Source: Gammaproteobacteria bacterium (lineage in GTDB: Bacteria > Pseudomonadota > Gammaproteobacteria > SZUA-229). Taken from it: DNA of 64,000 bases. The position numbers were made by a program, and so were the translations under genes. Numbering within the stretch: position 1 is the stretch's first letter; each line of letters begins with the position of its first letter. Below are positions 1 to 64,000 of this stretch, one piece after another. The stretch is from positions 1 through 64,000 of the forward strand of contig JASBSR010000036.1 of assembly GCA_030148865.1 (NCBI GenBank). The letters are read 5' to 3'. Under the pieces are notes generated by a model that saw nothing but the letters and a program-made list of their open reading frames with translations, was not told the DNA's origin and ran no database searches.

Positions 1-56
1 ATACGCGGCATAGAGAACATGCCGCTAACGAACCAATCTACCAATACAGACCAAAT

Positions 57-92
57 AAAAAAGGCCTCTGTTTTCCAGTGGCCTTTTTTATT
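57..92 (-). terminator. Rho-independent terminator after tRNA-Pro
   Basis: Inverted repeat aaaaaaggcc(tctgttttccagt)ggcctttttta directly 3' of the tRNA; poly-T on both strands. Confidence 0.75.
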
Positions 93-169
93 TGGTCGGG
101 ACGACAGGATTTGAACCTGTGACCACTTGCCCCCCAGGCAAGTGCGCTACCAGACTGCGCTACGCCCCG
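93..169 (-). tRNA. tRNA-Pro (anticodon GGG), CCA encoded
   Basis: Reverse complement CGGGGCGTAGCGCAGTCTGGTAGCGCACTTGCCTGGGGGGCAAGTGGTCACAGGTTCAAATCCTGTCGTCCCGACCA folds as a tRNA with anticodon loop CTGGGGG. Confidence 0.95.
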
Positions 170-231
170 CGAGGGCGGAAGAATACACTATCGCTGAGGA
201 TGAAGAAAGCTGGATATGGGGGTGGGCTGGC

Positions 232-588
232 TCAGCCTTTGAGAATACCGAGCAAATCTTCCAGCTCGGTGCGCATCTGACGGATGATCTGCTGACTTTG
301 GTTGCTGTCGACGCTGGCGTCTTCACCGGTGAGTTTGAGCCTGGCACCGCCGATGGTGTAGCCCTGATCGTAGAGCAGGCTGCGGATCTGGCGAATCAGA
401 ATCACGTCGTGGCGCTGGTAATAGCGGCGGTTGCCGCGGCGCTTGACCGGCTTGAGCTGGGAAAATTCCTGCTCCCAGTATCTTAAAACATGGGATTTAA
501 CGCCACACAGCTCGCTGACCTCACCGATGGTGAAATAGCGTTTTCCGGGTATAACAGGTAGTTCGTTATTATTGCTGGCTTCCAGCAT
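232..588 (-). CDS. MerR family transcriptional regulator
   Basis: [25 protein letters not shown] MerR helix-turn-helix; usual neighbour of ihfA. Confidence 0.9.
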
Positions 589-868
589 ATGCTTCTACTC
601 GTTGCTTCAGTTTTTGTCCCGGCCTGAAGGTCACCACACGGCGTGCAGAAATCGGAATTTCTTCACCTGTTTTGGGATTACGTCCCGGACGCTCAGTTTT
701 GTCGCGCAAAACAAAGTTTCCAAAACCCGAAAGTTTAACGTGGTAGGCATCACCCAGGGCGCTGCGAACTTCTTCAAAAAAGAGTTCTACCAGCTCTTTG
801 GCTTCACGTTTGTTCAAACCCAGTTCTTCGTACAGGCTTTCCGCCATGTCGGCTTTCGTCAGTGCCAT
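569..868 (-). CDS. ihfA: Integration host factor subunit alpha
   Basis: [38 protein letters not shown]...[27 protein letters not shown]; downstream of pheT. Confidence 0.96.
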
Positions 869-875
869 CTATCTC

Positions 876-3263
876 CTACTCCCGAAGTGTAGCAGCAAAA
901 TTCTGTTTTAGCGTAGCGACCAGGCTGGCTAGCTCGGCCTCTACTTCCTGATCGGTAAGAGTGCGGGAAAATTCCTGTAAAATCAAGCCCAAAGCGACAC
1001 TTTTTCGCCCCGACTCAATACCTTTTCCGGTATAAATATCAAAAACCTGCACTTCTTTGAGCAATCCTGAGGCCTGAGCCCGTAGCGTCGCCAGCAGATC
1101 GCCCACCTGCACCTCGTCCGCCACCACCAGCGCCAGATCACGGCGCACTTCAGGGAAGCGCGACAGGGGCTGAAATCTCGGCAGCGCGGCATTCAGTACT
1201 GAATTTAGATCGAGTTCAAACAGATACGCCGTCTGCTCGATATCCAGTACCTTCTGCGCCGAGGGATGCAGCGCACCCAGCCAGCCAATGGCTTCGCCCG
1301 CGACCAGAATCTGTGCGCTCTGACCGGGATGCAGCGCCGGATGTTCAGCAACAACAAATTTGATCTCACCCGGCAGTCTTACCAGCAGTGCTTCTACATC
1401 GGCTTTGAGATCAAAAAAATCAACCTTACGCACAGGTTCACCCCATTGTTCAGCCTGCAATTCTCCGCATATCACCCCGGCAATGCGTGGCATCTGTTCC
1501 GGCAGTTTGTCATTGCCCTTCATGAAACACAGCCCGGTTTCAAACAATCGCACCCGGCCATGCTGGCGATTGAGATTGTGCCGCAAAGCCTGCAATAGAC
1601 CAGGCCACAGCGTAGTCCGCATCACCGACATTTCTGAGGAAATCGGATTGGCCAGAGCCACAGCTTCGATAGCAGTATCCAGCACCTGCTGGAACTTGGG
1701 CTCGACAAAACTGTAGGTGATCGCCTCAAAATAGCCTCGATCAACCAGTATTTGTTTCAGAGCTGATTGAGCGAGCCGATCCTCAGGCTGTGCCTGCATG
1801 CGTGAACGATACAGCGGCTGCGTGCGCGGGATATTGTTGTAGCCGTAAATGCGTACCAGCTCTTCCAGTAGATCGGCTTCGATATTGATGTCAAAGCGAA
1901 AGCTCGGTGGCGTCACTGACCAGCCAGTTTTGTCAGTTGTTACCTGCATGCCGAGGCGCTGCAGAATATCGCTGACTTCGTTATCTGCCAGCTCGATTCC
2001 CAGCAAACGCTGGATACGATCTTTGCGCAGCGCTATCGGTGCGCGCGTCGCGGGATGAAACTGCGTTGTGTGTTCGACTACAGGGCCAGCTTGGCCGTCA
2101 CAGGTTTCCAGTATCAATGCGCTGGCACGTTCCAGCGCCGGCAGCTGCAGGGCAGGATCGACACCACGTTCGAAACGATGCGAAGAATCAGTATGCAAAC
2201 CATAGGAACGTGCCTTGCCAGCGATGACTTCCGGCGTAAAAAACGCGCTCTCTAAAAATATCGCCTTGGTCGCATTCGATACACCCGAGTTTTCGCCACC
2301 CATAACACCGGCAAGTGCCAGCGCGCGAGTGTTATCCGCAATCACCAGAGTTTCAGCATCCAGTTCAATGGTCTTGCCGTCCAGTAAAGTGATCGTTTCC
2401 TTGGCTTTGGCGTAGCGAACTTCGATACCCGAATCCAGCATGGCAAGATCAAACGCGTGCATCGGCTGGCCGAGTTCGAGCATGACATAATTGGTGATAT
2501 CGACAATTGCACCCAGACTGCGAATCCCGGCACGGCGTAAACGCTCAATCATCCATAAGGGTGTCGCAGCAGTCACATCTACATCGGAGATCACGCGTCC
2601 GACATAATGGGTGCAGGCTTTATCTGCCGACAGTGTGACCTGCAAGCTTGTTTTGCTCGCAGGCTTAACAGCAGCACACGCCTGCGGACTGACGGCACAT
2701 TGATTCAACGTGCCGAGCTCGCGGGCGACACCGGCAATACTTAAACAATCACCACGATTGGGGGTCAGATCAATTTCGATCACGGTATCATCGAGTTCGA
2801 GATAATCGCGCACTGATCTGCCGACTGGTGCATCTTCCGGCAGCTCCATTAAACCGTCCGCACTGTCTGCCAGTCCGAGTTCTTTCTCCGAACACAGCAT
2901 GCCGAAGGACGCAACGCCACGCAGTTTCGCCGCCTTGATTTTAAATGTCTCGCCTTTGTTAGCCGCCGGTAACACTGCGCCAACTTTTGCCAACGCGACC
3001 ATTAACCCGGCGCGCACGTTGGCGGCACCACAAACAATTTGTAAAGTCTCGTTACCGTCGAACACCTGACACACATTTAACTTGTCAGCATCGGGATGTT
3101 TTTCCAGAGATTCAACCCGCGCCACCACGACATCGTTAAATGCCGCCGCTGCCGGTTCCACACCATCGACTTCGAGACCTGCCATAGTTAACTGATCACA
3201 TAATTCAGTGGTGGTGATCTTCGGGTTAACCCAGCTACGCAACCATTGTTCGCTAAATTTCAT
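876..3263 (-). CDS. pheT: Phenylalanine--tRNA ligase beta subunit
   Basis: MKFSEQWLRSWVNPKITTTELCDQLTMAGLEVDGVEP, tRNA-binding and B5 domains; pairs with pheS. Confidence 0.98.
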   Translation of the reverse strand: MKFSEQWLRSWVNPKITTTELCDQLTMAGLEVDGVEPAAAAFNDVVVARVESLEKHPDADKLNVCQVFDGNETLQIVCGAANVRAGLMVALAKVGAVLPAANKGETFKIKAAKLRGVASFGMLCSEKELGLADSADGLMELPEDAPVGRSVRDYLELDDTVIEIDLTPNRGDCLSIAGVARELGTLNQCAVSPQACAAVKPASKTSLQVTLSADKACTHYVGRVISDVDVTAATPLWMIERLRRAGIRSLGAIVDITNYVMLELGQPMHAFDLAMLDSGIEVRYAKAKETITLLDGKTIELDAETLVIADNTRALALAGVMGGENSGVSNATKAIFLESAFFTPEVIAGKARSYGLHTDSSHRFERGVDPALQLPALERASALILETCDGQAGPVVEHTTQFHPATRAPIALRKDRIQRLLGIELADNEVSDILQRLGMQVTTDKTGWSVTPPSFRFDINIEADLLEELVRIYGYNNIPRTQPLYRSRMQAQPEDRLAQSALKQILVDRGYFEAITYSFVEPKFQQVLDTAIEAVALANPISSEMSVMRTTLWPGLLQALRHNLNRQHGRVRLFETGLCFMKGNDKLPEQMPRIAGVICGELQAEQWGEPVRKVDFFDLKADVEALLVRLPGEIKFVVAEHPALHPGQSAQILVAGEAIGWLGALHPSAQKVLDIEQTAYLFELDLNSVLNAALPRFQPLSRFPEVRRDLALVVADEVQVGDLLATLRAQASGLLKEVQVFDIYTGKGIESGRKSVALGLILQEFSRTLTDQEVEAELASLVATLKQNFAATLRE

Positions 3264-3364
3264 CTATTAAATCCAAAGAAAACTTCTGCAAATGAACGCT
3301 AATTCTTTTTTTGACTTACATTTGCGTGTATTTGCGTGAAGCCGCGCAGCGGTAAGCGGACTCA

Positions 3365-4390
<1,026 letters not shown>

Positions 4391-4410
4391 CTAAACAAAT
4401 GCAGGATAAA

Positions 4411-4440
4411 ATTGAAAAGGGGGAAGCAAGCTTCCCCCTC
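4411..4440 (-). terminator. Intrinsic terminator/attenuator-like hairpin between rplT and pheS
   Basis: On minus strand GGGGGAAG-CTTG-CTTCCCCC followed by TTTT (4419-4438 plus tract). Confidence 0.7.
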
Positions 4441-4484
4441 AAACATTCAGTGTGACATCAGAGGATGACCACAAACAGCCGTAC

Positions 4485-4844
4485 TTATGCTGCCAGGGCT
4501 TGCTTCGCTTTCTCAGCAATCTGACCGAAGGCATTCATGTCATGCACCGCAAGGTCAGCCAGCACTTTACGATCGATTTCAACGTCGGCTTTGTTCAAAC
4601 CGTCGATCAAACGACTGTACGACATACCACATTCACGCGCTGCCGCATTGATACGTGCAATCCACAATGAACGAAATGTGCGTTTTTTAACTTTACGGTC
4701 ACGGTACGCATATTGACCAGCTTTGGTTACCGCCTGGGTGGCCACACGATAGACACGACTCCGCGCGCCATAATAACCTTTTGCTTTCGCTAGAACTTTT
4801 TTATGACGTGCTCTAGCCTGTACGCCTCTTTTTACTCTTGGCAT
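4485..4844 (-). CDS. rplT: 50S ribosomal protein L20
   Basis: [51 protein letters not shown]. Confidence 0.98.
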
Positions 4845-4857
4845 GTTCTATATCCTC

Positions 4858-5055
4858 TTAAACGTACGGCATCATACGATTGACCATTTTCACGTCGCTC
4901 GCATGCACAGTGGCATCATCACGTAAATGACGTTTACGCTTGCTGCTCTTTTTGGTGAGGATATGACGGCGGAACGATTGCGCTCGTTTGAATCCGCCGG
5001 AACCCGTGCGTCTAAAACGCTTGGCTGCGCCACGATTAGTTTTCATCTTAGGCAT
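4858..5055 (-). CDS. rpmI: 50S ribosomal protein L35
   Basis: [45 protein letters not shown]; internal Met chosen as start. Confidence 0.95.
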
Positions 5056-5155
5056 GTGCCTGCTCCTATAATGTGTGTTCTTCAAAAATAAGCACGGTGT
5101 TCATCCCTGACGCTTGTTACCGGCTCACTCGTTTGCAGCATGACACTGCAACGAT

Positions 5156-5677
5156 TTATTTGCTCTTTTTCGGACCCAGCAGCATCACCATTTGCCGCCC
5201 TTCCATTCCGGGCATTTGCTCGACGACACCAATCTCTGCAAGATCGGCTTCAACGCGTTTCAGTAACTGCATTCCCAGTTCCTGATGAGCAAATTCGCGA
5301 CCACGAAAGCGCATGGTCACTTTGGTTTTATCCCCCTCTTCGAGAAATTTCTTCAAGGAACGCAGCTTGACCTGATAATCACCTTCCTCGGTCCGCGGTC
5401 GAAACTTGATTTCCTTAATCTGAGTTTTCTTCTGCTTCTTTTTGGACGCCTGATTTTTTTTGCTGTTCTCAAAACGGAACTTGCCAAAATCCATGATGCG
5501 ACATACGGGCGGCTTGGCATTCGGCGATACTTCGACCAGATCCAGTCCAGCCTCGGCGGCCATTTTGACGGCCTGTTCACTCGACATCAGGCCTAGCTGT
5601 TCACCTTCTGCATCAATGACCCGAACTTCCGGGTAAGTAATGGCATCGTTCAATAGCGTCTTCTTGGGTGCTGCGAT
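5156..5677 (-). CDS. infC: Translation initiation factor IF-3 (probable AUC start)
   Basis: IF3 sequence; the 5653 start is a TTG, but the frame stays open to an ATC at 5677 preceded by AGGAG at 7 nt spacing. Confidence 0.93.
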
Positions 5678-5687
5678 TTTCGTGCTC

Positions 5688-7625
5688 CTATAAAGCAGTG
5701 CGACCGCGGCCCACGATTTCTGCTGAGAATCGGCTGGCCAGGTCTGCTAAAGACATGGCGCCAAGATCTTCTCCGCCTCGTGTGCGTACGGCCACTGTAT
5801 GTGTTTCGAGCTCCCGGTCGCCAATCACCAGCATGTAGGGAACCCGCTGTATTGTGTGCTCGCGGATTTTAAAGCCAATTTTCTCATTTCTCAAGTCCAG
5901 TTCGACTTTAAATCCTTGTTCAACAAGGAAATCGTGTGCTTTTTGTGCAAAACTGGCCTGTTTGTCAGTAATGTTCATCACCACCGCCTGCACCGGTGCC
6001 AGCCAGAGCGGAAATTTGCCCTCGTGCTCTTCGATGAGTATGCCAATAAAACGCTCGACCGAGCCCAGAATCGCGCGGTGCAGCATCACCGGCACCTTGC
6101 GAGTATCATCTTCGGCGACATACTGGGCGTCGAGCCGACCGGGCATGGAAAAATCCACCTGCATGGTGCCACACTGCCACTGGCGACCGAGACAGTCTTT
6201 CAGCACGAATTCGATTTTCGGACCGTAGAACGCGCCTTCGCCGGGCTGTAATTTCCAGTCCAGACCCTTGTTATCCAGCGCCAGTTCCAGCGCTTTTTCA
6301 GCCTTATCCCAGGCCGCATCGTCACCGACGCGCTGCTCCGGGCGGGTCGATAGCGCCACCAGGATCTCGCTGAAACCAAAGTCGGCATAGACCTCGTAGA
6401 CCAGATCAATGAAAGCCGACACTTCGTCCTGCAGCTGATCTTCGGTACAGAAAATATGGGCGTCATCCTGGACAAAATTGCGTACCCGCATCAAACCGTG
6501 CAGCGTGCCCGAAGGCTCGTTACGGTGACAGGAACCAAACTCGGCCATCCGCAACGGCAGATCGCGGTAGCTCTTCAGGCCCTGATTGAACACCTGAATA
6601 TGGCAGGGGCAGTTCATCGGCTTGACTGCGAAATCGCGGTTTTCCGAATGCGTGGTAAACATCATGTCGCCGAACTTGTCCCAGTGTCCGGATTTTTCCC
6701 AGAGACTGCGGTCGACAATCTGCGGCGTGTGGATTTCTTCATAACCGTGGCGGCGTAACTTGTTGCGAATATAGTTCTGCACTTCCAGATAAATGCGCCA
6801 GCCCTTGTCGTGCCAGAACACCATGCCCGGCGCTTCTTCCTGGGTGTGAAACAGGCCCAGTTTTTTCGCCAGCTTGCGATGATCGCGTTTCTCGGCTTCT
6901 TCGAGCTGGTGCAGATAGTGTTTGAGCTGTTTTTTATCCGCCCAGGCCGTGCCATAAATGCGCTGCAGCATTTCATTGTTTGAATCGCCGCGCCAGTAAG
7001 CACCGGCGAGCTTCATTAATTTGAAGCCTTTGCCGAGCTTGCCGGTGCTGGGCAAATGCGGGCCACGGCAGACATCGAACCAGTCGCCCTGACGATACAC
7101 CGAGATTTCTACACCCTCGGGAATATTCTGCTCGATAATCTGGACTTTGTAGTCTTCGCCCAGCTCGGCAAAGGTTTTGATCGCAGTCTCGCGATCCCAG
7201 ACTTCACGCTCAATGGCCAGATCGCGTTTCACGATCTCGTGCATCCGCGCTTCGATTTTTTCCAGGTCTTCGGGAACAAATTTTTCGTCACGAGCGAAAT
7301 CGTAATAAAAGCCGTTTTCGATTGCCGGACCAAGGGTCACCTGAGTACCGGGATAGAGCTCCTGCACTGCCTGCGCCATAACATGCGCGGCATCGTGGCG
7401 CATCAGCTCCAGCGCGTCTTCATCGCGCGCGGTAATAATCGCCAGCTCGGTATCGTTATTGATGAGATAAGAAGCATCAACCAGCTCGCCATCGACGCGG
7501 CCCGCCAGCGTGGCTTTCGCCAGCCCGGGGCCAATCGCCTCGGCCACCGCCATCACGGTCACGGGGGCATCAAATTCACGTTGGGAGCCGTCCGGCAGAG
7601 TAATGACAAGGGCATTTTGGGGCAT
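5688..7625 (-). CDS. thrS: Threonine--tRNA ligase
   Basis: TGS domain, [37 protein letters not shown]; upstream of infC. Confidence 0.98.
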
Positions 7626-7689
7626 AGTATTCTCCAGTGGCGGCCGATACGAGGAACCGCGTGATTATGATGTTGGCTTGTTCTACCAC

Positions 7690-7797
7690 TGAAACTGGCA
7701 GGCACGAGTGGATTACTCCAGGCATCCATGCCTTCCGCCCCCTGCGGGGGTCAGCCTTCGGCTGTTCAAAATCGCTCCCAGCGATTTTGTCGAACCA
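7690..7797 (-). repeat. Partial tRNA-Val 3' copy interrupted by a multi-hairpin palindromic element (copy A)
   Basis: 7692-7713 and 7790-7797 match the tRNA-Val 3' end/T-arm; 7714-7789 is an inserted run of hairpins (aaaatcgct/agcgatttt, cagcc/ggctg, cccc/gggg, ggcat/atgcc). Confidence 0.8.
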
Positions 7798-7807
7798 TCT
7801 ATTTATT

Positions 7808-7871
7808 GTCGGTGGTTCAAATCCACTCGACCGGTGAAACTGGTAGGCACGAGTGGATTCGAACCACCGAC
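7808..7871. repeat. 22-bp inverted repeat including the tRNA-Val T-arm
   Basis: 7808-7829 gtcggtggttcaaatccactcg versus 7850-7871 cgagtggattcgaaccaccgac, 21/22 complementary. Confidence 0.9.
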
Positions 7872-7917
7872 CTCTTCCATGTCAAGGAAGCGCTCTAACC
7901 AACTGAGCTACGCGCCT
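7841..7917 (-). tRNA. tRNA-Val (anticodon GAC), CCA encoded
   Basis: Reverse complement AGGCGCGTAGCTCAGTTGGTTAGAGCGCTTCCTTGACATGGAAGAGGTCGGTGGTTCGAATCCACTCGTGCCTACCA. Confidence 0.95.
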
Positions 7918-8139
7918 GTATTATTTCTTCATTCTAAACTACGCTCGGATTCGCTGTCACGACACCGACCCCTTCCATGTCAAGCCTTGTCCATACAAGC
8001 GGGCTCTAACCCACTGAGCTACGCGCCTGTATTATTTCTTCATTCTAAACTACGCTCGGATTCGCTGTCACGACACCGACCTCTTCCATGTCAAGCCTTG
8101 TCCACAAAGCCGAGCTAACCCACTGGGCTTCGCTGAGGC
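7918..8139 (-). repeat. Two tandem ~111-bp units containing degenerate tRNA-Val 5' regions
   Basis: Near-identical units gtattatttcttcattctaaactacgctcggattcgctgtcacgacaccgacc..cttccatgtcaagccttgtcca.. ending in tRNA-Val-like cactgagctacgcgcct; 5' ends at 7917, 8028 and ~8137. Confidence 0.9.
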
Positions 8140-8238
8140 GCGAACAGTATCAGAGTATACTTTATTTCTCAAGAGATTCGCCGCTGAGAGCGACTATAAG
8201 ACTGTCAGTCATTAACATCCGACGAAAAACTGACGCAA

Positions 8239-8688
8239 TCAGTCTGCTTTCCTGACATCGTCAAACACTTCCTGAATATCGTTCTGCCAACGATGAAAAA
8301 TAGCTTTGTCATGCTCGTCGTTAATCATTTTTGCAAACAACGCAGGATTAGCTGTAACCAGCACGCTTTCCCCGTTTTCTGCAAAAATGGATACTTTTGG
8401 CGGCATATAGGGGATCAGCAGCGGATATTTTTTTATCAGATAATGCATCTCATCCGGTTTGGCCACAAATACCACACGATATTTGTCTGTGTGGTAACCC
8501 ATACCGGTAAGTCCAACATCAATTCGCTGGACACGCGTTACTGTATAGCCATGTTCTTTAACCGAGGTTTGCAAGGTCAGCATGGCTTCGGGAAATTTTT
8601 GCTGGGAGCGCACCATAATGAGCTCATCTGCCTGCGCTGATATGGTTTGCAGCATGACAAAGGTACATATAAGCAATCGCTTCATCAT
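8239..8688 (-). CDS. Periplasmic DUF302-like protein
   Basis: Signal peptide MMKRLLICTFVMLQTISAQA then a DUF302-like body; 4-bp overlap with the upstream cytochrome. Confidence 0.6.
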   Translation of the reverse strand: MMKRLLICTFVMLQTISAQADELIMVRSQQKFPEAMLTLQTSVKEHGYTVTRVQRIDVGLTGMGYHTDKYRVVFVAKPDEMHYLIKKYPLLIPYMPPKVSIFAENGESVLVTANPALFAKMINDEHDKAIFHRWQNDIQEVFDDVRKAD

Positions 8689-9752
8689 AACACTGCATCT
8701 TCCAATATGGCTGTATAGATTTCGTGCATATGTTTGCAGGCTTCATCAAGCTCGTCATTATTGAACAGCTTACTCAGGCGCAAGGGGTTGATAGCCATCA
8801 CGCTTACCTTGCCCGCACTTTCCACCACGGTGACTCGACATGGCAAAAACATACCCACGCGCGGGTCAATCACAAGCGCATCAAACAGGAACCGGAAATT
8901 ACAGAAATGCAAAACAACCTGATTTTTGTTTTCCTTGCCCTCGGTCACCAGACCATGGTCCAGAAAATCTGTTCTAACCAGAGTGAAGTTTTGATTGGTG
9001 ATCGCAAGCTTCACATTCTCGACTGTTTCGGCAAGAGAATACGGTGATTCCATCACAATAACAGCGTCTTCTTCCGTCGGCTGCGATATCTGTTGTTGAT
9101 GGCCCGACTGTTGGTAAGCTGGTTTCTGATAGGCATCCGCAAATGAGCGCACATAGGCCACCAGATCATTAACATCCTTTTTACTTAGACCGGCTTTCGA
9201 CGCAGCGTTCATGGGCGTTCCTTCGCGGCCATGTAACACAGTATTTCTGATCATACTGTCTGTTGCGGCGGCAAGAAATCCAGGGTTGTTTAATGCAGGC
9301 GCAATAATCGGTAGATCGCGTTTACGCGAAAAAGTCACACCCGTGCCCTTACCACCTTTACCTTTTTCACCGTGGCACTGAGCACAATGCGAAGAAAATA
9401 ATACCTGACCATGTTTGACATCGCCTTTAACCACAGTGTTGTCGCGCGCCGGCGCTGGTTTCGTCGCCCAGCTGCGCAGATATGCTGTTATCGCCGTGAC
9501 TTGTGCGTCATCTAATTCGACAAAGCCTGGCATGATGCGTCCAGGGCGGCCAATACGGATTGTTTTCGACAAATATTCATCGTCAACACTATTAATGAAT
9601 GAAGGCAGCGCCAGCGGCACACCAACGCCACCATTACCATTCGACCCGTGACACGCAGAACAGTGTCTGGCGAACAGTTCTTCGCCATCAACCGCGGCAC
9701 GCGCGGTGGCGGTTAACAAAAGAAAACCTATGACAAGAAAAAGACGCACCAT
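8685..9752 (-). CDS. Di-heme c-type cytochrome fused to a DUF302-like domain
   Basis: Signal peptide; CSACH and CAQCH heme motifs; C-terminal region (YSLAETVENVKLAITNQNFTLVRTDFLDHGL...LPCRVTVVE) DUF302-like. Confidence 0.85.
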   Translation of the reverse strand: MVRLFLVIGFLLLTATARAAVDGEELFARHCSACHGSNGNGGVGVPLALPSFINSVDDEYLSKTIRIGRPGRIMPGFVELDDAQVTAITAYLRSWATKPAPARDNTVVKGDVKHGQVLFSSHCAQCHGEKGKGGKGTGVTFSRKRDLPIIAPALNNPGFLAAATDSMIRNTVLHGREGTPMNAASKAGLSKKDVNDLVAYVRSFADAYQKPAYQQSGHQQQISQPTEEDAVIVMESPYSLAETVENVKLAITNQNFTLVRTDFLDHGLVTEGKENKNQVVLHFCNFRFLFDALVIDPRVGMFLPCRVTVVESAGKVSVMAINPLRLSKLFNNDELDEACKHMHEIYTAILEDAVL

Positions 9753-9843
9753 GTCTGCTCGGGTTACCTGACTGTCGGTTATTTTGCCAGCAATTGTTAC
9801 ACCAGATATTGACCCTGGTCAACTCTGCTGTGGACAGGCCCGG

Positions 9844-10188
9844 CTAACCTGGCGGCCAGTTCATACGCCTGCCGCCAAGCAGATGCAAATGAATGTGATA
9901 CACGGTTTGCCCTGCCATCGCATTGCAGTTCACTACTAGCCGATAGCCATCATCCTCAATCTTGTGTTCAGCGGCGATGTGTTTTGCCGCGAGATACAAT
10001 TTACCGATAGTGGCGGCATTATCTGTAGCGAGATCATTGATGGTTGCAATATGTTTTTTCGGAATAATCAGCACATGCACGGGCGCCTGAGGATTAACAT
10101 CATTGAAAGCCAGAACATCCTCGTCTTGGTAAACAATTTCTGCAGGAATTTGACCATCACGAATTTTACAAAACAGGCAATCAGTCAT
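9844..10188 (-). CDS. HIT family protein (HinT-like)
   Basis: MTDCLFCKIRDGQIPAEIVYQDEDVLAFNDVNPQAPVHVLIIPKKHI...GQTVYHIHLHLLGGR (HxHxH). Confidence 0.95.
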   Translation of the reverse strand: MTDCLFCKIRDGQIPAEIVYQDEDVLAFNDVNPQAPVHVLIIPKKHIATINDLATDNAATIGKLYLAAKHIAAEHKIEDDGYRLVVNCNAMAGQTVYHIHLHLLGGRRMNWPPG

Positions 10189-10220
10189 TTCATTACTCCT
10201 AATCTGGTTAAGCGTGTCCA

Positions 10221-10817
10221 TCAGGAACGAATCGGCAGGCGACCACTAAAAGCGTGTGCTAGCGTGCCAGCATCAATGAATTCCAGCTCGCCCCCCAACG
10301 GCACGCCGTGGGCAATCCGCGTCGCTGCAATATTATGTGCTTTTGCCATTTCATAAATATAGTGCGCCGTGGTTTCACCCTCGACGGTCGGGTTAGTAGC
10401 CAGAATCAGTTCCTGCAATTCACCACTGGCAAGACGCTGCTCCAGTTTATCCAGCCCAAGCTCGGATGGGCCGATACCATCCAGTGGTGACAGCCGGCCC
10501 ATGAGTACAAAATATTTTCCGCGAAAATCGGCAATGTGTTCAATTGCCAGAACATCCACTGGAGTTTCAACCACACACAACAGACTGTTATCACGGCTTG
10601 TGCTATTACAGATGTCACAGATCTCAGTCTCGCTAAGAGTGCGGCAGACTTCACAGTGACCAATGTTCTCTACTGCGGACACTAATGTGCTCGCCAGTTT
10701 GGTCGCCCCCTGACGATCACGTTCCAGTAAATGAAACGCCATGCGCTGTGCTGACTTGGGACCCACACCGGGCAGGCATTTCAATGATTCGATCAGTTGC
10801 TGTAGTAATGGAGACAT
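10221..10817 (-). CDS. recR: Recombination mediator RecR
   Basis: [20 protein letters not shown], zinc finger [16 protein letters not shown], Toprim; next to ebfC/dnaX. Confidence 0.97.
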
Positions 10818-10828
10818 TTATGACAAAG

Positions 10829-10916
10829 AATCCGCAGATAAACGCTGATTAACTCAGATATTTTTCGGTATTATTACACATCAACATCTGCGTGTATCTG
10901 TGTTCATCTGTGGATT
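10829..10916. repeat. Intergenic imperfect palindromic repeat
   Basis: aatccgcagataaacgctgattaactcagat ... catctgcgtgtatctgtgttcatctgtggatt. Confidence 0.75.
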
Positions 10917-10929
10917 GCATTAACACTTA

Positions 10930-11253
10930 TCAAAAAGGTAGCTTCATGCCGCCAGGCAGGTTTAAACCTGCAGTCAGGCCGGACATTTTGCTGCTGCTTT
11001 CCTGTTCGATTTTGCGCACCGCATCATTAACTGCCGCGGCTAGCAAATCTTCCAGCATATCTTTGTCATCACCCATCAGGCTGTCATCGATTTTTACGCT
11101 GCGCAGTTCGTGACGACCATTCATCACTACTTTCACCATGCCACCACCGCTCTGACCTTCAACTTCCATATTGGCAATTTCTGCCTGCGCTTTTTGCATG
11201 TCTTCCTGCATTTTTTGCGCCTGTTTCATCAGGCCACCCATTGCACCTTTCAT
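10930..11253 (-). CDS. YbaB/EbfC family nucleoid-associated protein
   Basis: [46 protein letters not shown]. Confidence 0.95.
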
Positions 11254-11284
11254 TTCACCACCTCTTGATATAATCTATTCATGT

Positions 11285-12925
11285 TCAATTATCCGATTCA
11301 ACTGGCTTCACTGAACCGGGAATAATTTCTGCGTTCATATTTTTTTTCATCATCTGCACGAAGCTGTCATTCTCAATCGAAGTCTCAGCCTGTTGCTGAC
11401 GTTCGTCACGCACCCGAGCATCATTTTGAGCGGGTGTTTCTGTGGGCAGTTCCTGTTGATCTGCGATTTCAATCTGCAAATTGATTCCGGCATCATAATA
11501 GTCTGACAATGCGCTTTGTATGCGTTTTTCTGCCTTGCTGTTGCGTAACTGTTTAAAGCGCGTATCAAGTGCGAGCACGATGGTGTTATCTTTATGACTT
11601 TTTAATACACAGTTGGCCGCCAGTTGCTTCACCATGCCACTGATCGCGAGCTGTTCGATAATCCGCATCCAGTCGCCGCCTGCTGCGGCAATCTTGCGTG
11701 CCACTGACTTTGTCGTTGGCTGGGCAGTATGGGCTGGAGCTACGGGAGATGCAGAAGACGTTTGCGGCGCTGTTGTTTTTGTGCGCACATCTGGTACAGC
11801 ACTCGCAGTGATTGGTGCAGAAGTAACTACTTGTTCTGCCTGCACCGGGCGAAACGCCAACATGCGCAGCAACACCATTTCAAAACCGCTGCGCATATCC
11901 GGTGCCAGCGGCAAATCACGGCGACCGATCAGACCGATCTGATAAAACAGCTGGATATCTTCGGCACTCGCCTCGCTGGTGAGCTGAATCAGTTCTTCGC
12001 GCGCACTGACATAATCATCCAGTGCCTCAGGCACGGTTTTCGCCAGCGCCATATGGTGCAGCATACTGAGCAGTTCTGAAAGCACGTTTTCAAAATCGGG
12101 GGTGAGCTCGCTCAGCGCTTCGATTTCTGCCATTACCGCTGTGGCATCACCAGCAAATAATGCGCGCACCATATTTAATACCCGGTCACGCGAAATCGCA
12201 CCCAGCATCTCGCGCACTTCGGGCTCGCGCACCTGACCGGCACCAAAGGCCAGTGCCTGATCGAGCAGACTCAAACCATCACGCATACTGCCATCGGCGC
12301 CTTCGGCGAGTAACTGCAGTGCGGCAAGATCATGCTCAACTGAATCAGTCTGCAAAATATGCTGCAAATGCGACAGAATCATACTCACCGGCATGCGCTT
12401 GAGATTGAACTGCAAACAACGCGAGAGAATCGTCACCGGCAGTTTTTGTGGATCAGTGGTGGCGAGCAAAAATTTGACGTGCGGCGGCGGTTCTTCCAGG
12501 GTTTTCAGCAGCGCATTAAAACTGCTTTTGGAAAACATGTGCACCTCGTCGATCAGATACACTTTGTAGCGGCCACGGGTCGGTGCGTATTGCACGTTTT
12601 CGAGTAGCTCGCGGGTGTCATCGACGCCAGTGCGCGAGGCGGCATCGACTTCGATCAAATCGACAAAGCGGCCTTCGGCGATTTCACGACAGGCCGAGCA
12701 TTCTCCGCAGGGTTTTGAAGTCACACCGGTTTCACAGTTAAGTGACCTGGCGAATATGCGCGCGATGGTGGTTTTGCCAACACCGCGAGTGCCAGTGAAC
12801 AAATAGGCGTGGTGCAGTCGATCTTTGTCGAGCGCATTGATCAGCGCACGCTGCACGTGTTCCTGTCCGACCAGCTCGGAAAAATTAGCGGGCCGCCATT
12901 TGCGCGCCAGAACTTCATAACTCAT
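11285..12925 (-). CDS. dnaX: DNA polymerase III subunit gamma/tau
   Basis: MSYEVLARKWRPANFSELVGQEHVQRALINAL, Walker A GTRGVGKTT, zinc cysteines. Confidence 0.97.
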   Translation of the reverse strand: MSYEVLARKWRPANFSELVGQEHVQRALINALDKDRLHHAYLFTGTRGVGKTTIARIFARSLNCETGVTSKPCGECSACREIAEGRFVDLIEVDAASRTGVDDTRELLENVQYAPTRGRYKVYLIDEVHMFSKSSFNALLKTLEEPPPHVKFLLATTDPQKLPVTILSRCLQFNLKRMPVSMILSHLQHILQTDSVEHDLAALQLLAEGADGSMRDGLSLLDQALAFGAGQVREPEVREMLGAISRDRVLNMVRALFAGDATAVMAEIEALSELTPDFENVLSELLSMLHHMALAKTVPEALDDYVSAREELIQLTSEASAEDIQLFYQIGLIGRRDLPLAPDMRSGFEMVLLRMLAFRPVQAEQVVTSAPITASAVPDVRTKTTAPQTSSASPVAPAHTAQPTTKSVARKIAAAGGDWMRIIEQLAISGMVKQLAANCVLKSHKDNTIVLALDTRFKQLRNSKAEKRIQSALSDYYDAGINLQIEIADQQELPTETPAQNDARVRDERQQQAETSIENDSFVQMMKKNMNAEIIPGSVKPVESDN

Positions 12926-13067
12926 GGAAAATTAACATCCGCCTGTGTGTTAGAGCTTCATTCTAACCGGAACTGTGATGGCTGACGAGAAAGGCCACAG
13001 ATTTGTGCCCCGGGTGCGTGCTTCAGGGTCGGCAAACACGGCCCGGCAAGCAAAACAAAAAGTGGCA

Positions 13068-13170
13068 ACCTGCCCCAGCCACACCCCGGCACCCGATACA
13101 CCACTACCGTTGCTCCCTTCCGGGCCTGGCGGAGTTCGCGGTTTCTCGTCGCGAGGGGACCGGAGCAGGT
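13068..13170 (-). ncRNA. ffs: 4.5S signal recognition particle RNA
   Basis: Reverse complement has GCCAGGCCCGGAAGGGAGCAACGG and GTGCCGGGGTGTGGCTGGGG with closing ACCTGC/GCAGGT; adjacent to dnaX. Confidence 0.92.
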
Positions 13171-13216
13171 CACCGCGCGGCATTATACATGACTCGCCGC
13201 AAGATAATACGCGCGT

Positions 13217-14566
13217 TCAGTCTGTGGCTATATCGATACCTTCGCCCGCAACTTCAATCATTAACTTGACTTCATCATCGCTGATCACATAGGGCGGCAT
13301 GAAATACACCACATTGCCCAGCGGTCGTAGCAGCACACCGCGTTGCAGGGCGTGCTGATAAACCTTGAGGCCGCGCCGCGCCTGCCAGGGGTACGCCTGA
13401 CGGCTGGCTTTGTCCTGCACCATTTCGATCGCGACGATCATGCCGGTCTGGCGCACCTCGGCGACATGGGCGTGACCGGTCAGTGGTGCGCTGAGATTTT
13501 TCATCAACGTGGCCAGTTCGCGATTACGTCCCAGCACATCGTCCTGCGCAAATATATCCAGTGTCGCCAGCGCCGCAGCACAGGCCAGCGGATTGCCGGT
13601 GTAAGAATGCGAATGCAAAAAGGCAGTGAGTCTGGCGTAATCATCGTAAAACGCTTCGTATACCTGCGCCGTGGTCAGCACCACCGAGAGCGGTAAATAG
13701 CCTCCGGTAAGGCCTTTTGATAAACACATAAAGTCCGGCGTGATATTTGCCTGCTCGCAGGCGAACAAGGTGCCGGTGCGACCAAAACCGACCGCGATTT
13801 CATCGGCGATGAGGTGCACCCCGTGGCGGTCACAGGCCTCGCGCAGCAGGCCGAGATAAACCGGATCGTACATCCGCATATGACCGGCGCACTGCACCAG
13901 CGGCTCAACAATCACCGCACAGGCCTCGTGCGCGTACTGCTCCAGCGTGCGTTCCATGTCAGCAAACATACGCTGCGAGTATTCCGCGCAGCTTTCGCCG
14001 GATTCACGGTGGTAACAGTCTGGCGAAGCCACCGTGATCGGTTCCAGCAGCAGCGGCTGATAAGTATCTTTGTACAAACTGACATCACCAACTGCGAGCG
14101 CACCCAGGGTTTCACCGTGATAACTGTTGGCGAGATTGATATAGCGGGTCTTATTCGGCTGGCCAATGTTTTTCCAGTAATGAAAACTCATCTTCAGCGC
14201 GACTTCCACCGCCGATGAACCATTGTCAGCGTAAAAACAGCGCGCCAGCCCCGGTGGCGCCATTTTGAGCAGGCGCTCGGAGAGTTCGACCACGGGTTCG
14301 TGGCTGAACCCGGCGAGCAGCACGTGCTCCAGCTGGTCGAGCTGGGTTTTTATACCGGCATTGATGCGCGGGTTGGCGTGACCGAACAGATTCACCCACC
14401 ATGAGCTAACCGCATCGAGATAGCGTTTGCCGTCAAAATCTTCCAGCCAGACGCCCTGTCCGCGACGAATCGGCACCAGCGGTAGCGATTCGTGGTCTTT
14501 CATCTGGGTACAGGGGTGCCAAAGCACAGCGAGGTCACGTTCGATCAGGGTTCTGGATTCATTCAT
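13217..14566 (-). CDS. bioA: Adenosylmethionine--8-amino-7-oxononanoate aminotransferase
   Basis: LWHPCTQMKDHESLPLVPIRRGQGVWLEDFDGKRYLDAVSSWWVNLFGHANPRIN, PLP lysine region CLSKGLTGGYLPLS. Confidence 0.95.
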   Translation of the reverse strand: MNESRTLIERDLAVLWHPCTQMKDHESLPLVPIRRGQGVWLEDFDGKRYLDAVSSWWVNLFGHANPRINAGIKTQLDQLEHVLLAGFSHEPVVELSERLLKMAPPGLARCFYADNGSSAVEVALKMSFHYWKNIGQPNKTRYINLANSYHGETLGALAVGDVSLYKDTYQPLLLEPITVASPDCYHRESGESCAEYSQRMFADMERTLEQYAHEACAVIVEPLVQCAGHMRMYDPVYLGLLREACDRHGVHLIADEIAVGFGRTGTLFACEQANITPDFMCLSKGLTGGYLPLSVVLTTAQVYEAFYDDYARLTAFLHSHSYTGNPLACAAALATLDIFAQDDVLGRNRELATLMKNLSAPLTGHAHVAEVRQTGMIVAIEMVQDKASRQAYPWQARRGLKVYQHALQRGVLLRPLGNVVYFMPPYVISDDEVKLMIEVAGEGIDIATD

Positions 14567-14628
14567 AAAGTACAACGGGTGTTCGTGGCGGCGTCTACGG
14601 TTATAATGGCCGCCCATTTTGCCACTGA

Positions 14629-15570
14629 TTGCTCGAAATGAAAGACCTGATTCGCATCGCCACCCGCAAAAGTCCGCTCGCCCTGTGGCAGGCAGAGCAC
14701 GTGAAACGCCAGTTGATCATGAACAACCCACGCTTGCAGGTTGAGCTGGTGACCATGAGCACCCAGGGCGATAAAATTCTCGACACACCGCTGGCGAAAA
14801 TCGGCGGCAAGGGTCTGTTTGTCAAAGAACTGGAACAGGGCATGCTGGACGGTCGCGCTGATATCGCCGCGCACTCAATTAAAGATGTACCGATGGAATT
14901 TCCACCCGGTCTGTTGCTCGCCACCATTATGGAGCGTGAAGAGCCCTGTGATGCCTTTGTTTCCAACCATCACACCAACATCGACGCCCTGCCACAGGGC
15001 GCCGTAGTCGGTACCAGCAGTCTGCGTCGTCGCTGCCAGCTGCTCAATCGCCGCCCCGATCTGGTGATCAAAGACCTGCGCGGCAACGTCAACAGTCGGC
15101 TGGCGAAGCTCGATAATGACGACTATGACGCTATCGTGCTGGCCTGCGCCGGGCTGGTGCGGCTGGAAATGGAAGACCGGATACGCCAGCGGATTGATTC
15201 CAGTATCATGCTGCCTGCAGTCGGCCAGGGCGCGATTGGCCTCGAAGCACGCGCCGGCGATGACGAGATCCTGGCGCTGCTCGCCAGTCTGAATCACAGC
15301 GATACTGCAGACCGCATCCGTGCCGAACGCGCGCTCAACCACCGCCTGCAGGGCGGCTGCCAGGTGCCAATCGCCAGCTACGCCACACTCGACGGCGACA
15401 GCCTGCATCTGCGCGCCCTGGTCGGCGAGCCCGACGGCAGCGAGATCGTCAGCGGTGAAATCACCGGCCATCGCAGCGAAGCCGAAAGCCTCGGCGTCGA
15501 ACTCGGCGATGACCTGCTCGCCCGAGGCGCCAAAGGCATTCTTGATCGGCTGTACGCAGCAGAAAACTAG
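14629..15570 (+). CDS. hemC: Porphobilinogen deaminase (hydroxymethylbilane synthase)
   Basis: [22 protein letters not shown] ... [13 protein letters not shown] cofactor site. Confidence 0.97.
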
Positions 15571-15700
15571 TCACAGCACACTGCCGTCAATTGCAAAGCC
15601 AACGCAAGTCACGTAACCTTGCGCCCCGACTGGCGTTGGCGGTATAAAAAATATTTTTTAGCTTTCCGCTGCCAGCTGATGGCCGCCGGCTATGCTTTCC

Positions 15701-15820
15701 TCGGAGGTGTCCGAGTGGTTGACTAAATTCGCCGGGAGCGAATTTGAACATCAGCGTTTTTTGCTGATGGCCCGAAGGGCGGAGGCGCAGGACGCGCCGA
15801 GTCACGAGCACGCCGTAGTG
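15701..15820 (+). repeat. Partial tRNA-Ser 5' copy interrupted by a multi-hairpin palindromic element (copy B)
   Basis: 15703-15722 matches the tRNA-Ser 5' part, element 15723-15804, then gagcacgcc resumes tRNA-Ser-like sequence; serial hairpins aaattcgc/gcgaattt, catcagc/gctgatg, gccc/gggc, ggcgc/gcgcc, gagcac/gtgctc. Confidence 0.8.
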
Positions 15821-15877
15821 CTCCGCTGCTGAACAGCCCGATTGAGTTCAAACAGCAGAATAAAGTTTAAAAGTTCT

Positions 15878-15967
15878 GGAGAGGTGTCCGAGTGGTTGAA
15901 GGAGCACGCCTGGAAAGTGTGTATACGGTCAAACGTATCGAGGGTTCGAATCCCTCTCTCTCCGCCA
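15878..15967 (+). tRNA. tRNA-Ser (anticodon GGA), CCA encoded
   Basis: ggagaggtgtccgagtggttgaaggagcacgcctggaaagtgtgtatacggtcaaacgtatcgagggttcgaatccctctctctccgcca. Confidence 0.96.
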
Positions 15968-16141
15968 AACTTATGCCCTGACCTGAATGGCACTTACTCA
16001 AGAAAATTTTTTGTGTTTTCCGTCATTCCCATAAGCTTCTAGCGGGAATCCAGTTTTATATTCGTGTGATTCCCGCCAAAAACACGCGGCAACGACGATG
16101 GATTTAAGTGCTATACGCTTGAGTTAAGTGCCATTCTGCCC

Positions 16142-19100
16142 TCAACTTATTTTTTCAATGTTTGCGGGCAATCCCTGCCGGGCACTGCTGCCAGACACCC
16201 AATCTAACAGCGTTGCAGAACCGTTACGGTGCGGATCAATGAGTCCGAGATCATTTAAATTAATGCCGGCACCAATCGCCGGCGATTCCGGTTGCCGCTG
16301 ATCACCAATTAAATGTGCTCTGGTGCCCAATTCTTTATGACCAAAGCCATGCTCAATACCAATCGCCCCACTGTGCACGCCGTCGCGTACCAGCGCAATA
16401 GCTTCTGCTGAACCACCGGGGGTACTGATACGGACTTTATCACCATTGCCAATCCCCAGTCGCTTCGCATCCTCACGATTCAGCGATACGGGATTATGCG
16501 GATGCACAGAACGCAAACGTGCGGAGGTAATTGATAAAGAACTTTGCAAATTAGACTTGAAAGAAGACAAGATAAAGGGCCATTTTGATGGCGGATATAC
16601 TTCATCCAGCGGTGTGCCATCAGCCAGTTGTTGTGGGTAATAGGTGGGGCAACCGACAAAATGTTTGCCACTGAGGGTATTGATACTGGTCCCGACTTTT
16701 TCATTCCAGATACATATATGTTTACCGTATTTATGTTTCAACTGTTTACCATCATACGCTTTGTCGATATCTTCAAAGCGCCCGCCTCTGGCCAGCATAA
16801 AAGCAACTTTTGCCTGTTCATCAGATTTTAATGTCTGTTTAATTTCAGCCCGCAATCGATTAAGACCACCGAGCTCAATATCTTTTGCGTTAGCATCAGG
16901 CACAGCTTTGCCTTTAAAGTAAGCGACATTAGCTGCGGCTTTCAAATAAAAATCAGACACTTTATTCAATGCCCCAAGATTACCATCGCTATCAGGAATA
17001 GCTTTGTCACCAAAACCAGGCAATTTCATTTCTTTGGCGACGGCGATTAAAAAACTTTCCATACAGATCGCTTCACCCTCAGCCGTTTTATCGGTGGCTG
17101 GTTCAACGGCGGGCCAGCGAGCGGTTGATGTTTTGGTGACCGTACCGCTCCAGGCACCGGTCCAGCCCCAGCTTTCATAGGTGATGGTGTCGGGCACAAT
17201 ATAATCGGCAAAAGCCGTGGTTTCATTGATAAAAGCATCAATCGCAACAAACAAAGGTATGCGTTTGGGATCTTTAAGTTTCTTCTCGATCAGGGTTCTC
17301 AGTCCTGCCTGTCCATACATAGGATTAGACATGTTAAAAATCATCGCCTTAATGGAGTAAGGATAACCGTCGAGAGCAGAGGATAAATGCTCACTCATGA
17401 TTGGCGGTGAGAACGGATACCAGGGTTGCTGTGAAGGATAAGGGTTTTCCCCGGCAGCCACTTTACGTTTGTATTCACTGGTCTTTTGATAGGGGAAACG
17501 TGAACGCGACAAAAAGACGCCCTCAGGTTTTACCTTGCCAGGGAATTTTTTAAAATTATAACGAGGCCCGGCACCAAATTCAGAGAATTTACCACCGGCA
17601 GATGAAACACCGCCTTTGACATTATAGTTGCCAACCAGCGCATTGAGCATTAAGGCACCATAAGCGGTGTAAAAACCATTACTGCTCATCATGCCACCAT
17701 GCGCATCGACCACCGCACGCTTGCCGTAACTGGTGAATTTGTCAGCCAGATCGACAATGGTGGCCTCGGGTATGCCACACATCTTGCTGTATTCCGCCAG
17801 GGTAAAGCGCTCGGCTTCTTCTTTCAGACGTTGCATACTGCTCTTTACCAACACTTTACCCTGACTGATCGCTACCTCACGGCTAACAAAGATAGCCGCC
17901 GCCGCTGACTGGTCATGAGCGATTAACTGTTCAGTGTCAGCGGCCACTACCAGATAAGCATCATCTTTACCATAGGCTTTGCCTTTAACGGCCTGACCAA
18001 CATCGCTGCGACGCAGGAAAGCACCATAACGCGGATGACTTTCATCCGAAATAACCAGATAAGTGGCATTGCTCCAGTGCGCCTCATCCGCAGCTTTAGC
18101 CGCTTTGGCGCCGGGTTGTGCGAGAAAATTAGCATCATAGCGCTGGTTTTCAATAATCCATCTAATCATCGCCATAATCAGCGCGGCGTCAGCACCTGGT
18201 TTGACCGGCACCCAGTTGTTATTGGGCTGACTGGCTAGATTGGCGCTATTGGGTAAGACCGGTGATACCACTACATACTCGAAGTCACGCTCGCTTCTTG
18301 CGGTTGCCAACTGACGCGCCTGACGTTGAAATGGGTTGCCGGATTGCGCCGGGGAGCTGCCAATAAATAAGCCGAAATCCACATGTGACCAGTCGGGTTT
18401 AACATGCGCGTATTTTTTCATATCATTCATCAGGGCACCGGATCCGGCGCGCATGGCAAATCCGCAATAGGCACCGTGGTGGCCGAAATTACGGGTACCA
18501 AAACTATTAAAAGTGAACCGTTTGAAAAAAGCGTCGCGGCCATCATCGCCTGCATTGCTCATTAGCAACTGGTTTGCTTTAGGACCATATTCAGGATTTT
18601 CGGGATCTAACGGGGTGGTTAAATCCCGTATATCTTTAAGCCCATCGACATGGCCTTCATTAAACAGGTTACCACCATGAACTATTTCTTTAACTAATTG
18701 TTCAAAACTAATCGGCTGCCATTCACCGCTACCGCGTTCACCGACACGCTTTAACGGCGTTTTTATCCGATACGGGCTGCTTAACTGTTCCAGCATGGCA
18801 TTGCCACGAGCACAGACCGTGGAGCGCCCACCAAGACCGACTTCATCTTTGCCACTGATTCCCAAAAAAGATTGTTCGACGCTGGTTTGATAAGGAATCT
18901 GCGCCTCAGCGGCCAACGGATGATAGGGATTACCACTGATACGTATCACTTTCTCGGTTTCATTATCAATGCGTAATCTGACTCCGCATTTTGTCCAGCA
19001 ACCAAAACACATGCTGCTGGCTAAGCGTTGTTTTGAATTTACCTGCACTGCTCCCTGAGCATCGATAAGAAACTCGGGTTGCAAGGCATTACCAAAAATT

Positions 19101-19243
19101 GAATCCCGAGTTTGCTTGCCGGATGAGCCAGTTAACAATCCATCCAGAGCGTGTTTGGCAGTCGTGCTATACCCCGTTGCAAAAGCAGCCAGCCCACCTG
19201 TAGCGGCACCTATTTTAATAAAGTTACGACGTGATTCTTTCAT
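16142..19243 (-). CDS. ttrA: Tetrathionate reductase subunit A (molybdopterin oxidoreductase, Tat signal)
   Basis: Tat-type SRRNFIKIGAATGG, molybdopterin domains, Cys cluster CFGCWTKCGVRLRIDN; operon with FeS and NrfD-type subunits next to a TtrSR-like pair. Confidence 0.85.
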   Translation of the reverse strand: MKESRRNFIKIGAATGGLAAFATGYSTTAKHALDGLLTGSSGKQTRDSIFGNALQPEFLIDAQGAVQVNSKQRLASSMCFGCWTKCGVRLRIDNETEKVIRISGNPYHPLAAEAQIPYQTSVEQSFLGISGKDEVGLGGRSTVCARGNAMLEQLSSPYRIKTPLKRVGERGSGEWQPISFEQLVKEIVHGGNLFNEGHVDGLKDIRDLTTPLDPENPEYGPKANQLLMSNAGDDGRDAFFKRFTFNSFGTRNFGHHGAYCGFAMRAGSGALMNDMKKYAHVKPDWSHVDFGLFIGSSPAQSGNPFQRQARQLATARSERDFEYVVVSPVLPNSANLASQPNNNWVPVKPGADAALIMAMIRWIIENQRYDANFLAQPGAKAAKAADEAHWSNATYLVISDESHPRYGAFLRRSDVGQAVKGKAYGKDDAYLVVAADTEQLIAHDQSAAAAIFVSREVAISQGKVLVKSSMQRLKEEAERFTLAEYSKMCGIPEATIVDLADKFTSYGKRAVVDAHGGMMSSNGFYTAYGALMLNALVGNYNVKGGVSSAGGKFSEFGAGPRYNFKKFPGKVKPEGVFLSRSRFPYQKTSEYKRKVAAGENPYPSQQPWYPFSPPIMSEHLSSALDGYPYSIKAMIFNMSNPMYGQAGLRTLIEKKLKDPKRIPLFVAIDAFINETTAFADYIVPDTITYESWGWTGAWSGTVTKTSTARWPAVEPATDKTAEGEAICMESFLIAVAKEMKLPGFGDKAIPDSDGNLGALNKVSDFYLKAAANVAYFKGKAVPDANAKDIELGGLNRLRAEIKQTLKSDEQAKVAFMLARGGRFEDIDKAYDGKQLKHKYGKHICIWNEKVGTSINTLSGKHFVGCPTYYPQQLADGTPLDEVYPPSKWPFILSSFKSNLQSSLSITSARLRSVHPHNPVSLNREDAKRLGIGNGDKVRISTPGGSAEAIALVRDGVHSGAIGIEHGFGHKELGTRAHLIGDQRQPESPAIGAGINLNDLGLIDPHRNGSATLLDWVSGSSARQGLPANIEKIS

Positions 19244-20322
19244 GATTGCACCTCTACCCGTGATTCTGTTCTATTTTTCCATGGCAGTATCTGGTAAAGC
19301 ACGATGGCTAAAAATAGCCACAGCCCAAAGATCCCCAGTATTCCTGACAAACCTTCTGTGCCCCAGGGTAGTTCATATGTGTAAAACCCGGCACCATATT
19401 TAGGAATGGTCTGACCATCGATAAAGATCAACCAGCGTGAAAACCAGCTAACAACCAGGCCGCCCAGGGCAGCTAATAGAATCAGCTTTGATGAACCGCT
19501 GGCAAAAAAAGCAGTCACTGCAAATAACAGCACCAGTAAGCCAAGATTGAGCTGCCACTGCGTTGAGTGCTGCAGCAATACCAGACTGCGGGCTTCTGCC
19601 CCATTCGTGAAAATAGCCAGGACAAACCAATATGCCAGAACAGCCAAAGATAACAGCGCAGACCAGCGGCTATAGCGGCTAAGACTCGTCAGTGTCACAT
19701 TATCTTCATGCATCAAATATGCGAGCAGCAACGAGAGTGAGCTGGCGGCCAATAGCGCAGTGGTGAAAAAGAAAACCGGAATCAAATAACTGCTCCATAA
19801 CTCCCTGGTCGCCACGATGGCGACTTCAGCGCCGGTATACAGCGCAATGATCATACCCAGGATTAAGGTCATCATTGCCATCAGTTTTAATAAATGCTGC
19901 CCCTGCCATGACCCCACGCCCAGTATCCTGGCCATGATCCCAACAATACCCGCTTTAGCTTTGCTTTCCAGTAAAGCGGGTCTCAGGAAAAGCCAGCTGT
20001 AGATAAAGGTAGCGACAACGTAGATGGGAAGAAAAATAGCACCGATGGACATCCAGCTCCAGGGGGTAATACAGGCATAAAAATGCCAGAAACGCGCCGG
20101 TTGATGTATGTCGGCCAACAGGGCAACCGGACCGACAATGGCACAAATAAGCATGACCAGCATAGCAACACGAGCAACACCGAGCGACTGCTTGTGGCCG
20201 AACAAGATGGCGGGCAAGGTTAAAGTAACCGCCGCAAAACTAATACCGATAAAAAAAAAGTACGCAACCGCCCAGGGCAGCCAGGTGATTTCAATATTGG
20301 GTGACAGAATTTCAGTAATCAT
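19240..20322 (-). CDS. ttrC: Tetrathionate reductase subunit C (NrfD-type membrane protein)
   Basis: Multiple TM helices, polysulfide reductase NrfD-like (WLPWAVAYFFFIGISFAAVTLTLPAILFG); overlaps ttrA by 4 bp. Confidence 0.85.
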   Translation of the reverse strand: MITEILSPNIEITWLPWAVAYFFFIGISFAAVTLTLPAILFGHKQSLGVARVAMLVMLICAIVGPVALLADIHQPARFWHFYACITPWSWMSIGAIFLPIYVVATFIYSWLFLRPALLESKAKAGIVGIMARILGVGSWQGQHLLKLMAMMTLILGMIIALYTGAEVAIVATRELWSSYLIPVFFFTTALLAASSLSLLLAYLMHEDNVTLTSLSRYSRWSALLSLAVLAYWFVLAIFTNGAEARSLVLLQHSTQWQLNLGLLVLLFAVTAFFASGSSKLILLAALGGLVVSWFSRWLIFIDGQTIPKYGAGFYTYELPWGTEGLSGILGIFGLWLFLAIVLYQILPWKNRTESRVEVQS

Positions 20323-20333
20323 GTTGTCATCTC

Positions 20334-21074
20334 CTACTTGGGTTGCCATACGGCAGATTGCCCATTAATGCGGTTTTCAAACGCTTTATTGAGACCAATG
20401 TAAAACACGTGAGGTTTGGTACCTGCCTGAGGCTTTAACACCTTAATATCTTTTTTATGTTCATTAATTAATTGAGATATCTGGCTATCCGCCTGATTCA
20501 GGTCACCTATGACCCGGGCACCACCAATACAACTTTCGACGCAGGCGGGTAATAAGCCGGCTTCAAGACGATGTGTGCAGAAAGTACATTTATCAACACT
20601 ATTGGTTTCTTTGTTTATAAAACGAGCATCATAAGGACAGGCCTGAACACAGTAACCGCAACCCACGCAACGGTCGCTATCCACCACTACGATACCGTCC
20701 TTTTGCTGATAGGTCGCCTGCACCGGGCAGACAGGAACACATGGCGGCAGATCACAATGGTTGCATAACCTCGGCAACATTAAGCTGGTAATATTTTCAG
20801 GATGTTCGCGGTCCTGAATTTCGTATTGGTCAACATGAGTCCGAAACTGGCCAATAGGAGACTGGTTTTCAATGGTGCAGGCAACAGTGCACGACTGACA
20901 GCCAATACACTTGCGAAGATCCACCACCATTGCCCAGCGTTTACCGGTTTCTCCGTTTCGTCGTGGCGGTTGATCATTGATACCCGCCTGACTAGTGCTG
21001 CTCAAAGGAACAAGCACAGCCCCGACAGATAAAGTAGCGACTTTACTTAAAAACTGACGTTTGCTTATATCCAT
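20334..21074 (-). CDS. ttrB: Tetrathionate reductase subunit B (4Fe-4S ferredoxin)
   Basis: Tat-like KRQFLSK, CIGCQSCTVAC, CNHCDLPPCVPVCPVQA, CVGCGYCVQACPYDAR. Confidence 0.87.
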   Translation of the reverse strand: MDISKRQFLSKVATLSVGAVLVPLSSTSQAGINDQPPRRNGETGKRWAMVVDLRKCIGCQSCTVACTIENQSPIGQFRTHVDQYEIQDREHPENITSLMLPRLCNHCDLPPCVPVCPVQATYQQKDGIVVVDSDRCVGCGYCVQACPYDARFINKETNSVDKCTFCTHRLEAGLLPACVESCIGGARVIGDLNQADSQISQLINEHKKDIKVLKPQAGTKPHVFYIGLNKAFENRINGQSAVWQPK

Positions 21075-21186
21075 GACCCATTACCTTTGCTGTACTATTC
21101 TGCAATGAGTATCTACTTCAACCTCAAGCCGTACTATTGTGGTTAACCACATCAAGCAGGTGAGTTATAGATAAAAAGCATTTTGC

Positions 21187-21200
21187 TTGACTTACATCAT
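21187..21200. promoter_or_regulatory. FNR/ANR-like box in the ttrB-ttrS divergent region
   Basis: TTGACttacATCAT matches TTGATnnnnATCAA at 8 of 10 positions. Confidence 0.4.
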
Positions 21201-21310
21201 GATTTTTTCATATATCAACTTCATGCCTGTTACAGAAAAAGTCATCATTGATAACAACCCGACAAGCCCGCTCTGCCGCGCTCGCTAATTGAGCTGCCCT
21301 TCAATTTGGT

Positions 21311-23128
21311 TTGTTGCTATTATCGAAGGATAATAATGTGACCGAGATAGCTTCACGGGGAAACGGGTGTCTAGTGCTGCGAGTATTATTAGCCTATTTA
21401 TTGTCAGCCGCTGTATTTTGTCATGCCGATAGCCAGGAAATTAAAGTCGGTGCACTAGCCTTCAGGGGTACTGAGAAGGCTCTGCAACGCTGGCAGCCGA
21501 CCTCTGACTATCTTGCCGCTGTGATTCCAGGCACCCGTTTTACTATTCTACCGATGACCCTGCCAGAGCTGGATACTGCTGTCATGCAGCAAAATATAGA
21601 CTTGGTCATTACCAATCCCGGTCAGTACGTTCGCATTGGCACAAAACATGGCATAAGCTGGCTAGCCACCCTGAAATCACGACGGCATAATGGCAGTCAG
21701 CGAGCGATCGGTTCAGCACTAATCGTCAAAGCAGGTTCACCTTATAAGAATCTGCATGATTTGAAAGCTCAATCCCTGGGAGCAGTTGATGCACTGGCAT
21801 TTGGTGGCTTTCAGGTTTATTGGGATGAGATGGCGAAACAGGGCATCAATCCAACACAGTTTTTTAACAAAGTTAATTTCTCACGCTATCCGGTAGACGC
21901 CTTAGTGTACTGGGTGAGAGATGCAACTGTGGCGAGCGCCATTGTGCCCGCATGCCTGCTGGAAGATATGCACGCGGAGGGACTGATTAACATAAATGAA
22001 TATCGCGTACTGGAGCTGAAACAACACGACGGTTTTAACTGCCAGAGCAGCAGTCAGCTATACCCCAACTGGTCGTTTGCCAAATTAAGAGGCACACCAA
22101 CGACCCTTGCCGAAAAAATAGCCCAAGCACTATTATTGATGGATGCCAGTTCATCTGCGGCCATTGCAGCCGGCTCACTGGGATGGACCACTCCGGTGAG
22201 CACTTATGAAATTCATCAGTTGTACCAACGTCTGGATATACATCCCTGGCAAGAAATCTGGTGGCAGCAGATCTGGCAATGGCTGCTGGCAAACTGGCAA
22301 TGGAGCGGTTTATTCCTGCTTATTATTATAGTGGGATTTATGCATCATCTCTGGACGCAGCTATTAGTTAATCGCCGGAGTCATGAATTGCTACAGGCAA
22401 ACAGCGAGCTGCATCAACGACAACAAGAACTTGAGCATGCACAACGAATCGCTATTCTGGGTGAATTGTCATCTGACCTGGCACACGAAATAAACCAGCC
22501 ACTTGCCGCCATCAACAGTTATGCAGAAGGCGGTATTATTCGACTGAAAAAAGAGCAGAACAACAACGACCTGGTTAATATACTTGGTAAAATAAGCATT
22601 GAAGCGCAACGTAGTGGAAAAATACTTCAGCGCATCCGAGGCTTTGCTAAAAAGCAACAGCCTGAAAGACAGGAAACGGATATAAAACGACTTATAAATG
22701 ATTCACTATTGTTATTGCAGTTTGAACTAAAAAAATCCAGTATAAACCTGAGCCTTTTATTGCCGTACGAAAAGATTATTCTAAATATTGATCCCATTGA
22801 AATTCAGCAGGTATTTATTAACCTGATTCGGAACAGCCTAGAAGCCATGTCAAGCACGGAAGAACCGCATCAATTAGTGCTGGAAATACTATCCGCTAAT
22901 GAAAACAATATTCAGTTCAAAATAACTGATAATGGCCCGGGGCTTTGTGAGACAGCAATTAATCAACTTTTTACGCCTTTTATGTCCACAAAAAAACAGG
23001 GGATGGGATTAGGGTTGTCGATCTGCAAACGCATTATTGAGGCACATCGTGGGAAAATATGGATTGAGAATGGCCACACCGGTGGCTGCATTGCCAGCTT
23101 TACACTACCATGGACTTCAAATGAGTGA
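21311..23128 (+). CDS. ttrS: Sensor histidine kinase TtrS-like (PhnD-type periplasmic domain + HisKA/HATPase)
   Basis: PhnD-like IKVGALAFRGTEKALQRWQPTSDYL, H-box LAHEINQPLAAINSYAEGG, ATPase LGLSICKRIIEAHRGKIWIEN. Confidence 0.85.
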   Translation: MLLLSKDNNVTEIASRGNGCLVLRVLLAYLLSAAVFCHADSQEIKVGALAFRGTEKALQRWQPTSDYLAAVIPGTRFTILPMTLPELDTAVMQQNIDLVITNPGQYVRIGTKHGISWLATLKSRRHNGSQRAIGSALIVKAGSPYKNLHDLKAQSLGAVDALAFGGFQVYWDEMAKQGINPTQFFNKVNFSRYPVDALVYWVRDATVASAIVPACLLEDMHAEGLININEYRVLELKQHDGFNCQSSSQLYPNWSFAKLRGTPTTLAEKIAQALLLMDASSSAAIAAGSLGWTTPVSTYEIHQLYQRLDIHPWQEIWWQQIWQWLLANWQWSGLFLLIIIVGFMHHLWTQLLVNRRSHELLQANSELHQRQQELEHAQRIAILGELSSDLAHEINQPLAAINSYAEGGIIRLKKEQNNNDLVNILGKISIEAQRSGKILQRIRGFAKKQQPERQETDIKRLINDSLLLLQFELKKSSINLSLLLPYEKIILNIDPIEIQQVFINLIRNSLEAMSSTEEPHQLVLEILSANENNIQFKITDNGPGLCETAINQLFTPFMSTKKQGMGLGLSICKRIIEAHRGKIWIENGHTGGCIASFTLPWTSNE

Positions 23129-23726
23129 TGAGTTAAATGTTCCCATCTATATCGTGGATGATGACCCCTCCGTCAGAGAAGCGCTTAGATACATGCTGGA
23201 AGGATATGATTTCTGTGTTTATGATTTTGCAAATGGTGATGATTTCTTAACCACGATTGATGCCGGCAATGAACCCGGCTGTTTGATTCTTGATAGCAAA
23301 ATGCCGGGGATTAGTGGCCAGCAAGTTCATGAAAAATTAAACCGGCTTGGCGCAACATTCAGCATTATTTTTCTGACGGGTCATGGCGATGTTCCCATGA
23401 CCATAAAAGCCTTCCGTAACGGTGCCAGTGATTTTTTCCAGAAACCCGTGTCCGCCACCGAACTGCTGCCCAGTATCCAACGGGCACAAAAAATCAGCTT
23501 ATTGCGTTATCAAAAACATTGTAATGCAGGCTTATTTACCGCATTGACGAATCGAGAAAAAGAACTGTTTTATCTGGTAGCAGAAGGCCTGATAAACAGG
23601 CAAATAGCCGATAAACTATGTGTTTCATTAAGAACCGTTGAAGTTCATCGTGCCAAAATGATGTCGAAACTTAATATTGAGAGCGTAACTGATCTGATCA
23701 AGTTTTATGATGTTTTACAAAGTTAA
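23121..23726 (+). CDS. ttrR: Response regulator TtrR-like (REC + LuxR-type HTH)
   Basis: IYIVDDDPSVREALRYML, LTNREKELFYLVAEGLINRQIADKLCVSLRTVEVHRAKMMSKL; overlaps ttrS by 8 bp. Confidence 0.87.
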   Translation: MSDELNVPIYIVDDDPSVREALRYMLEGYDFCVYDFANGDDFLTTIDAGNEPGCLILDSKMPGISGQQVHEKLNRLGATFSIIFLTGHGDVPMTIKAFRNGASDFFQKPVSATELLPSIQRAQKISLLRYQKHCNAGLFTALTNREKELFYLVAEGLINRQIADKLCVSLRTVEVHRAKMMSKLNIESVTDLIKFYDVLQS

Positions 23727-23763
23727 CCCCCGGCGTGCAATAAGCACCACGTTTCCGTGCTGA

Positions 23764-25179
23764 CTACTGACAGTCGATCTCCCGAATGGGAACCGCATAG
23801 ACAAAGCTGTCCTGGCTGCCAACGAAAACGGTATTGTTAATAATAACCGGGCCGCCCGGAGCCAACGCAACAGCCTTTGCGTTATCACTGGAACCGCCCA
23901 GTTTCAACCTGGCTGCAGGCCGCCCATTTTCACAGATCGGGGCGATGCCAGCCCTGGCATCAAGGATGTACAGATATCCGGCTGTATCACCGAAAAATAT
24001 CCTGTTGTTGGCGATAACCGGTGCGCCTTTCACCGAGGCACCAACCGGATATTCCCAATAGCGCTGTCCGGTTCGGACGTCATAGGAAAAAACTGATCGG
24101 GTATATGGGCTGCCTACGTAGACACGGCCATCAACAATCACCGGCACGCCGGAGGTATTATTATCCTGATACGGGCCGCTGCCGAGCAAGTCGTGCCAGA
24201 GCAGCTTGCCGGATTCAGTATCAAGAGCATAGATAAAGTGAAAGTAACCTCGGTGGCTCGCATATTTACGCTGTGCTTTTTCACTGAGAAGTTCCCGGCT
24301 CATCATGCCGGTAATAATCACGATACCGTCTTCCGAGACCGCTGGCGATACATCGGTAAAGGTCGCAAACTCTTTAAAGCTCCAACGTATTTTGCGCTTT
24401 GCCAGATCAACCGCAACCACCGCATTGAGCGCACCCACATAGAGCACGCCATCCTGCACCGCCGGGGACGACATACTGACCCAGCCGGGCAACTTCAACG
24501 ACCAAAGCCGTTTCCCGGTGTCGGGCGCAAACGCGATGAGCTCACCGCCACCGGTCACCAGATACAGGGTTGTGTTCCAGTAAGCCGGTGTCGGCATAGC
24601 CTCGCCTATGGTGCGCTGCTGCCACAAGGTTTTTCCGGTTTCTGGATCTACGGCCATGACCCCGCTGTCCCCAGTGCCACGAACATCCTTGCTCTGGAAC
24701 ACACGATTGCCGTAACTGACGAAAATCCGCCCACCGGCCTGAATCATGTCAGCATGAATCCAGTTGGGCGCATGACGAAACCAGGGATTGTTGTCGTCCC
24801 AGATGACTTTTCCACTCTCAAGATCGAAACGAAACATGCCGCCGGTGGCGTGATTACCGACGTAGAGTGCATCGCCAACAATGACGGGATTCGCTCTTAC
24901 TTCATCACCAGTGCGAAACTTTGTCCGCGCCAGAGCCTGGGCACCATTGTCGTAGACTGCATTATTGCTGGCATTGAGGCGATATTGTGGCCACTCAGCT
25001 GGCCCGAAAGCGGCCAGCGCTGGCATCGATAAATGATAGCCTGCAACTACAAGCAGCCATGCGTGCGAGCGTCTCATGGTGATATTTCTCGTTTGCGAGA
25101 CATTGCAGCCGATCCTGCTCAAGCCATTGAATAACAAAATAAAATATGCAAAACCAGCACAAACATAAGCCCCAAACAT
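23764..25179 (-). CDS. PQQ-binding-like beta-propeller repeat protein
   Basis: Signal-like N terminus (internal MRRSHAWLLVVAGYHLSMPALAAF) and repeated blades (SGKVIWDD, TGKTLWQQ, TGKRLWSLK, SGKLLWHD, TGQRYWEY). Confidence 0.8.
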   Translation of the reverse strand: MFGAYVCAGFAYFILLFNGLSRIGCNVSQTRNITMRRSHAWLLVVAGYHLSMPALAAFGPAEWPQYRLNASNNAVYDNGAQALARTKFRTGDEVRANPVIVGDALYVGNHATGGMFRFDLESGKVIWDDNNPWFRHAPNWIHADMIQAGGRIFVSYGNRVFQSKDVRGTGDSGVMAVDPETGKTLWQQRTIGEAMPTPAYWNTTLYLVTGGGELIAFAPDTGKRLWSLKLPGWVSMSSPAVQDGVLYVGALNAVVAVDLAKRKIRWSFKEFATFTDVSPAVSEDGIVIITGMMSRELLSEKAQRKYASHRGYFHFIYALDTESGKLLWHDLLGSGPYQDNNTSGVPVIVDGRVYVGSPYTRSVFSYDVRTGQRYWEYPVGASVKGAPVIANNRIFFGDTAGYLYILDARAGIAPICENGRPAARLKLGGSSDNAKAVALAPGGPVIINNTVFVGSQDSFVYAVPIREIDCQ

Positions 25180-25281
25180 ACTTCATTTAAGAATACAAAA
25201 CTGTTATGCCGAATACACCGTTGTATTACTCCGTTAGTTGTGCAGATCCGGCCCGGGTTCCCGAGTCTTATATTTATCGAT

Positions 25282-25974
25282 TCAGGCGCGACGTGCGATG
25301 AAACTATGGAATGTTTCGTGGAGTTGCTGCAGCAGGCTGTGGTCGTGAAAGAATGCGGCAGCGTGCGTGCGTGCGATCTGGTGTTCACTCGCTACCGGAC
25401 GACATTCCTGAAGTACATAGTGTGTCACGCCAGCGTTGGCCAATGCCTGACTGAGTACAAGCAGTATTGTTCTGTTGAGAAAGTCTGGATCGGCGGTGGT
25501 GCGCACTTCGTATGCAATACCGCTCTCCAGTAACAGAGCCAGACTCGCACGTGCTCTGGCACCGCTGTTCGCTACGCCGGTGATTTGCGGATAATGTTCG
25601 AACAAAGTTTTGATATCAAGACCAACCCAGTCCAGGTATGGCAACATTTTTTTGAATCTGCCCGGATGAATACCGGCGGTGTGCAGCGCAATTTTAAACC
25701 CCATCGCCCTGACGTTTTTTATAACCTCAATCAGCCCCGACTGAAACAGCGGTTCACCACCGCTGAACACCACGCCATCCAGCAGGCCGCGCCGAGGTTC
25801 AAGAAAGGCCTGCAACTGCCGCCAGTCGCCTGAATTGGCACTGAATGGCAGCAGGTGCGGATTGTGGCAGCAGGGGCAGCGCCAGGCGCAGCCCTGACAA
25901 AATACCACCGCTGCCAGGTGGCCCGGAAAATCAATCGTGGTCAGCGATGTTATGCCACCGATGTTGAATCGCAT
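25282..25974 (-). CDS. nrdG: Anaerobic ribonucleoside-triphosphate reductase activating protein (radical SAM)
   Basis: ITSLTTIDFPGHLAAVVFCQGCAWRCPCCHNPHL (CxxxCxxC), VVFSGGEPLFQ. Confidence 0.88.
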   Translation of the reverse strand: MRFNIGGITSLTTIDFPGHLAAVVFCQGCAWRCPCCHNPHLLPFSANSGDWRQLQAFLEPRRGLLDGVVFSGGEPLFQSGLIEVIKNVRAMGFKIALHTAGIHPGRFKKMLPYLDWVGLDIKTLFEHYPQITGVANSGARARASLALLLESGIAYEVRTTADPDFLNRTILLVLSQALANAGVTHYVLQECRPVASEHQIARTHAAAFFHDHSLLQQLHETFHSFIARRA

Positions 25975-26162
25975 AAACTGCCATGCTCGTTCCGGCTGCG
26001 CGGGTGTTCGCTGAAATGGCGACGCTCAGCGTGTTCACTCTGTTTACCGGGATTGAATGAAGTCACCGGGCGGTGATAACCCATGACACGGGTCCAGACT
26101 TCACAACGCTGGCGTTCATCATCACTGAGCTTGACTGATTGGTGGTTATTGCTATTAGACAT
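25950..26162 (-). CDS. Small protein with a class III RNR glycyl-radical-like C-terminal motif
   Basis: RCEVWTRVMGYHRPVTSFNPGKQSEHAERRHF resembles the NrdD C-terminus around the radical glycine (RxxGY); own ribosome-binding site GAGGAG 7 nt before ATG; ATG overlaps nrdD stop. Confidence 0.8.
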   Translation of the reverse strand: MSNSNNHQSVKLSDDERQRCEVWTRVMGYHRPVTSFNPGKQSEHAERRHFSEHPRSRNEHGSLCDSTSVA

Positions 26163-28233
26163 AGTGTGGCTCCTCTTTAAGGGCTGGTCTGGCTGTTAGC
26201 TGGCGGCACTTCTCGGCCAGCCGTTCTTCGTCACAGTGTGGACAAAATTCGTGTTCACCATTGAGATATCCGTGCTGCGGGCAAATCGAGAACGTCGGCG
26301 TGATGGTGATATACGGCAGACGGAAACGTTCGAGCACGCGTTTTACCAGCGTGCGGCAGGCACTGGAATCAGAAATGCGCTCGTTCATATACAGGTGCAG
26401 TACGGTTCCGCCGGTGTATTGCGATTGCAGCTCATCCTGCAGAAACAGCGCCTCAAAAGGATCATCGGTCAGACCGACGGGCAACTGTGAAGAATTGGTG
26501 TAATAAGGGGCTTCCGCGCTGCCAGCCTGCAAAATGTCGGCAAAGCGTTTGCGATCTTCTTTGGCAAACCGATAGGTGGTGCCTTCCGCAGGGGTTGCTT
26601 CGAGGTTATACATATGGCCGGTTTCATCCTGAAAAATGATCAGCCGATCTCTGACCCGGCCCAGCAGGCGCAGGGCAAATTTCCGGCCCCAGGCATCACT
26701 GATGTCATGCGCATCATCGCTAAAATTGCGGATCATTTCATTCAGTCCGTTGACACCGATGGTAGAAAAATGATTGCGCAGCGTCCCGAGATAGCGCTTG
26801 GTATACGGAAACAGACCACCATCCATGTAACGCTGGATCACCTTGCGTTTGATTTCCAGGCTGGTGCGCGCCAGTTCCATCAGGCGGTCAACCCGCTTCA
26901 GTAAGGCGTCTTCATCACCCTTGTAAAGATAGCCGAGACGAGCACAGTTAATCGTGACCACACCGATGGAACCGGTTTGTTCCGCCGAGCCGAACAGGCC
27001 ATTGCCGCGTTTTAACAGCTCGCGCAAATCCAGCTGCAGACGACAGCACATGGAACGCACCTGGCCCGGTTCCATATCGGAATTAATAAAATTCTGAAAA
27101 TAAGGCAGACCATATCGGGCGGTCATTTCGAACAGGCGTTCGGCATTTTCACTTTCCCAGGGGAAGTCGTTGGTAATGTTGTAGGTAGGAATCGGAAAGG
27201 TAAACACCCGACCTCTGGCATCGCCTGTGGTCATCACCTCAATATAGGCGCGGTTGATCATATCCATTTCGATCTGTAATTCACCATAGGTAAACCCCAT
27301 CTCTTTGCCGCCGATCACAGGCACCTGCTCGCGCAGATCTTCGGGGCAGACCCAGTCAAAAGTGAGATTGGTAAACGGGGTCTGCGTACCCCAGCGCGAG
27401 GGCACGTTGAGATTATAGATAAATTCCTGAATTCCTTGCCGCACGGTGTCGTAATCCAGCTGTTCACGGCGCAGATAAGGCGCCAGATAAGTATCGAAAG
27501 AGCTGAAGGCTTGGGCCCCGGCCCACTCGTTCTGCAACGCACCGAGAAAATTGACCATCTGCCCCAGCGCGCTGGAAAAACGTCTGGGCGGCGCTGCTTC
27601 GACCTTGCCCGGCACACCATTAAAGCCCTCGTTTAGCAGAGTGCGCAACGACCAGCCCGCGCAATACCCCGCCAGCATGTCGAGATCATGAATGTGGTAA
27701 TCGCCTTCACGATGCGCCAGTCCCACCTCGGCGGGATAGACATGATTGAGCCAGTAATTGGCGGTGACCTTGCCAGCGGTATTGAGGATCAGCCCGCCCA
27801 GTGAATAGCCCTGATTGGCATTGGCATTCACCCGCCAGTCGAGACGCTCCAGATATTCGTTCATGGATGATTCCACATCGATCAATGAACTCCGGTCGCG
27901 GCGCAGCTTGCCGTGCTGCTCGCGATAGATAATATAGCTGCGCGCGGTACGGTGATAATTGGACGTGATCAGCACCTGTTCAACCACATCCTGGATCTGT
28001 TCGATCTCCGGCGCGCTGCGCGTATAGCGATGGCGCAGCACTTTCAGCACCTGAGCGGTCAGCAGCCGCGCCTCTTCCTCGGCAAACTCATCGCTGGCAT
28101 GTCCGGCGCGCTGGATCGCCGAGACAATTTTCTCGGCATCAAAATGCGCCTGACGGCCGTCCCGTTTGATAACTGTGTGCGGTAATTCAGCGACCGGTGG
28201 CGCGTCGCTGGCGGTAGATGTGGCTGTGTGCAT
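26155..28233 (-). CDS. nrdD: Anaerobic ribonucleoside-triphosphate reductase, main chain
   Basis: ATP-cone VIKRDGRQAHFDAEKIVSAIQRAG, NrdD body, C-terminal zinc-like CPQHGYLNGEHEFCPHCDEE; no RxxGY radical motif before the stop. Confidence 0.92.
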   Translation of the reverse strand: MHTATSTASDAPPVAELPHTVIKRDGRQAHFDAEKIVSAIQRAGHASDEFAEEEARLLTAQVLKVLRHRYTRSAPEIEQIQDVVEQVLITSNYHRTARSYIIYREQHGKLRRDRSSLIDVESSMNEYLERLDWRVNANANQGYSLGGLILNTAGKVTANYWLNHVYPAEVGLAHREGDYHIHDLDMLAGYCAGWSLRTLLNEGFNGVPGKVEAAPPRRFSSALGQMVNFLGALQNEWAGAQAFSSFDTYLAPYLRREQLDYDTVRQGIQEFIYNLNVPSRWGTQTPFTNLTFDWVCPEDLREQVPVIGGKEMGFTYGELQIEMDMINRAYIEVMTTGDARGRVFTFPIPTYNITNDFPWESENAERLFEMTARYGLPYFQNFINSDMEPGQVRSMCCRLQLDLRELLKRGNGLFGSAEQTGSIGVVTINCARLGYLYKGDEDALLKRVDRLMELARTSLEIKRKVIQRYMDGGLFPYTKRYLGTLRNHFSTIGVNGLNEMIRNFSDDAHDISDAWGRKFALRLLGRVRDRLIIFQDETGHMYNLEATPAEGTTYRFAKEDRKRFADILQAGSAEAPYYTNSSQLPVGLTDDPFEALFLQDELQSQYTGGTVLHLYMNERISDSSACRTLVKRVLERFRLPYITITPTFSICPQHGYLNGEHEFCPHCDEERLAEKCRQLTARPALKEEPHYV

Positions 28234-28377
28234 AATCTCCCCTTATTATTCTTAGCTGCTTATGAGGCTCGGAAATTCGCATACAGCGATGGGGGGGGAC
28301 TGAAAAATCCAGCTAATCGGCGCACCCCACCCTTCAGCCTTGACGCGAGGCCCGGGTAATCAAATCCATCAAGGATT

Positions 28378-28543
28378 TCAGCTCCGACAGGTATTCGGAC
28401 TCAGGGGACGAAACAATGCTGTAAGCATCAATGGCTATGATTTCCCGGCTTCTCAGGCTGCGCCTGTGAAAACGTCATCATGGCCCGGGTTCCCCAATAC
28501 CGTTGCGCGACAGTCCCGGAATCTCACCGGGTTCCCTGCTGAT
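28378..28543 (-). ncRNA. Cobalamin riboswitch (aptamer; boundaries approximate)
   Basis: Minus strand AGGGAACCCGGTGAGATTCCGGGACTGTCGCGCAACGGTA ... GAAGCCGGGAA ... GAGTCCGAATACCTGTCGGAGCTG match B12-box architecture. Confidence 0.87.
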
Positions 28544-28546
28544 AAA

Positions 28547-28594
28547 CCACCATATATAGTAGTTGTATCGAAGCCGAACCACAAAATATCATGC
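28547..28594. promoter_or_regulatory. Tandem NrdR-like boxes over a putative nrdD promoter
   Basis: Box 1 28547-28562 ccaCcATATATAGtag; box 2 28579-28594 ccaCAAAATATCATGc; 32-bp offset; minus-strand TTGTGG-N17-TACTAT overlaps both. Confidence 0.6.
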
Positions 28595-28848
28595 CATACG
28601 GTGACTCGCAACACTTTTTTCAGGGAAAGTTTCATGCCACATTTGATGCCCACAAAACCACCTCAACTCTGCATAAATACGCAGTCTCGAATTTAGCTAT
28701 CCCTCAGAACACTTAAAAAATCCGGCGCTCTACTGCGTATCGTTGAAAAAATTAACCCATCGCGATAAACCCTGTAGAATGCCGCCCTGATATCAATCGA
28801 CGAGTTGTTGCAGGCTTTGCCTGCTCGTCTAAGCGCAGACAAGTTTCA

Positions 28849-28941
<93 letters not shown>

Positions 28942-29121
28942 ATACCCCCGTGCTATCCAGCCACCATATTTAAGCTTGTATCGCCTGTGATCAGGTTTTA
29001 ATCTACTCGTCTCAATGGTCGATGTACAAGGGTCGTCGTTATCCGAATCAAGAAATACCTCTGCCGCCCCCTGTTTCTTGGGCTTGCCGCAACAACCGGA
29101 ATAATTATCATTGTTTTCAAT

Positions 29122-30474
29122 GTGATACCAGCCTGGCTGAGTGACTCCACACTGGAAAAAATCATCACCAAAGGCGAACTGGTGGTGCTCACCCGCAATA
29201 GTCCCACGACCTATTATGAAGGCCCTGATGGGCCAGCGGGTCTGGAATACGATCTTGCCAAAATGCTCGCGGATGAACTCGGCGTCAAACTTAAAATGAT
29301 TGCTGCCCAGAATTTGAGCCAGGTCCTTGCTGGCGTTGAAAATGGCGCCGCAGATTTTGCTGCCGCCGGCCTTACTATCACCGAAGATCGCAAGGAGTTT
29401 TTTCGTTTCGGCCCACCTTATCAGGCTATTACCGAGCAACTAATCTACAACATTAATAATCCACGGCCAGGTTCGATCGACGACCTCAACGGCACCTTTG
29501 AAGTCGTCGCCTATTCCAGCCATAACGAGCGCCTGGTGAAACTGAAAAAACAGCATCCCAGTCTCAACTGGAAAGAAAATGATGAACTCGAAAACGAAGA
29601 CCTGTTACAACTGGTGGCTGATGATGTTCTCGATTACACCATGGTAGATTCAAATGAATTTATGCTCAACCAGCGCTTTATGCTGGATTTGCGCGCTGCC
29701 TTTGATATCGGCGAACCGCAGCAACTTGGCTGGCTGTTTCCAAAGTCCAAAGATAATAGTTTGTACGACAAGGTGGCCGCATTCTTTGACAAAATACGCA
29801 CCAGTGGTGACCTCACTCGTCTGATCGAACGCACTTACGGCCACACAAAAGATTTTGATTATGTCGGCACATTAATATTTCGCCGTCACGTTGCACAACG
29901 TTTGCCGCGATACCGCCCTTTTTTCGAAGCGGCTGCAAAAAAATACAATCTCGACTGGCGATTACTCGCCGCTATGGGCTACCAGGAATCACACTGGGAT
30001 CCAAAAGCAGTTTCACCCACCGGAGTGCGCGGTATTATGATGTTAACCCTGAGAACCGCAGCTGAAATGGGAATAGAAAATCGACTCAAGCCTGAAAGCA
30101 GTATTATGGGGGGTGCCGAATATTTTTCGAATAGTCTGCAACGCATCCCCGATGATATCGAAGAACCTGACCGAACCTGGATGGCGCTGGCCGCATACAA
30201 TATTGGCTACGGTCATCTGGAAGATGCGCGAATCATCACCGAACAACTGGACAAAGACCCGCGCCGCTGGTTTGATGTAAAACAGTCGCTACCATTACTC
30301 GCCAAGCGTAAATGGTATAAAAACACCAGGCATGGCTACGCGCGTGGCTGGGAACCACTACAATACGTGGAAAATATTCGCAGTTATTATGACATTTTGC
30401 GCTGGCTTGAAGACAGTCAACAGGAAAAAATTCGCGAACCGGATGCCTTTTCAATCCTGCCCCAGGTTCCCTGA
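29122..30474 (+). CDS. mltF: Membrane-bound lytic murein transglycosylase F (start uncertain)
   Basis: SBP_bac_3-like domain plus SLT domain (RLLAAMGYQESHWDPKAVSPTGVRGIMMLT); frame open upstream with a TM-like segment. Confidence 0.9.
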   Translation: MIPAWLSDSTLEKIITKGELVVLTRNSPTTYYEGPDGPAGLEYDLAKMLADELGVKLKMIAAQNLSQVLAGVENGAADFAAAGLTITEDRKEFFRFGPPYQAITEQLIYNINNPRPGSIDDLNGTFEVVAYSSHNERLVKLKKQHPSLNWKENDELENEDLLQLVADDVLDYTMVDSNEFMLNQRFMLDLRAAFDIGEPQQLGWLFPKSKDNSLYDKVAAFFDKIRTSGDLTRLIERTYGHTKDFDYVGTLIFRRHVAQRLPRYRPFFEAAAKKYNLDWRLLAAMGYQESHWDPKAVSPTGVRGIMMLTLRTAAEMGIENRLKPESSIMGGAEYFSNSLQRIPDDIEEPDRTWMALAAYNIGYGHLEDARIITEQLDKDPRRWFDVKQSLPLLAKRKWYKNTRHGYARGWEPLQYVENIRSYYDILRWLEDSQQEKIREPDAFSILPQVP

Positions 30475-30485
30475 GTCACAATCTT

Positions 30486-31316
30486 CTAGTGTGGTCGCTG
30501 GCGATAGAACACACCGGCATCGTGTGATACCCGGGTATAGGCCTGTGTGAACGGCATTACTGCTTCGCTATTACCGACAAATAAAATTCCGGATGGATCC
30601 AGCAGCCGGGCAAACTCTTCGAGTATCTGCGTGCGCACTGCTGCAGAAAAATATATCAATACATCCGTGCAAACGATCAGGTCAAAGTGGCCGAGTTTAT
30701 CGAACGGCACCAGTAAATCACAAATAGCAAATTTCACCATATCCTGAATCGACTGTTTCACCATCCAGTCATCCTGATCTGGTTCCAGATATTTTTTCTG
30801 GTACGATGTTGACAAACCTTCAATAGTGGCGACATCGTAGTAACCCCGTTTCGCAAGCTCAATATCTGCACTCGATATATCGCTGGCAAAAATCTCAAAC
30901 CGGGTATCCACACCGTGACTCTGCTGATACTCGGCAATCGTCATCGCGGTCAGATAGGCTAACTGACCGCGACCGCAGCCGGTCACCCAGATACGATATT
31001 GCTTCGGCTTTGCCGCGGCCACCGCTGGCAACACATAGTTGCTCAGCATACTCGGCAAACCTGAATGATTCGCCCAGCTGGAATCGTGTTCACTCAGGGC
31101 TTCGAGCACCAGGGTGTTTAAACCATTCTCCGGCGCTTGACGAATGCTTTGCGCCAGCTCGGCCATACTAGCAATGTCATAGCGCTGCATGACACGCGCA
31201 AGACGTTCAGAAATTACGTCGCGTTTTTCCTCAGTAAGCACCACACCGAGAACGTCTTGCATGGCGAGTAATAAGGTTTGATATTCTTCAATACTGGCGG
31301 GAGGAACTGAATTCAT
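30486..31316 (-). CDS. Divergent CheR-family methyltransferase
   Basis: CheR-like fold (RIWVTGCGRGQLAYLTAM, FEIFASDISSADIELAKRGYY, FDLIVCTDVLIYFSAAVRTQIL); motif residues divergent; start uncertain. Confidence 0.75.
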   Translation of the reverse strand: MNSVPPASIEEYQTLLLAMQDVLGVVLTEEKRDVISERLARVMQRYDIASMAELAQSIRQAPENGLNTLVLEALSEHDSSWANHSGLPSMLSNYVLPAVAAAKPKQYRIWVTGCGRGQLAYLTAMTIAEYQQSHGVDTRFEIFASDISSADIELAKRGYYDVATIEGLSTSYQKKYLEPDQDDWMVKQSIQDMVKFAICDLLVPFDKLGHFDLIVCTDVLIYFSAAVRTQILEEFARLLDPSGILFVGNSEAVMPFTQAYTRVSHDAGVFYRQRPH

Positions 31317-31416
31317 AGCGGGCTCATTTAGCATCGACTGCACGTTAATATGAGCATAGGCCACAATTACCGGTCTGCAATGCTATTGGCGAAGAAAACC
31401 ACCCCGAATATCGAGT

Positions 31417-32133
31417 TTAGCCTTGTCCAGCCGGGGCTTTAAACAATTCTCGAGTTTTCAGGCGACGCTGTCCCAGATGGTGCTGTAGTACATATCGCAT
31501 CAGCAGCTTGATTTGGGTCGTGTGTTCAGGCCCGGGCTGATCGAGCTGCAATGCCATCAAAGCAGCGCCCGTGAGCCGTGGCTGATCGCCCGCCTGCCCT
31601 GAGTGACAGCGTACCGGGCCGTGCTCCAGAAAATACAAATACTCAGCGTCCGCTTCCAGTTCAGCACCGGTATCAGCATCATGGCCAAGATTGAGCCCGA
31701 AACCGATATCTTCGAGCAGATATTTCTCGAATCGCCGTAATACATTTTCTAGCGAAGGATCCACCGCCAGCGCATATAGCGCATCATGGTAGTGTGAGAA
31801 CACACCTTGGTGTACATCGTGTCGATGCAACATATGCATCAGCAGTTCATTAAGATACAGCGCAGACAATAAAGCTTTGCCACTCAGTCGCGGCGGGCTG
31901 ATGGCGGCACGGTCGCTCTCGCACAGAGTCGGCATTTCGCCCCGTCCCTGCCAACCCAGCAACAGGGGTCGAAACGCCTGTAGCAGACCACTGGTTTTTG
32001 ATTTTGGGCTACGGCTGCCCTTCGACATCAAACTCAGGCGGCCATGATCACGGCTGAAAATTTCGAGTATCTGACTGCTCTCGCCATAAGCACGCTTGTG
32101 CAGAATATAAGCTAATTGCGTGTTGATCCGCAT
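31417..32133 (-). CDS. recO: DNA repair protein RecO
   Basis: AYILHKRAYGESSQILEIFSRDHGRLSLMSKGSR; downstream of era. Confidence 0.95.
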   Translation of the reverse strand: MRINTQLAYILHKRAYGESSQILEIFSRDHGRLSLMSKGSRSPKSKTSGLLQAFRPLLLGWQGRGEMPTLCESDRAAISPPRLSGKALLSALYLNELLMHMLHRHDVHQGVFSHYHDALYALAVDPSLENVLRRFEKYLLEDIGFGLNLGHDADTGAELEADAEYLYFLEHGPVRCHSGQAGDQPRLTGAALMALQLDQPGPEHTTQIKLLMRYVLQHHLGQRRLKTRELFKAPAGQG

Positions 32134-32136
32134 CGC

Positions 32137-33039
32137 TCAAACATCCGCATCGTAACCCAGACTGCGCAGGGCACGCTCATCGTTCGACCAGTTTTCACTG
32201 ACCTTCACCCATAGATTTAGATACACCTTGCCAGCAATCAGCGCCTCGATAGATTTTCGCGCACTGGTGCCGATACTTTTCAGGCGCTCGCCCTTACGAC
32301 CAATAATGATGGCTTTCTGGCCATTATTTTCCACGTGGATGACAGCGTGAATTCGGGTCAGCGCAGCTTCTTCACTATATTTTTCGATTACCACGGTCGA
32401 GGTATAGGGCAATTCCTGGCCCAGCTCACGCACCAGTTTTTCACGGATGATTTCTGCTACCAGAAAACGCGTGCTACGATCGGTTAGCTGGTCTTCTGGG
32501 AAAAATGCCGGGTTTTCAGGTAACAGGGCTGCGACACTTTTTTCAATTTGTTCGATGCCCTGATTTTTTAGCGCAGATGTCGGAATGATGGCTTCAAACG
32601 AAAACTTCGCAGCGATTACCTGCACAAACTTCAGCAAGTCCGCCTGCTGACTCACCTGATCGGTTTTGTTCACAATCAGAATCACCGGGGCCTTAATCGA
32701 CGGCAAGCGTTCGAGCACATCCTGATCTTCATCGTGCCAGGCATCGGCCTGAATCACAAACAACACCACATCCACATCGGGTAACACCGAGGTCGCTGCA
32801 CGATTCATGTAGCGATTAATAGCACTGCCACGACGCCGGTGAATACCGGGGGTGTCGACATAAATCGCCTGCGTTTGCGGCGTGGATTTAACCCCAAGAA
32901 TTTGATGGCGTGTGGTCTGCGGTTTACGCGAGGTAATACTTAGTTTAGTGCCCAGAATATGATTGAGCAGCGTGGATTTACCCACATTCGGTCGACCTAC
33001 AATGGCGACATAACCACAGTGATAAGTTTGCTGATGCAT
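32137..33039 (-). CDS. era: GTPase Era
   Basis: CGYVAIVGRPNVGKSTLLNHILGTKLSITSRKPQTTRHQILG; KH domain. Confidence 0.98.
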   Translation of the reverse strand: MHQQTYHCGYVAIVGRPNVGKSTLLNHILGTKLSITSRKPQTTRHQILGVKSTPQTQAIYVDTPGIHRRRGSAINRYMNRAATSVLPDVDVVLFVIQADAWHDEDQDVLERLPSIKAPVILIVNKTDQVSQQADLLKFVQVIAAKFSFEAIIPTSALKNQGIEQIEKSVAALLPENPAFFPEDQLTDRSTRFLVAEIIREKLVRELGQELPYTSTVVIEKYSEEAALTRIHAVIHVENNGQKAIIIGRKGERLKSIGTSARKSIEALIAGKVYLNLWVKVSENWSNDERALRSLGYDADV

Positions 33040-33040
33040 A

Positions 33041-33733
33041 TTATTTCTGAAACTGCTGAGTGACCAGCTCGAACGCAGCCTCTGCGGCCAGCTGTTCCGC
33101 CTTACGCCGGGAGCGGCCTTCGGCCACGGTGACTACGGCTGGCTCCAGCATCCGACATTCTACTTCAAAATGTTGCGCGTGTGGCTTACCGCTAACGCCA
33201 AGCACAGTGTATTCAGGACGCGGGTAACGCCGCGACTGCAATAATTCCTGCAACCGCGTTTTTGCGTCTTTCAAACTATCGAGATCGGGAATCGTATTGA
33301 GCTTATGGCTGAACAGGCGCAGCACCAGTGCCCGACAGGCATCAAAACCACTATCGCAGTAGACCGCACCCAGCAGGCTTTCGACAGCATCAGCAATGAT
33401 TGACGAGCGCCGATAACCGCCGCTCTTGAGCTCGCCCGAACCGAGTCTGAGACAGGCACCGAGTTCCAGCTCACGCGCAATCTCGGCCAGCGAATCGCGA
33501 TTCACCAGACTCGCGCGCAAGCGACTCAGATCACCTTCATTGATATCGGGAAATTTCCGGAACAGCTCATCGGCAATCACAAAATTCAGCACGCTGTCGC
33601 CGAGAAATTCAAGACGCTCATTATTTTGTGCACCGACACTACGATGCGTTAACGCTTCATCGAGCAGCGCAGGATGATTAAAATCATACGCCAGGCGCTG
33701 CATTAGTGCGGCTAGCGCAGCCGTTTGCTGCAT
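33041..33733 (-). CDS. rnc: Ribonuclease III
   Basis: NERLEFLGDSVLNFVIADELF, dsRBD C-terminus. Confidence 0.98.
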   Translation of the reverse strand: MQQTAALAALMQRLAYDFNHPALLDEALTHRSVGAQNNERLEFLGDSVLNFVIADELFRKFPDINEGDLSRLRASLVNRDSLAEIARELELGACLRLGSGELKSGGYRRSSIIADAVESLLGAVYCDSGFDACRALVLRLFSHKLNTIPDLDSLKDAKTRLQELLQSRRYPRPEYTVLGVSGKPHAQHFEVECRMLEPAVVTVAEGRSRRKAEQLAAEAAFELVTQQFQK

Positions 33734-33742
33734 GCGCAGACC

Positions 33743-34135
33743 TTAGGAGTTAGAAGCAACAGTGGCTTCATGCTTAAAGGTAACAATAAAATCCAGACTA
33801 CCAATCAGTTTGCCACGCGGTTCATATTCAACTGTCACCCGATAACCCTGCCTGGCCTTGCGGATCGTGATGTAGTCTTTTTTGAAATCATACACATTAT
33901 TAATTTTCAGACGTTTCATAATCACTTCACGAATTTTGGCACTATTAGCATCGCTCAGGGTGGGATCTGATTCCAGACCCTTGAGTACTGATTTCACGCT
34001 GGCGTCGGTGAGATACACTGGCAGAATATTCATTGCCATAATGCCCTGAAACAGCAGAAAGGCAATGACCACTATCCAGCTGATCAAAGTCATGCCACGC
34101 TGTGATGTCGGTAATTTATTCATCTTTTGGTACAT
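33743..34135 (-). CDS. DUF4845-type membrane protein
   Basis: QRGMTLISWIVVIAFLLFQGIMAMNILPVYLTDASVKSVLKGL; between lepB and rnc. Confidence 0.8.
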   Translation of the reverse strand: MYQKMNKLPTSQRGMTLISWIVVIAFLLFQGIMAMNILPVYLTDASVKSVLKGLESDPTLSDANSAKIREVIMKRLKINNVYDFKKDYITIRKARQGYRVTVEYEPRGKLIGSLDFIVTFKHEATVASNS

Positions 34136-34161
34136 GCCGTTTCCTCGATACTGTTATTCGT

Positions 34162-34965
34162 CTAATCAATCATACTGCCAATACGCTGCCAGCGGATACC
34201 GTCACTCCAGTGCATCCAGATCATGAATGCCTTGCCCACCAGATTTTCCTCGGGCACCGGCCCCCAGACCCGACTATCATTACTGTTATCCCGGTTATCA
34301 CCCATCGCAAAATACATGTGCTCCGGTACAATATACTCGCCTTCCAGACTATTCGGCCGCCCCGGCTTGAGCAGGATCAGATGCTTTCTGTCGAATAGAT
34401 TTTCGCGATATTCATTTGCATGGGGTTCGCCCGGGCCCTCATACGGGCCGACAAACTCGCGCTTGATAACCTTGCCATTTACATAGAGCACTTTATTGTA
34501 ATAGGCAATATGATCGCCCGGCAAACCGATAACCCGCTTAATATAGTCGAGCGAGGGGTCGCGCGGATAACGAAAGACCACGACATCGCCGCGTTTCGGC
34601 TCATTGGTTTCGATCACTTTTAAATTGAGGACTGGCAGGCGTATGCCATAGGCAAATTTATTCACCAGTATGAAATCGCCAATATACAACGAGGGCAGCA
34701 TCGACCCCGATGGAATCCGAAAAGGCTCAACCACAAAGCCGCGCAGCAAAAACACGATCAGCAGTACCGGGAAAAATGATTTGGCATATTCCACCAGCGC
34801 CGGTTCTTTACCGCCACGCCGCACCACCACACCCTGTGAAGTCTCAGTGCTGGCCTGTACCGGCGCCGCGCGTTTCGGTGCCAGCACCAGAATATCAAAC
34901 GCCCAGACAATGCCGGTGACCGCAACGCCAACGAATAGATAGAAAGAAAAATCGAATACCATCAT
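34162..34965 (-). CDS. lepB: Signal peptidase I
   Basis: FRIPSGSMLPSLYIGDFILVNKFAYG; GDNRDNSNDSRVWGPVPEENLVGKA. Confidence 0.98.
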   Translation of the reverse strand: MMVFDFSFYLFVGVAVTGIVWAFDILVLAPKRAAPVQASTETSQGVVVRRGGKEPALVEYAKSFFPVLLIVFLLRGFVVEPFRIPSGSMLPSLYIGDFILVNKFAYGIRLPVLNLKVIETNEPKRGDVVVFRYPRDPSLDYIKRVIGLPGDHIAYYNKVLYVNGKVIKREFVGPYEGPGEPHANEYRENLFDRKHLILLKPGRPNSLEGEYIVPEHMYFAMGDNRDNSNDSRVWGPVPEENLVGKAFMIWMHWSDGIRWQRIGSMID

Positions 34966-34968
34966 GCT

Positions 34969-36789
34969 TTACCCTTTATTGCTGCCACTATCGACTTTGA
35001 GCACGGCGAGGAATGCTTCCTGCGGGATTTCCACCTTACCAAACTGTTTCATACGTTTTTTGCCTTTTTTCTGCTTTTCCAGCAGCTTACGCTTGCGGCT
35101 GGCATCACCACCGTAACATTTTGCTGTGACATTTTTGCGCAGCGCCTTAACATTGGTGCGTGAAATAATATTGCGACCGATTGCCGCCTGGATCGCCACC
35201 TCGAACATCTGCCGTGGAATCAGCTCGCGCATTTTTTCGGTCACATCACGACCGCGGCGCTGGCTAAATTCACGATGCGCAATAATCGACAGGGCATCGA
35301 CGCGTTCACTGTTAATCAAAATATCAACCTTGACCAGATCAGCGGCCTGAAACCGTGCGAATTCATAGTCAAATGAGGCATAGCCGCGACTCACTGATTT
35401 TAGACGATCAAAAAAATCGAGCACAACTTCACTCAACGGCAGTTCGTAATTCAGTGATACCTGACTGCCCATGTATTGCATATTTTTCTGCACACCGCGC
35501 TTTTCTATACACAGCGCAATGACATTACCCAGATATTCCTGCGGCACCAGAATATTGGTGGTGATGATCGGTTCGCGAATTTCCTCGATAAAATTCGGTT
35601 CCGGTAGATCTGCCGGATTATGAATCTCGAACATCTCACCTTTGGTGTCCAGGATCTGATAGACCACGGTCGGCGCGGTGGTGATCAGGTCAAGATCGTA
35701 TTCGCGCTCGAGGCGCTCCTGAATAATCTCCATATGCAGCATACCGAGAAAACCGATGCGAAAACCCAGGCCAAGGGCTGAAGAGTTTTCCGGCTCATAT
35801 TTCAACGAAGCATCGTTCAGCGTGAGCTTGTCCAGCGAATCACGAAAATCGTTGTAATCATCTGCATTCACCGGAAACATGCCGGCGAATACCCGCGGCT
35901 GTACTTCCTTGAAGCCCGGCAGCGCAGAATCTGCTGGCTGGTCCACCAGAGTAATGGTATCGCCTACTTTTGCCGAGTCGATATCTTTCATGCTGGCAAT
36001 AATATAACCCACCTGGCCGGCGCTGAGTTCGGCAGTGTCGAGCCGTTTTGGGGTAAACACGCCCACCTTATCGACCAGAAACGCACGTTTGCTCGAGAAT
36101 ACCAGCATTTTTTGTTTTGGCCGGATGGCGCCGTGTTTAACCCGCACCAGAATAATCACACCAACATAGGGGTCGAACCAGGAGTCAATAATCAAGGCCT
36201 GCAACGGCGCGCTTAGATTGCCCTGCGGCGGGGGCACCAGCGCCACCAGCTGCTCGATCAGCTGATGCACACCAACCCCGGTCTTGGCGCTGACCCGACA
36301 GGCGTCTTTGGCAGCGATGCCGATAATTTCTTCAATTTCGTTGGCCACGCGCTCTGGATCAGAGGCTGGCAGATCAATTTTGTTGAGCACCGGGATCACT
36401 TCCAGTCCCTGTTCGATCGCGGTGTAACAATTTGCCACTGACTGCGCTTCCACGCCCTGCGAAGCATCAACGATTAATAGCGCACCCTCACAGGCTGCCA
36501 GTGAGCGTGAAACCTCGTAGGAAAAATCGACATGGCCGGGAGTATCAATGAAGTTCAGCTGGTAGGTAAGGCCATCGTCAGCTTTGTAGTTCAGTGTGAC
36601 GCTTTGCGCCTTGATGGTAATGCCGCGCTCGCGTTCGATGTCCATCGAATCCAGCACCTGCTCCTGCATTTCACGCTGACTCAGGCCTTCGCAGGTCTGG
36701 ATCAGGCGGTCGGCGAGCGTCGATTTACCATGATCAATGTGGGCAATAATCGAGAAATTGCGAATCTGTTGCATCGCCGCATCAGTCAT
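34969..36789 (-). CDS. lepA: Elongation factor 4
   Basis: [56 protein letters not shown]. Confidence 0.98.
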
Positions 36790-37033
36790 GAGTATGTTCG
36801 CTCAGCGCCTGCTGCAGGGCCTGTAGGTCGAGAAAATATTCGCAAATTAGTGTCTCTGCCAGCATTAACACCGGCACCCGGTTACCGTAGCCGGTGACCA
36901 GGCTGGCGTCCTCGTCGATATCAATCGCTTCCACTGTAAAATGCAAACGCCCCGCCTGCTCCGCCAACGCCTGGGCCATATCCTCACACAAATGACAACC
37001 GGTTCGGGTATAGAGCTTCAACTGTACAGCCAT
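36782..37033 (-). CDS. Glutaredoxin family protein
   Basis: [26 protein letters not shown] (CHLC). Confidence 0.85.
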
Positions 37034-37133
37034 TGATGGATTTACCTTTGATATTCGATCGAGATGGAAGACAAAAAAAACCGGCAATCGCCGGTGTCGG
37101 TCACGGTTTAGCTGCGAGCCGCCGCGCGAGATT

Positions 37134-37613
37134 TTAGCATGTTCCAGCGCGCTGTGGCCTGACCGCCGGGAGTTTCTTGCGCAGCGCCACCGGTATCAAC
37201 TGGCGCTGACTATCACCACCTGCCAGTCGACGTCGTACTGCCAGCACCGACAGCCCCAGCCCGACAAGCCCGGAAACAGCAATCAGCAAATCTCGCGCCG
37301 CCAGCTGGGGTTCGAGCGCAGCATCCGCAAACAGCGCTGCGAACAGCATACTGAGCAAAGGAAAAAGATACACCAGGATTGAGCCGCGTAACATCGCCAC
37401 TTCGGATAAACCAACAACGATCTCGTCACCGACACTGGCACCCAGCGTGTTGCTGATGGTGAAGCGTGTCATTTTGCGTGCCACGTGTTCGGATAACAGC
37501 GATGTTCCACAACCTTTTTTTGCACTGCAGCTTTGACAGGATGTTTTTATTTCGGCTTCCAGCACCAGCTGCCCGCCCCTGACCTCGATGACCCGAGCAG
37601 TTTCTTCAATCAT
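37134..37613 (-). CDS. rseC: RseC/SoxR reducing system family protein
   Basis: MIEETARVIEVRGGQLVLEAEIKTSCQSCSAKKGCGTSLLS; two TM helices. Confidence 0.92.
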   Translation of the reverse strand: MIEETARVIEVRGGQLVLEAEIKTSCQSCSAKKGCGTSLLSEHVARKMTRFTISNTLGASVGDEIVVGLSEVAMLRGSILVYLFPLLSMLFAALFADAALEPQLAARDLLIAVSGLVGLGLSVLAVRRRLAGGDSQRQLIPVALRKKLPAVRPQRAGTC

Positions 37614-38634
37614 TACCGGAACTGGCGGCTGGGGTGCTACGGTGGGTACTCTGAGCGATTTGCAGTATGGTCGAGGCAGGCACTTCACCCATCACGGTGA
37701 GGTAGTGATTACCAACTTTCATACCATACGCGTTCAGCGCCCCCATAGAGGAAGTGCCTTCGAGATGATGATAACTGCTTTCATCCGGCTCGATAAATAC
37801 AGACACCGATGCCAGACCATCTGTGTATAACAAATGTAAAGACTCCTGTTCATCACCCGCACGCTGCGTGCTTTGCGTTAGCATAAATCCTTCCGGCAGC
37901 TGCGACACTGTCCAGTCACTGTGGTCAGTTGCATTGCGATTCGAATCGAGTTTACGCAGGGTGTAACCATCGTGTTCCGGGGGTACAAACGCAGCTTTCG
38001 GCATGGTCTCCAGATAGGTCATGGAGGTAAACATCATTTGCTCGATAACCGAGCCAGTTTCATTGAGCAAATCACACTTGAGCAGAACACCGGTGCTATC
38101 ATCGATCCAGTAACGATACCCATAGCGAAAATTATCATTTGGCCGGACATCGATCACAACGGTGTTACGGTTCGCAATTCGGTCGTTCGCCAGCTGCTGA
38201 ATTTGATAATAGCGGCTGAGTTTATCCAGGTTGTCAGGCAGGTTGGGATGCAGCGAAGTTTTGTTGTGTGCCCGACTCACGGTCATTAACTTACGTTCGG
38301 GATAAAACGACATAACTTCATCATTGTTGCGCACAATCTTGCGACTTTCGCCATTAAGCGCTTCCAGACTTTCCCAGACACCGCGCTCATCAACACCGTG
38401 TTCGACGCGCATCGACATTAAATCATCCGACTTTCGCAGAATAAACACACCCTGATAATTGAATTCCTGTTCAGCCGCTGCCATTTTTTTTAGCACGCTG
38501 GAAATATCGTCACCAGCGATAGCCGCAGCACTATAAACAAACAGACCCAGCAAAGCGCCGCTAAGGCTGCTTGCCGGGTCTGGAAGACGAAACCCCTGTG
38601 ACAGGAACTTGAACGAGGAGGACGCCACCTGCAC
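37606..38634 (-). CDS. rseB: Sigma-E regulatory protein RseB/MucB
   Basis: LKKMAAAEQEFNYQGVFILRKSDDLMSMRVEHG...; operon position. Confidence 0.93.
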   Translation of the reverse strand: MQVASSSFKFLSQGFRLPDPASSLSGALLGLFVYSAAAIAGDDISSVLKKMAAAEQEFNYQGVFILRKSDDLMSMRVEHGVDERGVWESLEALNGESRKIVRNNDEVMSFYPERKLMTVSRAHNKTSLHPNLPDNLDKLSRYYQIQQLANDRIANRNTVVIDVRPNDNFRYGYRYWIDDSTGVLLKCDLLNETGSVIEQMMFTSMTYLETMPKAAFVPPEHDGYTLRKLDSNRNATDHSDWTVSQLPEGFMLTQSTQRAGDEQESLHLLYTDGLASVSVFIEPDESSYHHLEGTSSMGALNAYGMKVGNHYLTVMGEVPASTILQIAQSTHRSTPAASSGND

Positions 38635-38642
38635 GACAAAAA

Positions 38643-39191
38643 CTAGTTTCTGGATTCGTAGGTGACAGCCCGCGCGTAAGGCATTCTGCTTTGTACAGCA
38701 TCCTGTGCGGCAAACTCTGAATGCGCTTTAAGGTAGCTATCCAGATTGGCCGAAGGTTGAATCTCGTTGCTCACCGGACGCACCGCCAGTATTTGTGGTG
38801 ACAGGATTGCGGGGCTTTGCTCGGCGACCACGGCAGTCGCATTCGGCGGCTGCTGATCGCTCAAACTCACCACCATCACGACTGCGACCAGCGCTGCCAT
38901 CGCCAGCCCGGCCACTGGACGGAACCAGGAAACGCCGAACCAGCCAGGGGAGCGACTCGCCGCCTGCGGCGCGCTCGGCGCAGGGCTGGCTTCCTGTAAA
39001 ATGGCAACTCGTACCTGATCGCTGATATCGATCATTTCAACCGCCTCACCACGCAAAGTGGAAGAAATCATCTGATAACGACTGGTGGTCGAAAATTCTG
39101 TGGCTTCCAGATCGGGCTCTAAACGACGAATTTCTTCGCCGCTGAGTTCACCATCCAGGAGGGCCGATATATGTTGTTTGTATTCACTCAT
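38643..39191 (-). CDS. rseA: Anti-sigma-E factor RseA
   Basis: ISALLDGELSGEEIRRL, DQVRVAILQEA, central TM helix. Confidence 0.92.
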   Translation of the reverse strand: MSEYKQHISALLDGELSGEEIRRLEPDLEATEFSTTSRYQMISSTLRGEAVEMIDISDQVRVAILQEASPAPSAPQAASRSPGWFGVSWFRPVAGLAMAALVAVVMVVSLSDQQPPNATAVVAEQSPAILSPQILAVRPVSNEIQPSANLDSYLKAHSEFAAQDAVQSRMPYARAVTYESRN

Positions 39192-39235
39192 AACGTTAAC
39201 TCTTAAGGCATTTAGCCTAAATCAGTCTGAAAATC

Positions 39236-39844
39236 CTAGTTGTGGGCTCCCTCAACACTATGACTGCCCGCATCAAGTAAAGGTTCCAGTTTGCCATCAA
39301 TCGCTTCACGGGCACGAAAAATGCGCGAACGCACAGTGCCGATTGGACAATCCATGACCTGAGCGATTTCTTCGTAACTGAGACCTTCCATTTCTCGCAG
39401 AGTAATCGCCTCGCGTAAATCGGGCGGCAAATCATCCACTGCACGATTCACCGTAATCTTAATTTCATTTGCCAGCAATTCGCGTTCCGGAGTGGCGTAT
39501 TCTTTCAGCCACTCACTGGCACCGTAATCTTCCGCATCCTGCACTTCGATGCTGTTGGCGGGATTTTTGCGACCCATGGCCACCAGATGATTTTTCGCGG
39601 TATTGATCGCAATCCGGTAAATCCAGGTATAAAACGCGCTGTCACCACGGAAGTTACCCAGCGCGCGGTAGGCCTTGATGAAGGTTTCCTGGGCGACATC
39701 AGGCACGTCCGCGGGATTACGCACGAATCTTGAAATCAGTTTGGCGAGACGCGATTGGTATTTGAGTACCAGCAGATCAAATGCTTTTTTATCGCCTTGT
39801 TGTACGCGCTCTACCAGCGCCTGATCGTTTTCACGGTCGCCCAT
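39236..39844 (-). CDS. rpoE: RNA polymerase sigma factor RpoE
   Basis: DQALVERVQQGDKKAFDLLVLKYQSRLAKLISRFVRNPADVPDVAQETFIKAYRALGNFRGDSAFYTWIYRIAINTAKN. Confidence 0.97.
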   Translation of the reverse strand: MGDRENDQALVERVQQGDKKAFDLLVLKYQSRLAKLISRFVRNPADVPDVAQETFIKAYRALGNFRGDSAFYTWIYRIAINTAKNHLVAMGRKNPANSIEVQDAEDYGASEWLKEYATPERELLANEIKITVNRAVDDLPPDLREAITLREMEGLSYEEIAQVMDCPIGTVRSRIFRAREAIDGKLEPLLDAGSHSVEGAHN

Positions 39845-39882
39845 CCAGGCCTTTCCTCCCAAGACGTTCCATCGCCTGCTTG

Positions 39883-39910
39883 TTGTGACACAGGGTTATG
39901 ACTTAAGTTC
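39883..39910 (-). promoter_or_regulatory. Candidate sigma-E-type promoter upstream of rpoE
   Basis: Minus strand GAACTT - 16 nt - TCACAA; -35 exact, -10 weak relative to TCTGA. Confidence 0.5.
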
Positions 39911-39995
39911 TCATGCTAAAACATGCATTTGGACGTCAATCGTCGTAAAATCGATGCCTTCTAAAACGCGACAAGATACCTGATTCGTACAGATA

Positions 39996-41645
39996 ATGAC
40001 AGTAGCTCATCAACATGATGTTCTGATCATCGGCGGCGGTGCCGCCGGTCTCAGTCTTGCCCTGCGTCTCGCCGATCACGCTTCGCGCGCGGCTTCGATC
40101 GCTATTATAACCAAAGGCCCGCTCAATGATGGCAGCACGTACTACGCACAGGGCGGAATTTCCGCTGTACTCAGTACTGAGGACTCCTTTGAAGCACATA
40201 TCGAGGACACACTAAAAGCGGGTGCCGGCCTGTGCAACGCTGAAACTGCAGAATTCACCGTGCGCCGTGCACCGCGCAGCATTCGATGGCTGCAGGAGCT
40301 GGGAGTTCCCTTCAGCAGTGAAACTCTTCCCGGCGGCACACGCGAGCTGCATCTCACTCGTGAAGGCGGCCATAGCCACCGGCGCGTAATTCATGCCGCC
40401 GACGCCACCGGCCGGGCATTATCAGACACACTGCTGAATCATGCGCGGCATCATAAATCGATCCAGTTCTTCGAGCAACACATTGTCGTCGATCTGGTCA
40501 CCGGCGAAAAACAGGGGCTGGAGCACAATCGCTGCATCGGTGCCTATGTGCTCAACAAAAAAACCGGCCATGTCGAAAGCTTCAACGCCAGCGCGGTGGT
40601 GCTCGCCACTGGTGGTGCCAGCAAGGTGTATCTTTACACCAGCAATCCGGATGGCGCAACTGGAGATGGCATCGCTATGGCCTGGCGTGCGGGCTGCCGA
40701 GTGAGTAATCTGGAATTCAATCAATTTCATCCCACCTGTTTGTATCACCCCGAGGCAAAATCGTTTTTGATCAGCGAAGCGGTGCGCGGTGAAGGCGGTA
40801 GATTATTATTACCCGACGGTGAACGCTTCATGCAGCGCTTCGACGAGCGCGGCGAACTGGCACCGCGTGACATCGTCGCCCGCGCCATTGACCACGAGAT
40901 GAAACGCCTCGGCGCGCCCTGCGTCTATCTCGATATCAGTCATCGCTCGGCGGCGTTCATCGCCTCGCATTTCCCTACCATACACGCGCGCTGTCTCGGT
41001 CTGGGGCTCGACATGACCAAACAGCCGATTCCAGTGGTGCCCGCCGCGCATTACACCTGCGGCGGCATACTCACCGATCTCGATGGCCAGACCGATATCG
41101 ACGCGTTATATGCCATCGGCGAAACCGCGCACACCGGTTTGCACGGGGCCAATCGCATGGCGAGTAACTCCCTGCTAGAGTGTCTGGTGTTTGCCGAAGC
41201 GGCCGGTGAAAAAATCATTCATCAGCTAAAAACGCTGAACGAAAAACACCCGATTAAACCCTGGGATGAAAGCCGGGTCACCGATTCCGATGAAGAAGTG
41301 GTGGTCTCACACAACTGGGATGAGCTGCGTCGGTTCATGTGGGACTATGTCGGCATCGTGCGCAGTAACAAACGCCTGGAACGTGCGCTGCGCCGGATTC
41401 AATTACTCGAGCACGAAATCCACGAGTACTACAGCAACTTCCGTATCACCAATGACCTGCTCGAACTGCGTAACCTGGTGCAGGTGGCCGAATTAATTGT
41501 GCGCTGCGCGATGCAGCGTAAGGAAAGTCGCGGCCTGCATTTTTCGCTGGACTATCCACAGGCAGATACCAGCAGCCATGCGAGCAATACTGTACTGACA
41601 CCAGAAAAAACTCCGAACAAAGACCGCATTACAGTTGTCAGATAA
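39996..41645 (+). CDS. nadB: L-aspartate oxidase
   Basis: [54 protein letters not shown]; divergent from rpoE. Confidence 0.97.
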
Positions 41646-41650
41646 GTCCT

Positions 41651-42463
41651 ATGTCAGAATTTGCATACTTCATCGAACCGGATGAGCTCGAACTGCTACG
41701 TCAGCAAAAAGATGTTTTAATTGTTGACCTTTCATCTGCGTCACAATATATCGCAGGGCATGTTCCGGAAGCTCATTACTTACCATACCCATTAATTGTG
41801 CGCGCCCAAAACCCGGTCATGGGTCTGTTACCCGAAGCCGAGGTATTCTCTCGCCTGCTCGCTAATCTTGGTGCCACCCCAGACAGCTACATCATCGCCT
41901 ATGATGATGAAGGCGGTGGCTGCGCGGCACGTTTTTTGTGGACCCTGCACGTCTTCGGTCATCGCAGAGCTTCGCTGCTCAACGGCGGTATCATCAGCTG
42001 GACGAATGAGCACCACGAGACCTCATCGCTACCACCACTGAACAACACAGGCAGCGACTACCGCCTGCGTCCCGGCGGCGATGCCAGTATCGATGCGGAC
42101 AGTATTCTGCAAAAACTCGATAACAATACCACTGCTCTACTCGATGCACGTTCACCTGCGGAATATTCGGGGCAGAAAAAATTTGCCGCCAAAGCCGGCC
42201 ACATACCTGGTGCCATCAATTATGAATGGAGCGAGGCGATGGATAAAAACCGGAATATGCGATTATTGCCCGACGAGCAGATTCAACGCCGGCTCGACGC
42301 GCTCGGCTTCAGTCAGGACAAAGAAATCATCTGCTACTGCCAGTCGCATCATCGCTCAGCCTATGTCTGGGCGGTGTTGAAACAGCTCGGTTATGGCAAC
42401 GTCAAAGGCTATCCCGGCTCCTGGTCTGACTGGGGAAATCGCCCCGACACCCCGGTTGCCTAG
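41651..42463 (+). CDS. Sulfurtransferase (tandem rhodanese domains)
   Basis: Two rhodanese domains; active-site region IICYCQSHHRSAYVWAVLKQLGY. Confidence 0.9.
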   Translation: MSEFAYFIEPDELELLRQQKDVLIVDLSSASQYIAGHVPEAHYLPYPLIVRAQNPVMGLLPEAEVFSRLLANLGATPDSYIIAYDDEGGGCAARFLWTLHVFGHRRASLLNGGIISWTNEHHETSSLPPLNNTGSDYRLRPGGDASIDADSILQKLDNNTTALLDARSPAEYSGQKKFAAKAGHIPGAINYEWSEAMDKNRNMRLLPDEQIQRRLDALGFSQDKEIICYCQSHHRSAYVWAVLKQLGYGNVKGYPGSWSDWGNRPDTPVA

Positions 42464-42673
42464 CGCTTCCTCACAGAGTATCAGCGACTCCGACTGAAAC
42501 CGCCGGCATGGCCGATACGGCCGGGTTTGCCTGCATCTTTCTAATAGCTAAATACTATCGTCGTAATTAAATCAAACGATTTTATTTATCGACACAGTAA
42601 TCCCATACTATCCCTGTCAACAAAAACACGCGCGGACTCTGTCCGGACGCATGAACCGTTACAGGAGATAAAC

Positions 42674-43423
42674 ATGTTAGAAAATAGAGAAGGTCAAACT
42701 GTCCCGGCAGTGGTATTTCGTACCCGGCGGGACCATGAATGGGTCGATGTCAGCAGCGACCAGATATTTAAAGGCCGCACTGTGGTGGTATTTGCTCTGC
42801 CCGGAGCATTCACCCCAACCTGTTCCTCGACACACGTGCCGCGTTATAACCAGCTGACGCCGGTGCTGAAACAAAACGGTGTCGACGAAGTTATTTGTAT
42901 CTCAGTGAATGATGCCTTCGTCATGAATCAATGGCGTACTGAACAAAACGCCCATAATCTGACTTTTCTACCCGACGGCAATGGCGACTTCAGTCGTGGC
43001 ATGGGTATGCTGGTAGCAAAAAATGATCTCGGTTTTGGTAATCGCTCATGGCGCTACTCGATGCTGGTGAAAGATGGCGTGATTGAAAAAATGTTCATCG
43101 AGGCTAATGTCCCTGGTGATCCTTTCGAAGTCTCGGATGCTGACACCATGCTGGAGTACATCGCACCCAATGCCAGTAAACCACTCGATATTACTGTGTT
43201 TACCCGCGAAGGCTGCGAATACTGCGCACGTGTCAAAGACACACTGAATGACGCTGGTATCAAATATGAAGAACTGGTATTGAATCGCGATTACAGTGAA
43301 GCCACCCTGCGCGCAGTATCAACCACAGCAACTGTACCTCAGGTATTCATCAATGGTGAACACATCGGTGGCGCAGAGGCACTGCAGACTTATATGCTCA
43401 ATCAACCCGGTAAAGCGGCTTAA
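42674..43423 (+). CDS. Peroxiredoxin 5-glutaredoxin hybrid protein
   Basis: [22 protein letters not shown] peroxidatic Cys; C-terminal glutaredoxin [19 protein letters not shown]. Confidence 0.95.
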
Positions 43424-43506
43424 CTCGACCGGGCGGCCACCCTGGAACAGGGTGGCCGCAGTAATACACATCGAATTCACCTGAAAATGGTCACGAGGAA
43501 ATAATA

Positions 43507-44910
43507 ATGCGTACCAATTTTGATTTAATCGCCATCGGTGGCGGCAGCGGCGGACTCGCAGTCGCAGAAACTGCGGCACAGCTCGGTAAACGTGTTGCTG
43601 TAATCGAAGCCGGACAACTTGGTGGCACCTGTGTTAACAACGGCTGCGTGCCGAAAAAAATCATGTGGTATGCCGCTCAGCTTGCGCATGCGGTTGATGA
43701 TGCTGCGGCCTTCGGTATTCCTGCTGAACGCGGCAATCCACACTGGCAACAGCTGGTGCAACAACGACAGCGCTACGTCGGCAACATTAATCAATACTGG
43801 GATCAATATGTCAGCGACAGCGCCATCGAACACATTAGCGGCTACGCCAGATTCGTCGATGCCAATACCGTGGTCGTCGATCAAATCCAGTACAGCGCCA
43901 AGCATATCGTGATTGCCACTGGCGGCCAGCCGATGGTACCACCAGTACCGGGTGCCGAGATGGGGACAACCTCTGATGATTTTTTTAAACTCAAACAACA
44001 ACCGAAAAACGTCGCCGTGGTCGGCGGCGGTTATATCGCAGTCGAACTCGGTGGTGTGCTGCAGGCATTAGGCTCAAAGGTAACTTTGTTTGCGCTGGAA
44101 GATCGTATCCTGGAACGCTTTGACAGCATAATCAGCGACTCACTGACGCGAGAGATGCAGGCGCAGGGCATTCAGATTCATACCGGCTTTCAGGTGAGCG
44201 CACTGGAAAAACATGATGGCGAGATGACTGTGGTGTCCAGAGATGGCAAAGGTATTCGCGGTTTCGATACTGTGATCTGGGCGGTCGGACGTTCCGCCAA
44301 CACTCACGGACTTGATCTGGCACTGGCTGGAGTCGAGATACTGAGCAACGGCATCATTCCTGTCGACGAGTACCAGAACACCAATGTTAGCGGTATATAT
44401 GCAATTGGTGACATTACCGGCAAAAGTCCGCTCACTCCAGTGGCGGTTACAGCCGGCAGAAAACTGGCGGCAAGGCTGTTTGGGCACCGGCCTGAGAGCA
44501 AGCTGGACGACAGCAATATTCCCAGTGTGGTATTTTCACATCCACCGATTGCCACGATTGGCAGCAACGAAAACGAAGCCCGGAAACAACATGATATCGT
44601 GTCCATTTACCAGACCGAGTTCACACCAATGCGCTATGCGCTTACTCAAACGAATAGCAAAACAGCAATGAAATTAATCTGTGCTGGTGAAGAAGAAACT
44701 GTTGTCGGTATACATATGATCGGCGACAACGCAGATGAAATGCTTCAGGGTTTTGCCGTCGCCGTTAAAATGGGGGCCCGTAAAAGCGACTTCGATCAAA
44801 CGATGGCAATCCATCCCACCAGCGCAGAAGAGCTGGTGACCATGAAACCATCGAATCGGGTCAGACCTTATGACAGAGCAATCGACGAGGCCTGGCAGGA
44901 AGCCTGCTGA
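43507..44910 (+). CDS. gor: Glutathione-disulfide reductase
   Basis: [53 protein letters not shown]. Confidence 0.96.
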
Positions 44911-45323
44911 GTTTTCAGGCCAGCATGGCGTCACCAGCGAGGCTGCGATACGATAGCATCGTCAGGCGGCGAGAAATCTTCTTCAGGACGCTAACAGCAT
45001 CAGGAGAATCAGTGTGTTCAAAATGACAGGCCTACACTCCCGAGCCAGGGTTTGCGTTCATTAGTGGAGTAACATTTTAGTCAACGAATCTCACCGCCCG
45101 TCATTCATATATAAGCTTAAATCCAGACTAGCACAGATAAGCTTAACAACTGAATGAACCTCTACCGTAAATCAAGGAACAACCAATCTGGAAAACTACA
45201 GGTCAATCGAAAAAACGTGCTATTGATGTTTTATTTTTGCGAATTTCACGTATTTCACGGCAAATATTTTGATTTTCTATAAAAAATACAGGCCGCCACA
45301 GAATGGCACATGAGTATACGATA

Positions 45324-46334
45324 TTAAGTTTTCTCATGATGCCCGCCAAATTCAAAGCGCATCGCAGATAATAATTTATTGGCGTATTCGTCTTCAGCGC
45401 GCGAACTGAAACGACTAAACAGTGCCGCCGTCAGGACATGCGCCGGGGTACCGGATTCAATCGCGGCAATACTGGTCCAGCGACCCTCGCCCGAATCTGA
45501 TACTCGCCCGCTAAAATTATCCAGCTCGCTATTCTTGTGTAAGGCATGCGCGGTTAAATCAAGCAGCCAGGATGCGACTACACTTCCTCGCCGCCAGACT
45601 TCAGCAACTTCGGCGACATCAATTTTATATTTAAATTGATCAGGATCGCGTAGCGGTGTGGTTTCTGCGTCATGCTCGTGAGAGTCAAGACCAACGTTGG
45701 CGTGGCGCAGTAAATTAAATCCTTCCGCGTAAGCCGCCATCAAACCATACTCAATACCATTGTGCACCATTTTGACATAATGCCCTGCACCTGCCGGCCC
45801 ACAATGCAAATAGCCCTGCTCTGAACTTACCGCATCACCACTGCGACCTTCAGTACGATCAATATCGCCCACACCCGGCGCCAGGGTTTTGAACACTGGC
45901 TGCAATCGCGTAACTGCAACCGCATCACCACCAATCATCATACAATAACCACGCTCTAACCCCCAGACACCACCACTGGTGCCAACATCAAGATAGTGCA
46001 AATTTTTCGTCTTCAGATGTCGGGCGCGTACGATATCGTCTTTATAGTATGAGTTTCCACCGTCGATAATGATGTCATCTATCGTGAGCAACGGTTCCAG
46101 CTCGCCGATTACCTTATCGACCAGTGCGCTTGGTATCATCAGCCAGATCGCGCGCGGGCTTTGCATGTTTGCAACCAGCTGTTGCAAACTCGAACTGCCA
46201 GTAGCACCGTCAGCGACCAGCTCGTTGACGGCATTCGCATCGGCATCGAACACAACACATTCGTGTTTATCACGCATCAACCGTCGCACCATGTTTGCTC
46301 CCATGCGGCCCAGGCCAATCATACCGAGTTGCAT
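45324..46334 (-). CDS. gnd: 6-phosphogluconate dehydrogenase, decarboxylating (short GndA type)
   Basis: MQLGMIGLGRMGANMVRRLMRDKHECVVFD; IIDGGNSYYKDD; SGGVWGLERGYCMMIGG. Confidence 0.94.
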   Translation of the reverse strand: MQLGMIGLGRMGANMVRRLMRDKHECVVFDADANAVNELVADGATGSSSLQQLVANMQSPRAIWLMIPSALVDKVIGELEPLLTIDDIIIDGGNSYYKDDIVRARHLKTKNLHYLDVGTSGGVWGLERGYCMMIGGDAVAVTRLQPVFKTLAPGVGDIDRTEGRSGDAVSSEQGYLHCGPAGAGHYVKMVHNGIEYGLMAAYAEGFNLLRHANVGLDSHEHDAETTPLRDPDQFKYKIDVAEVAEVWRRGSVVASWLLDLTAHALHKNSELDNFSGRVSDSGEGRWTSIAAIESGTPAHVLTAALFSRFSSRAEDEYANKLLSAMRFEFGGHHEKT

Positions 46335-46399
46335 ATACTGTTACCTCTCAATCTTGCTATTGATAATAATTTGTATGCCTGGAGACTAGTGATGCAATA

Positions 46400-47065
46400 C
46401 TAACCATTGGCTGCTTCATCCAGAAACCAGGAAATACTGCCAATTTTTGTGATCGGGAATGCGGCACCGGCTTTTATCTGACGAACAACGTCACACTTGG
46501 ATTCGCCTGTCACTAGCGCAACCTTCATCGCAGCAGCTCGTAAAGTGTTCAAACCTAATGAAACCCGTTCTGCTGGAGGCTTGGGTGCTGCATAAACCGG
46601 AACCACAGCACGACGATCTTTTAAGGCAGGATTATTCGGAAACAAACTGGCAGTGTGGCCATCCTCCCCCATGCCAAGCACAACAATATCCAGACGGCCA
46701 ATCATCATCAGTAGTTCAGCGTATAAGCCAGCCGCTACCTCGGCACCCTGTTCCGCCGGTATCGTATGCAGATTATCTTCAGGTATGGCAATACGTGACC
46801 AGAGTTTGTCACGAATCATGGTATCGTTGCGTGCAAGGTCACCGACGGGTAAACAGCGCTCATCGCCCAGATAGAAATGTACGTTTTCCCACGCCAGATT
46901 TTTCATCGCCAACAACTCAAGACATCGTGCTGGCGTTGCACCACCGGGCAATGCGATGTGACAAACTCGATTATCGGTGAGAAAGCTTTCAATCAGTTTT
47001 TGTAAATAGTTTGCTGCGGCCTGAGCGACCGATTCAGCATCACTATATACATTAAAACTGTGCAT
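46400..47065 (-). CDS. pgl: 6-phosphogluconolactonase
   Basis: HIALPGGATPARCLELLA...WENVHFYLGDERCLPVGDLARND; VVLGMGEDGHTASLFPN. Confidence 0.94.
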   Translation of the reverse strand: MHSFNVYSDAESVAQAAANYLQKLIESFLTDNRVCHIALPGGATPARCLELLAMKNLAWENVHFYLGDERCLPVGDLARNDTMIRDKLWSRIAIPEDNLHTIPAEQGAEVAAGLYAELLMMIGRLDIVVLGMGEDGHTASLFPNNPALKDRRAVVPVYAAPKPPAERVSLGLNTLRAAAMKVALVTGESKCDVVRQIKAGAAFPITKIGSISWFLDEAANG

Positions 47066-47069
47066 GAAA

Positions 47070-48554
47070 TTAACTCGGCAGATGCCAGCCACCGACACAA
47101 TCGGCGCAAAGCTTATCCATATCTGGAACACTCCAGGTACCGGCGCGATAACGTGCAATGGATACACGATTCTTCCACGCCTGTAGTATCGGCTCGACTA
47201 GCGTCCATGATTCTTCCACTTCATCAGATCGCGAGAACAGTGTTTCATCACCAATGAGAACGTCGTGCATAAGCACCTCATACGCGTCTGCAACTTCCTC
47301 CTCATCATCAGCATAGGGGGCGCGCATCACCAGGGTTTCATTGTCTGTGGTAAGACCAGGTTTTTTTGCATTCAGGCGCAAGGCAACGCCGCCATCAGGC
47401 TGCAAACGGAATACCAGAGAATTTGCATGTGGCACCGATGCGTGGCTATCGAATAGATTAAACGGTGGCTTACGAAAGCGAATCAGAACTTCTGACACCT
47501 TTTTATTCATACGCTTTCCCGACCAGAGAATAAACGGCACTCCTTCCCAGCGCCAGTTATCAATTTCAAAACGCACGGCGGCAAAGGTCTCAGTTGAAGA
47601 ATCGGGTGAAACGCCTTCTTCACTCACATAAGCAGGCACGGACTCGTCATTTATTGTGCCTGCTGCATACTGTGATGCCACAGTCAGCTTGTCTACCTCG
47701 TCAGGACTGATACGATGCACAGCACGCAGGACTTTCATTTTCTCGTCGCGAACCGCATCAGCGGTGAATTCAACGGGGGGCTCCATCGCCACTAGAGTCA
47801 TCAGTTGCATCAAATGGCTTTGTATCATATCGCGCAAAGCCCCTGAATGTTCATAGTAATCTGCACGATATTCGATCCCCAGCGTTTCGGCAGCAGAAAT
47901 CTGTACGCTATCGATATAATTTCTGTTCCACAATGGCTCCATTATGCTATTGGCAAACCGATAGACCAGTAGATTCTGCACGCTCTCCTTGCCGAGGTAA
48001 TGATCGATGCGATATATCTGCTTTTCGTCGCAAACTGACAACAGCTCCTGATTCAATGCGTGTGCTGATTCAAGATCCATACCGAATGGTTTCTCAATCA
48101 CTAGCCGGCGATAACCCTCGACCTCACTAATCAGGCCCGCGTTACTGAGTCCACTGGCAACTCGTCCATACCACGCTGGTGGAATCGCACAATAAAACAT
48201 CGCATTCTTTTTTCCACCTAGCGGTTCCAGGGCAGTTGAAATATCTTCATACGTTTTCTGATCAGAGAGGTCACCAGAAACCGATTTCACCCTGGCAGCG
48301 AAAACCTGCCAGCCGGCATCATCAATAGCCACTCGTGGTGAGTATTCACCAAGTCCATCACGAATCAGTTGCAGCCACTCATCGTGTGTATTAGATCGAA
48401 TAACACCAATAATGCGACTATCTGTATGCACCAGACCACAATCAATCATACGCACCAGCGCAGGAATTAATTTGCGCTTGGTTAAATCACCAGTTGCTCC
48501 AAAAATCACGATATTGGTGGGCTCTGCTGTATCCATCGACTGATTCACTTTCAC
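47070..48554 (-). CDS. zwf: Glucose-6-phosphate 1-dehydrogenase
   Basis: NIVIFGATGDLTKRKLIPALVRM; RIDHYLGKESVQNLLVYRFAN. Confidence 0.97.
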   Translation of the reverse strand: MKVNQSMDTAEPTNIVIFGATGDLTKRKLIPALVRMIDCGLVHTDSRIIGVIRSNTHDEWLQLIRDGLGEYSPRVAIDDAGWQVFAARVKSVSGDLSDQKTYEDISTALEPLGGKKNAMFYCAIPPAWYGRVASGLSNAGLISEVEGYRRLVIEKPFGMDLESAHALNQELLSVCDEKQIYRIDHYLGKESVQNLLVYRFANSIMEPLWNRNYIDSVQISAAETLGIEYRADYYEHSGALRDMIQSHLMQLMTLVAMEPPVEFTADAVRDEKMKVLRAVHRISPDEVDKLTVASQYAAGTINDESVPAYVSEEGVSPDSSTETFAAVRFEIDNWRWEGVPFILWSGKRMNKKVSEVLIRFRKPPFNLFDSHASVPHANSLVFRLQPDGGVALRLNAKKPGLTTDNETLVMRAPYADDEEEVADAYEVLMHDVLIGDETLFSRSDEVEESWTLVEPILQAWKNRVSIARYRAGTWSVPDMDKLCADCVGGWHLPS

Positions 48555-48584
48555 CAGGTGATTACCTCTTTTTAATATTTGGGT

Positions 48585-51053
48585 TCATAACTTCCAGATG
48601 TCGGCATTGTATTGCTGCATGGTTCTGTCAGTCGAAAAGAAACCACTGTTACTGGTATTCGCGATGCTTGCGCGCGTCCACGCTTCACGATTTTGAAAAA
48701 AGTCCACGACGCGCATCTGACAATCTACATAACTTCTAAAATCAGCCAGTGTCAGCCATGGATCATGGGGACTCTTAAGTGCTGCTATGACATCATCGAA
48801 TAGATGTGGTTCAAACAAATTGAAATGTCCAGATTCAAGTAAATGCATAACGTCAGCCAGTTCAGAATCATTATCGATGAAGCCCTGTGGCAGATAATTC
48901 TGCCGCATGCCCTCAACCTCATCTGCTTTGAGGCCAAACAGAAAAAAGTTATCTTCGCCAACAGCTTCCAGAATCTCTATATTGGCGCCGTCGTAGGTGC
49001 CGATAGTGATAGCCCCATTCATCATAAACTTCATATTGCCGGTGCCAGAAGCTTCTTTACCGGCTGTTGATATCTGCTCAGACAAATCTGTTCCCGGACA
49101 AATGACTTCCATACGAGATACGTTGTAATTTTTTAGAAAAGCGACCTTCAGCCTGTCGCCGACATCAGGGTCCTCATTGACAATTTCTGCAACATTATTT
49201 ACCAGCTTAATAATCAACTTGGCCATGTGGTATCCCGGTGCTGCCTTGCCCCCGATCAAAACACATCGCGGTGTCCAGTTGCTGGTGTCGCCTTTTTTGA
49301 TTTTCACATAGAGATGAATCACGTGCAGTATGTTGAGTAACTGACGTTTATATTCGTGTACGCGTTTCACCTGAACGTCAAACAGCGCATCAGTATTGAA
49401 CTCAACACCACACTCATTCTTCACCATGTTGGCCAGGCGTTGCTTATTTTGTTGTTTAATATCTGTCCAGCCGCGCATAAACGCCGCCTCATTTTTATGC
49501 ATAGCCTGCTGCAGCTGTTTAATGTGGCTCAAATCAGCCACCCAGTCTGAACCGATATTTTCCGTAATAAAGTCACGCAATAACGGATTTGCGTGCGCCA
49601 GCCAGCGCCGTGGTGTCACTCCGTTGGTTTTATTGTTAAATTTTTCTGGCCAGAGTTCATAAAAATCTTTAAACAAGCCCGTACACAATAATTTTGAATG
49701 CAAATCAGCAACGCCATTTATTGAAAAACTGCCAACAATGGCCAGATATGCCATACGAACTCGCTTACCATTTCCCTCTTCAATAATTGACATCCGAGCA
49801 AGACGATCATTATCACCGGGCCATTTAAGAGCCACTTCATGCATAAAATTTTCATTGATTTGATAAATAATCTCCATCAGTCTTGGCAGTAGAGATTTCA
49901 TCATCGTAGTTGGCCAGCTTTCCAGCGCTTCGGGCAGTAATGTATGGTTGGTATAGGCCATCGTTTGTGTGGTGATTGCCCAGGCCTGTTTCCAGTCGAG
50001 CTTTTTGATATCGATCAGAATGCGCATCAATTCCGCAACCGCTATGGTTGGATGTGTATCATTGAGCTGGAATACATTGTACCTGGCGAAATCATCATAC
50101 TGATAACCATTGGTACGCTCCCAGATCCGAATCACGTCCTGCAGGCTGGCAGAAGCCAGAAAATACTGTTGCTTGAGCCGCAACACCTTACCGCTCTCAC
50201 TGGCATCATTCGGGTACAGCACCATGCTGATATGCTCAGCATCATTTTTAGCTTCAACCGCATCCGAGTAACTGCCGGCATTAAAATCATCTAGACTGAA
50301 AACTTCACTTGCAGTCGCTTTCCATAATCTGAGCGTATTCACGGTGTTATTACGATACCCCGAGATAGGCATATCGTGTGGAATGGCTACAACATCGTTG
50401 GAATCTATCCAGCGCACGCGTTCAACACCTTCGTTATCGTGATATTTTTCAGTGTAGCCACCAAACTGGATGGATTGCTCGAATTCTGGCCGCGGGATTT
50501 CCCACGGATTGCCATCACGCAACCAGTGATCTGGTTCTTCGATTTGATGACCGTTTTCAATATGTTGCTTGAACATGCCGTACTCGTAGCGAATTCCATA
50601 ACCTAGTACCGGCAAATCCAGACTCGCGCAACTATCCATAAAACAGGCAGCCAGTCGACCAAGACCACCATTACCCAGTCCCGCATCAGGTTCTTCGCTA
50701 ATCACATCTTCTAGCGTCATGGAAAATTCCAGCAGAGTGTCGCGCGTGGGTTGCTCGATATCCATATTGAGTAAATGATTACCCAATGCACGTCCAATCA
50801 GGAACTCCAGCGACATATAATAGGCTTTGCGCGTCTGAGGTTTATTGTGACGATCCCATGTGTCATACCAGTTTGTCATAATTCGGTCACGCACCGCCAA
50901 CGCCATCGCCTCATAAAAATAATAGGGTACAAAACCAGTGAAATGACCAAGGTGATTTCTCAGGTACAGATTAAAACTTTCTGACAAACTATAACTATCT
51001 TTGGGCAAAGGTTTTATCACTACTTTTGTTTTTATCTCATCATATTTTTTCAT
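48585..51053 (-). CDS. glgP: Glycogen/starch phosphorylase
   Basis: RKAYYMSLEFLIGRALGNHLLN; PLP site EASGTGNMKFMMNGAITIGTYDGANIEI. Confidence 0.97.
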   Translation of the reverse strand: MKKYDEIKTKVVIKPLPKDSYSLSESFNLYLRNHLGHFTGFVPYYFYEAMALAVRDRIMTNWYDTWDRHNKPQTRKAYYMSLEFLIGRALGNHLLNMDIEQPTRDTLLEFSMTLEDVISEEPDAGLGNGGLGRLAACFMDSCASLDLPVLGYGIRYEYGMFKQHIENGHQIEEPDHWLRDGNPWEIPRPEFEQSIQFGGYTEKYHDNEGVERVRWIDSNDVVAIPHDMPISGYRNNTVNTLRLWKATASEVFSLDDFNAGSYSDAVEAKNDAEHISMVLYPNDASESGKVLRLKQQYFLASASLQDVIRIWERTNGYQYDDFARYNVFQLNDTHPTIAVAELMRILIDIKKLDWKQAWAITTQTMAYTNHTLLPEALESWPTTMMKSLLPRLMEIIYQINENFMHEVALKWPGDNDRLARMSIIEEGNGKRVRMAYLAIVGSFSINGVADLHSKLLCTGLFKDFYELWPEKFNNKTNGVTPRRWLAHANPLLRDFITENIGSDWVADLSHIKQLQQAMHKNEAAFMRGWTDIKQQNKQRLANMVKNECGVEFNTDALFDVQVKRVHEYKRQLLNILHVIHLYVKIKKGDTSNWTPRCVLIGGKAAPGYHMAKLIIKLVNNVAEIVNEDPDVGDRLKVAFLKNYNVSRMEVICPGTDLSEQISTAGKEASGTGNMKFMMNGAITIGTYDGANIEILEAVGEDNFFLFGLKADEVEGMRQNYLPQGFIDNDSELADVMHLLESGHFNLFEPHLFDDVIAALKSPHDPWLTLADFRSYVDCQMRVVDFFQNREAWTRASIANTSNSGFFSTDRTMQQYNADIWKL

Positions 51054-52516
51054 GGCATTGCCTCAACATCTGTCATGTACAATTTTTGATACTCGCGCGC
51101 ACTCGAATCCCAGCCCAGATCGCTGAGCATCGCAGTACGGCAGATCTGCTGCCATATACGTGGTCGCGCATAATACTCTAATGCTGTTAGCGTTGTTCTT
51201 AATAGAATCTCTATACCTGGCTGCTGAAACATAAATCCGTTCGCAGTTTTATTCTGCAATGTGGTCTCGCTTACACCGATCACAGTATCAGCCAGACCAC
51301 CAGTACGGCGCACCAGTGGCGGTGTGCCATAACGCAGGCTATACATCTGATTGAGCCCACAGGGCTCGAAGCGCGACGGCATTAAAAACATATCGCATCC
51401 GGCCTCGATTTTATGTGCCAGCGATTCCGAATAACCGATGTGCACATGCAGCCGATCTGGAAACCGTTGCTGCAATGCCAGCAGGTTCTGTTCATAAATT
51501 TTTTCGCCTGCGCCCAGCACAACCACACACGCAGCGCTGCGTGCAAACAAATCTGGCAGCATACCCATAACAAGATCGATACCTTTTTGTGCAACCAGTC
51601 TGCCGATAAAACCCAGCAATGGCGCATCGTCAGTTACCAGGCTGGTCTGTTTTAGCAGATCAAGCTTGTTACTCCGGGTTGCAGTAATACGATTTCGATT
51701 TACACTATATCTGGCTGCGATATGCTGGTCTGTCACAGGATTCCAGACCTCCAGATCAATGCCATTCAGAATACCACTGAGTCGGTTACCCAAATGTCGC
51801 AATACTCCATCGTAGCGATGGCCGAACTCTGGCGTGCAAATCTCACGCGCATAAGTCGGGCTCACCGTCGTGACATGACTCGCAAATACCATACCGGCCT
51901 TTATCATTGAGAAGCCACCGTAAAATTCGATATACTCAGGTGACCACCAATGATCCGGTAACTGCAACTGGCTGAACTCATGGTGTGAGAAATATCCGTC
52001 GTAGGACAGATTATGAATCGTGAACACAGTTTTGATCTGGCTTTTCATCTGATTAAGAAATGCCGGTATTAAACCTGTCTGCCAGTCATGGCAGTGAATC
52101 ACATCCGGACGCCAGGAAACTTCTGAGGCTAGCGTGCCGAACATAGCAACGGCGCGACTAAAAACTGCATAGCGTTCGGCATTATCGGGCCAGCTGTGTC
52201 CAAGTTGATTGACATAAGGATTGCCTTCGCGATCAAACAAAGCAGGAATATCGACCAGATGCAGATAATCAGCATCGGGGTTTTGCACTGCCCGTAGAAT
52301 TTTGACACGATGACTGACACCCGCACCGGGCACTTCGAAGCTCGCTACCACCTGAGCATCAGTCATCGACTGCATGACTTCCCGGTAACCGGGCAGGATC
52401 AATCGGACGTCTTCACCCAGCGCTGCCAAAGCCGCCGGCATACTATAAATAACATCCCCCAGCCCACCGGTTTTTATATACGGGTACGCTTCACTGGCTG
52501 CGAACAATATCTTCAC
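51050..52516 (-). CDS. glgA: Glycogen synthase
   Basis: MKILFAASEAYPYIKTGGLGDVIYSMPAALAALGEDVRLILPGY; EPCGLNQMYSLRYGTPPLVRRTGGLADTV. Confidence 0.97.
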   Translation of the reverse strand: MKILFAASEAYPYIKTGGLGDVIYSMPAALAALGEDVRLILPGYREVMQSMTDAQVVASFEVPGAGVSHRVKILRAVQNPDADYLHLVDIPALFDREGNPYVNQLGHSWPDNAERYAVFSRAVAMFGTLASEVSWRPDVIHCHDWQTGLIPAFLNQMKSQIKTVFTIHNLSYDGYFSHHEFSQLQLPDHWWSPEYIEFYGGFSMIKAGMVFASHVTTVSPTYAREICTPEFGHRYDGVLRHLGNRLSGILNGIDLEVWNPVTDQHIAARYSVNRNRITATRSNKLDLLKQTSLVTDDAPLLGFIGRLVAQKGIDLVMGMLPDLFARSAACVVVLGAGEKIYEQNLLALQQRFPDRLHVHIGYSESLAHKIEAGCDMFLMPSRFEPCGLNQMYSLRYGTPPLVRRTGGLADTVIGVSETTLQNKTANGFMFQQPGIEILLRTTLTALEYYARPRIWQQICRTAMLSDLGWDSSAREYQKLYMTDVEAMP

Positions 52517-54690
52517 TGTGGTACTGGTACTCTTGCTAAGATCAATGCGGCTAACGGTGGCAGCGTCAGGCTGAGTGAATAATCAAAGCCATGCTGACTC
52601 TGCATTTCAGCATCCACCTGCCCCTGGTTACCAAGCCCGGCACCGCCATAACAGGTCGCATCGGTATTCAATAATTCGAGATAGTGACCCGCCTCTGGTA
52701 CACCGATGCGATAATTTTCTCGCGGCACGGGTGTTAAATTCAATACACAAACCACGCTTTCGTGCAAAGATTTTCGCAAAAACGCCAGTACTGAACTTGC
52801 ATCATCGTCACAACTTATCCACTGAAACCCCTCGGCGTCAAAATCAAACGCATGCAAGGCGGTCTGCTCGCGATACAAATGATTAAGATCGCGTAACAGA
52901 TTTGTCAGACCGGCGTGTTTATCGACTCCCGAGATCATCCAGTCCAGAGCCTTGCTTTCATTCCATTCATTCCATTGACCAAATTCACCGCCCATGAATA
53001 GCAGCTTTTTTCCGGGATGCACATACTGATAGGCGTACAGCGCACGTAGATTGGCAAATTTTTGCCAGACATCACCCGGCATTTTATCCAGCATACTGCG
53101 CTTCATATGTACGACCTCATCGTGAGATAAAGGCAGGACGAAGTTTTCGTTATACGCGTAGAGCTGACTGAAGGTCAGCTGACTCTGCTGAAAGCGCCGA
53201 TACACAGGATCAGATTGCATATAACCAAGAGTGTCGTGCATCCAGCCCATATTCCATTTCATGGAAAAACCCAGGCCACCAGAACTGGTAGGACGCGATA
53301 CCATGGGCCAGTCCGTGCTTTCTTCTGCCAGGGTCAGTGCACCCGGGCAGTTAGCATGTACCAGTTCATTCAGATTGCGCAAAAAGTCTACCGCCTCAAG
53401 ATGTTCCCGACCGCCGAACATATTGGGTATCCATTGACCGTGCTTACGCGAGTAGTCCAGATACAGCATTGATGCCACTGCATCAACACGCAGGCCGTCA
53501 ATATGAAACTCATTAATCCAGTACAGTGCATTCGCAATTAAAAAATTGCGCACTTCATTACGATTGTAATTGAATACCAGCGTACCCCATTCCTGATGCT
53601 CGCCTTTTTTGGGGTCATCATATTCGTAACAGGCTTCACCGTTAAATCGTGCCAGAGCGAAATCATCTCTTGGAAAATGTGCTGGCACCCAGTCGAGAAT
53701 GACACCAATACCTTCGGCGTGACAGGTATCAATAAAATGTCGAAAATCATCCGCACTGCCGTGACGTGAGGTTGGCGCATAATAGCCACACACCTGGTAG
53801 CCCCAGGATTCGTCCAGAGGGTGCTCGGTAATGGGTAGTAGTTCGATGTGCGTGTAGCCCAGCCCACGCACATACGGTACCAGTTGTTCTGCAAGTTCGA
53901 TATATGTCAGAAAACGGCCATCATCGTGTCGCCGCCACGAGCCCAGATGCACTTCGTATATCGACATCGGTTCGTGCAGCCAGTGTCGTCCGGCACGCTC
54001 AGTCAGCCAGTGATTGTCATGCCATTGATGATGACTGACCGCCGGGATCAAGCTGGTGGTATCAGGACGCATTCCCATCGCGCGCGCATAAGGGTCACTT
54101 TTATGCAAAATCTTGCCCCGGCGCGTGCGAATCTCGAACTTATATTTATCGCCGGCGCACAAACCCGGGATAAATAATTCCCAGACACCGGAACTACCAC
54201 GACTGCGCATCGGGTGGCGCAAACCATGCCAGCCATTGAAATCGCCGACCACGCTGACACGCTGTACATCTGGCACCCAGACTGAGAACAGACAACCTGC
54301 TATGCCATCAACTGTTTTTAAAGCTGCACCCAGCACATTATATATATGTAAGTGTTTCCCGGCAGAGAACAGATCCAGATCAAAGTTGCTAATCATGGGT
54401 GCAAAACTGTAAGGAGAAATCGCTGTGTGTGCGTCACCGGTATTTTTTTCTTTCCAGCTCAATGCAAAGTGAGCTGGCAATTGTGCGTGCTGCTCGGCGG
54501 TAATTTCACAGATAAAATTATCACTGCCGTGGATACGCCGCATCGCAGCAACACCATCGAGATTAACACTGCTGGCGCTGGGCATGAACGCGCGCACCAC
54601 ATAGCCATCGCCAATGCTGTGCACGCCCAGCCATTCAAAAGGATCGTGATGGCTGCCCTGCTGAATTTTATCTGCTATATCAGGTGTCAT
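52513..54690 (-). CDS. glgB: 1,4-alpha-glucan branching enzyme
   Basis: VVGDFNGWHGLRHPM; GLRVDAVASMLYLDYSR; LPLSHDEVVHMKRSML. Confidence 0.97.
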   Translation of the reverse strand: MTPDIADKIQQGSHHDPFEWLGVHSIGDGYVVRAFMPSASSVNLDGVAAMRRIHGSDNFICEITAEQHAQLPAHFALSWKEKNTGDAHTAISPYSFAPMISNFDLDLFSAGKHLHIYNVLGAALKTVDGIAGCLFSVWVPDVQRVSVVGDFNGWHGLRHPMRSRGSSGVWELFIPGLCAGDKYKFEIRTRRGKILHKSDPYARAMGMRPDTTSLIPAVSHHQWHDNHWLTERAGRHWLHEPMSIYEVHLGSWRRHDDGRFLTYIELAEQLVPYVRGLGYTHIELLPITEHPLDESWGYQVCGYYAPTSRHGSADDFRHFIDTCHAEGIGVILDWVPAHFPRDDFALARFNGEACYEYDDPKKGEHQEWGTLVFNYNRNEVRNFLIANALYWINEFHIDGLRVDAVASMLYLDYSRKHGQWIPNMFGGREHLEAVDFLRNLNELVHANCPGALTLAEESTDWPMVSRPTSSGGLGFSMKWNMGWMHDTLGYMQSDPVYRRFQQSQLTFSQLYAYNENFVLPLSHDEVVHMKRSMLDKMPGDVWQKFANLRALYAYQYVHPGKKLLFMGGEFGQWNEWNESKALDWMISGVDKHAGLTNLLRDLNHLYREQTALHAFDFDAEGFQWISCDDDASSVLAFLRKSLHESVVCVLNLTPVPRENYRIGVPEAGHYLELLNTDATCYGGAGLGNQGQVDAEMQSQHGFDYSLSLTLPPLAALILARVPVPQ

Positions 54691-56074
54691 AGTGTATCAG
54701 TCGATTTGAAGTTTCGATTAGCTGCCGCAGATCAGCAATAGAAATTCTGTCAAGCTGTTGCCATTCGAATGACCATGTCCAGTTACCAGTCATAGTGCCG
54801 GGCACGTTCATACGTGCGCTGGAGTCGAGCTGCAAAATATCCTGCATCGGCAGAATGCAAATACTCGCCGCTGATAACATTGCAGCACGAATCATTGTAT
54901 TAACCACAGCGCCTGTCGTGGGCGCAGCAGAATCCGTTGTTTCTATCTCGCTCGCCAGCGTGGCCTGCACCTGTTGTTGTAACTCAGGCGTCAGACTCTC
55001 AAACCAGCCCAGAGTTGTGTCATTATCGTGGGTGCCAGTATAAACAATCCTGTCTTCCAGGATATTCTTTAGTTTATGCGGGTTATCGTCGTGCTCATCA
55101 AACCCGAACTGCAATACCGACATGCCAGGCAGGTGAAATTTCTTACGCAGCGCTGTTACGGCTGGCGTAATAATACCCAGATCTTCAGCGACGATGGGCA
55201 AAGAACCTGTTTGTTCACGTATCGCGGTTAACAGCGCTTCACCTGGAGTTTCCTGCCAGTGACCATCGACAGCAGTTTCGCAGTCCGCTGCGATAACCCA
55301 GGACGCCTGTAAGCCACGAAAATGATCTATCCGCACAGTGTCAAACATTTTCAGATGGTAGCGCATGCGCTGCAACCACCAGGAGAAATTTTCAGCCTGC
55401 ATATACTCCCAGTTATAATGTGGATTTCCCCATCGCTGTCCGTTATCTGAAAAATAATCGGGCGGCACGCCAGTAACAACCGTCGGCATTCCCGTATCAT
55501 CGAGCAGATAACGTTGCGGACATGCCCAGACATCGACACTGTCGTGCGCGACAAATAACGGCATATCCCCAAATAGCAAAATATTTTTACTCTTTGCCAG
55601 CTGCTTCAATTCCTGCCATCGTTGATGCAGCTCGAACTGTTGCCACTGTAATCGCAGCGACTCATCAGCCATTTCATTTCGCAGCAAATTCATTGCAGCG
55701 AGATCACGATATTTAAACTCATCCGGCCACTCATACCAGGCATCACCGGAAAAACGAAGATGCAATAATTTGAACAGAGCATAATCTTCCAGCCATGGAT
55801 TTTCAGTGCGGAACGTACCAAACGATTCCAAATCGGGCTGCGGTGGCGTGTGTGCGGTATAAAGTGCCGGGTTCATTGCAAACGCGGACACGCATTGATA
55901 CGGAGAAAGTCCCTGTTGCGGTTCACCCAGAGGTAATACCTGCCAGACCGAAAATCCTGCTTGTTCGAGAAATTCTAGCCAGCGTTCAGCATCTTTATCG
56001 AGTATTCCCGAGGGCAAAGATGTCGGGTGCAGTAATACACCTGCACGACGTTGATAAAAGTCGTATGCTGTCAT
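54680..56074 (-). CDS. malQ: 4-alpha-glucanotransferase
   Basis: RRAGVLLHPTSLPSG; VRIDHFRGLQASWVI; IVAEDLGIITPAVTALR. Confidence 0.95.
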   Translation of the reverse strand: MTAYDFYQRRAGVLLHPTSLPSGILDKDAERWLEFLEQAGFSVWQVLPLGEPQQGLSPYQCVSAFAMNPALYTAHTPPQPDLESFGTFRTENPWLEDYALFKLLHLRFSGDAWYEWPDEFKYRDLAAMNLLRNEMADESLRLQWQQFELHQRWQELKQLAKSKNILLFGDMPLFVAHDSVDVWACPQRYLLDDTGMPTVVTGVPPDYFSDNGQRWGNPHYNWEYMQAENFSWWLQRMRYHLKMFDTVRIDHFRGLQASWVIAADCETAVDGHWQETPGEALLTAIREQTGSLPIVAEDLGIITPAVTALRKKFHLPGMSVLQFGFDEHDDNPHKLKNILEDRIVYTGTHDNDTTLGWFESLTPELQQQVQATLASEIETTDSAAPTTGAVVNTMIRAAMLSAASICILPMQDILQLDSSARMNVPGTMTGNWTWSFEWQQLDRISIADLRQLIETSNRLIHYDT

Positions 56075-56135
56075 TGAGACTCATACTTCATATCGTGCTG
56101 TACGCGACCAATTCGCCAGACAGGGGAAAATACTC

Positions 56136-57881
56136 TCATACATTTCTCACCATGGTGCCGGCATTATCTGCTGCACGACTAACTGCGCTATCAATTCCGC
56201 CGCGCGACACCGCTGTGCTCAGTCTTTCTGGTACAGCAAGCTGTAAAGTCTGATAAAGATTCTCGAGTTGCGCACGAAACAACTTGTCAAAGTCACTCAC
56301 ACTACTCGCAGGATTGACATCACCAAACCACCAGAACCAGTCTGAACCTTCAGCAATTGCCAGTTGCCGAGTCGCCAGCCGCTTTGTATCTGTGTCGAGA
56401 TTATCCTGCTGCATCACTTTGTCGTACGCTTGCTTTGCCTCTGCCAATAATTCCCAGGCACAGTTTTTGTCCCGTTGCCCAATCCAGGTGGAAAACGAGC
56501 CATAGACCCAGCTGCCGGCGCACATTTTGGTAAGCGTTTCGCAGGAACTCAGCTCAGTTAGCTGTTTAAAGCAAGCGGGGCGCACACGCTGATGATCCGC
56601 CAGCGCCTGATAAAGATGATCAAGAAAATAGTGGCCATTGTGCGGATAATATTCCCAGGCATTTTCACCATCGAGAATAATAGTCACGACATGCTCCGAT
56701 GCCTTGTCGCCAAGATGGTCGGCAATGTTCACCAGACTTTGTACCAGATCATTAGCGGCATCTAAAGAATTATGCCGGCTGTATTCAAAACCCACCATAT
56801 CTGAGAGACCATCATCACGAAAAAATATCTTTGGCCTGTAATTCTTTAGCTGGTAAGGTCTGAACAATGCACGTTTATTAATAGCATCTTCATTATTTTG
56901 ACCAGACAGCTTAAGGCTGTTGCTCCACACCGCTTCACCTGAAGCAGTCCACTTAAATCCATACTCGTCTACCAGCGCGACTGCATCTTCTGATATCGCA
57001 CCCTCAGATAACCAGATGCCTTCGGGTCGCATTCCGAAATAATGTTCGAAGCAGGCAATGCCATGCTCGATGTGCCAGTGTGAACGCACCTGACCACCAG
57101 GATAATTGCCGCAGGCTGGCATCGGTGCTGCTGGTTGCGCACACTTCATGTTGTCAAGATTGTTCAGTAGCGGAATAATCGGATGCCCGTAGGGCGTCAT
57201 CGAAAGTTCGATCTGGCCATTTTCAGCGAGCCGGCGGTAGCGCGGAATCAGATTTCGGACACACTCATATATAAGCACCAACAGATCGCGCCGGTCGGCC
57301 TCACTAAATTGCGTTTCCTTTAGAATCAGACGCTGCGCTACTTCGGTTTGCTTGAGCGCATGCCCCAGCCAGGCAAGGTGATACCAGACCAGCACATCAA
57401 TAAAATATTGCTCTTCGAAATACTGTAAAAATTGAGTGTCAGCTAATTTAGTCTCACTGTTAGCAGTCATTTTTCTCAATGGCTGAATCAGTTTAAGAAA
57501 ACCGGGGTAAGCATCAATCATTTTCGCCGGGTTCGCACGCTGACAGTCATTCAATAACTGCATACGTCGCACAACATCATCAGGGATTGAATCGACCCCC
57601 GCCAGCAGATTCAACATCGGATCGCGCATGCGCGTTGCTGTATCCAGCCAGCATTGTAACTGTTGCGCATAATCATCCAGCTGTTCGAGCAATACTGGGG
57701 CAAAGTTGACTGTGAGCTTCATCCCGGGATGCGCTTCGAGATGCGCCGCCATATCCGAATAATCTTTTATCGCGTGCAAATACACCCAGGGCAGCTGGTA
57801 ATCACCATCCAGACCCTGCTGATACCACGGCTGATGCATGTGCCAGCAGAGTGCAAAATTTACTCTCGAAGCAGCACTCAT
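56136..57881 (-). CDS. Glycoside hydrolase family 57 protein
   Basis: NFALCWHMHQPWYQQ; EGIWLSEGAISEDAVALVDEYGFKW; VVTIILDGENAWEYYPHNG. Confidence 0.9.
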   Translation of the reverse strand: MSAASRVNFALCWHMHQPWYQQGLDGDYQLPWVYLHAIKDYSDMAAHLEAHPGMKLTVNFAPVLLEQLDDYAQQLQCWLDTATRMRDPMLNLLAGVDSIPDDVVRRMQLLNDCQRANPAKMIDAYPGFLKLIQPLRKMTANSETKLADTQFLQYFEEQYFIDVLVWYHLAWLGHALKQTEVAQRLILKETQFSEADRRDLLVLIYECVRNLIPRYRRLAENGQIELSMTPYGHPIIPLLNNLDNMKCAQPAAPMPACGNYPGGQVRSHWHIEHGIACFEHYFGMRPEGIWLSEGAISEDAVALVDEYGFKWTASGEAVWSNSLKLSGQNNEDAINKRALFRPYQLKNYRPKIFFRDDGLSDMVGFEYSRHNSLDAANDLVQSLVNIADHLGDKASEHVVTIILDGENAWEYYPHNGHYFLDHLYQALADHQRVRPACFKQLTELSSCETLTKMCAGSWVYGSFSTWIGQRDKNCAWELLAEAKQAYDKVMQQDNLDTDTKRLATRQLAIAEGSDWFWWFGDVNPASSVSDFDKLFRAQLENLYQTLQLAVPERLSTAVSRGGIDSAVSRAADNAGTMVRNV

Positions 57882-59194
57882 ACCTGCATTGGTCCCTGCT
57901 CTTCACTATATAGATTTTGACCCAGCATACTGGGTGTGACCAGTACAACACCATTTTCGGTAACATGAAAACGCTGGCGATCCTCTTCCAGATTTTCACC
58001 GATGACCGTGTTATCAGGAATCACACAGGCCTTATCAATAATCGCCCGTGTGATGCGACAGTTTTCACCAATATTCACCTTGGGCAAAATGACACTGTCT
58101 TTCACCATAGAGCCGCGATCAATTTCCGTGGCGAAAAAAATAACCGAGCGCTTGACACGCGCACCAGAAATAATACAGCCACCCGACACCAGAGAATCAA
58201 TCGCCTGACCACGTGCAGTTTCATCATCAAATACAAATTTTGCGGGTGGGTGCTGGGTTTGATAGGTCCAGATCGGCCAGGCGCGCGAATATAGATTCAA
58301 CTCGGGCTGCACTGCGCAAAGCTCAATATTTGCCGCATAGTATGAGTCCACACTTCCGACATCGCGCCAGTAGGCAGGTGTACCATCTTTCTTAACAAAT
58401 GGATAGGCATAGGCCGCACAACGTGAAATACTTCTGGGTACTATATTTTTGCCAAAGTCGTGCACTGAACTACTATCTTCGGCATCAGCGATTAAACTGG
58501 CATAAAGATATGATGTCTTAAAAATATAGATACCCATCGATGCCAGCGCCTTATCCGATTTCCCGGGCAACGGATCAGGGTCAGCAGGTTTTTCGGTGAA
58601 TTGAGTGATTCTAAAATCCACATCGATCGACATAACACCAAACTCCGATGCATCAGCACGTGGCACTTCAATACAACCAACCGTCATGTCTGCTTTTGAA
58701 ACCACGTGCTCGTACAACATTTTTGAATAATCCATGGTGTAGATATGGTCACCACCGAGAACAATGACATTTTCGGGGGCATGTCGACGAATAATGTCGA
58801 TGTTTTGAAATAGCGCATCTGCGGTACCGCGATACCATTCATTGGCAATGCGCTGCTGCGCCGGAATAATTTCGACAAACTCGCCTATCTCGGCGCGCAT
58901 AAACCCCCAGGCACGTTGCAAATGGCGAATCAAAGAATGTGACTTGTACTGAGTCAGCACGCTAATTCGTCGTAAACCCGAGTTGACACAGTTAGAAAGC
59001 GCAAAGTCGATAATGCGATACTTGCCACCGAATGGCACCGCCGGCTTTGCCCGCCACAAAGTTAAACCTTTGAGTCGCGAACCCGCGCCACCGGCCAGCA
59101 CGACCACCAGGGTATTGCGTGTGATTTCCGAGCCAAGATTGGAGTCGGTGTAATAACGATAGTTTTTCGCCTGTTGCTGGTAATCAATTGTCAT
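57878..59194 (-). CDS. glgC: Glucose-1-phosphate adenylyltransferase
   Basis: VVVLAGGAGSRLKGLTLWRAKPAVPFGGKYRIIDFALSNCVNSGLRRI. Confidence 0.97.
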   Translation of the reverse strand: MTIDYQQQAKNYRYYTDSNLGSEITRNTLVVVLAGGAGSRLKGLTLWRAKPAVPFGGKYRIIDFALSNCVNSGLRRISVLTQYKSHSLIRHLQRAWGFMRAEIGEFVEIIPAQQRIANEWYRGTADALFQNIDIIRRHAPENVIVLGGDHIYTMDYSKMLYEHVVSKADMTVGCIEVPRADASEFGVMSIDVDFRITQFTEKPADPDPLPGKSDKALASMGIYIFKTSYLYASLIADAEDSSSVHDFGKNIVPRSISRCAAYAYPFVKKDGTPAYWRDVGSVDSYYAANIELCAVQPELNLYSRAWPIWTYQTQHPPAKFVFDDETARGQAIDSLVSGGCIISGARVKRSVIFFATEIDRGSMVKDSVILPKVNIGENCRITRAIIDKACVIPDNTVIGENLEEDRQRFHVTENGVVLVTPSMLGQNLYSEEQGPMQV

Positions 59195-60167
59195 TTTTTC
59201 TCACTTGCTGCTTCTGTACAGCATATCTCAGTGCACCAATGACACCGATACGTTCATTCGTAATTAAATTGACCGAAATACTGCTTGCCAGCGGTCGCAT
59301 TCTGCCCTTGTTTAAATATGCCTGACTAAAATCTGCTGATCGCATCCAGTCGATAATTTTTCCAGCGATGCCGCCAGCGATATAGATCCCACCTTCAGGC
59401 TTGTACAGCAGCGCAATGTTGCCCACATAGCTGCCATAAATTTGCACGAACAGCTTCATCGCCGCCTGTGCCTGTGGATGGTCAGCATTTGCCTGAGCGT
59501 GTACCCAGGCGGCATCCATATCAGTCGCTGCCTGCCGAGCACAAAACGCGTACAGATTTACCAGCCCGGCACCTGACAAAATCCGCTCGTACGATACATG
59601 ACCGCCTGAATCAGCCCGGTGGCGTTCTCGCAGGTAAGCCAGCAATTCTGCCTGCTGCTCATCCGCCGGCGCGAAATCAATATGCCCACCCTCAGAAGAA
59701 TACGCCTGTGGCCGGCCGCGCTCAAACTGAAGCCAGGCCAGCCCCAGCCCGGTGCCCGCACCAAGAACGACGCGTGTTGCATCATTGCTGTGCGCGCCCG
59801 GGCTCAATGCCACAATATCAGCATCGGTCATGGCGGCGATGCCATATGCAGCTGCCTGAAAATCGTTAATAAACCAAACCTGACTCACGTTATAATGTGT
59901 CACCAGTTCGGCCCTGTCGATGCGCCAGGGTAAATTGGTCAATCTCGCAATATCCCCTGCGACCACACCCGGCAAGGCCAGCGACAATACATCCAGTGAA
60001 ACCTTGCGCTGCTTCAGCTGAGCGAGAAAAGCGTCGAGCAGCTCGCTAAAACTTTTGTAATCACCACTCACCAGGCGGGCTTCGTGGATGATCTGCCCGG
60101 GCGAATCGAGTTCAGCATATACCAGCCGGGTTTTAGTGCCGCCAACATCTGCTGCGATAATATTCAT
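59184..60167 (-). CDS. glk: Glucokinase
   Basis: IIAADVGGTKTRLVYAEL; WFINDFQAAAYGI; VLGAGTGLGLAWL. Confidence 0.94.
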   Translation of the reverse strand: MNIIAADVGGTKTRLVYAELDSPGQIIHEARLVSGDYKSFSELLDAFLAQLKQRKVSLDVLSLALPGVVAGDIARLTNLPWRIDRAELVTHYNVSQVWFINDFQAAAYGIAAMTDADIVALSPGAHSNDATRVVLGAGTGLGLAWLQFERGRPQAYSSEGGHIDFAPADEQQAELLAYLRERHRADSGGHVSYERILSGAGLVNLYAFCARQAATDMDAAWVHAQANADHPQAQAAMKLFVQIYGSYVGNIALLYKPEGGIYIAGGIAGKIIDWMRSADFSQAYLNKGRMRPLASSISVNLITNERIGVIGALRYAVQKQQVRKNDN

Positions 60168-60435
60168 ACGAATTATTTCACTTAGTTATGATAAAGCAAC
60201 AACCGTGCCAGTACGCTATGCAGATGTAAAGCAAACGACAACGCCGAGAATACGCGAGACTGGGTGTACAGATTGCTACCGCGTAATCTGCTCGTAGCAG
60301 ACAGGCAAGACAAGAAAGTATCCGTTAGATACATCGTCAGACAGGAGGTTCATGCATAACAGAGTATTTGCATGATGAATTGTCTTTACGCAGCAGCAGA
60401 AACAAATTTCCGGTCTTTGCTGCGCGAGGACAGCA

Positions 60436-60984
60436 TCAAATAGAAAGCATGGTCTTCCGATAATGCCGCAACTCGTTAATCGAATCGCGAATATCATCCA
60501 TCGCCAGATGGCTGGACTCTTTATTAAAGCCACGCGCAACTTCGGGCGACCAGCGTCGCGCCAGCTCCTTCAAGGTGCTGACATCAAGGTTACGATAATG
60601 AAAAAACTCTTCCAGTTCAGGCATCCAGCGCGCGAGAAAGCGTCGATCCTGACAAATGCTGTTGCCACACATCGGCGATTTGCCTGCAGGCACATATTTT
60701 TCGAGAAAAGCGATGGTCACCGCCTCGGCGGTGGCTTCTGATATCGAACTGTTGCGCACGCGCTGGGTCAGACCTGACTGGCCATGTTGACTGGTGCACC
60801 ACTCATCCATGCCATCCAGATACGAATCATCCTGATGCACCACGATCGAAGGACCTTCATCGAGGATCTTGAGCTCTTTATCGGTCACGATGGTGGCAAT
60901 TTCGATAATACGGTCGTTGAGCGGGTCCAGCCCGGTCATTTCGAGATCTATCCAGATCAGGTTTTCGTCGTTTGGCTGGTTCAT
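60436..60984 (-). CDS. orn: Oligoribonuclease
   Basis: [44 protein letters not shown]. Confidence 0.97.
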
Positions 60985-61072
60985 AAATTTCCGGGTGCAC
61001 GCTCTTGAATAACTGGCCTTCGTGGCACTATAAATGGATAATACAGACACTGCTCACATTCTTAAAGTTTCT

Positions 61073-62335
61073 ATGTCCAATTTCCCCACATTCACCCTGT
61101 TTTTTCTGTTCATGCTCGCAGTTTCCAGTCTGACGCGCCTGTGGCTGTCTTTTCGCCAGATCAAACACATCCAGCAGCACCGCGCCACCGTGCCGGAGGC
61201 TTTTGCTGACAAAATCTCACTGCAAGATCACCAGAAAGCAGCAGATTACACCACCACCAAAGTTCGCTTCGGTCGCTGGCCAATGGTGTATGAAATCGTG
61301 TTACTGCTGATCTGGACCCTCGGCGGCGGACTCAACTGGCTGGATCAACTGGTCAGTGCTCAGAACTACAGCCCGATACTCACCGGCGTGGTCGTCATAC
61401 TCGGCTACGTCTTAATTTCTGCACTACTGGATCTGCCGTTTTCGATCTACAGCACCTTCGTCATCGAACAGCGTTTTGGTTTTAACCGCACCACTGCAAA
61501 AACATTTGTCGTCGATATACTCAAGGGTGGTGCACTGGCCCTGGTCATTGGTCTGCCATTAATTTATATCGTTCTCATGCTCATGGAACAGGCCGGCGAT
61601 GCCTGGTGGCTATATACCTGGCTGGTACTCACCGGCTTCAGTGTGCTCATGATGTGGGCTTATCCGACCTGGATTGCACCTGTATTCAATAAATTTGAGC
61701 CCCTGGAAGAAGGCGACACGCTACAGCGCATTAAGCAACTTCTGGCGCGTTGCGGCTTTAACAGCAATGGTGTATTTGTGATTGATGGTTCAAAGCGATC
61801 TTCACACGGCAACGCCTATTTTTCCGGCTTTGGTAAAAACAAGCGCATCGTTTTTTTTGATACCCTGCTTAACATGCTTGACGATGACCAGCTCGAAGCC
61901 GTACTCGCGCACGAACTGGGACACTTCAAGAAAAAACATATTATCCAGGGTATGCTAATTTCATTCAGCACGACTTTTATAGGCCTGGCAATACTGGCCT
62001 GGCTGATGAAAACCGACTGGTTCTACACCGGCCTCGGTGTGAACAACGCATCCACCTATATGGCGCTGCTGCTGTTCACACTGGTGACACCAGTATTCAC
62101 CTTCCTGCTCGGCCCGGTGATGAGCCTGTTCTCGCGCAAAAACGAATTTGAAGCCGATGCCTTCGCTGCCGAACAAACCAATGCACAGCATCTGGTGCAG
62201 GCACTGGTGGGGCTATATCGCGAAAACGCCAGCACCCTGACACCTGACCCATTATACTCCGCTTTTTATGATTCGCACCCGCCAGCACCAGTGCGTATCT
62301 CACACTTGAAGGCGCAACCTCAACACCAGGGCTAA
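61073..62335 (+). CDS. M48 family (Ste24-type) membrane metalloprotease
   Basis: VLAHELGHFKKKHI (HExxH), multiple TM helices, N-terminal CAAX protease-type region. Confidence 0.93.
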   Translation: MSNFPTFTLFFLFMLAVSSLTRLWLSFRQIKHIQQHRATVPEAFADKISLQDHQKAADYTTTKVRFGRWPMVYEIVLLLIWTLGGGLNWLDQLVSAQNYSPILTGVVVILGYVLISALLDLPFSIYSTFVIEQRFGFNRTTAKTFVVDILKGGALALVIGLPLIYIVLMLMEQAGDAWWLYTWLVLTGFSVLMMWAYPTWIAPVFNKFEPLEEGDTLQRIKQLLARCGFNSNGVFVIDGSKRSSHGNAYFSGFGKNKRIVFFDTLLNMLDDDQLEAVLAHELGHFKKKHIIQGMLISFSTTFIGLAILAWLMKTDWFYTGLGVNNASTYMALLLFTLVTPVFTFLLGPVMSLFSRKNEFEADAFAAEQTNAQHLVQALVGLYRENASTLTPDPLYSAFYDSHPPAPVRISHLKAQPQHQG

Positions 62336-62338
62336 ACT

Positions 62339-62638
62339 ATGAACATACTGTTTTCATTTCGTTATCTAATTTTTGTTACCGTGCTGGCCGCATTTAGCAC
62401 CACGGCACAGGCCGAGGAAAAAAACGAGGCATACGCCCACGGTAACCAGCTGGTTCAGGAGAGCTGCACCAAATGCCATAGCGACAATGTCTACCAGCGT
62501 AAAGACCATTTTGTGAAATCGTTCAACGCACTCAGCACACAGGTGCGCCGCTGCAAGGACAACATCGGCCTGTCATGGTTTGATAACGATACTAACGCCG
62601 TCATACATTATCTAAACACGAAGTATTACAAGTTTTAA
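62339..62638 (+). CDS. Small periplasmic mono-heme cytochrome c
   Basis: Signal peptide then ESCTKCHSDNVYQRKDH (CxxCH). Confidence 0.85.
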   Translation: MNILFSFRYLIFVTVLAAFSTTAQAEEKNEAYAHGNQLVQESCTKCHSDNVYQRKDHFVKSFNALSTQVRRCKDNIGLSWFDNDTNAVIHYLNTKYYKF

Positions 62639-62642
62639 CTGC

Positions 62643-62969
62643 ATGAGCCTTAGCAACCGGCAATGTCATGGCAAAGCCACGCGACTGGACGACAGCACCA
62701 CTACCCGCTATTTAAGGGAAGTGAATAATGACTGGCAATTGTCGGCTGACAGGAAAAGCATACGGCGCAGTTTCAAATTCAAAAACTATTACGAAACTAT
62801 CGCCTTCGTCAATGTGATCGCGCAAATATCACATCAACAGGATCACCACCCCAGTCTCAAAGTCAGTTACAACAACTGCATCGTTGAATATAGCACGCAC
62901 AGTGTTGATAGCCTGTCAGAGTTCGATTTTATCTGTGCCGCAAAAATAAACGCCAGCTTACCCTTATAG
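62643..62969 (+). CDS. phhB: 4a-hydroxytetrahydrobiopterin dehydratase (pterin-4a-carbinolamine dehydratase)
   Basis: FKFKNYYETIAFVNVIAQISHQQDHHPSLKVSYNNCIVEYSTHSVDSLSEFDFICAAKI. Confidence 0.93.
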   Translation: MSLSNRQCHGKATRLDDSTTTRYLREVNNDWQLSADRKSIRRSFKFKNYYETIAFVNVIAQISHQQDHHPSLKVSYNNCIVEYSTHSVDSLSEFDFICAAKINASLPL

Positions 62970-62970
62970 C

Positions 62971-63960
62971 ATGACCAAACGCAGGCTCACCGAGCAACAG
63001 AAGCGCCGCATTGCACGTAATAAATCTGAACAGTTAGACAATTCCACCAGCATTGACAACAATGGTATACAACTCAGTGGCACAGTGATTAGTCATTACG
63101 GACGAGAAGTGGTGGTGGAATCCAGCGATCGTAATACGCATGTCTGTAAACTCAGGCAAAATCTCGGTGACATCGCCTGCGGCGATCGTGTCGTATTTAT
63201 ACCGCAGGACACAACTGTACACGGTGTAATAACCGCGATTGAACCACGCGATAATCTGCTGGAAAAAATTGGCTTTGGCAACAAAACCAAACCAGTGGCT
63301 GCCAATGTCGATCAGGTCGTGATTGTGTGTTCGATCGAGCCCGCACCGAATCTGTACCTGATTGACCGCTACCTCGTCGCAATCGAAAACTTAAACACCG
63401 AAGCAACCCTGGTGCTAAATAAAATCGATCTCAGCGAAGCCTCACATCAGACAATTATCGACAGCATCGATCACTATCGTGTACTGGGTTACACTGTGAT
63501 CCACACCAGCGTAAAAACCGACCTCGGCCTCGATACACTCAAAAACAAACTCTGCAATACCACCAGCATTTTTGTTGGTCTTTCGGGTGTTGGTAAGACA
63601 TCCTTAATCAATCGCCTGATCCCCGAAACCAATGCCAGTGTTGCTGAAGTCTCGGAAACCAGCGGCGAGGGTCGTCACACCACGACCGTGTCGTCACTGT
63701 ATCATCTCGGCGGCGGCGGTTGTTTGATCGACTCACCCGGGGTGCGTGATTTCACTCCACACATCTGTAGCAAGGCCGAAATATTTCACGGCTTTGTCGA
63801 AGTTCGCAATGTCAAAGGCAAGTGCAAATTCGCCAACTGTTCGCATCAGCACGAACCCGGCTGTGTGATTTTGCAGGCGGTAAAAGATGGTGTTATTTCA
63901 GACACACGCTATAGCAGTTATCAGCACATGCTGGGGGATCTAAAAAACACTGGTGCCTGA
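62971..63960 (+). CDS. rsgA: Ribosome small subunit-dependent GTPase A
   Basis: SIFVGLSGVGKTSLINRLIPE, GEGRHTTTVSSLYHL, C-terminal zinc cluster CKFANCSHQHEPGC. Confidence 0.97.
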   Translation: MTKRRLTEQQKRRIARNKSEQLDNSTSIDNNGIQLSGTVISHYGREVVVESSDRNTHVCKLRQNLGDIACGDRVVFIPQDTTVHGVITAIEPRDNLLEKIGFGNKTKPVAANVDQVVIVCSIEPAPNLYLIDRYLVAIENLNTEATLVLNKIDLSEASHQTIIDSIDHYRVLGYTVIHTSVKTDLGLDTLKNKLCNTTSIFVGLSGVGKTSLINRLIPETNASVAEVSETSGEGRHTTTVSSLYHLGGGGCLIDSPGVRDFTPHICSKAEIFHGFVEVRNVKGKCKFANCSHQHEPGCVILQAVKDGVISDTRYSSYQHMLGDLKNTGA

Positions 63961-64000
63961 GTCATACTTAGGCATAAAAAAAGCGAACCGAGGCTCACTA

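Follow-up and report, generated by a model that had tools for sequence, protein, structure and literature searches.

A four-hairpin core of the RrB type in tRNA-linked repeats of a gammaproteobacterium, a candidate CsrA-binding RNA module

Two units with a folded core in the window

The window (the whole stretch of 64,000 nucleotides analysed here) contains two copies, A and B, of a short core that folds into hairpins (HP1 to HP4). The features around them are listed below by position in the window; in sequences, a vertical bar marks an insertion point.

5688..7625, minus strand: thrS, threonine--tRNA ligase (NCBIfam TIGR00418, E 1.2e-221), directly downstream of the copy A unit
7682..7713, minus strand: partial tRNA-Val 3' end and trailer (ATCCACTCGTGCCTGCC AGTTTCA...), direct repeat D3
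7714..7789, minus strand: core of copy A, 76 nt, four hairpins, read from the sequence and the fold
7790..7796, minus strand: GGTTCGA, 5' half of the T-arm of the partial tRNA-Val, left of the insertion point (from sequence)
7808..7829, minus strand: inverted copy of the tRNA-Val T-arm, inverted repeat I1 (95%; z of the unit fold -4.2)
7841..7917, minus strand: intact tRNA-Val(GAC) (ARAGORN; Rfam 69.6 bits), upstream of copy A in the direction of transcription
15703..15722, plus strand: 5' fragment of tRNA-Ser that ends in the D-loop (GGAGGTGTCCGAGTGGTTGA; from sequence)
15723..15803, plus strand: core of copy B, in the D-loop (70.3 bits, E 2.4e-15; a training-set member)
15804..15814, plus strand: continuation of the interrupted tRNA-Ser (ACGAGCACGCC, cf. 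AGGAGCACGCC; from sequence), the same right flank as after the D-loop copy in locus L193
15878..15967, plus strand: intact tRNA-Ser(GGA) (ARAGORN), downstream of copy B

The order on one strand is tRNA-Val, copy A unit, thrS. The minus strand reads GGTTCGA (7796-7790), the 76-nt insert (7789-7714) and then ATCCACTCGTGCCTGCCAGTTTCA, with the insertion point exactly at the T-loop (GGTTCGA|ATCC). The core has the termini C...GGAGTA, the HP1 loop CUGGGAG and the HP4 loop CAUGGAUG, and it scores 73.9 bits (E 2.7e-16 in its own genome) against our covariance model, for which it was a member of the training set. Its four hairpins lie back to back (-32.9 kcal/mol, z -2.8, equalled by 1 of 200 shuffles), as the original prediction of a hairpin insert in the T-arm of a partial tRNA-Val copy had it. 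The prediction that removing the insert restores the tRNA-Val 3' end is correct for 30 of 31 bases: the joined flanks (GGTTCGAATCCACTCGTGCCTGCCAGTTTCA) differ from the intact tRNA-Val(GAC) with its trailer by one mismatch (CTGCC vs CTACC), where none had been implied.

Two repeats flank this insert. The direct repeat D3 (7682..7713 vs 7827-7859, 88% across 33 nt) is the feature by which a tRNA-linked repeat is defined. The inverted repeat I1 (7808-7829 vs 7850-7871, 22 nt, 95% complementary) places an inverted tRNA-Val T-arm 5' of the insert; this arm and the tRNA-Val/thrS setting had both been overlooked before. Because the inverted T-arm sits there, the whole 140-nt unit closes as one structure, in which the 5' part of the arm (CGAGTGGAT) pairs with ATCCACTCG 3' of the core (-56.2 kcal/mol, z -4.2, equalled by 0 of 200 shuffles). 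We note that upstream of the intact gene, positions 7892-8113 hold two tandem 111-bp tRNA-Val copies (94%), and that in both of these pseudogene copies an additional small hairpin is inserted near the anticodon arm (CTTGTATGGACAAG, CTTTGTGGACAAG), again with GGA in the loop.

Copy B, predicted at 15.7 kb, is real (15723-15803) and folds well (-36.2 kcal/mol, z -4.0, equalled by 0 of 200 shuffles); the tRNA-Ser 5' fragment that it interrupts is split in the D-loop rather than in the T-loop. A tRNA-Ser 5' fragment whose D-loop is split by a core forms a second class of units (window 15723-15814; loci L119, L189, L193, L270), and the right flank of copy B, L193 and L270 can form one more hairpin (ACGAGCACGCCGTAGTGCTC in copy B). 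To our knowledge, this class has no description.

Covariation and spread of the core

The covariance model (R1) was trained on 24 copies, A and B among them. Rather than two loci with no covariation, the outcome that the original prediction had named as speaking against it, the genome-wide search with R1 returned 34 copies in the own genome at E<1e-3 (38 at E up to 1), with strong covariation. For an independent set, we aligned to R1 the 134 distinct sequences from a DNA pattern scan that are absent from the training set: standard pairs fill 97.8% of the cells, two-sided changes occur in 21 of the 22 pairs, and covariation scores 0.529 as compared to 0.159 in shuffles (0 of 500 reach it) and at most 0.065 in slid controls. 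The own-genome copies, some of which are training-set members, give the same picture. This supports selection acting on the folded strand, as predicted, and since 34 copies in one genome are joined by independent covariation that none of 500 shuffles reaches, the element is far beyond chance.

At least one copy was found in all 54 genomes of the family (range 1 to 86 per genome), and copies are present in 122 of 274 genomes of the class sample and in 72 of 299 of the phylum sample; the latter includes one carrier family outside the class, with copies that adjoin tRNA-Asp and tRNA-Ser. In named genomes, the pattern scan picked up at least 117 stretches. Among the 80 scan matches listed, every title naming a sub-phylum group is gammaproteobacterial, and the carriers include Alteromonadaceae, Shewanella, Rheinheimera, Nitrococcus, Rhodanobacter, Dyella, Serratia and Buttiauxella. 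Matches in E. coli and Klebsiella plasmids and in a Salmonella phage collection are probably the rrn T1-T2 region, as was seen in the one case read (L262). Some copies share equal or near-equal scores while being scattered over the genome (~17 in genome G299 and ~7 in G175), which suggests recent multiplication, and the many copies point to a small non-autonomous mobile element, as originally suggested. Using blastn, a Buttiauxella unit had no match in E. coli genomes although R1 matches RrB of E. coli (see below), so sequence search alone is too weak for this element.

The T-loop position and the duplicated tRNA 3' ends look like attL/attR pairs, as they would if integrative elements that use tRNA genes had left the units behind as remnants of their attachment sites. 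We consider this origin highly improbable, because the repeated unit is only 100-200 bp long and has no coding capacity, its stems covary, the same folded core is found at many tRNA types and also away from tRNAs, and the R1 search of viral contigs gave 0 matches. In the loci read, only short spacers (~100-200 bp) separate the tRNA from the repeat, with no linked integrase or long element between repeats.

Insertion behaviour and target site

GGTTCGA (one mismatch allowed) precedes 149 of 228 non-redundant matches and 7 of 30 copies in the own genome; the own genome is the fairer sample, because the pattern scan selected for GGTTCGA. In 12 cases covering six tRNA types, the joined flanks form a complete tRNA gene, with the cut always directly after TTCGA or TTTGA. 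The prediction that the element enters tRNA sequence behind GGTT(C)GA is supported. T-loop copies have the junction TTCGA|ATC in a redundant tRNA copy and a single orientation. Among 45 copies that are neither in T-loops nor in tandem, the left side has G in 32 and A in 40, and the right side has A in 40. This gives GA|A as the target, in which no more than one A is ambiguous, and there is no clear target duplication.

Other landing sites include the D-loop of tRNA-Ser (copy B, L119, L189, L193, L270), palindromes of the form CGTCATTCC..GGA|ATCCAG (L094, L099, L100), and the HP2 and HP3 loops of other copies (nested copies, L029); exact tandem copies were found in L003 and L030. The idea of tRNA as the target in itself was not upheld, as GA|A sites within other repeats, and within further copies of the core, also hold solitary copies. 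We also considered the rule that the target is always a hairpin loop, which holds in T-loops, D-loops and nested copies and fails for several solitary copies; GA|A fits better, because several solitary copies sit in a stem half of a CGTC-type repeat. Palindromic repeats of this type (CGTCATTCC..GGAATCCAG, CGTC-type REP), in which cores land, are present at window positions 16021-16060 and at many own-genome loci.

IS200/IS605 and REP/RAYT systems use subterminal hairpins, and with these as precedent the core could be a selfish REP-like mobile element, whose hairpins and GGA loops would be sites for a single-strand DNA transposase and whose tRNA link would reflect a favoured landing site. The precise GA|A target with no clear duplication, the nested and tandem insertions, the solitary copies inside CGTC-type palindromic repeats and the copy number (up to 86 per genome) are all in keeping with such an element. 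We nevertheless find it doubtful, if conceivable: among 30 Y1_Tnp loci with 1.5 kb flanks we found no convincing copy (best E 0.11), and hence neither a REP/RAYT-type linkage nor the trans-acting recombinase or transposase that had been thought worth looking for; tRNA-linked copies share the direction of the tRNA; a transposon has no need of a closing inverted T-arm; and the homologue RrB exists as a processed RNA (PMC8144298). Dispersed palindromes are common to the cores, REP/RAYT and CGTC-tagged repeats, and CGTC repeats are likewise without a dedicated transposase (PMC3733652), whereas the cores are multi-hairpin stretches of ~75 bp, not a single tagged palindrome, and themselves insert into CGTC-type repeats.

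A closing helix (at least 10 complementary bases between the left and right flanks) is found in 12.6% of the T-loop copies vs 0.9% after re-dealing of flanks, and in 2.6% vs 1.7% for the other copies; it stands out in some of the T-loop copies only. Because flank complementarity is enriched in T-loop copies, the inverted T-arm belongs to the tRNA-linked unit and not to the core. Recombination or replication slippage may have spread the tRNA-linked arrays.

Known relatives and candidate CsrA-binding loops

The tRNA-linked repeats (TLRs) of E. coli, known since 1978, amount to 22 copies at ten loci (Egan and Landy 1978; Rudd 1999, both as cited in PMC8144298). By the account of the 2021 study, none of them had a known function until the description of RrA, RrB and RrF, sRNAs between terminators T1 and T2 of E. 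coli rrnA, rrnB and rrnD (Stenum et al. 2021, PMC8144298), which are cut from the rRNA transcript and were regarded as unique among TLRs in binding CsrA. RrB, placed by that study among the tRNA-linked repeats, binds CsrA in pull-down and gel-shift assays, and the shift is lost once three GGA are changed; the tRNA-linked TLRs of E. coli are predicted to be non-binders, and deletion of rrA/B/F has modest effects only (PMC8144298). The repeated 3' end was proposed to direct RNase E, a view that the closing helix found here would fit; insertion or mobility is not mentioned in the main text (PMC8144298).

The four-hairpin core found in copies A and B is of the RrB type and belongs to the TLR/RtT class. 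R1 matches RrB, which is outside the training set, over its full length (74.2 bits, E 2.5e-19). RrA, RrB and RrF have the same four-hairpin core with GGA in two loops (HP1 and HP4), and their core too is embedded in a partial repeat of the end (3') of an upstream stable RNA gene (5S in E. coli); unlike the tRNA-linked window copies, they are rRNA-linked and described only in Enterobacterales. The anatomy of copy A is also identical to that of the tyrTV rtT repeats of E. coli K-12 (RtT), which have an inverted T-arm and read ...GGGGAAGGATGAGAAGC..GGTTCGA|core ending GAGTA|ATCCTTCCCCCACCACCA: the junctions GGTTCGA|core|ATCC...CCA after a tRNA gene, with the inverted T-arm 5' of the core, are found in both. 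R1 matches all four E. coli tyrTV rtT repeats weakly (E 4e-5 to 9e-4). Conversely, the rtT model of Rfam (RF00391, cut-off 45 bits) scores a Serratia copy at 56.6 bits, and hits copy A (19.4), a Gln copy of the own genome (31.5) and a Buttiauxella copy (40.7) at the right place and below the cut-off; a search at the Rfam gathering score named nothing at copies A or B.

We read nine named loci of E. coli K-12. The tyrTV core differs from the window copies in its reduced HP1 and its lack of GGA loops, and the TLRs of the lys and arg clusters keep HP2-HP4 and are without HP1 and GGA. Copy A has the 3'-end repeat of TLRs (30 of 31 nt across T-arm, acceptor and trailer); copy B, which follows a tRNA 5' fragment and precedes an intact tRNA, is without it. 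Both lie on the strand of the adjacent tRNA gene (copy A after tRNA-Val on the minus strand, copy B before tRNA-Ser on the plus strand), as is typical of TLRs in tRNA or rRNA operons, and the solitary own-genome copies lie outside such operons. We thus class copy A as a TLR, and copy B as sharing the core only, since it precedes its tRNA and does not have the TLR hallmark. The match to a characterised family, the E. coli tRNA-linked repeats (rtT RF00391; RrA/RrB/RrF), was a possibility raised against the original prediction, and part of the novelty is removed because the element belongs to this described class. A full core that is widespread in tRNA-linked repeats outside Enterobacterales goes beyond the published description. 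Judging by the literature searched, in which tRNA-linked repeats come up in two papers, three things are new: how widely the core ranges, the constancy of the CsrA-type loops when the core is tRNA-linked, and its behaviour as an insert.

Among 218 distinct full copies (column-based count), 206 have GGA in the HP1 loop and 194 in the HP4 loop, as compared to 21 for HP2 and 18 for HP3; the HP1 counts lean upwards, because R1 and the scan pattern both contain the HP1 GGA, and the scan pattern leaves HP4 untouched. In HP4 the stem letters vary freely and the loop is constant, with CAGGATG (38), CAGGAAG (29) and CAGGACG (20 of 218) as the top loops including the closing pair. These commonest loops equal the repeated CAGGA(U/A/C)G element of CsrB, the CsrA SELEX consensus being RUACARGGAUGU with GGA in a hairpin loop (PMC7652899). 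The copies thus resemble the CsrB/CsrC sponges in having this motif in hairpin loops (PMC7652899) and differ from them in that they have two loop sites per copy vs ~9-18, are tRNA-linked, and are only predicted to bind CsrA. The GGA loops are less constant in the own genome (HP1 24/29, HP4 20/29), as expected if many solitary copies are decaying.

Our best explanation, with a probability of roughly 0.6, is that the core acts as a CsrA-binding RNA module from tRNA transcripts, carried by a non-autonomous mobile element. As DNA, it would be an insert of ~70-85 bp that enters at GA|A, with the T-loop of a redundant tRNA copy (TTCGA|ATC) as a very frequent site, and in one orientation. As RNA, it would be co-transcribed with the neighbouring tRNA; the 3' T-arm/acceptor repeat, paired with the 5' inverted copy, would mimic a tRNA or rRNA 3' end and let tRNA-processing enzymes trim the unit, and the released RNA, displaying GGA in the HP1 and HP4 loops, would bind a CsrA/RsmA-type protein as a weak CsrB-like sponge whose level tracks tRNA synthesis. 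This proposal takes anatomy, covariation, class membership, loop conservation, target site and spread as observed, and would extend to the window copies the transcription, processing and CsrA binding demonstrated for RrB of E. coli alone (PMC8144298), together with a putative route of movement for the core.

The loss of HP1 and the GGA loops in the tRNA-linked TLRs of E. coli that we read counts against this explanation, as does the PF02599 search, which found no csrA in the own assembly (93% complete); a transposase could likewise conserve GGA. On the same side stand the prediction that those TLRs do not bind CsrA, the modest effects of deleting rrA/B/F, the less constant GGA loops of the own genome, the search around Y1 loci that turned up no mobilizing enzyme, and the restriction of a clear closing helix to some T-loop copies. 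The csrA gene was found in 31 of the 54 family genomes; in the class sample it is nearly universal (234 of 274 genomes), so that comparing its presence with that of the element is uninformative. Its absence here could possibly be an assembly gap, because a tRNA-Ser(TGA) repeat breaks contigs C31 and C41 of the own assembly, and csrA of many relatives is located within a few hundred bases of core-bearing tRNA-Ser/Arg clusters, beside repeats at which assemblies break.

The units might instead be structured tails of tRNA transcripts that serve in 3'-end processing, stabilisation or termination and do not act in trans. They do come after tRNA genes and retain the tRNA 3' end, CCA included, and in Serratia a terminator is duplicated with that end. 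We judge this unlikely, as it leaves the near-invariant GGA loops and the solitary intergenic copies unexplained, the terminators lie outside the core, and copy B sits in a tRNA 5' fragment upstream of its tRNA.

Returning to the CsrA-binding module, the data suggest that the tRNA-linked copies of E. coli are reduced forms of an RrB-type core, which is itself the widespread form and moves about as an insert. A more tentative extension, possible though short of likely, is a mobile regulatory RNA of ~75 bp that inserts at GA|A with a preference for T-loops and seeds CsrA-sponge genes on tRNA promoters, tying the Csr network to tRNA synthesis, with rtT and RrA/B/F of E. coli as its degenerate and domesticated descendants. 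If true, there would be a link between Csr and tRNA across Gammaproteobacteria and some other Pseudomonadota. Two questions become directly testable, namely whether tRNA-linked repeats act as CsrA sponges, and what moves them.

In several genomes, csrA lies ~130-600 bases upstream of cores on the same strand (contigs G008 C57, G016 C195, G055 C37, G279 C16, G198 C70 and G179 C30). These neighbourhoods, at or near tRNA-Ser/tRNA-Arg clusters, place the gene of the suspected binding partner beside the element, and possibly reflect old synteny alone. We also observed terminator hairpins after tRNA genes that were duplicated along with the tRNA 3' end (L199, L040 and L284; tRNA-Lys of Serratia and E. 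coli, and tRNA-Ser in L040), which gives a dual-terminator layout resembling T1/T2 of rrnB.

Follow-up and report, generated by a model that had tools for sequence, protein, structure and literature searches.

The 81-nt array of four hairpins that splits a partial copy of tRNA-Ser(GGA) ahead of the intact gene (copy B in the window, i.e. the whole 64,000-nt stretch that was analysed) is best read, at a probability of roughly 60%, as a 5'-leader form of the tRNA-linked repeats (TLRs) of E. coli: a mobile core that would be co-transcribed with the tRNA, released, and act as a weak, growth-rate-coupled ligand of CsrA. Judged by sequence comparison, the element itself is mobile and integrates 3' of GA without target duplication, and together with the tyrT repeats and the rrn T1-T2 sRNAs it forms one family with the TLRs. 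What is new is the direct evidence of mobility, along with the 5'-leader D-loop form that recurs in Kangiella. The preliminary description of the element proved largely right; it had missed the family (TLRs of E. coli, RrA/B/F).

The split tRNA-Ser(GGA) locus

The features of the two loci that hold copies A and B are compiled in Table 1. Read directly, GGAGGTGTCCGAGTGGTTGA at 15703-15722 corresponds to nucleotides 1-22 of tRNA-Ser(GGA) with a 2-nt gap, in agreement with the earlier claim of a match to the 5' region of the intact gene. An insert of about 82 bp, a resumption of tRNA-like sequence with its own extra hairpin and a distance of about 175 bp to the functional tRNA had likewise been claimed, and were all borne out: the insert measures 81 nt, the hairpin GAGCAC GCCGTA GTGCTC lies at 15806-15823 on the 3' side of copy B, and 175 bp separate the start of the fragment from that of the intact tRNA downstream. 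Model R1, which was built from nine copies of the source genome, matches 15724-15804 with 71.1 bits (E 8.6e-12 for the genome), and folding of the copy B region recovers all hairpins (-59.7 kcal/mol, z = -2.5). A stringent promoter scan found nothing here; the promoter-like site in Table 1 was called by a looser pattern combined with conservation in relatives. A tRNA intron was ruled out by the intact tRNA copy that lies beside the split one in the cases read.

Table 1. Features of the tRNA-Val(GAC) and tRNA-Ser(GGA) loci in the window.
Feature	Position	Strand	Basis or remark
tRNA-Val 3'-end copy (ATCCACTCGTGCCTGCCA), 3' of copy A, one mismatch to gene	7696..7713	-	
Copy A, 3' (classical) type, adjoining tRNA-Val(GAC)	7714..7789	-	R1 70.3 bits; fold z = -3.9
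GGTTCGA, T-loop target copy, 5' of copy A	7790..7796	-	
Inverted copy of tRNA-Val T-arm and acceptor region	7808..7829	-	Pairs with tRNA-Val 3'-end copy
Intact tRNA-Val(GAC)	7841..7917	-	
Promoter-like TTGCAA-17-TAACCT	15591..15619	+	Predicted; direct reading, layout recurs in relatives
GC-rich discriminator TGCGCCCC of promoter-like site	15620-15627	+	Stable-RNA type
tRNA-Ser(GGA) 5' fragment, reaching D-loop GGTTGA	15703..15722	+	Sequence reading, locus comparison
Mobile four-hairpin element, copy B, 81 nt	15723..15803	+	R1 match; boundaries via empty-site comparison
H1 of copy B, loop CGGGA with GGA	15724..15746	+	
H2 of copy B, variable sequence	15749..15769	+	Covarying stem
H3 of copy B, GCCC GAA GGGC	15770..15780	+	
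H4 of copy B, GGCGC AGGAC GCGCC	15784..15798	+	GGA in loop
Fifth hairpin: remnant of tRNA anticodon-arm 5' strand (ACGAGCACGC) and its inverted copy	15804..15824	+	
Spacer between satellite and tRNA, 53 nt	15825..15877	+	
Intact tRNA-Ser(GGA)	15878..15967	+	

Comparison of the Ser locus across relatives (draft genomes, labelled G, in which same-locus copies are related by descent) had been proposed with the preliminary description, and it yielded empty alleles: about twelve readable Ser(GGA) loci hold the satellite, about as many are without it and a few show remnants; since about half of the relatives manage without it, the satellite is dispensable. G008 holds two satellite units in tandem, and G019 a second element inside the satellite. 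The congeners G004 (empty) and G023 (occupied) align closely over 60 promoter-proximal bases, and the match stops exactly at the tRNA start in the former and at the satellite start in the latter; relatives thus do offer the empty-site junction whose absence had been named as an argument against insertion. It follows from this alignment that the satellite fragment is the old 5' end of the gene, the intact gene lying 179 bp further downstream: the unit, made up of element, short hairpin, spacer and a fresh duplicate of the tRNA 5' end, is situated between nucleotides 22 and 23 of the former gene, so that the tRNA stays intact while its old 5' end remains upstream with the element. As far as these alignments tell, the Ser gene is split by the element unit and an intact copy is rebuilt downstream; the unit may either have arrived whole or have arisen by duplication followed by insertion of the element. 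A concerted match between satellite fragment and own tRNA was seen to a slight extent only (18.8 of 20 bases, compared with 17.5).

The distance between promoter-like site and tRNA is 42-98 bp where the locus is clearly empty and 221-321 bp where it is occupied, which places the satellite in the leader, and it is this promoter position that points to co-transcription of satellite and tRNA. The same design recurs in Kangiella, with three identical 167-bp units ahead of tRNA-Ser(GGA), and two other genomes carry one unit ahead of tRNA-Ser(GCU). In one Kangiella stretch (L110), weak matches to the sRNA family STnc370 (34-42 bits; gathering threshold 54) run antisense to the elements at 3612-3681 and 3814-3884.

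Ends, target, structure and distribution of the element

The element is non-coding, about 70-85 bp long and of the form C...TA, starting with C(T)AAA and finishing with (A/G)TA. The dinucleotide to its left is GA in 102 of the 115 aligned copies, tandem copies having TA there; this set was gathered with a TTCGA-containing pattern, by which TCGA is over-represented, and unbiased sets agree on GA. The earlier view that the target is a sequence rather than a position in the tRNA therefore stands, its motif GGTTGA/GGTTCGA does not: both are only instances of "GA|", others being GCCGGA|ATCC, which occurs within palindromic repeats, and CCGA|GTGG. Source-genome repeats of the palindromic form ATTCCGGCGAATGCCGGAATCCAG carry elements at the first of these sites (L043, L047, L052). 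At the second, a 77-bp element lies within the tRNA-Ser satellite fragment of G019, reading TGTCCGA[C...TA]GTGGTTGA; the site is uninterrupted in four other genomes and shows no TSD, and the insertion was thus exact and without target duplication. An exact empty site is thereby available for the element itself (G019 satellite fragment) as well as for the composite unit (G004/G023). In the source genome, one element lies inside H1 of another, and tandem arrays are joined TA|C. In front of TTCGA|element, 88 copies have the G of a sense T-loop and 5 have A, though TTCGAA is a palindrome; this orientation bias is overstated, because orthologous copies are not independent events.

The minus-strand copy A lies within a duplicate of the T-arm next to tRNA-Val. 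Past the 5' end of tRNA-Val on this strand, at 7940-8130 of the window, two more decayed direct repeats of tRNA-Val sequence are found (the plus strand reads TTCCATGTCAAGCCTTGTCCA...), so that tRNA-Val seems to have been part-duplicated several times. Elsewhere in the source genome (G000:C35:58461-58597; L058, L061), two head-to-head elements with one common H1 are followed by a tRNA-Phe 3'-end copy, and opposite-strand elements occur at tRNA-Phe in relatives (L081, L088, L094).

A lack of conservation of the hairpins had been named as a further argument against the element; the hairpins covary in all three sets. Among the nine genome copies, 14 pairs were changed on both sides compared with 7.7 in shuffles (0/500); among the 115 copies, whose alignment was fitted to the model and leans towards structure, 23 of the 25 pairs were so changed (0/500). 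In seven copies at the tRNA-Ser(GGA) locus of different genera the count was 15 pairs against 5.3 in shuffles (0/500), and these compensatory changes in same-locus satellites indicate that the helices are kept in situ.

R1 detects about 32 copies in the source genome (E<0.01), 3-75 copies in each of the 37 same-family genomes tested (37/37) and copies in 10 of 23 genomes from other families of the class. In a sample of the phylum, 58 of 299 genomes match, members of another class included; in one family of another class (f57) the element is frequent. A pattern scan of GTDB for elements preceded by TTCGA only gave 76 stretches, the titles including Alteromonas, Serratia, Buttiauxella, Enterobacter, Kangiella, Colwellia and many gammaproteobacterial MAGs. 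Phage or plasmid carriage was also considered: 3 records of a phage collection and 15 of a plasmid collection match with 80-90% identity to the consensus, but these are mostly enterobacterial and several are chromosome-sized, and they give no sign of phage or plasmid spread. Of the 32 elements of the source genome, 11 have one of the 34 tRNAs less than 200 bp away, as do 8 of the 28 clusters (P about 2e-12 for clusters; 1.4e-5 if an assumed 13% of intergenic DNA is taken as background).

Kinship with TLRs and the CsrA-binding sRNAs of E. coli

In E. coli K-12, where the comparison covered loci chosen around stable RNA genes, R1/R2 match rrnA, rrnB and rrnD between T1 and T2 (73/79.7 bits), and the four other rrn ends give no R1/R2 match. 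Copy B and the RrB core are identical in 56 of 73 aligned bases, and compared with rrnG, rrnB has an additional 167 bp that run from the 3' end of 5S to where the element stops. Weak matches (18-27 bits) were obtained at the TLRs of tRNA operons, i.e. the tyrT (RtT), argVYZQ, lysT and lysV copies; on reading, the tyrT, arg and lys copies are of like layout. At gathering threshold, Rfam gives no match on copies A or B. RF00391 (RtT RNA) includes the tyrT copies of E. coli (133-138 bits) as well as element loci of Serratia, Enterobacter and Buttiauxella; the loci holding copies A and B lie outside its reach, with no match even at E<=1. Mitochondrial GC clusters and double-hairpin elements are likewise tiny, mobile, palindromic and non-coding; with sequence and hosts unrelated, they offer an analogy only.

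The TLRs of E. coli, 22 copies at 10 loci (PMC8144298), were first described at tyrT (Egan and Landy 1978; Rudd 1999, as cited in PMC8144298) and were still without known function in the 2021 paper, in whose description mobility plays no part (PMC8144298). Like them, copy B is a hairpin array that adjoins a stable RNA gene and is accompanied by a partial duplicate of it: it is located in a tRNA operon and its hairpin core is homologous, the likeness being strong for the rrn copies and weak for those of tRNA operons. Copy A has the TLR layout, including the 18-19 bp of identity to the 3' end of the upstream gene (with one mismatch). TLRs, however, are found on the 3' side of the gene and terminate with its 3' end, whereas copy B lies 5' of it in the leader, splits the D-loop and carries a copy of the 5' end; copy B is therefore filed as a TLR variant and not as a classical TLR.

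RrA, RrB and RrF are TLR-derived sRNAs of rrnA, rrnB and rrnD that bind CsrA and Hfq; the binding of RrB to CsrA in vitro requires its GGA motifs, deletion of rrA/B/F has modest effects only, and the 19 tRNA-operon TLRs of E. coli score <0.01 as CsrA ligands (PMC8144298). With these sRNAs copy B has in common the four-hairpin core with GGA in the loops of two stem-loops (H1, H4); in E. coli, they are transcribed with the stable RNA operon. They differ in being linked to 5S rRNA on its 3' side, between 5S rRNA and T2, where copy B is not located, and in that CsrA/Hfq binding was shown for them while copy B is known from its sequence; their conservation has been reported for Enterobacteriales only (PMC8144298).

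GGA is present in the H4 loop of 102 of the 115 copies, compared with 20 for H2 and 8 for H3; the corresponding 109 for H1 is biased by the search pattern. The GGA loops had been judged CsrA-like before the link to RrB was found, which may count as a prediction of sorts. By analogy with RrB, the following course of events is proposed: the unit, sitting between tRNA promoter and tRNA, would be transcribed together with the latter at a rate that follows growth; 5' processing of the tRNA would free the satellite as a short structured RNA; and the GGA loops of H1 and H4 would bind a CsrA dimer, as those of the E. coli homologue do in vitro, making the leader a weak CsrA ligand coupled to growth rate. 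In the 44-contig source assembly, neither csrA nor alaS gave a match; alaS is essential and lies beside csrA in E. coli, so that the conserved alaS-csrA locus seems to be unassembled. Since csrA is also missing from several drafts, the presence of CsrA is uninformative as a test. Elements are found in the csrA-serV-argV cluster, where the argV/Y/Z/Q TLRs of E. coli lie just downstream of csrA (L219), and in G016 (C195) elements adjoin csrA and tRNA-Ser.

Alternative readings and significance

Insertion of the IS200/IS605 type, as in REP/RAYT systems, is marked by the lack of target duplication, a fixed short left sequence and hairpin ends. The lack of a TSD and the fixed left dinucleotide of the element are reminiscent of it, and the whole family might accordingly be purely selfish DNA, its hairpins and GGA loops being read as single-stranded DNA by an HUH/Y1-like transposase supplied in trans, and the copies at tRNA loci being kept for no reason other than the selective neutrality of duplicated tRNA parts. 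Many copies indeed lie far from stable RNA genes, in arrays or nested, and these dispersed copies are probably plain selfish repeats; they too have often kept the GGA loops, which could thus be a mark for the transposition enzyme instead of CsrA, and an insertion mechanism could also explain both the orientation bias at TTCGA and the retention of GGA in H4. Copy number is weakly correlated with the count of PF01797 (Spearman 0.32, P 0.013). However, no linked Y1 transposase was seen, and a PF01797 match is absent from 8 of 47 element-bearing genomes (including G002, which is 100% complete, G005 and G011; some are incomplete), by which a Y1/RAYT transposase was rejected as obligatory partner. 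The compensatory changes at one and the same locus, the sense orientation in tRNAs and the recurrence of the tRNA-Ser leader form in unrelated lineages rather suggest a role as RNA, and a purely selfish nature of the family as a whole is considered rather unlikely.

Still less probable is a CsrA-independent role in which the array steers processing by RNase P/E or the transcription of the tRNA. It would fit the retention of the array downstream of the promoter and ahead of the tRNA, or else after the tRNA and before the terminator, and the proposal by Stenum et al. that the repeat of the 3' end gives RrB a site for RNase E (PMC8144298), but the leader form is devoid of a tRNA 3' end and about half of the relatives do without the satellite. 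Local tandem duplication of tRNAs with spacers converging on hairpins, i.e. without any mobility, can practically be dismissed: unit turnover by unequal exchange is visible in G008 and Kangiella, yet the core is also present in rrn operons, within palindromic repeats and nested in another copy of its own kind, and the exact empty site in G019 contradicts this explanation.

Beyond the leader-type TLR at the Ser locus, a wider reading is put forward tentatively, with the odds somewhat against it: a very old family of mobile hairpins, found in Gammaproteobacteria and beyond, would have inserted into stable RNA genes, each time leaving the host gene intact, and would repeatedly have given rise to growth-rate-coupled RNAs that bind CsrA, on the 3' side of 5S rRNA in the enterobacterial case and within the tRNA-Ser leader in the source genome and Kangiella. 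The rrn T1-T2 sRNAs are carried on many expression plasmids by way of the rrnB terminator. The repeats of tyrT, these sRNAs and the dispersed copies form a single mobile family whose ends, target and empty sites are defined; the origin of TLRs, their location at stable RNA genes and a routine coupling of stable RNA transcription to CsrA become testable, and the obscure TLR-type sequences belong to a widespread mobile family.
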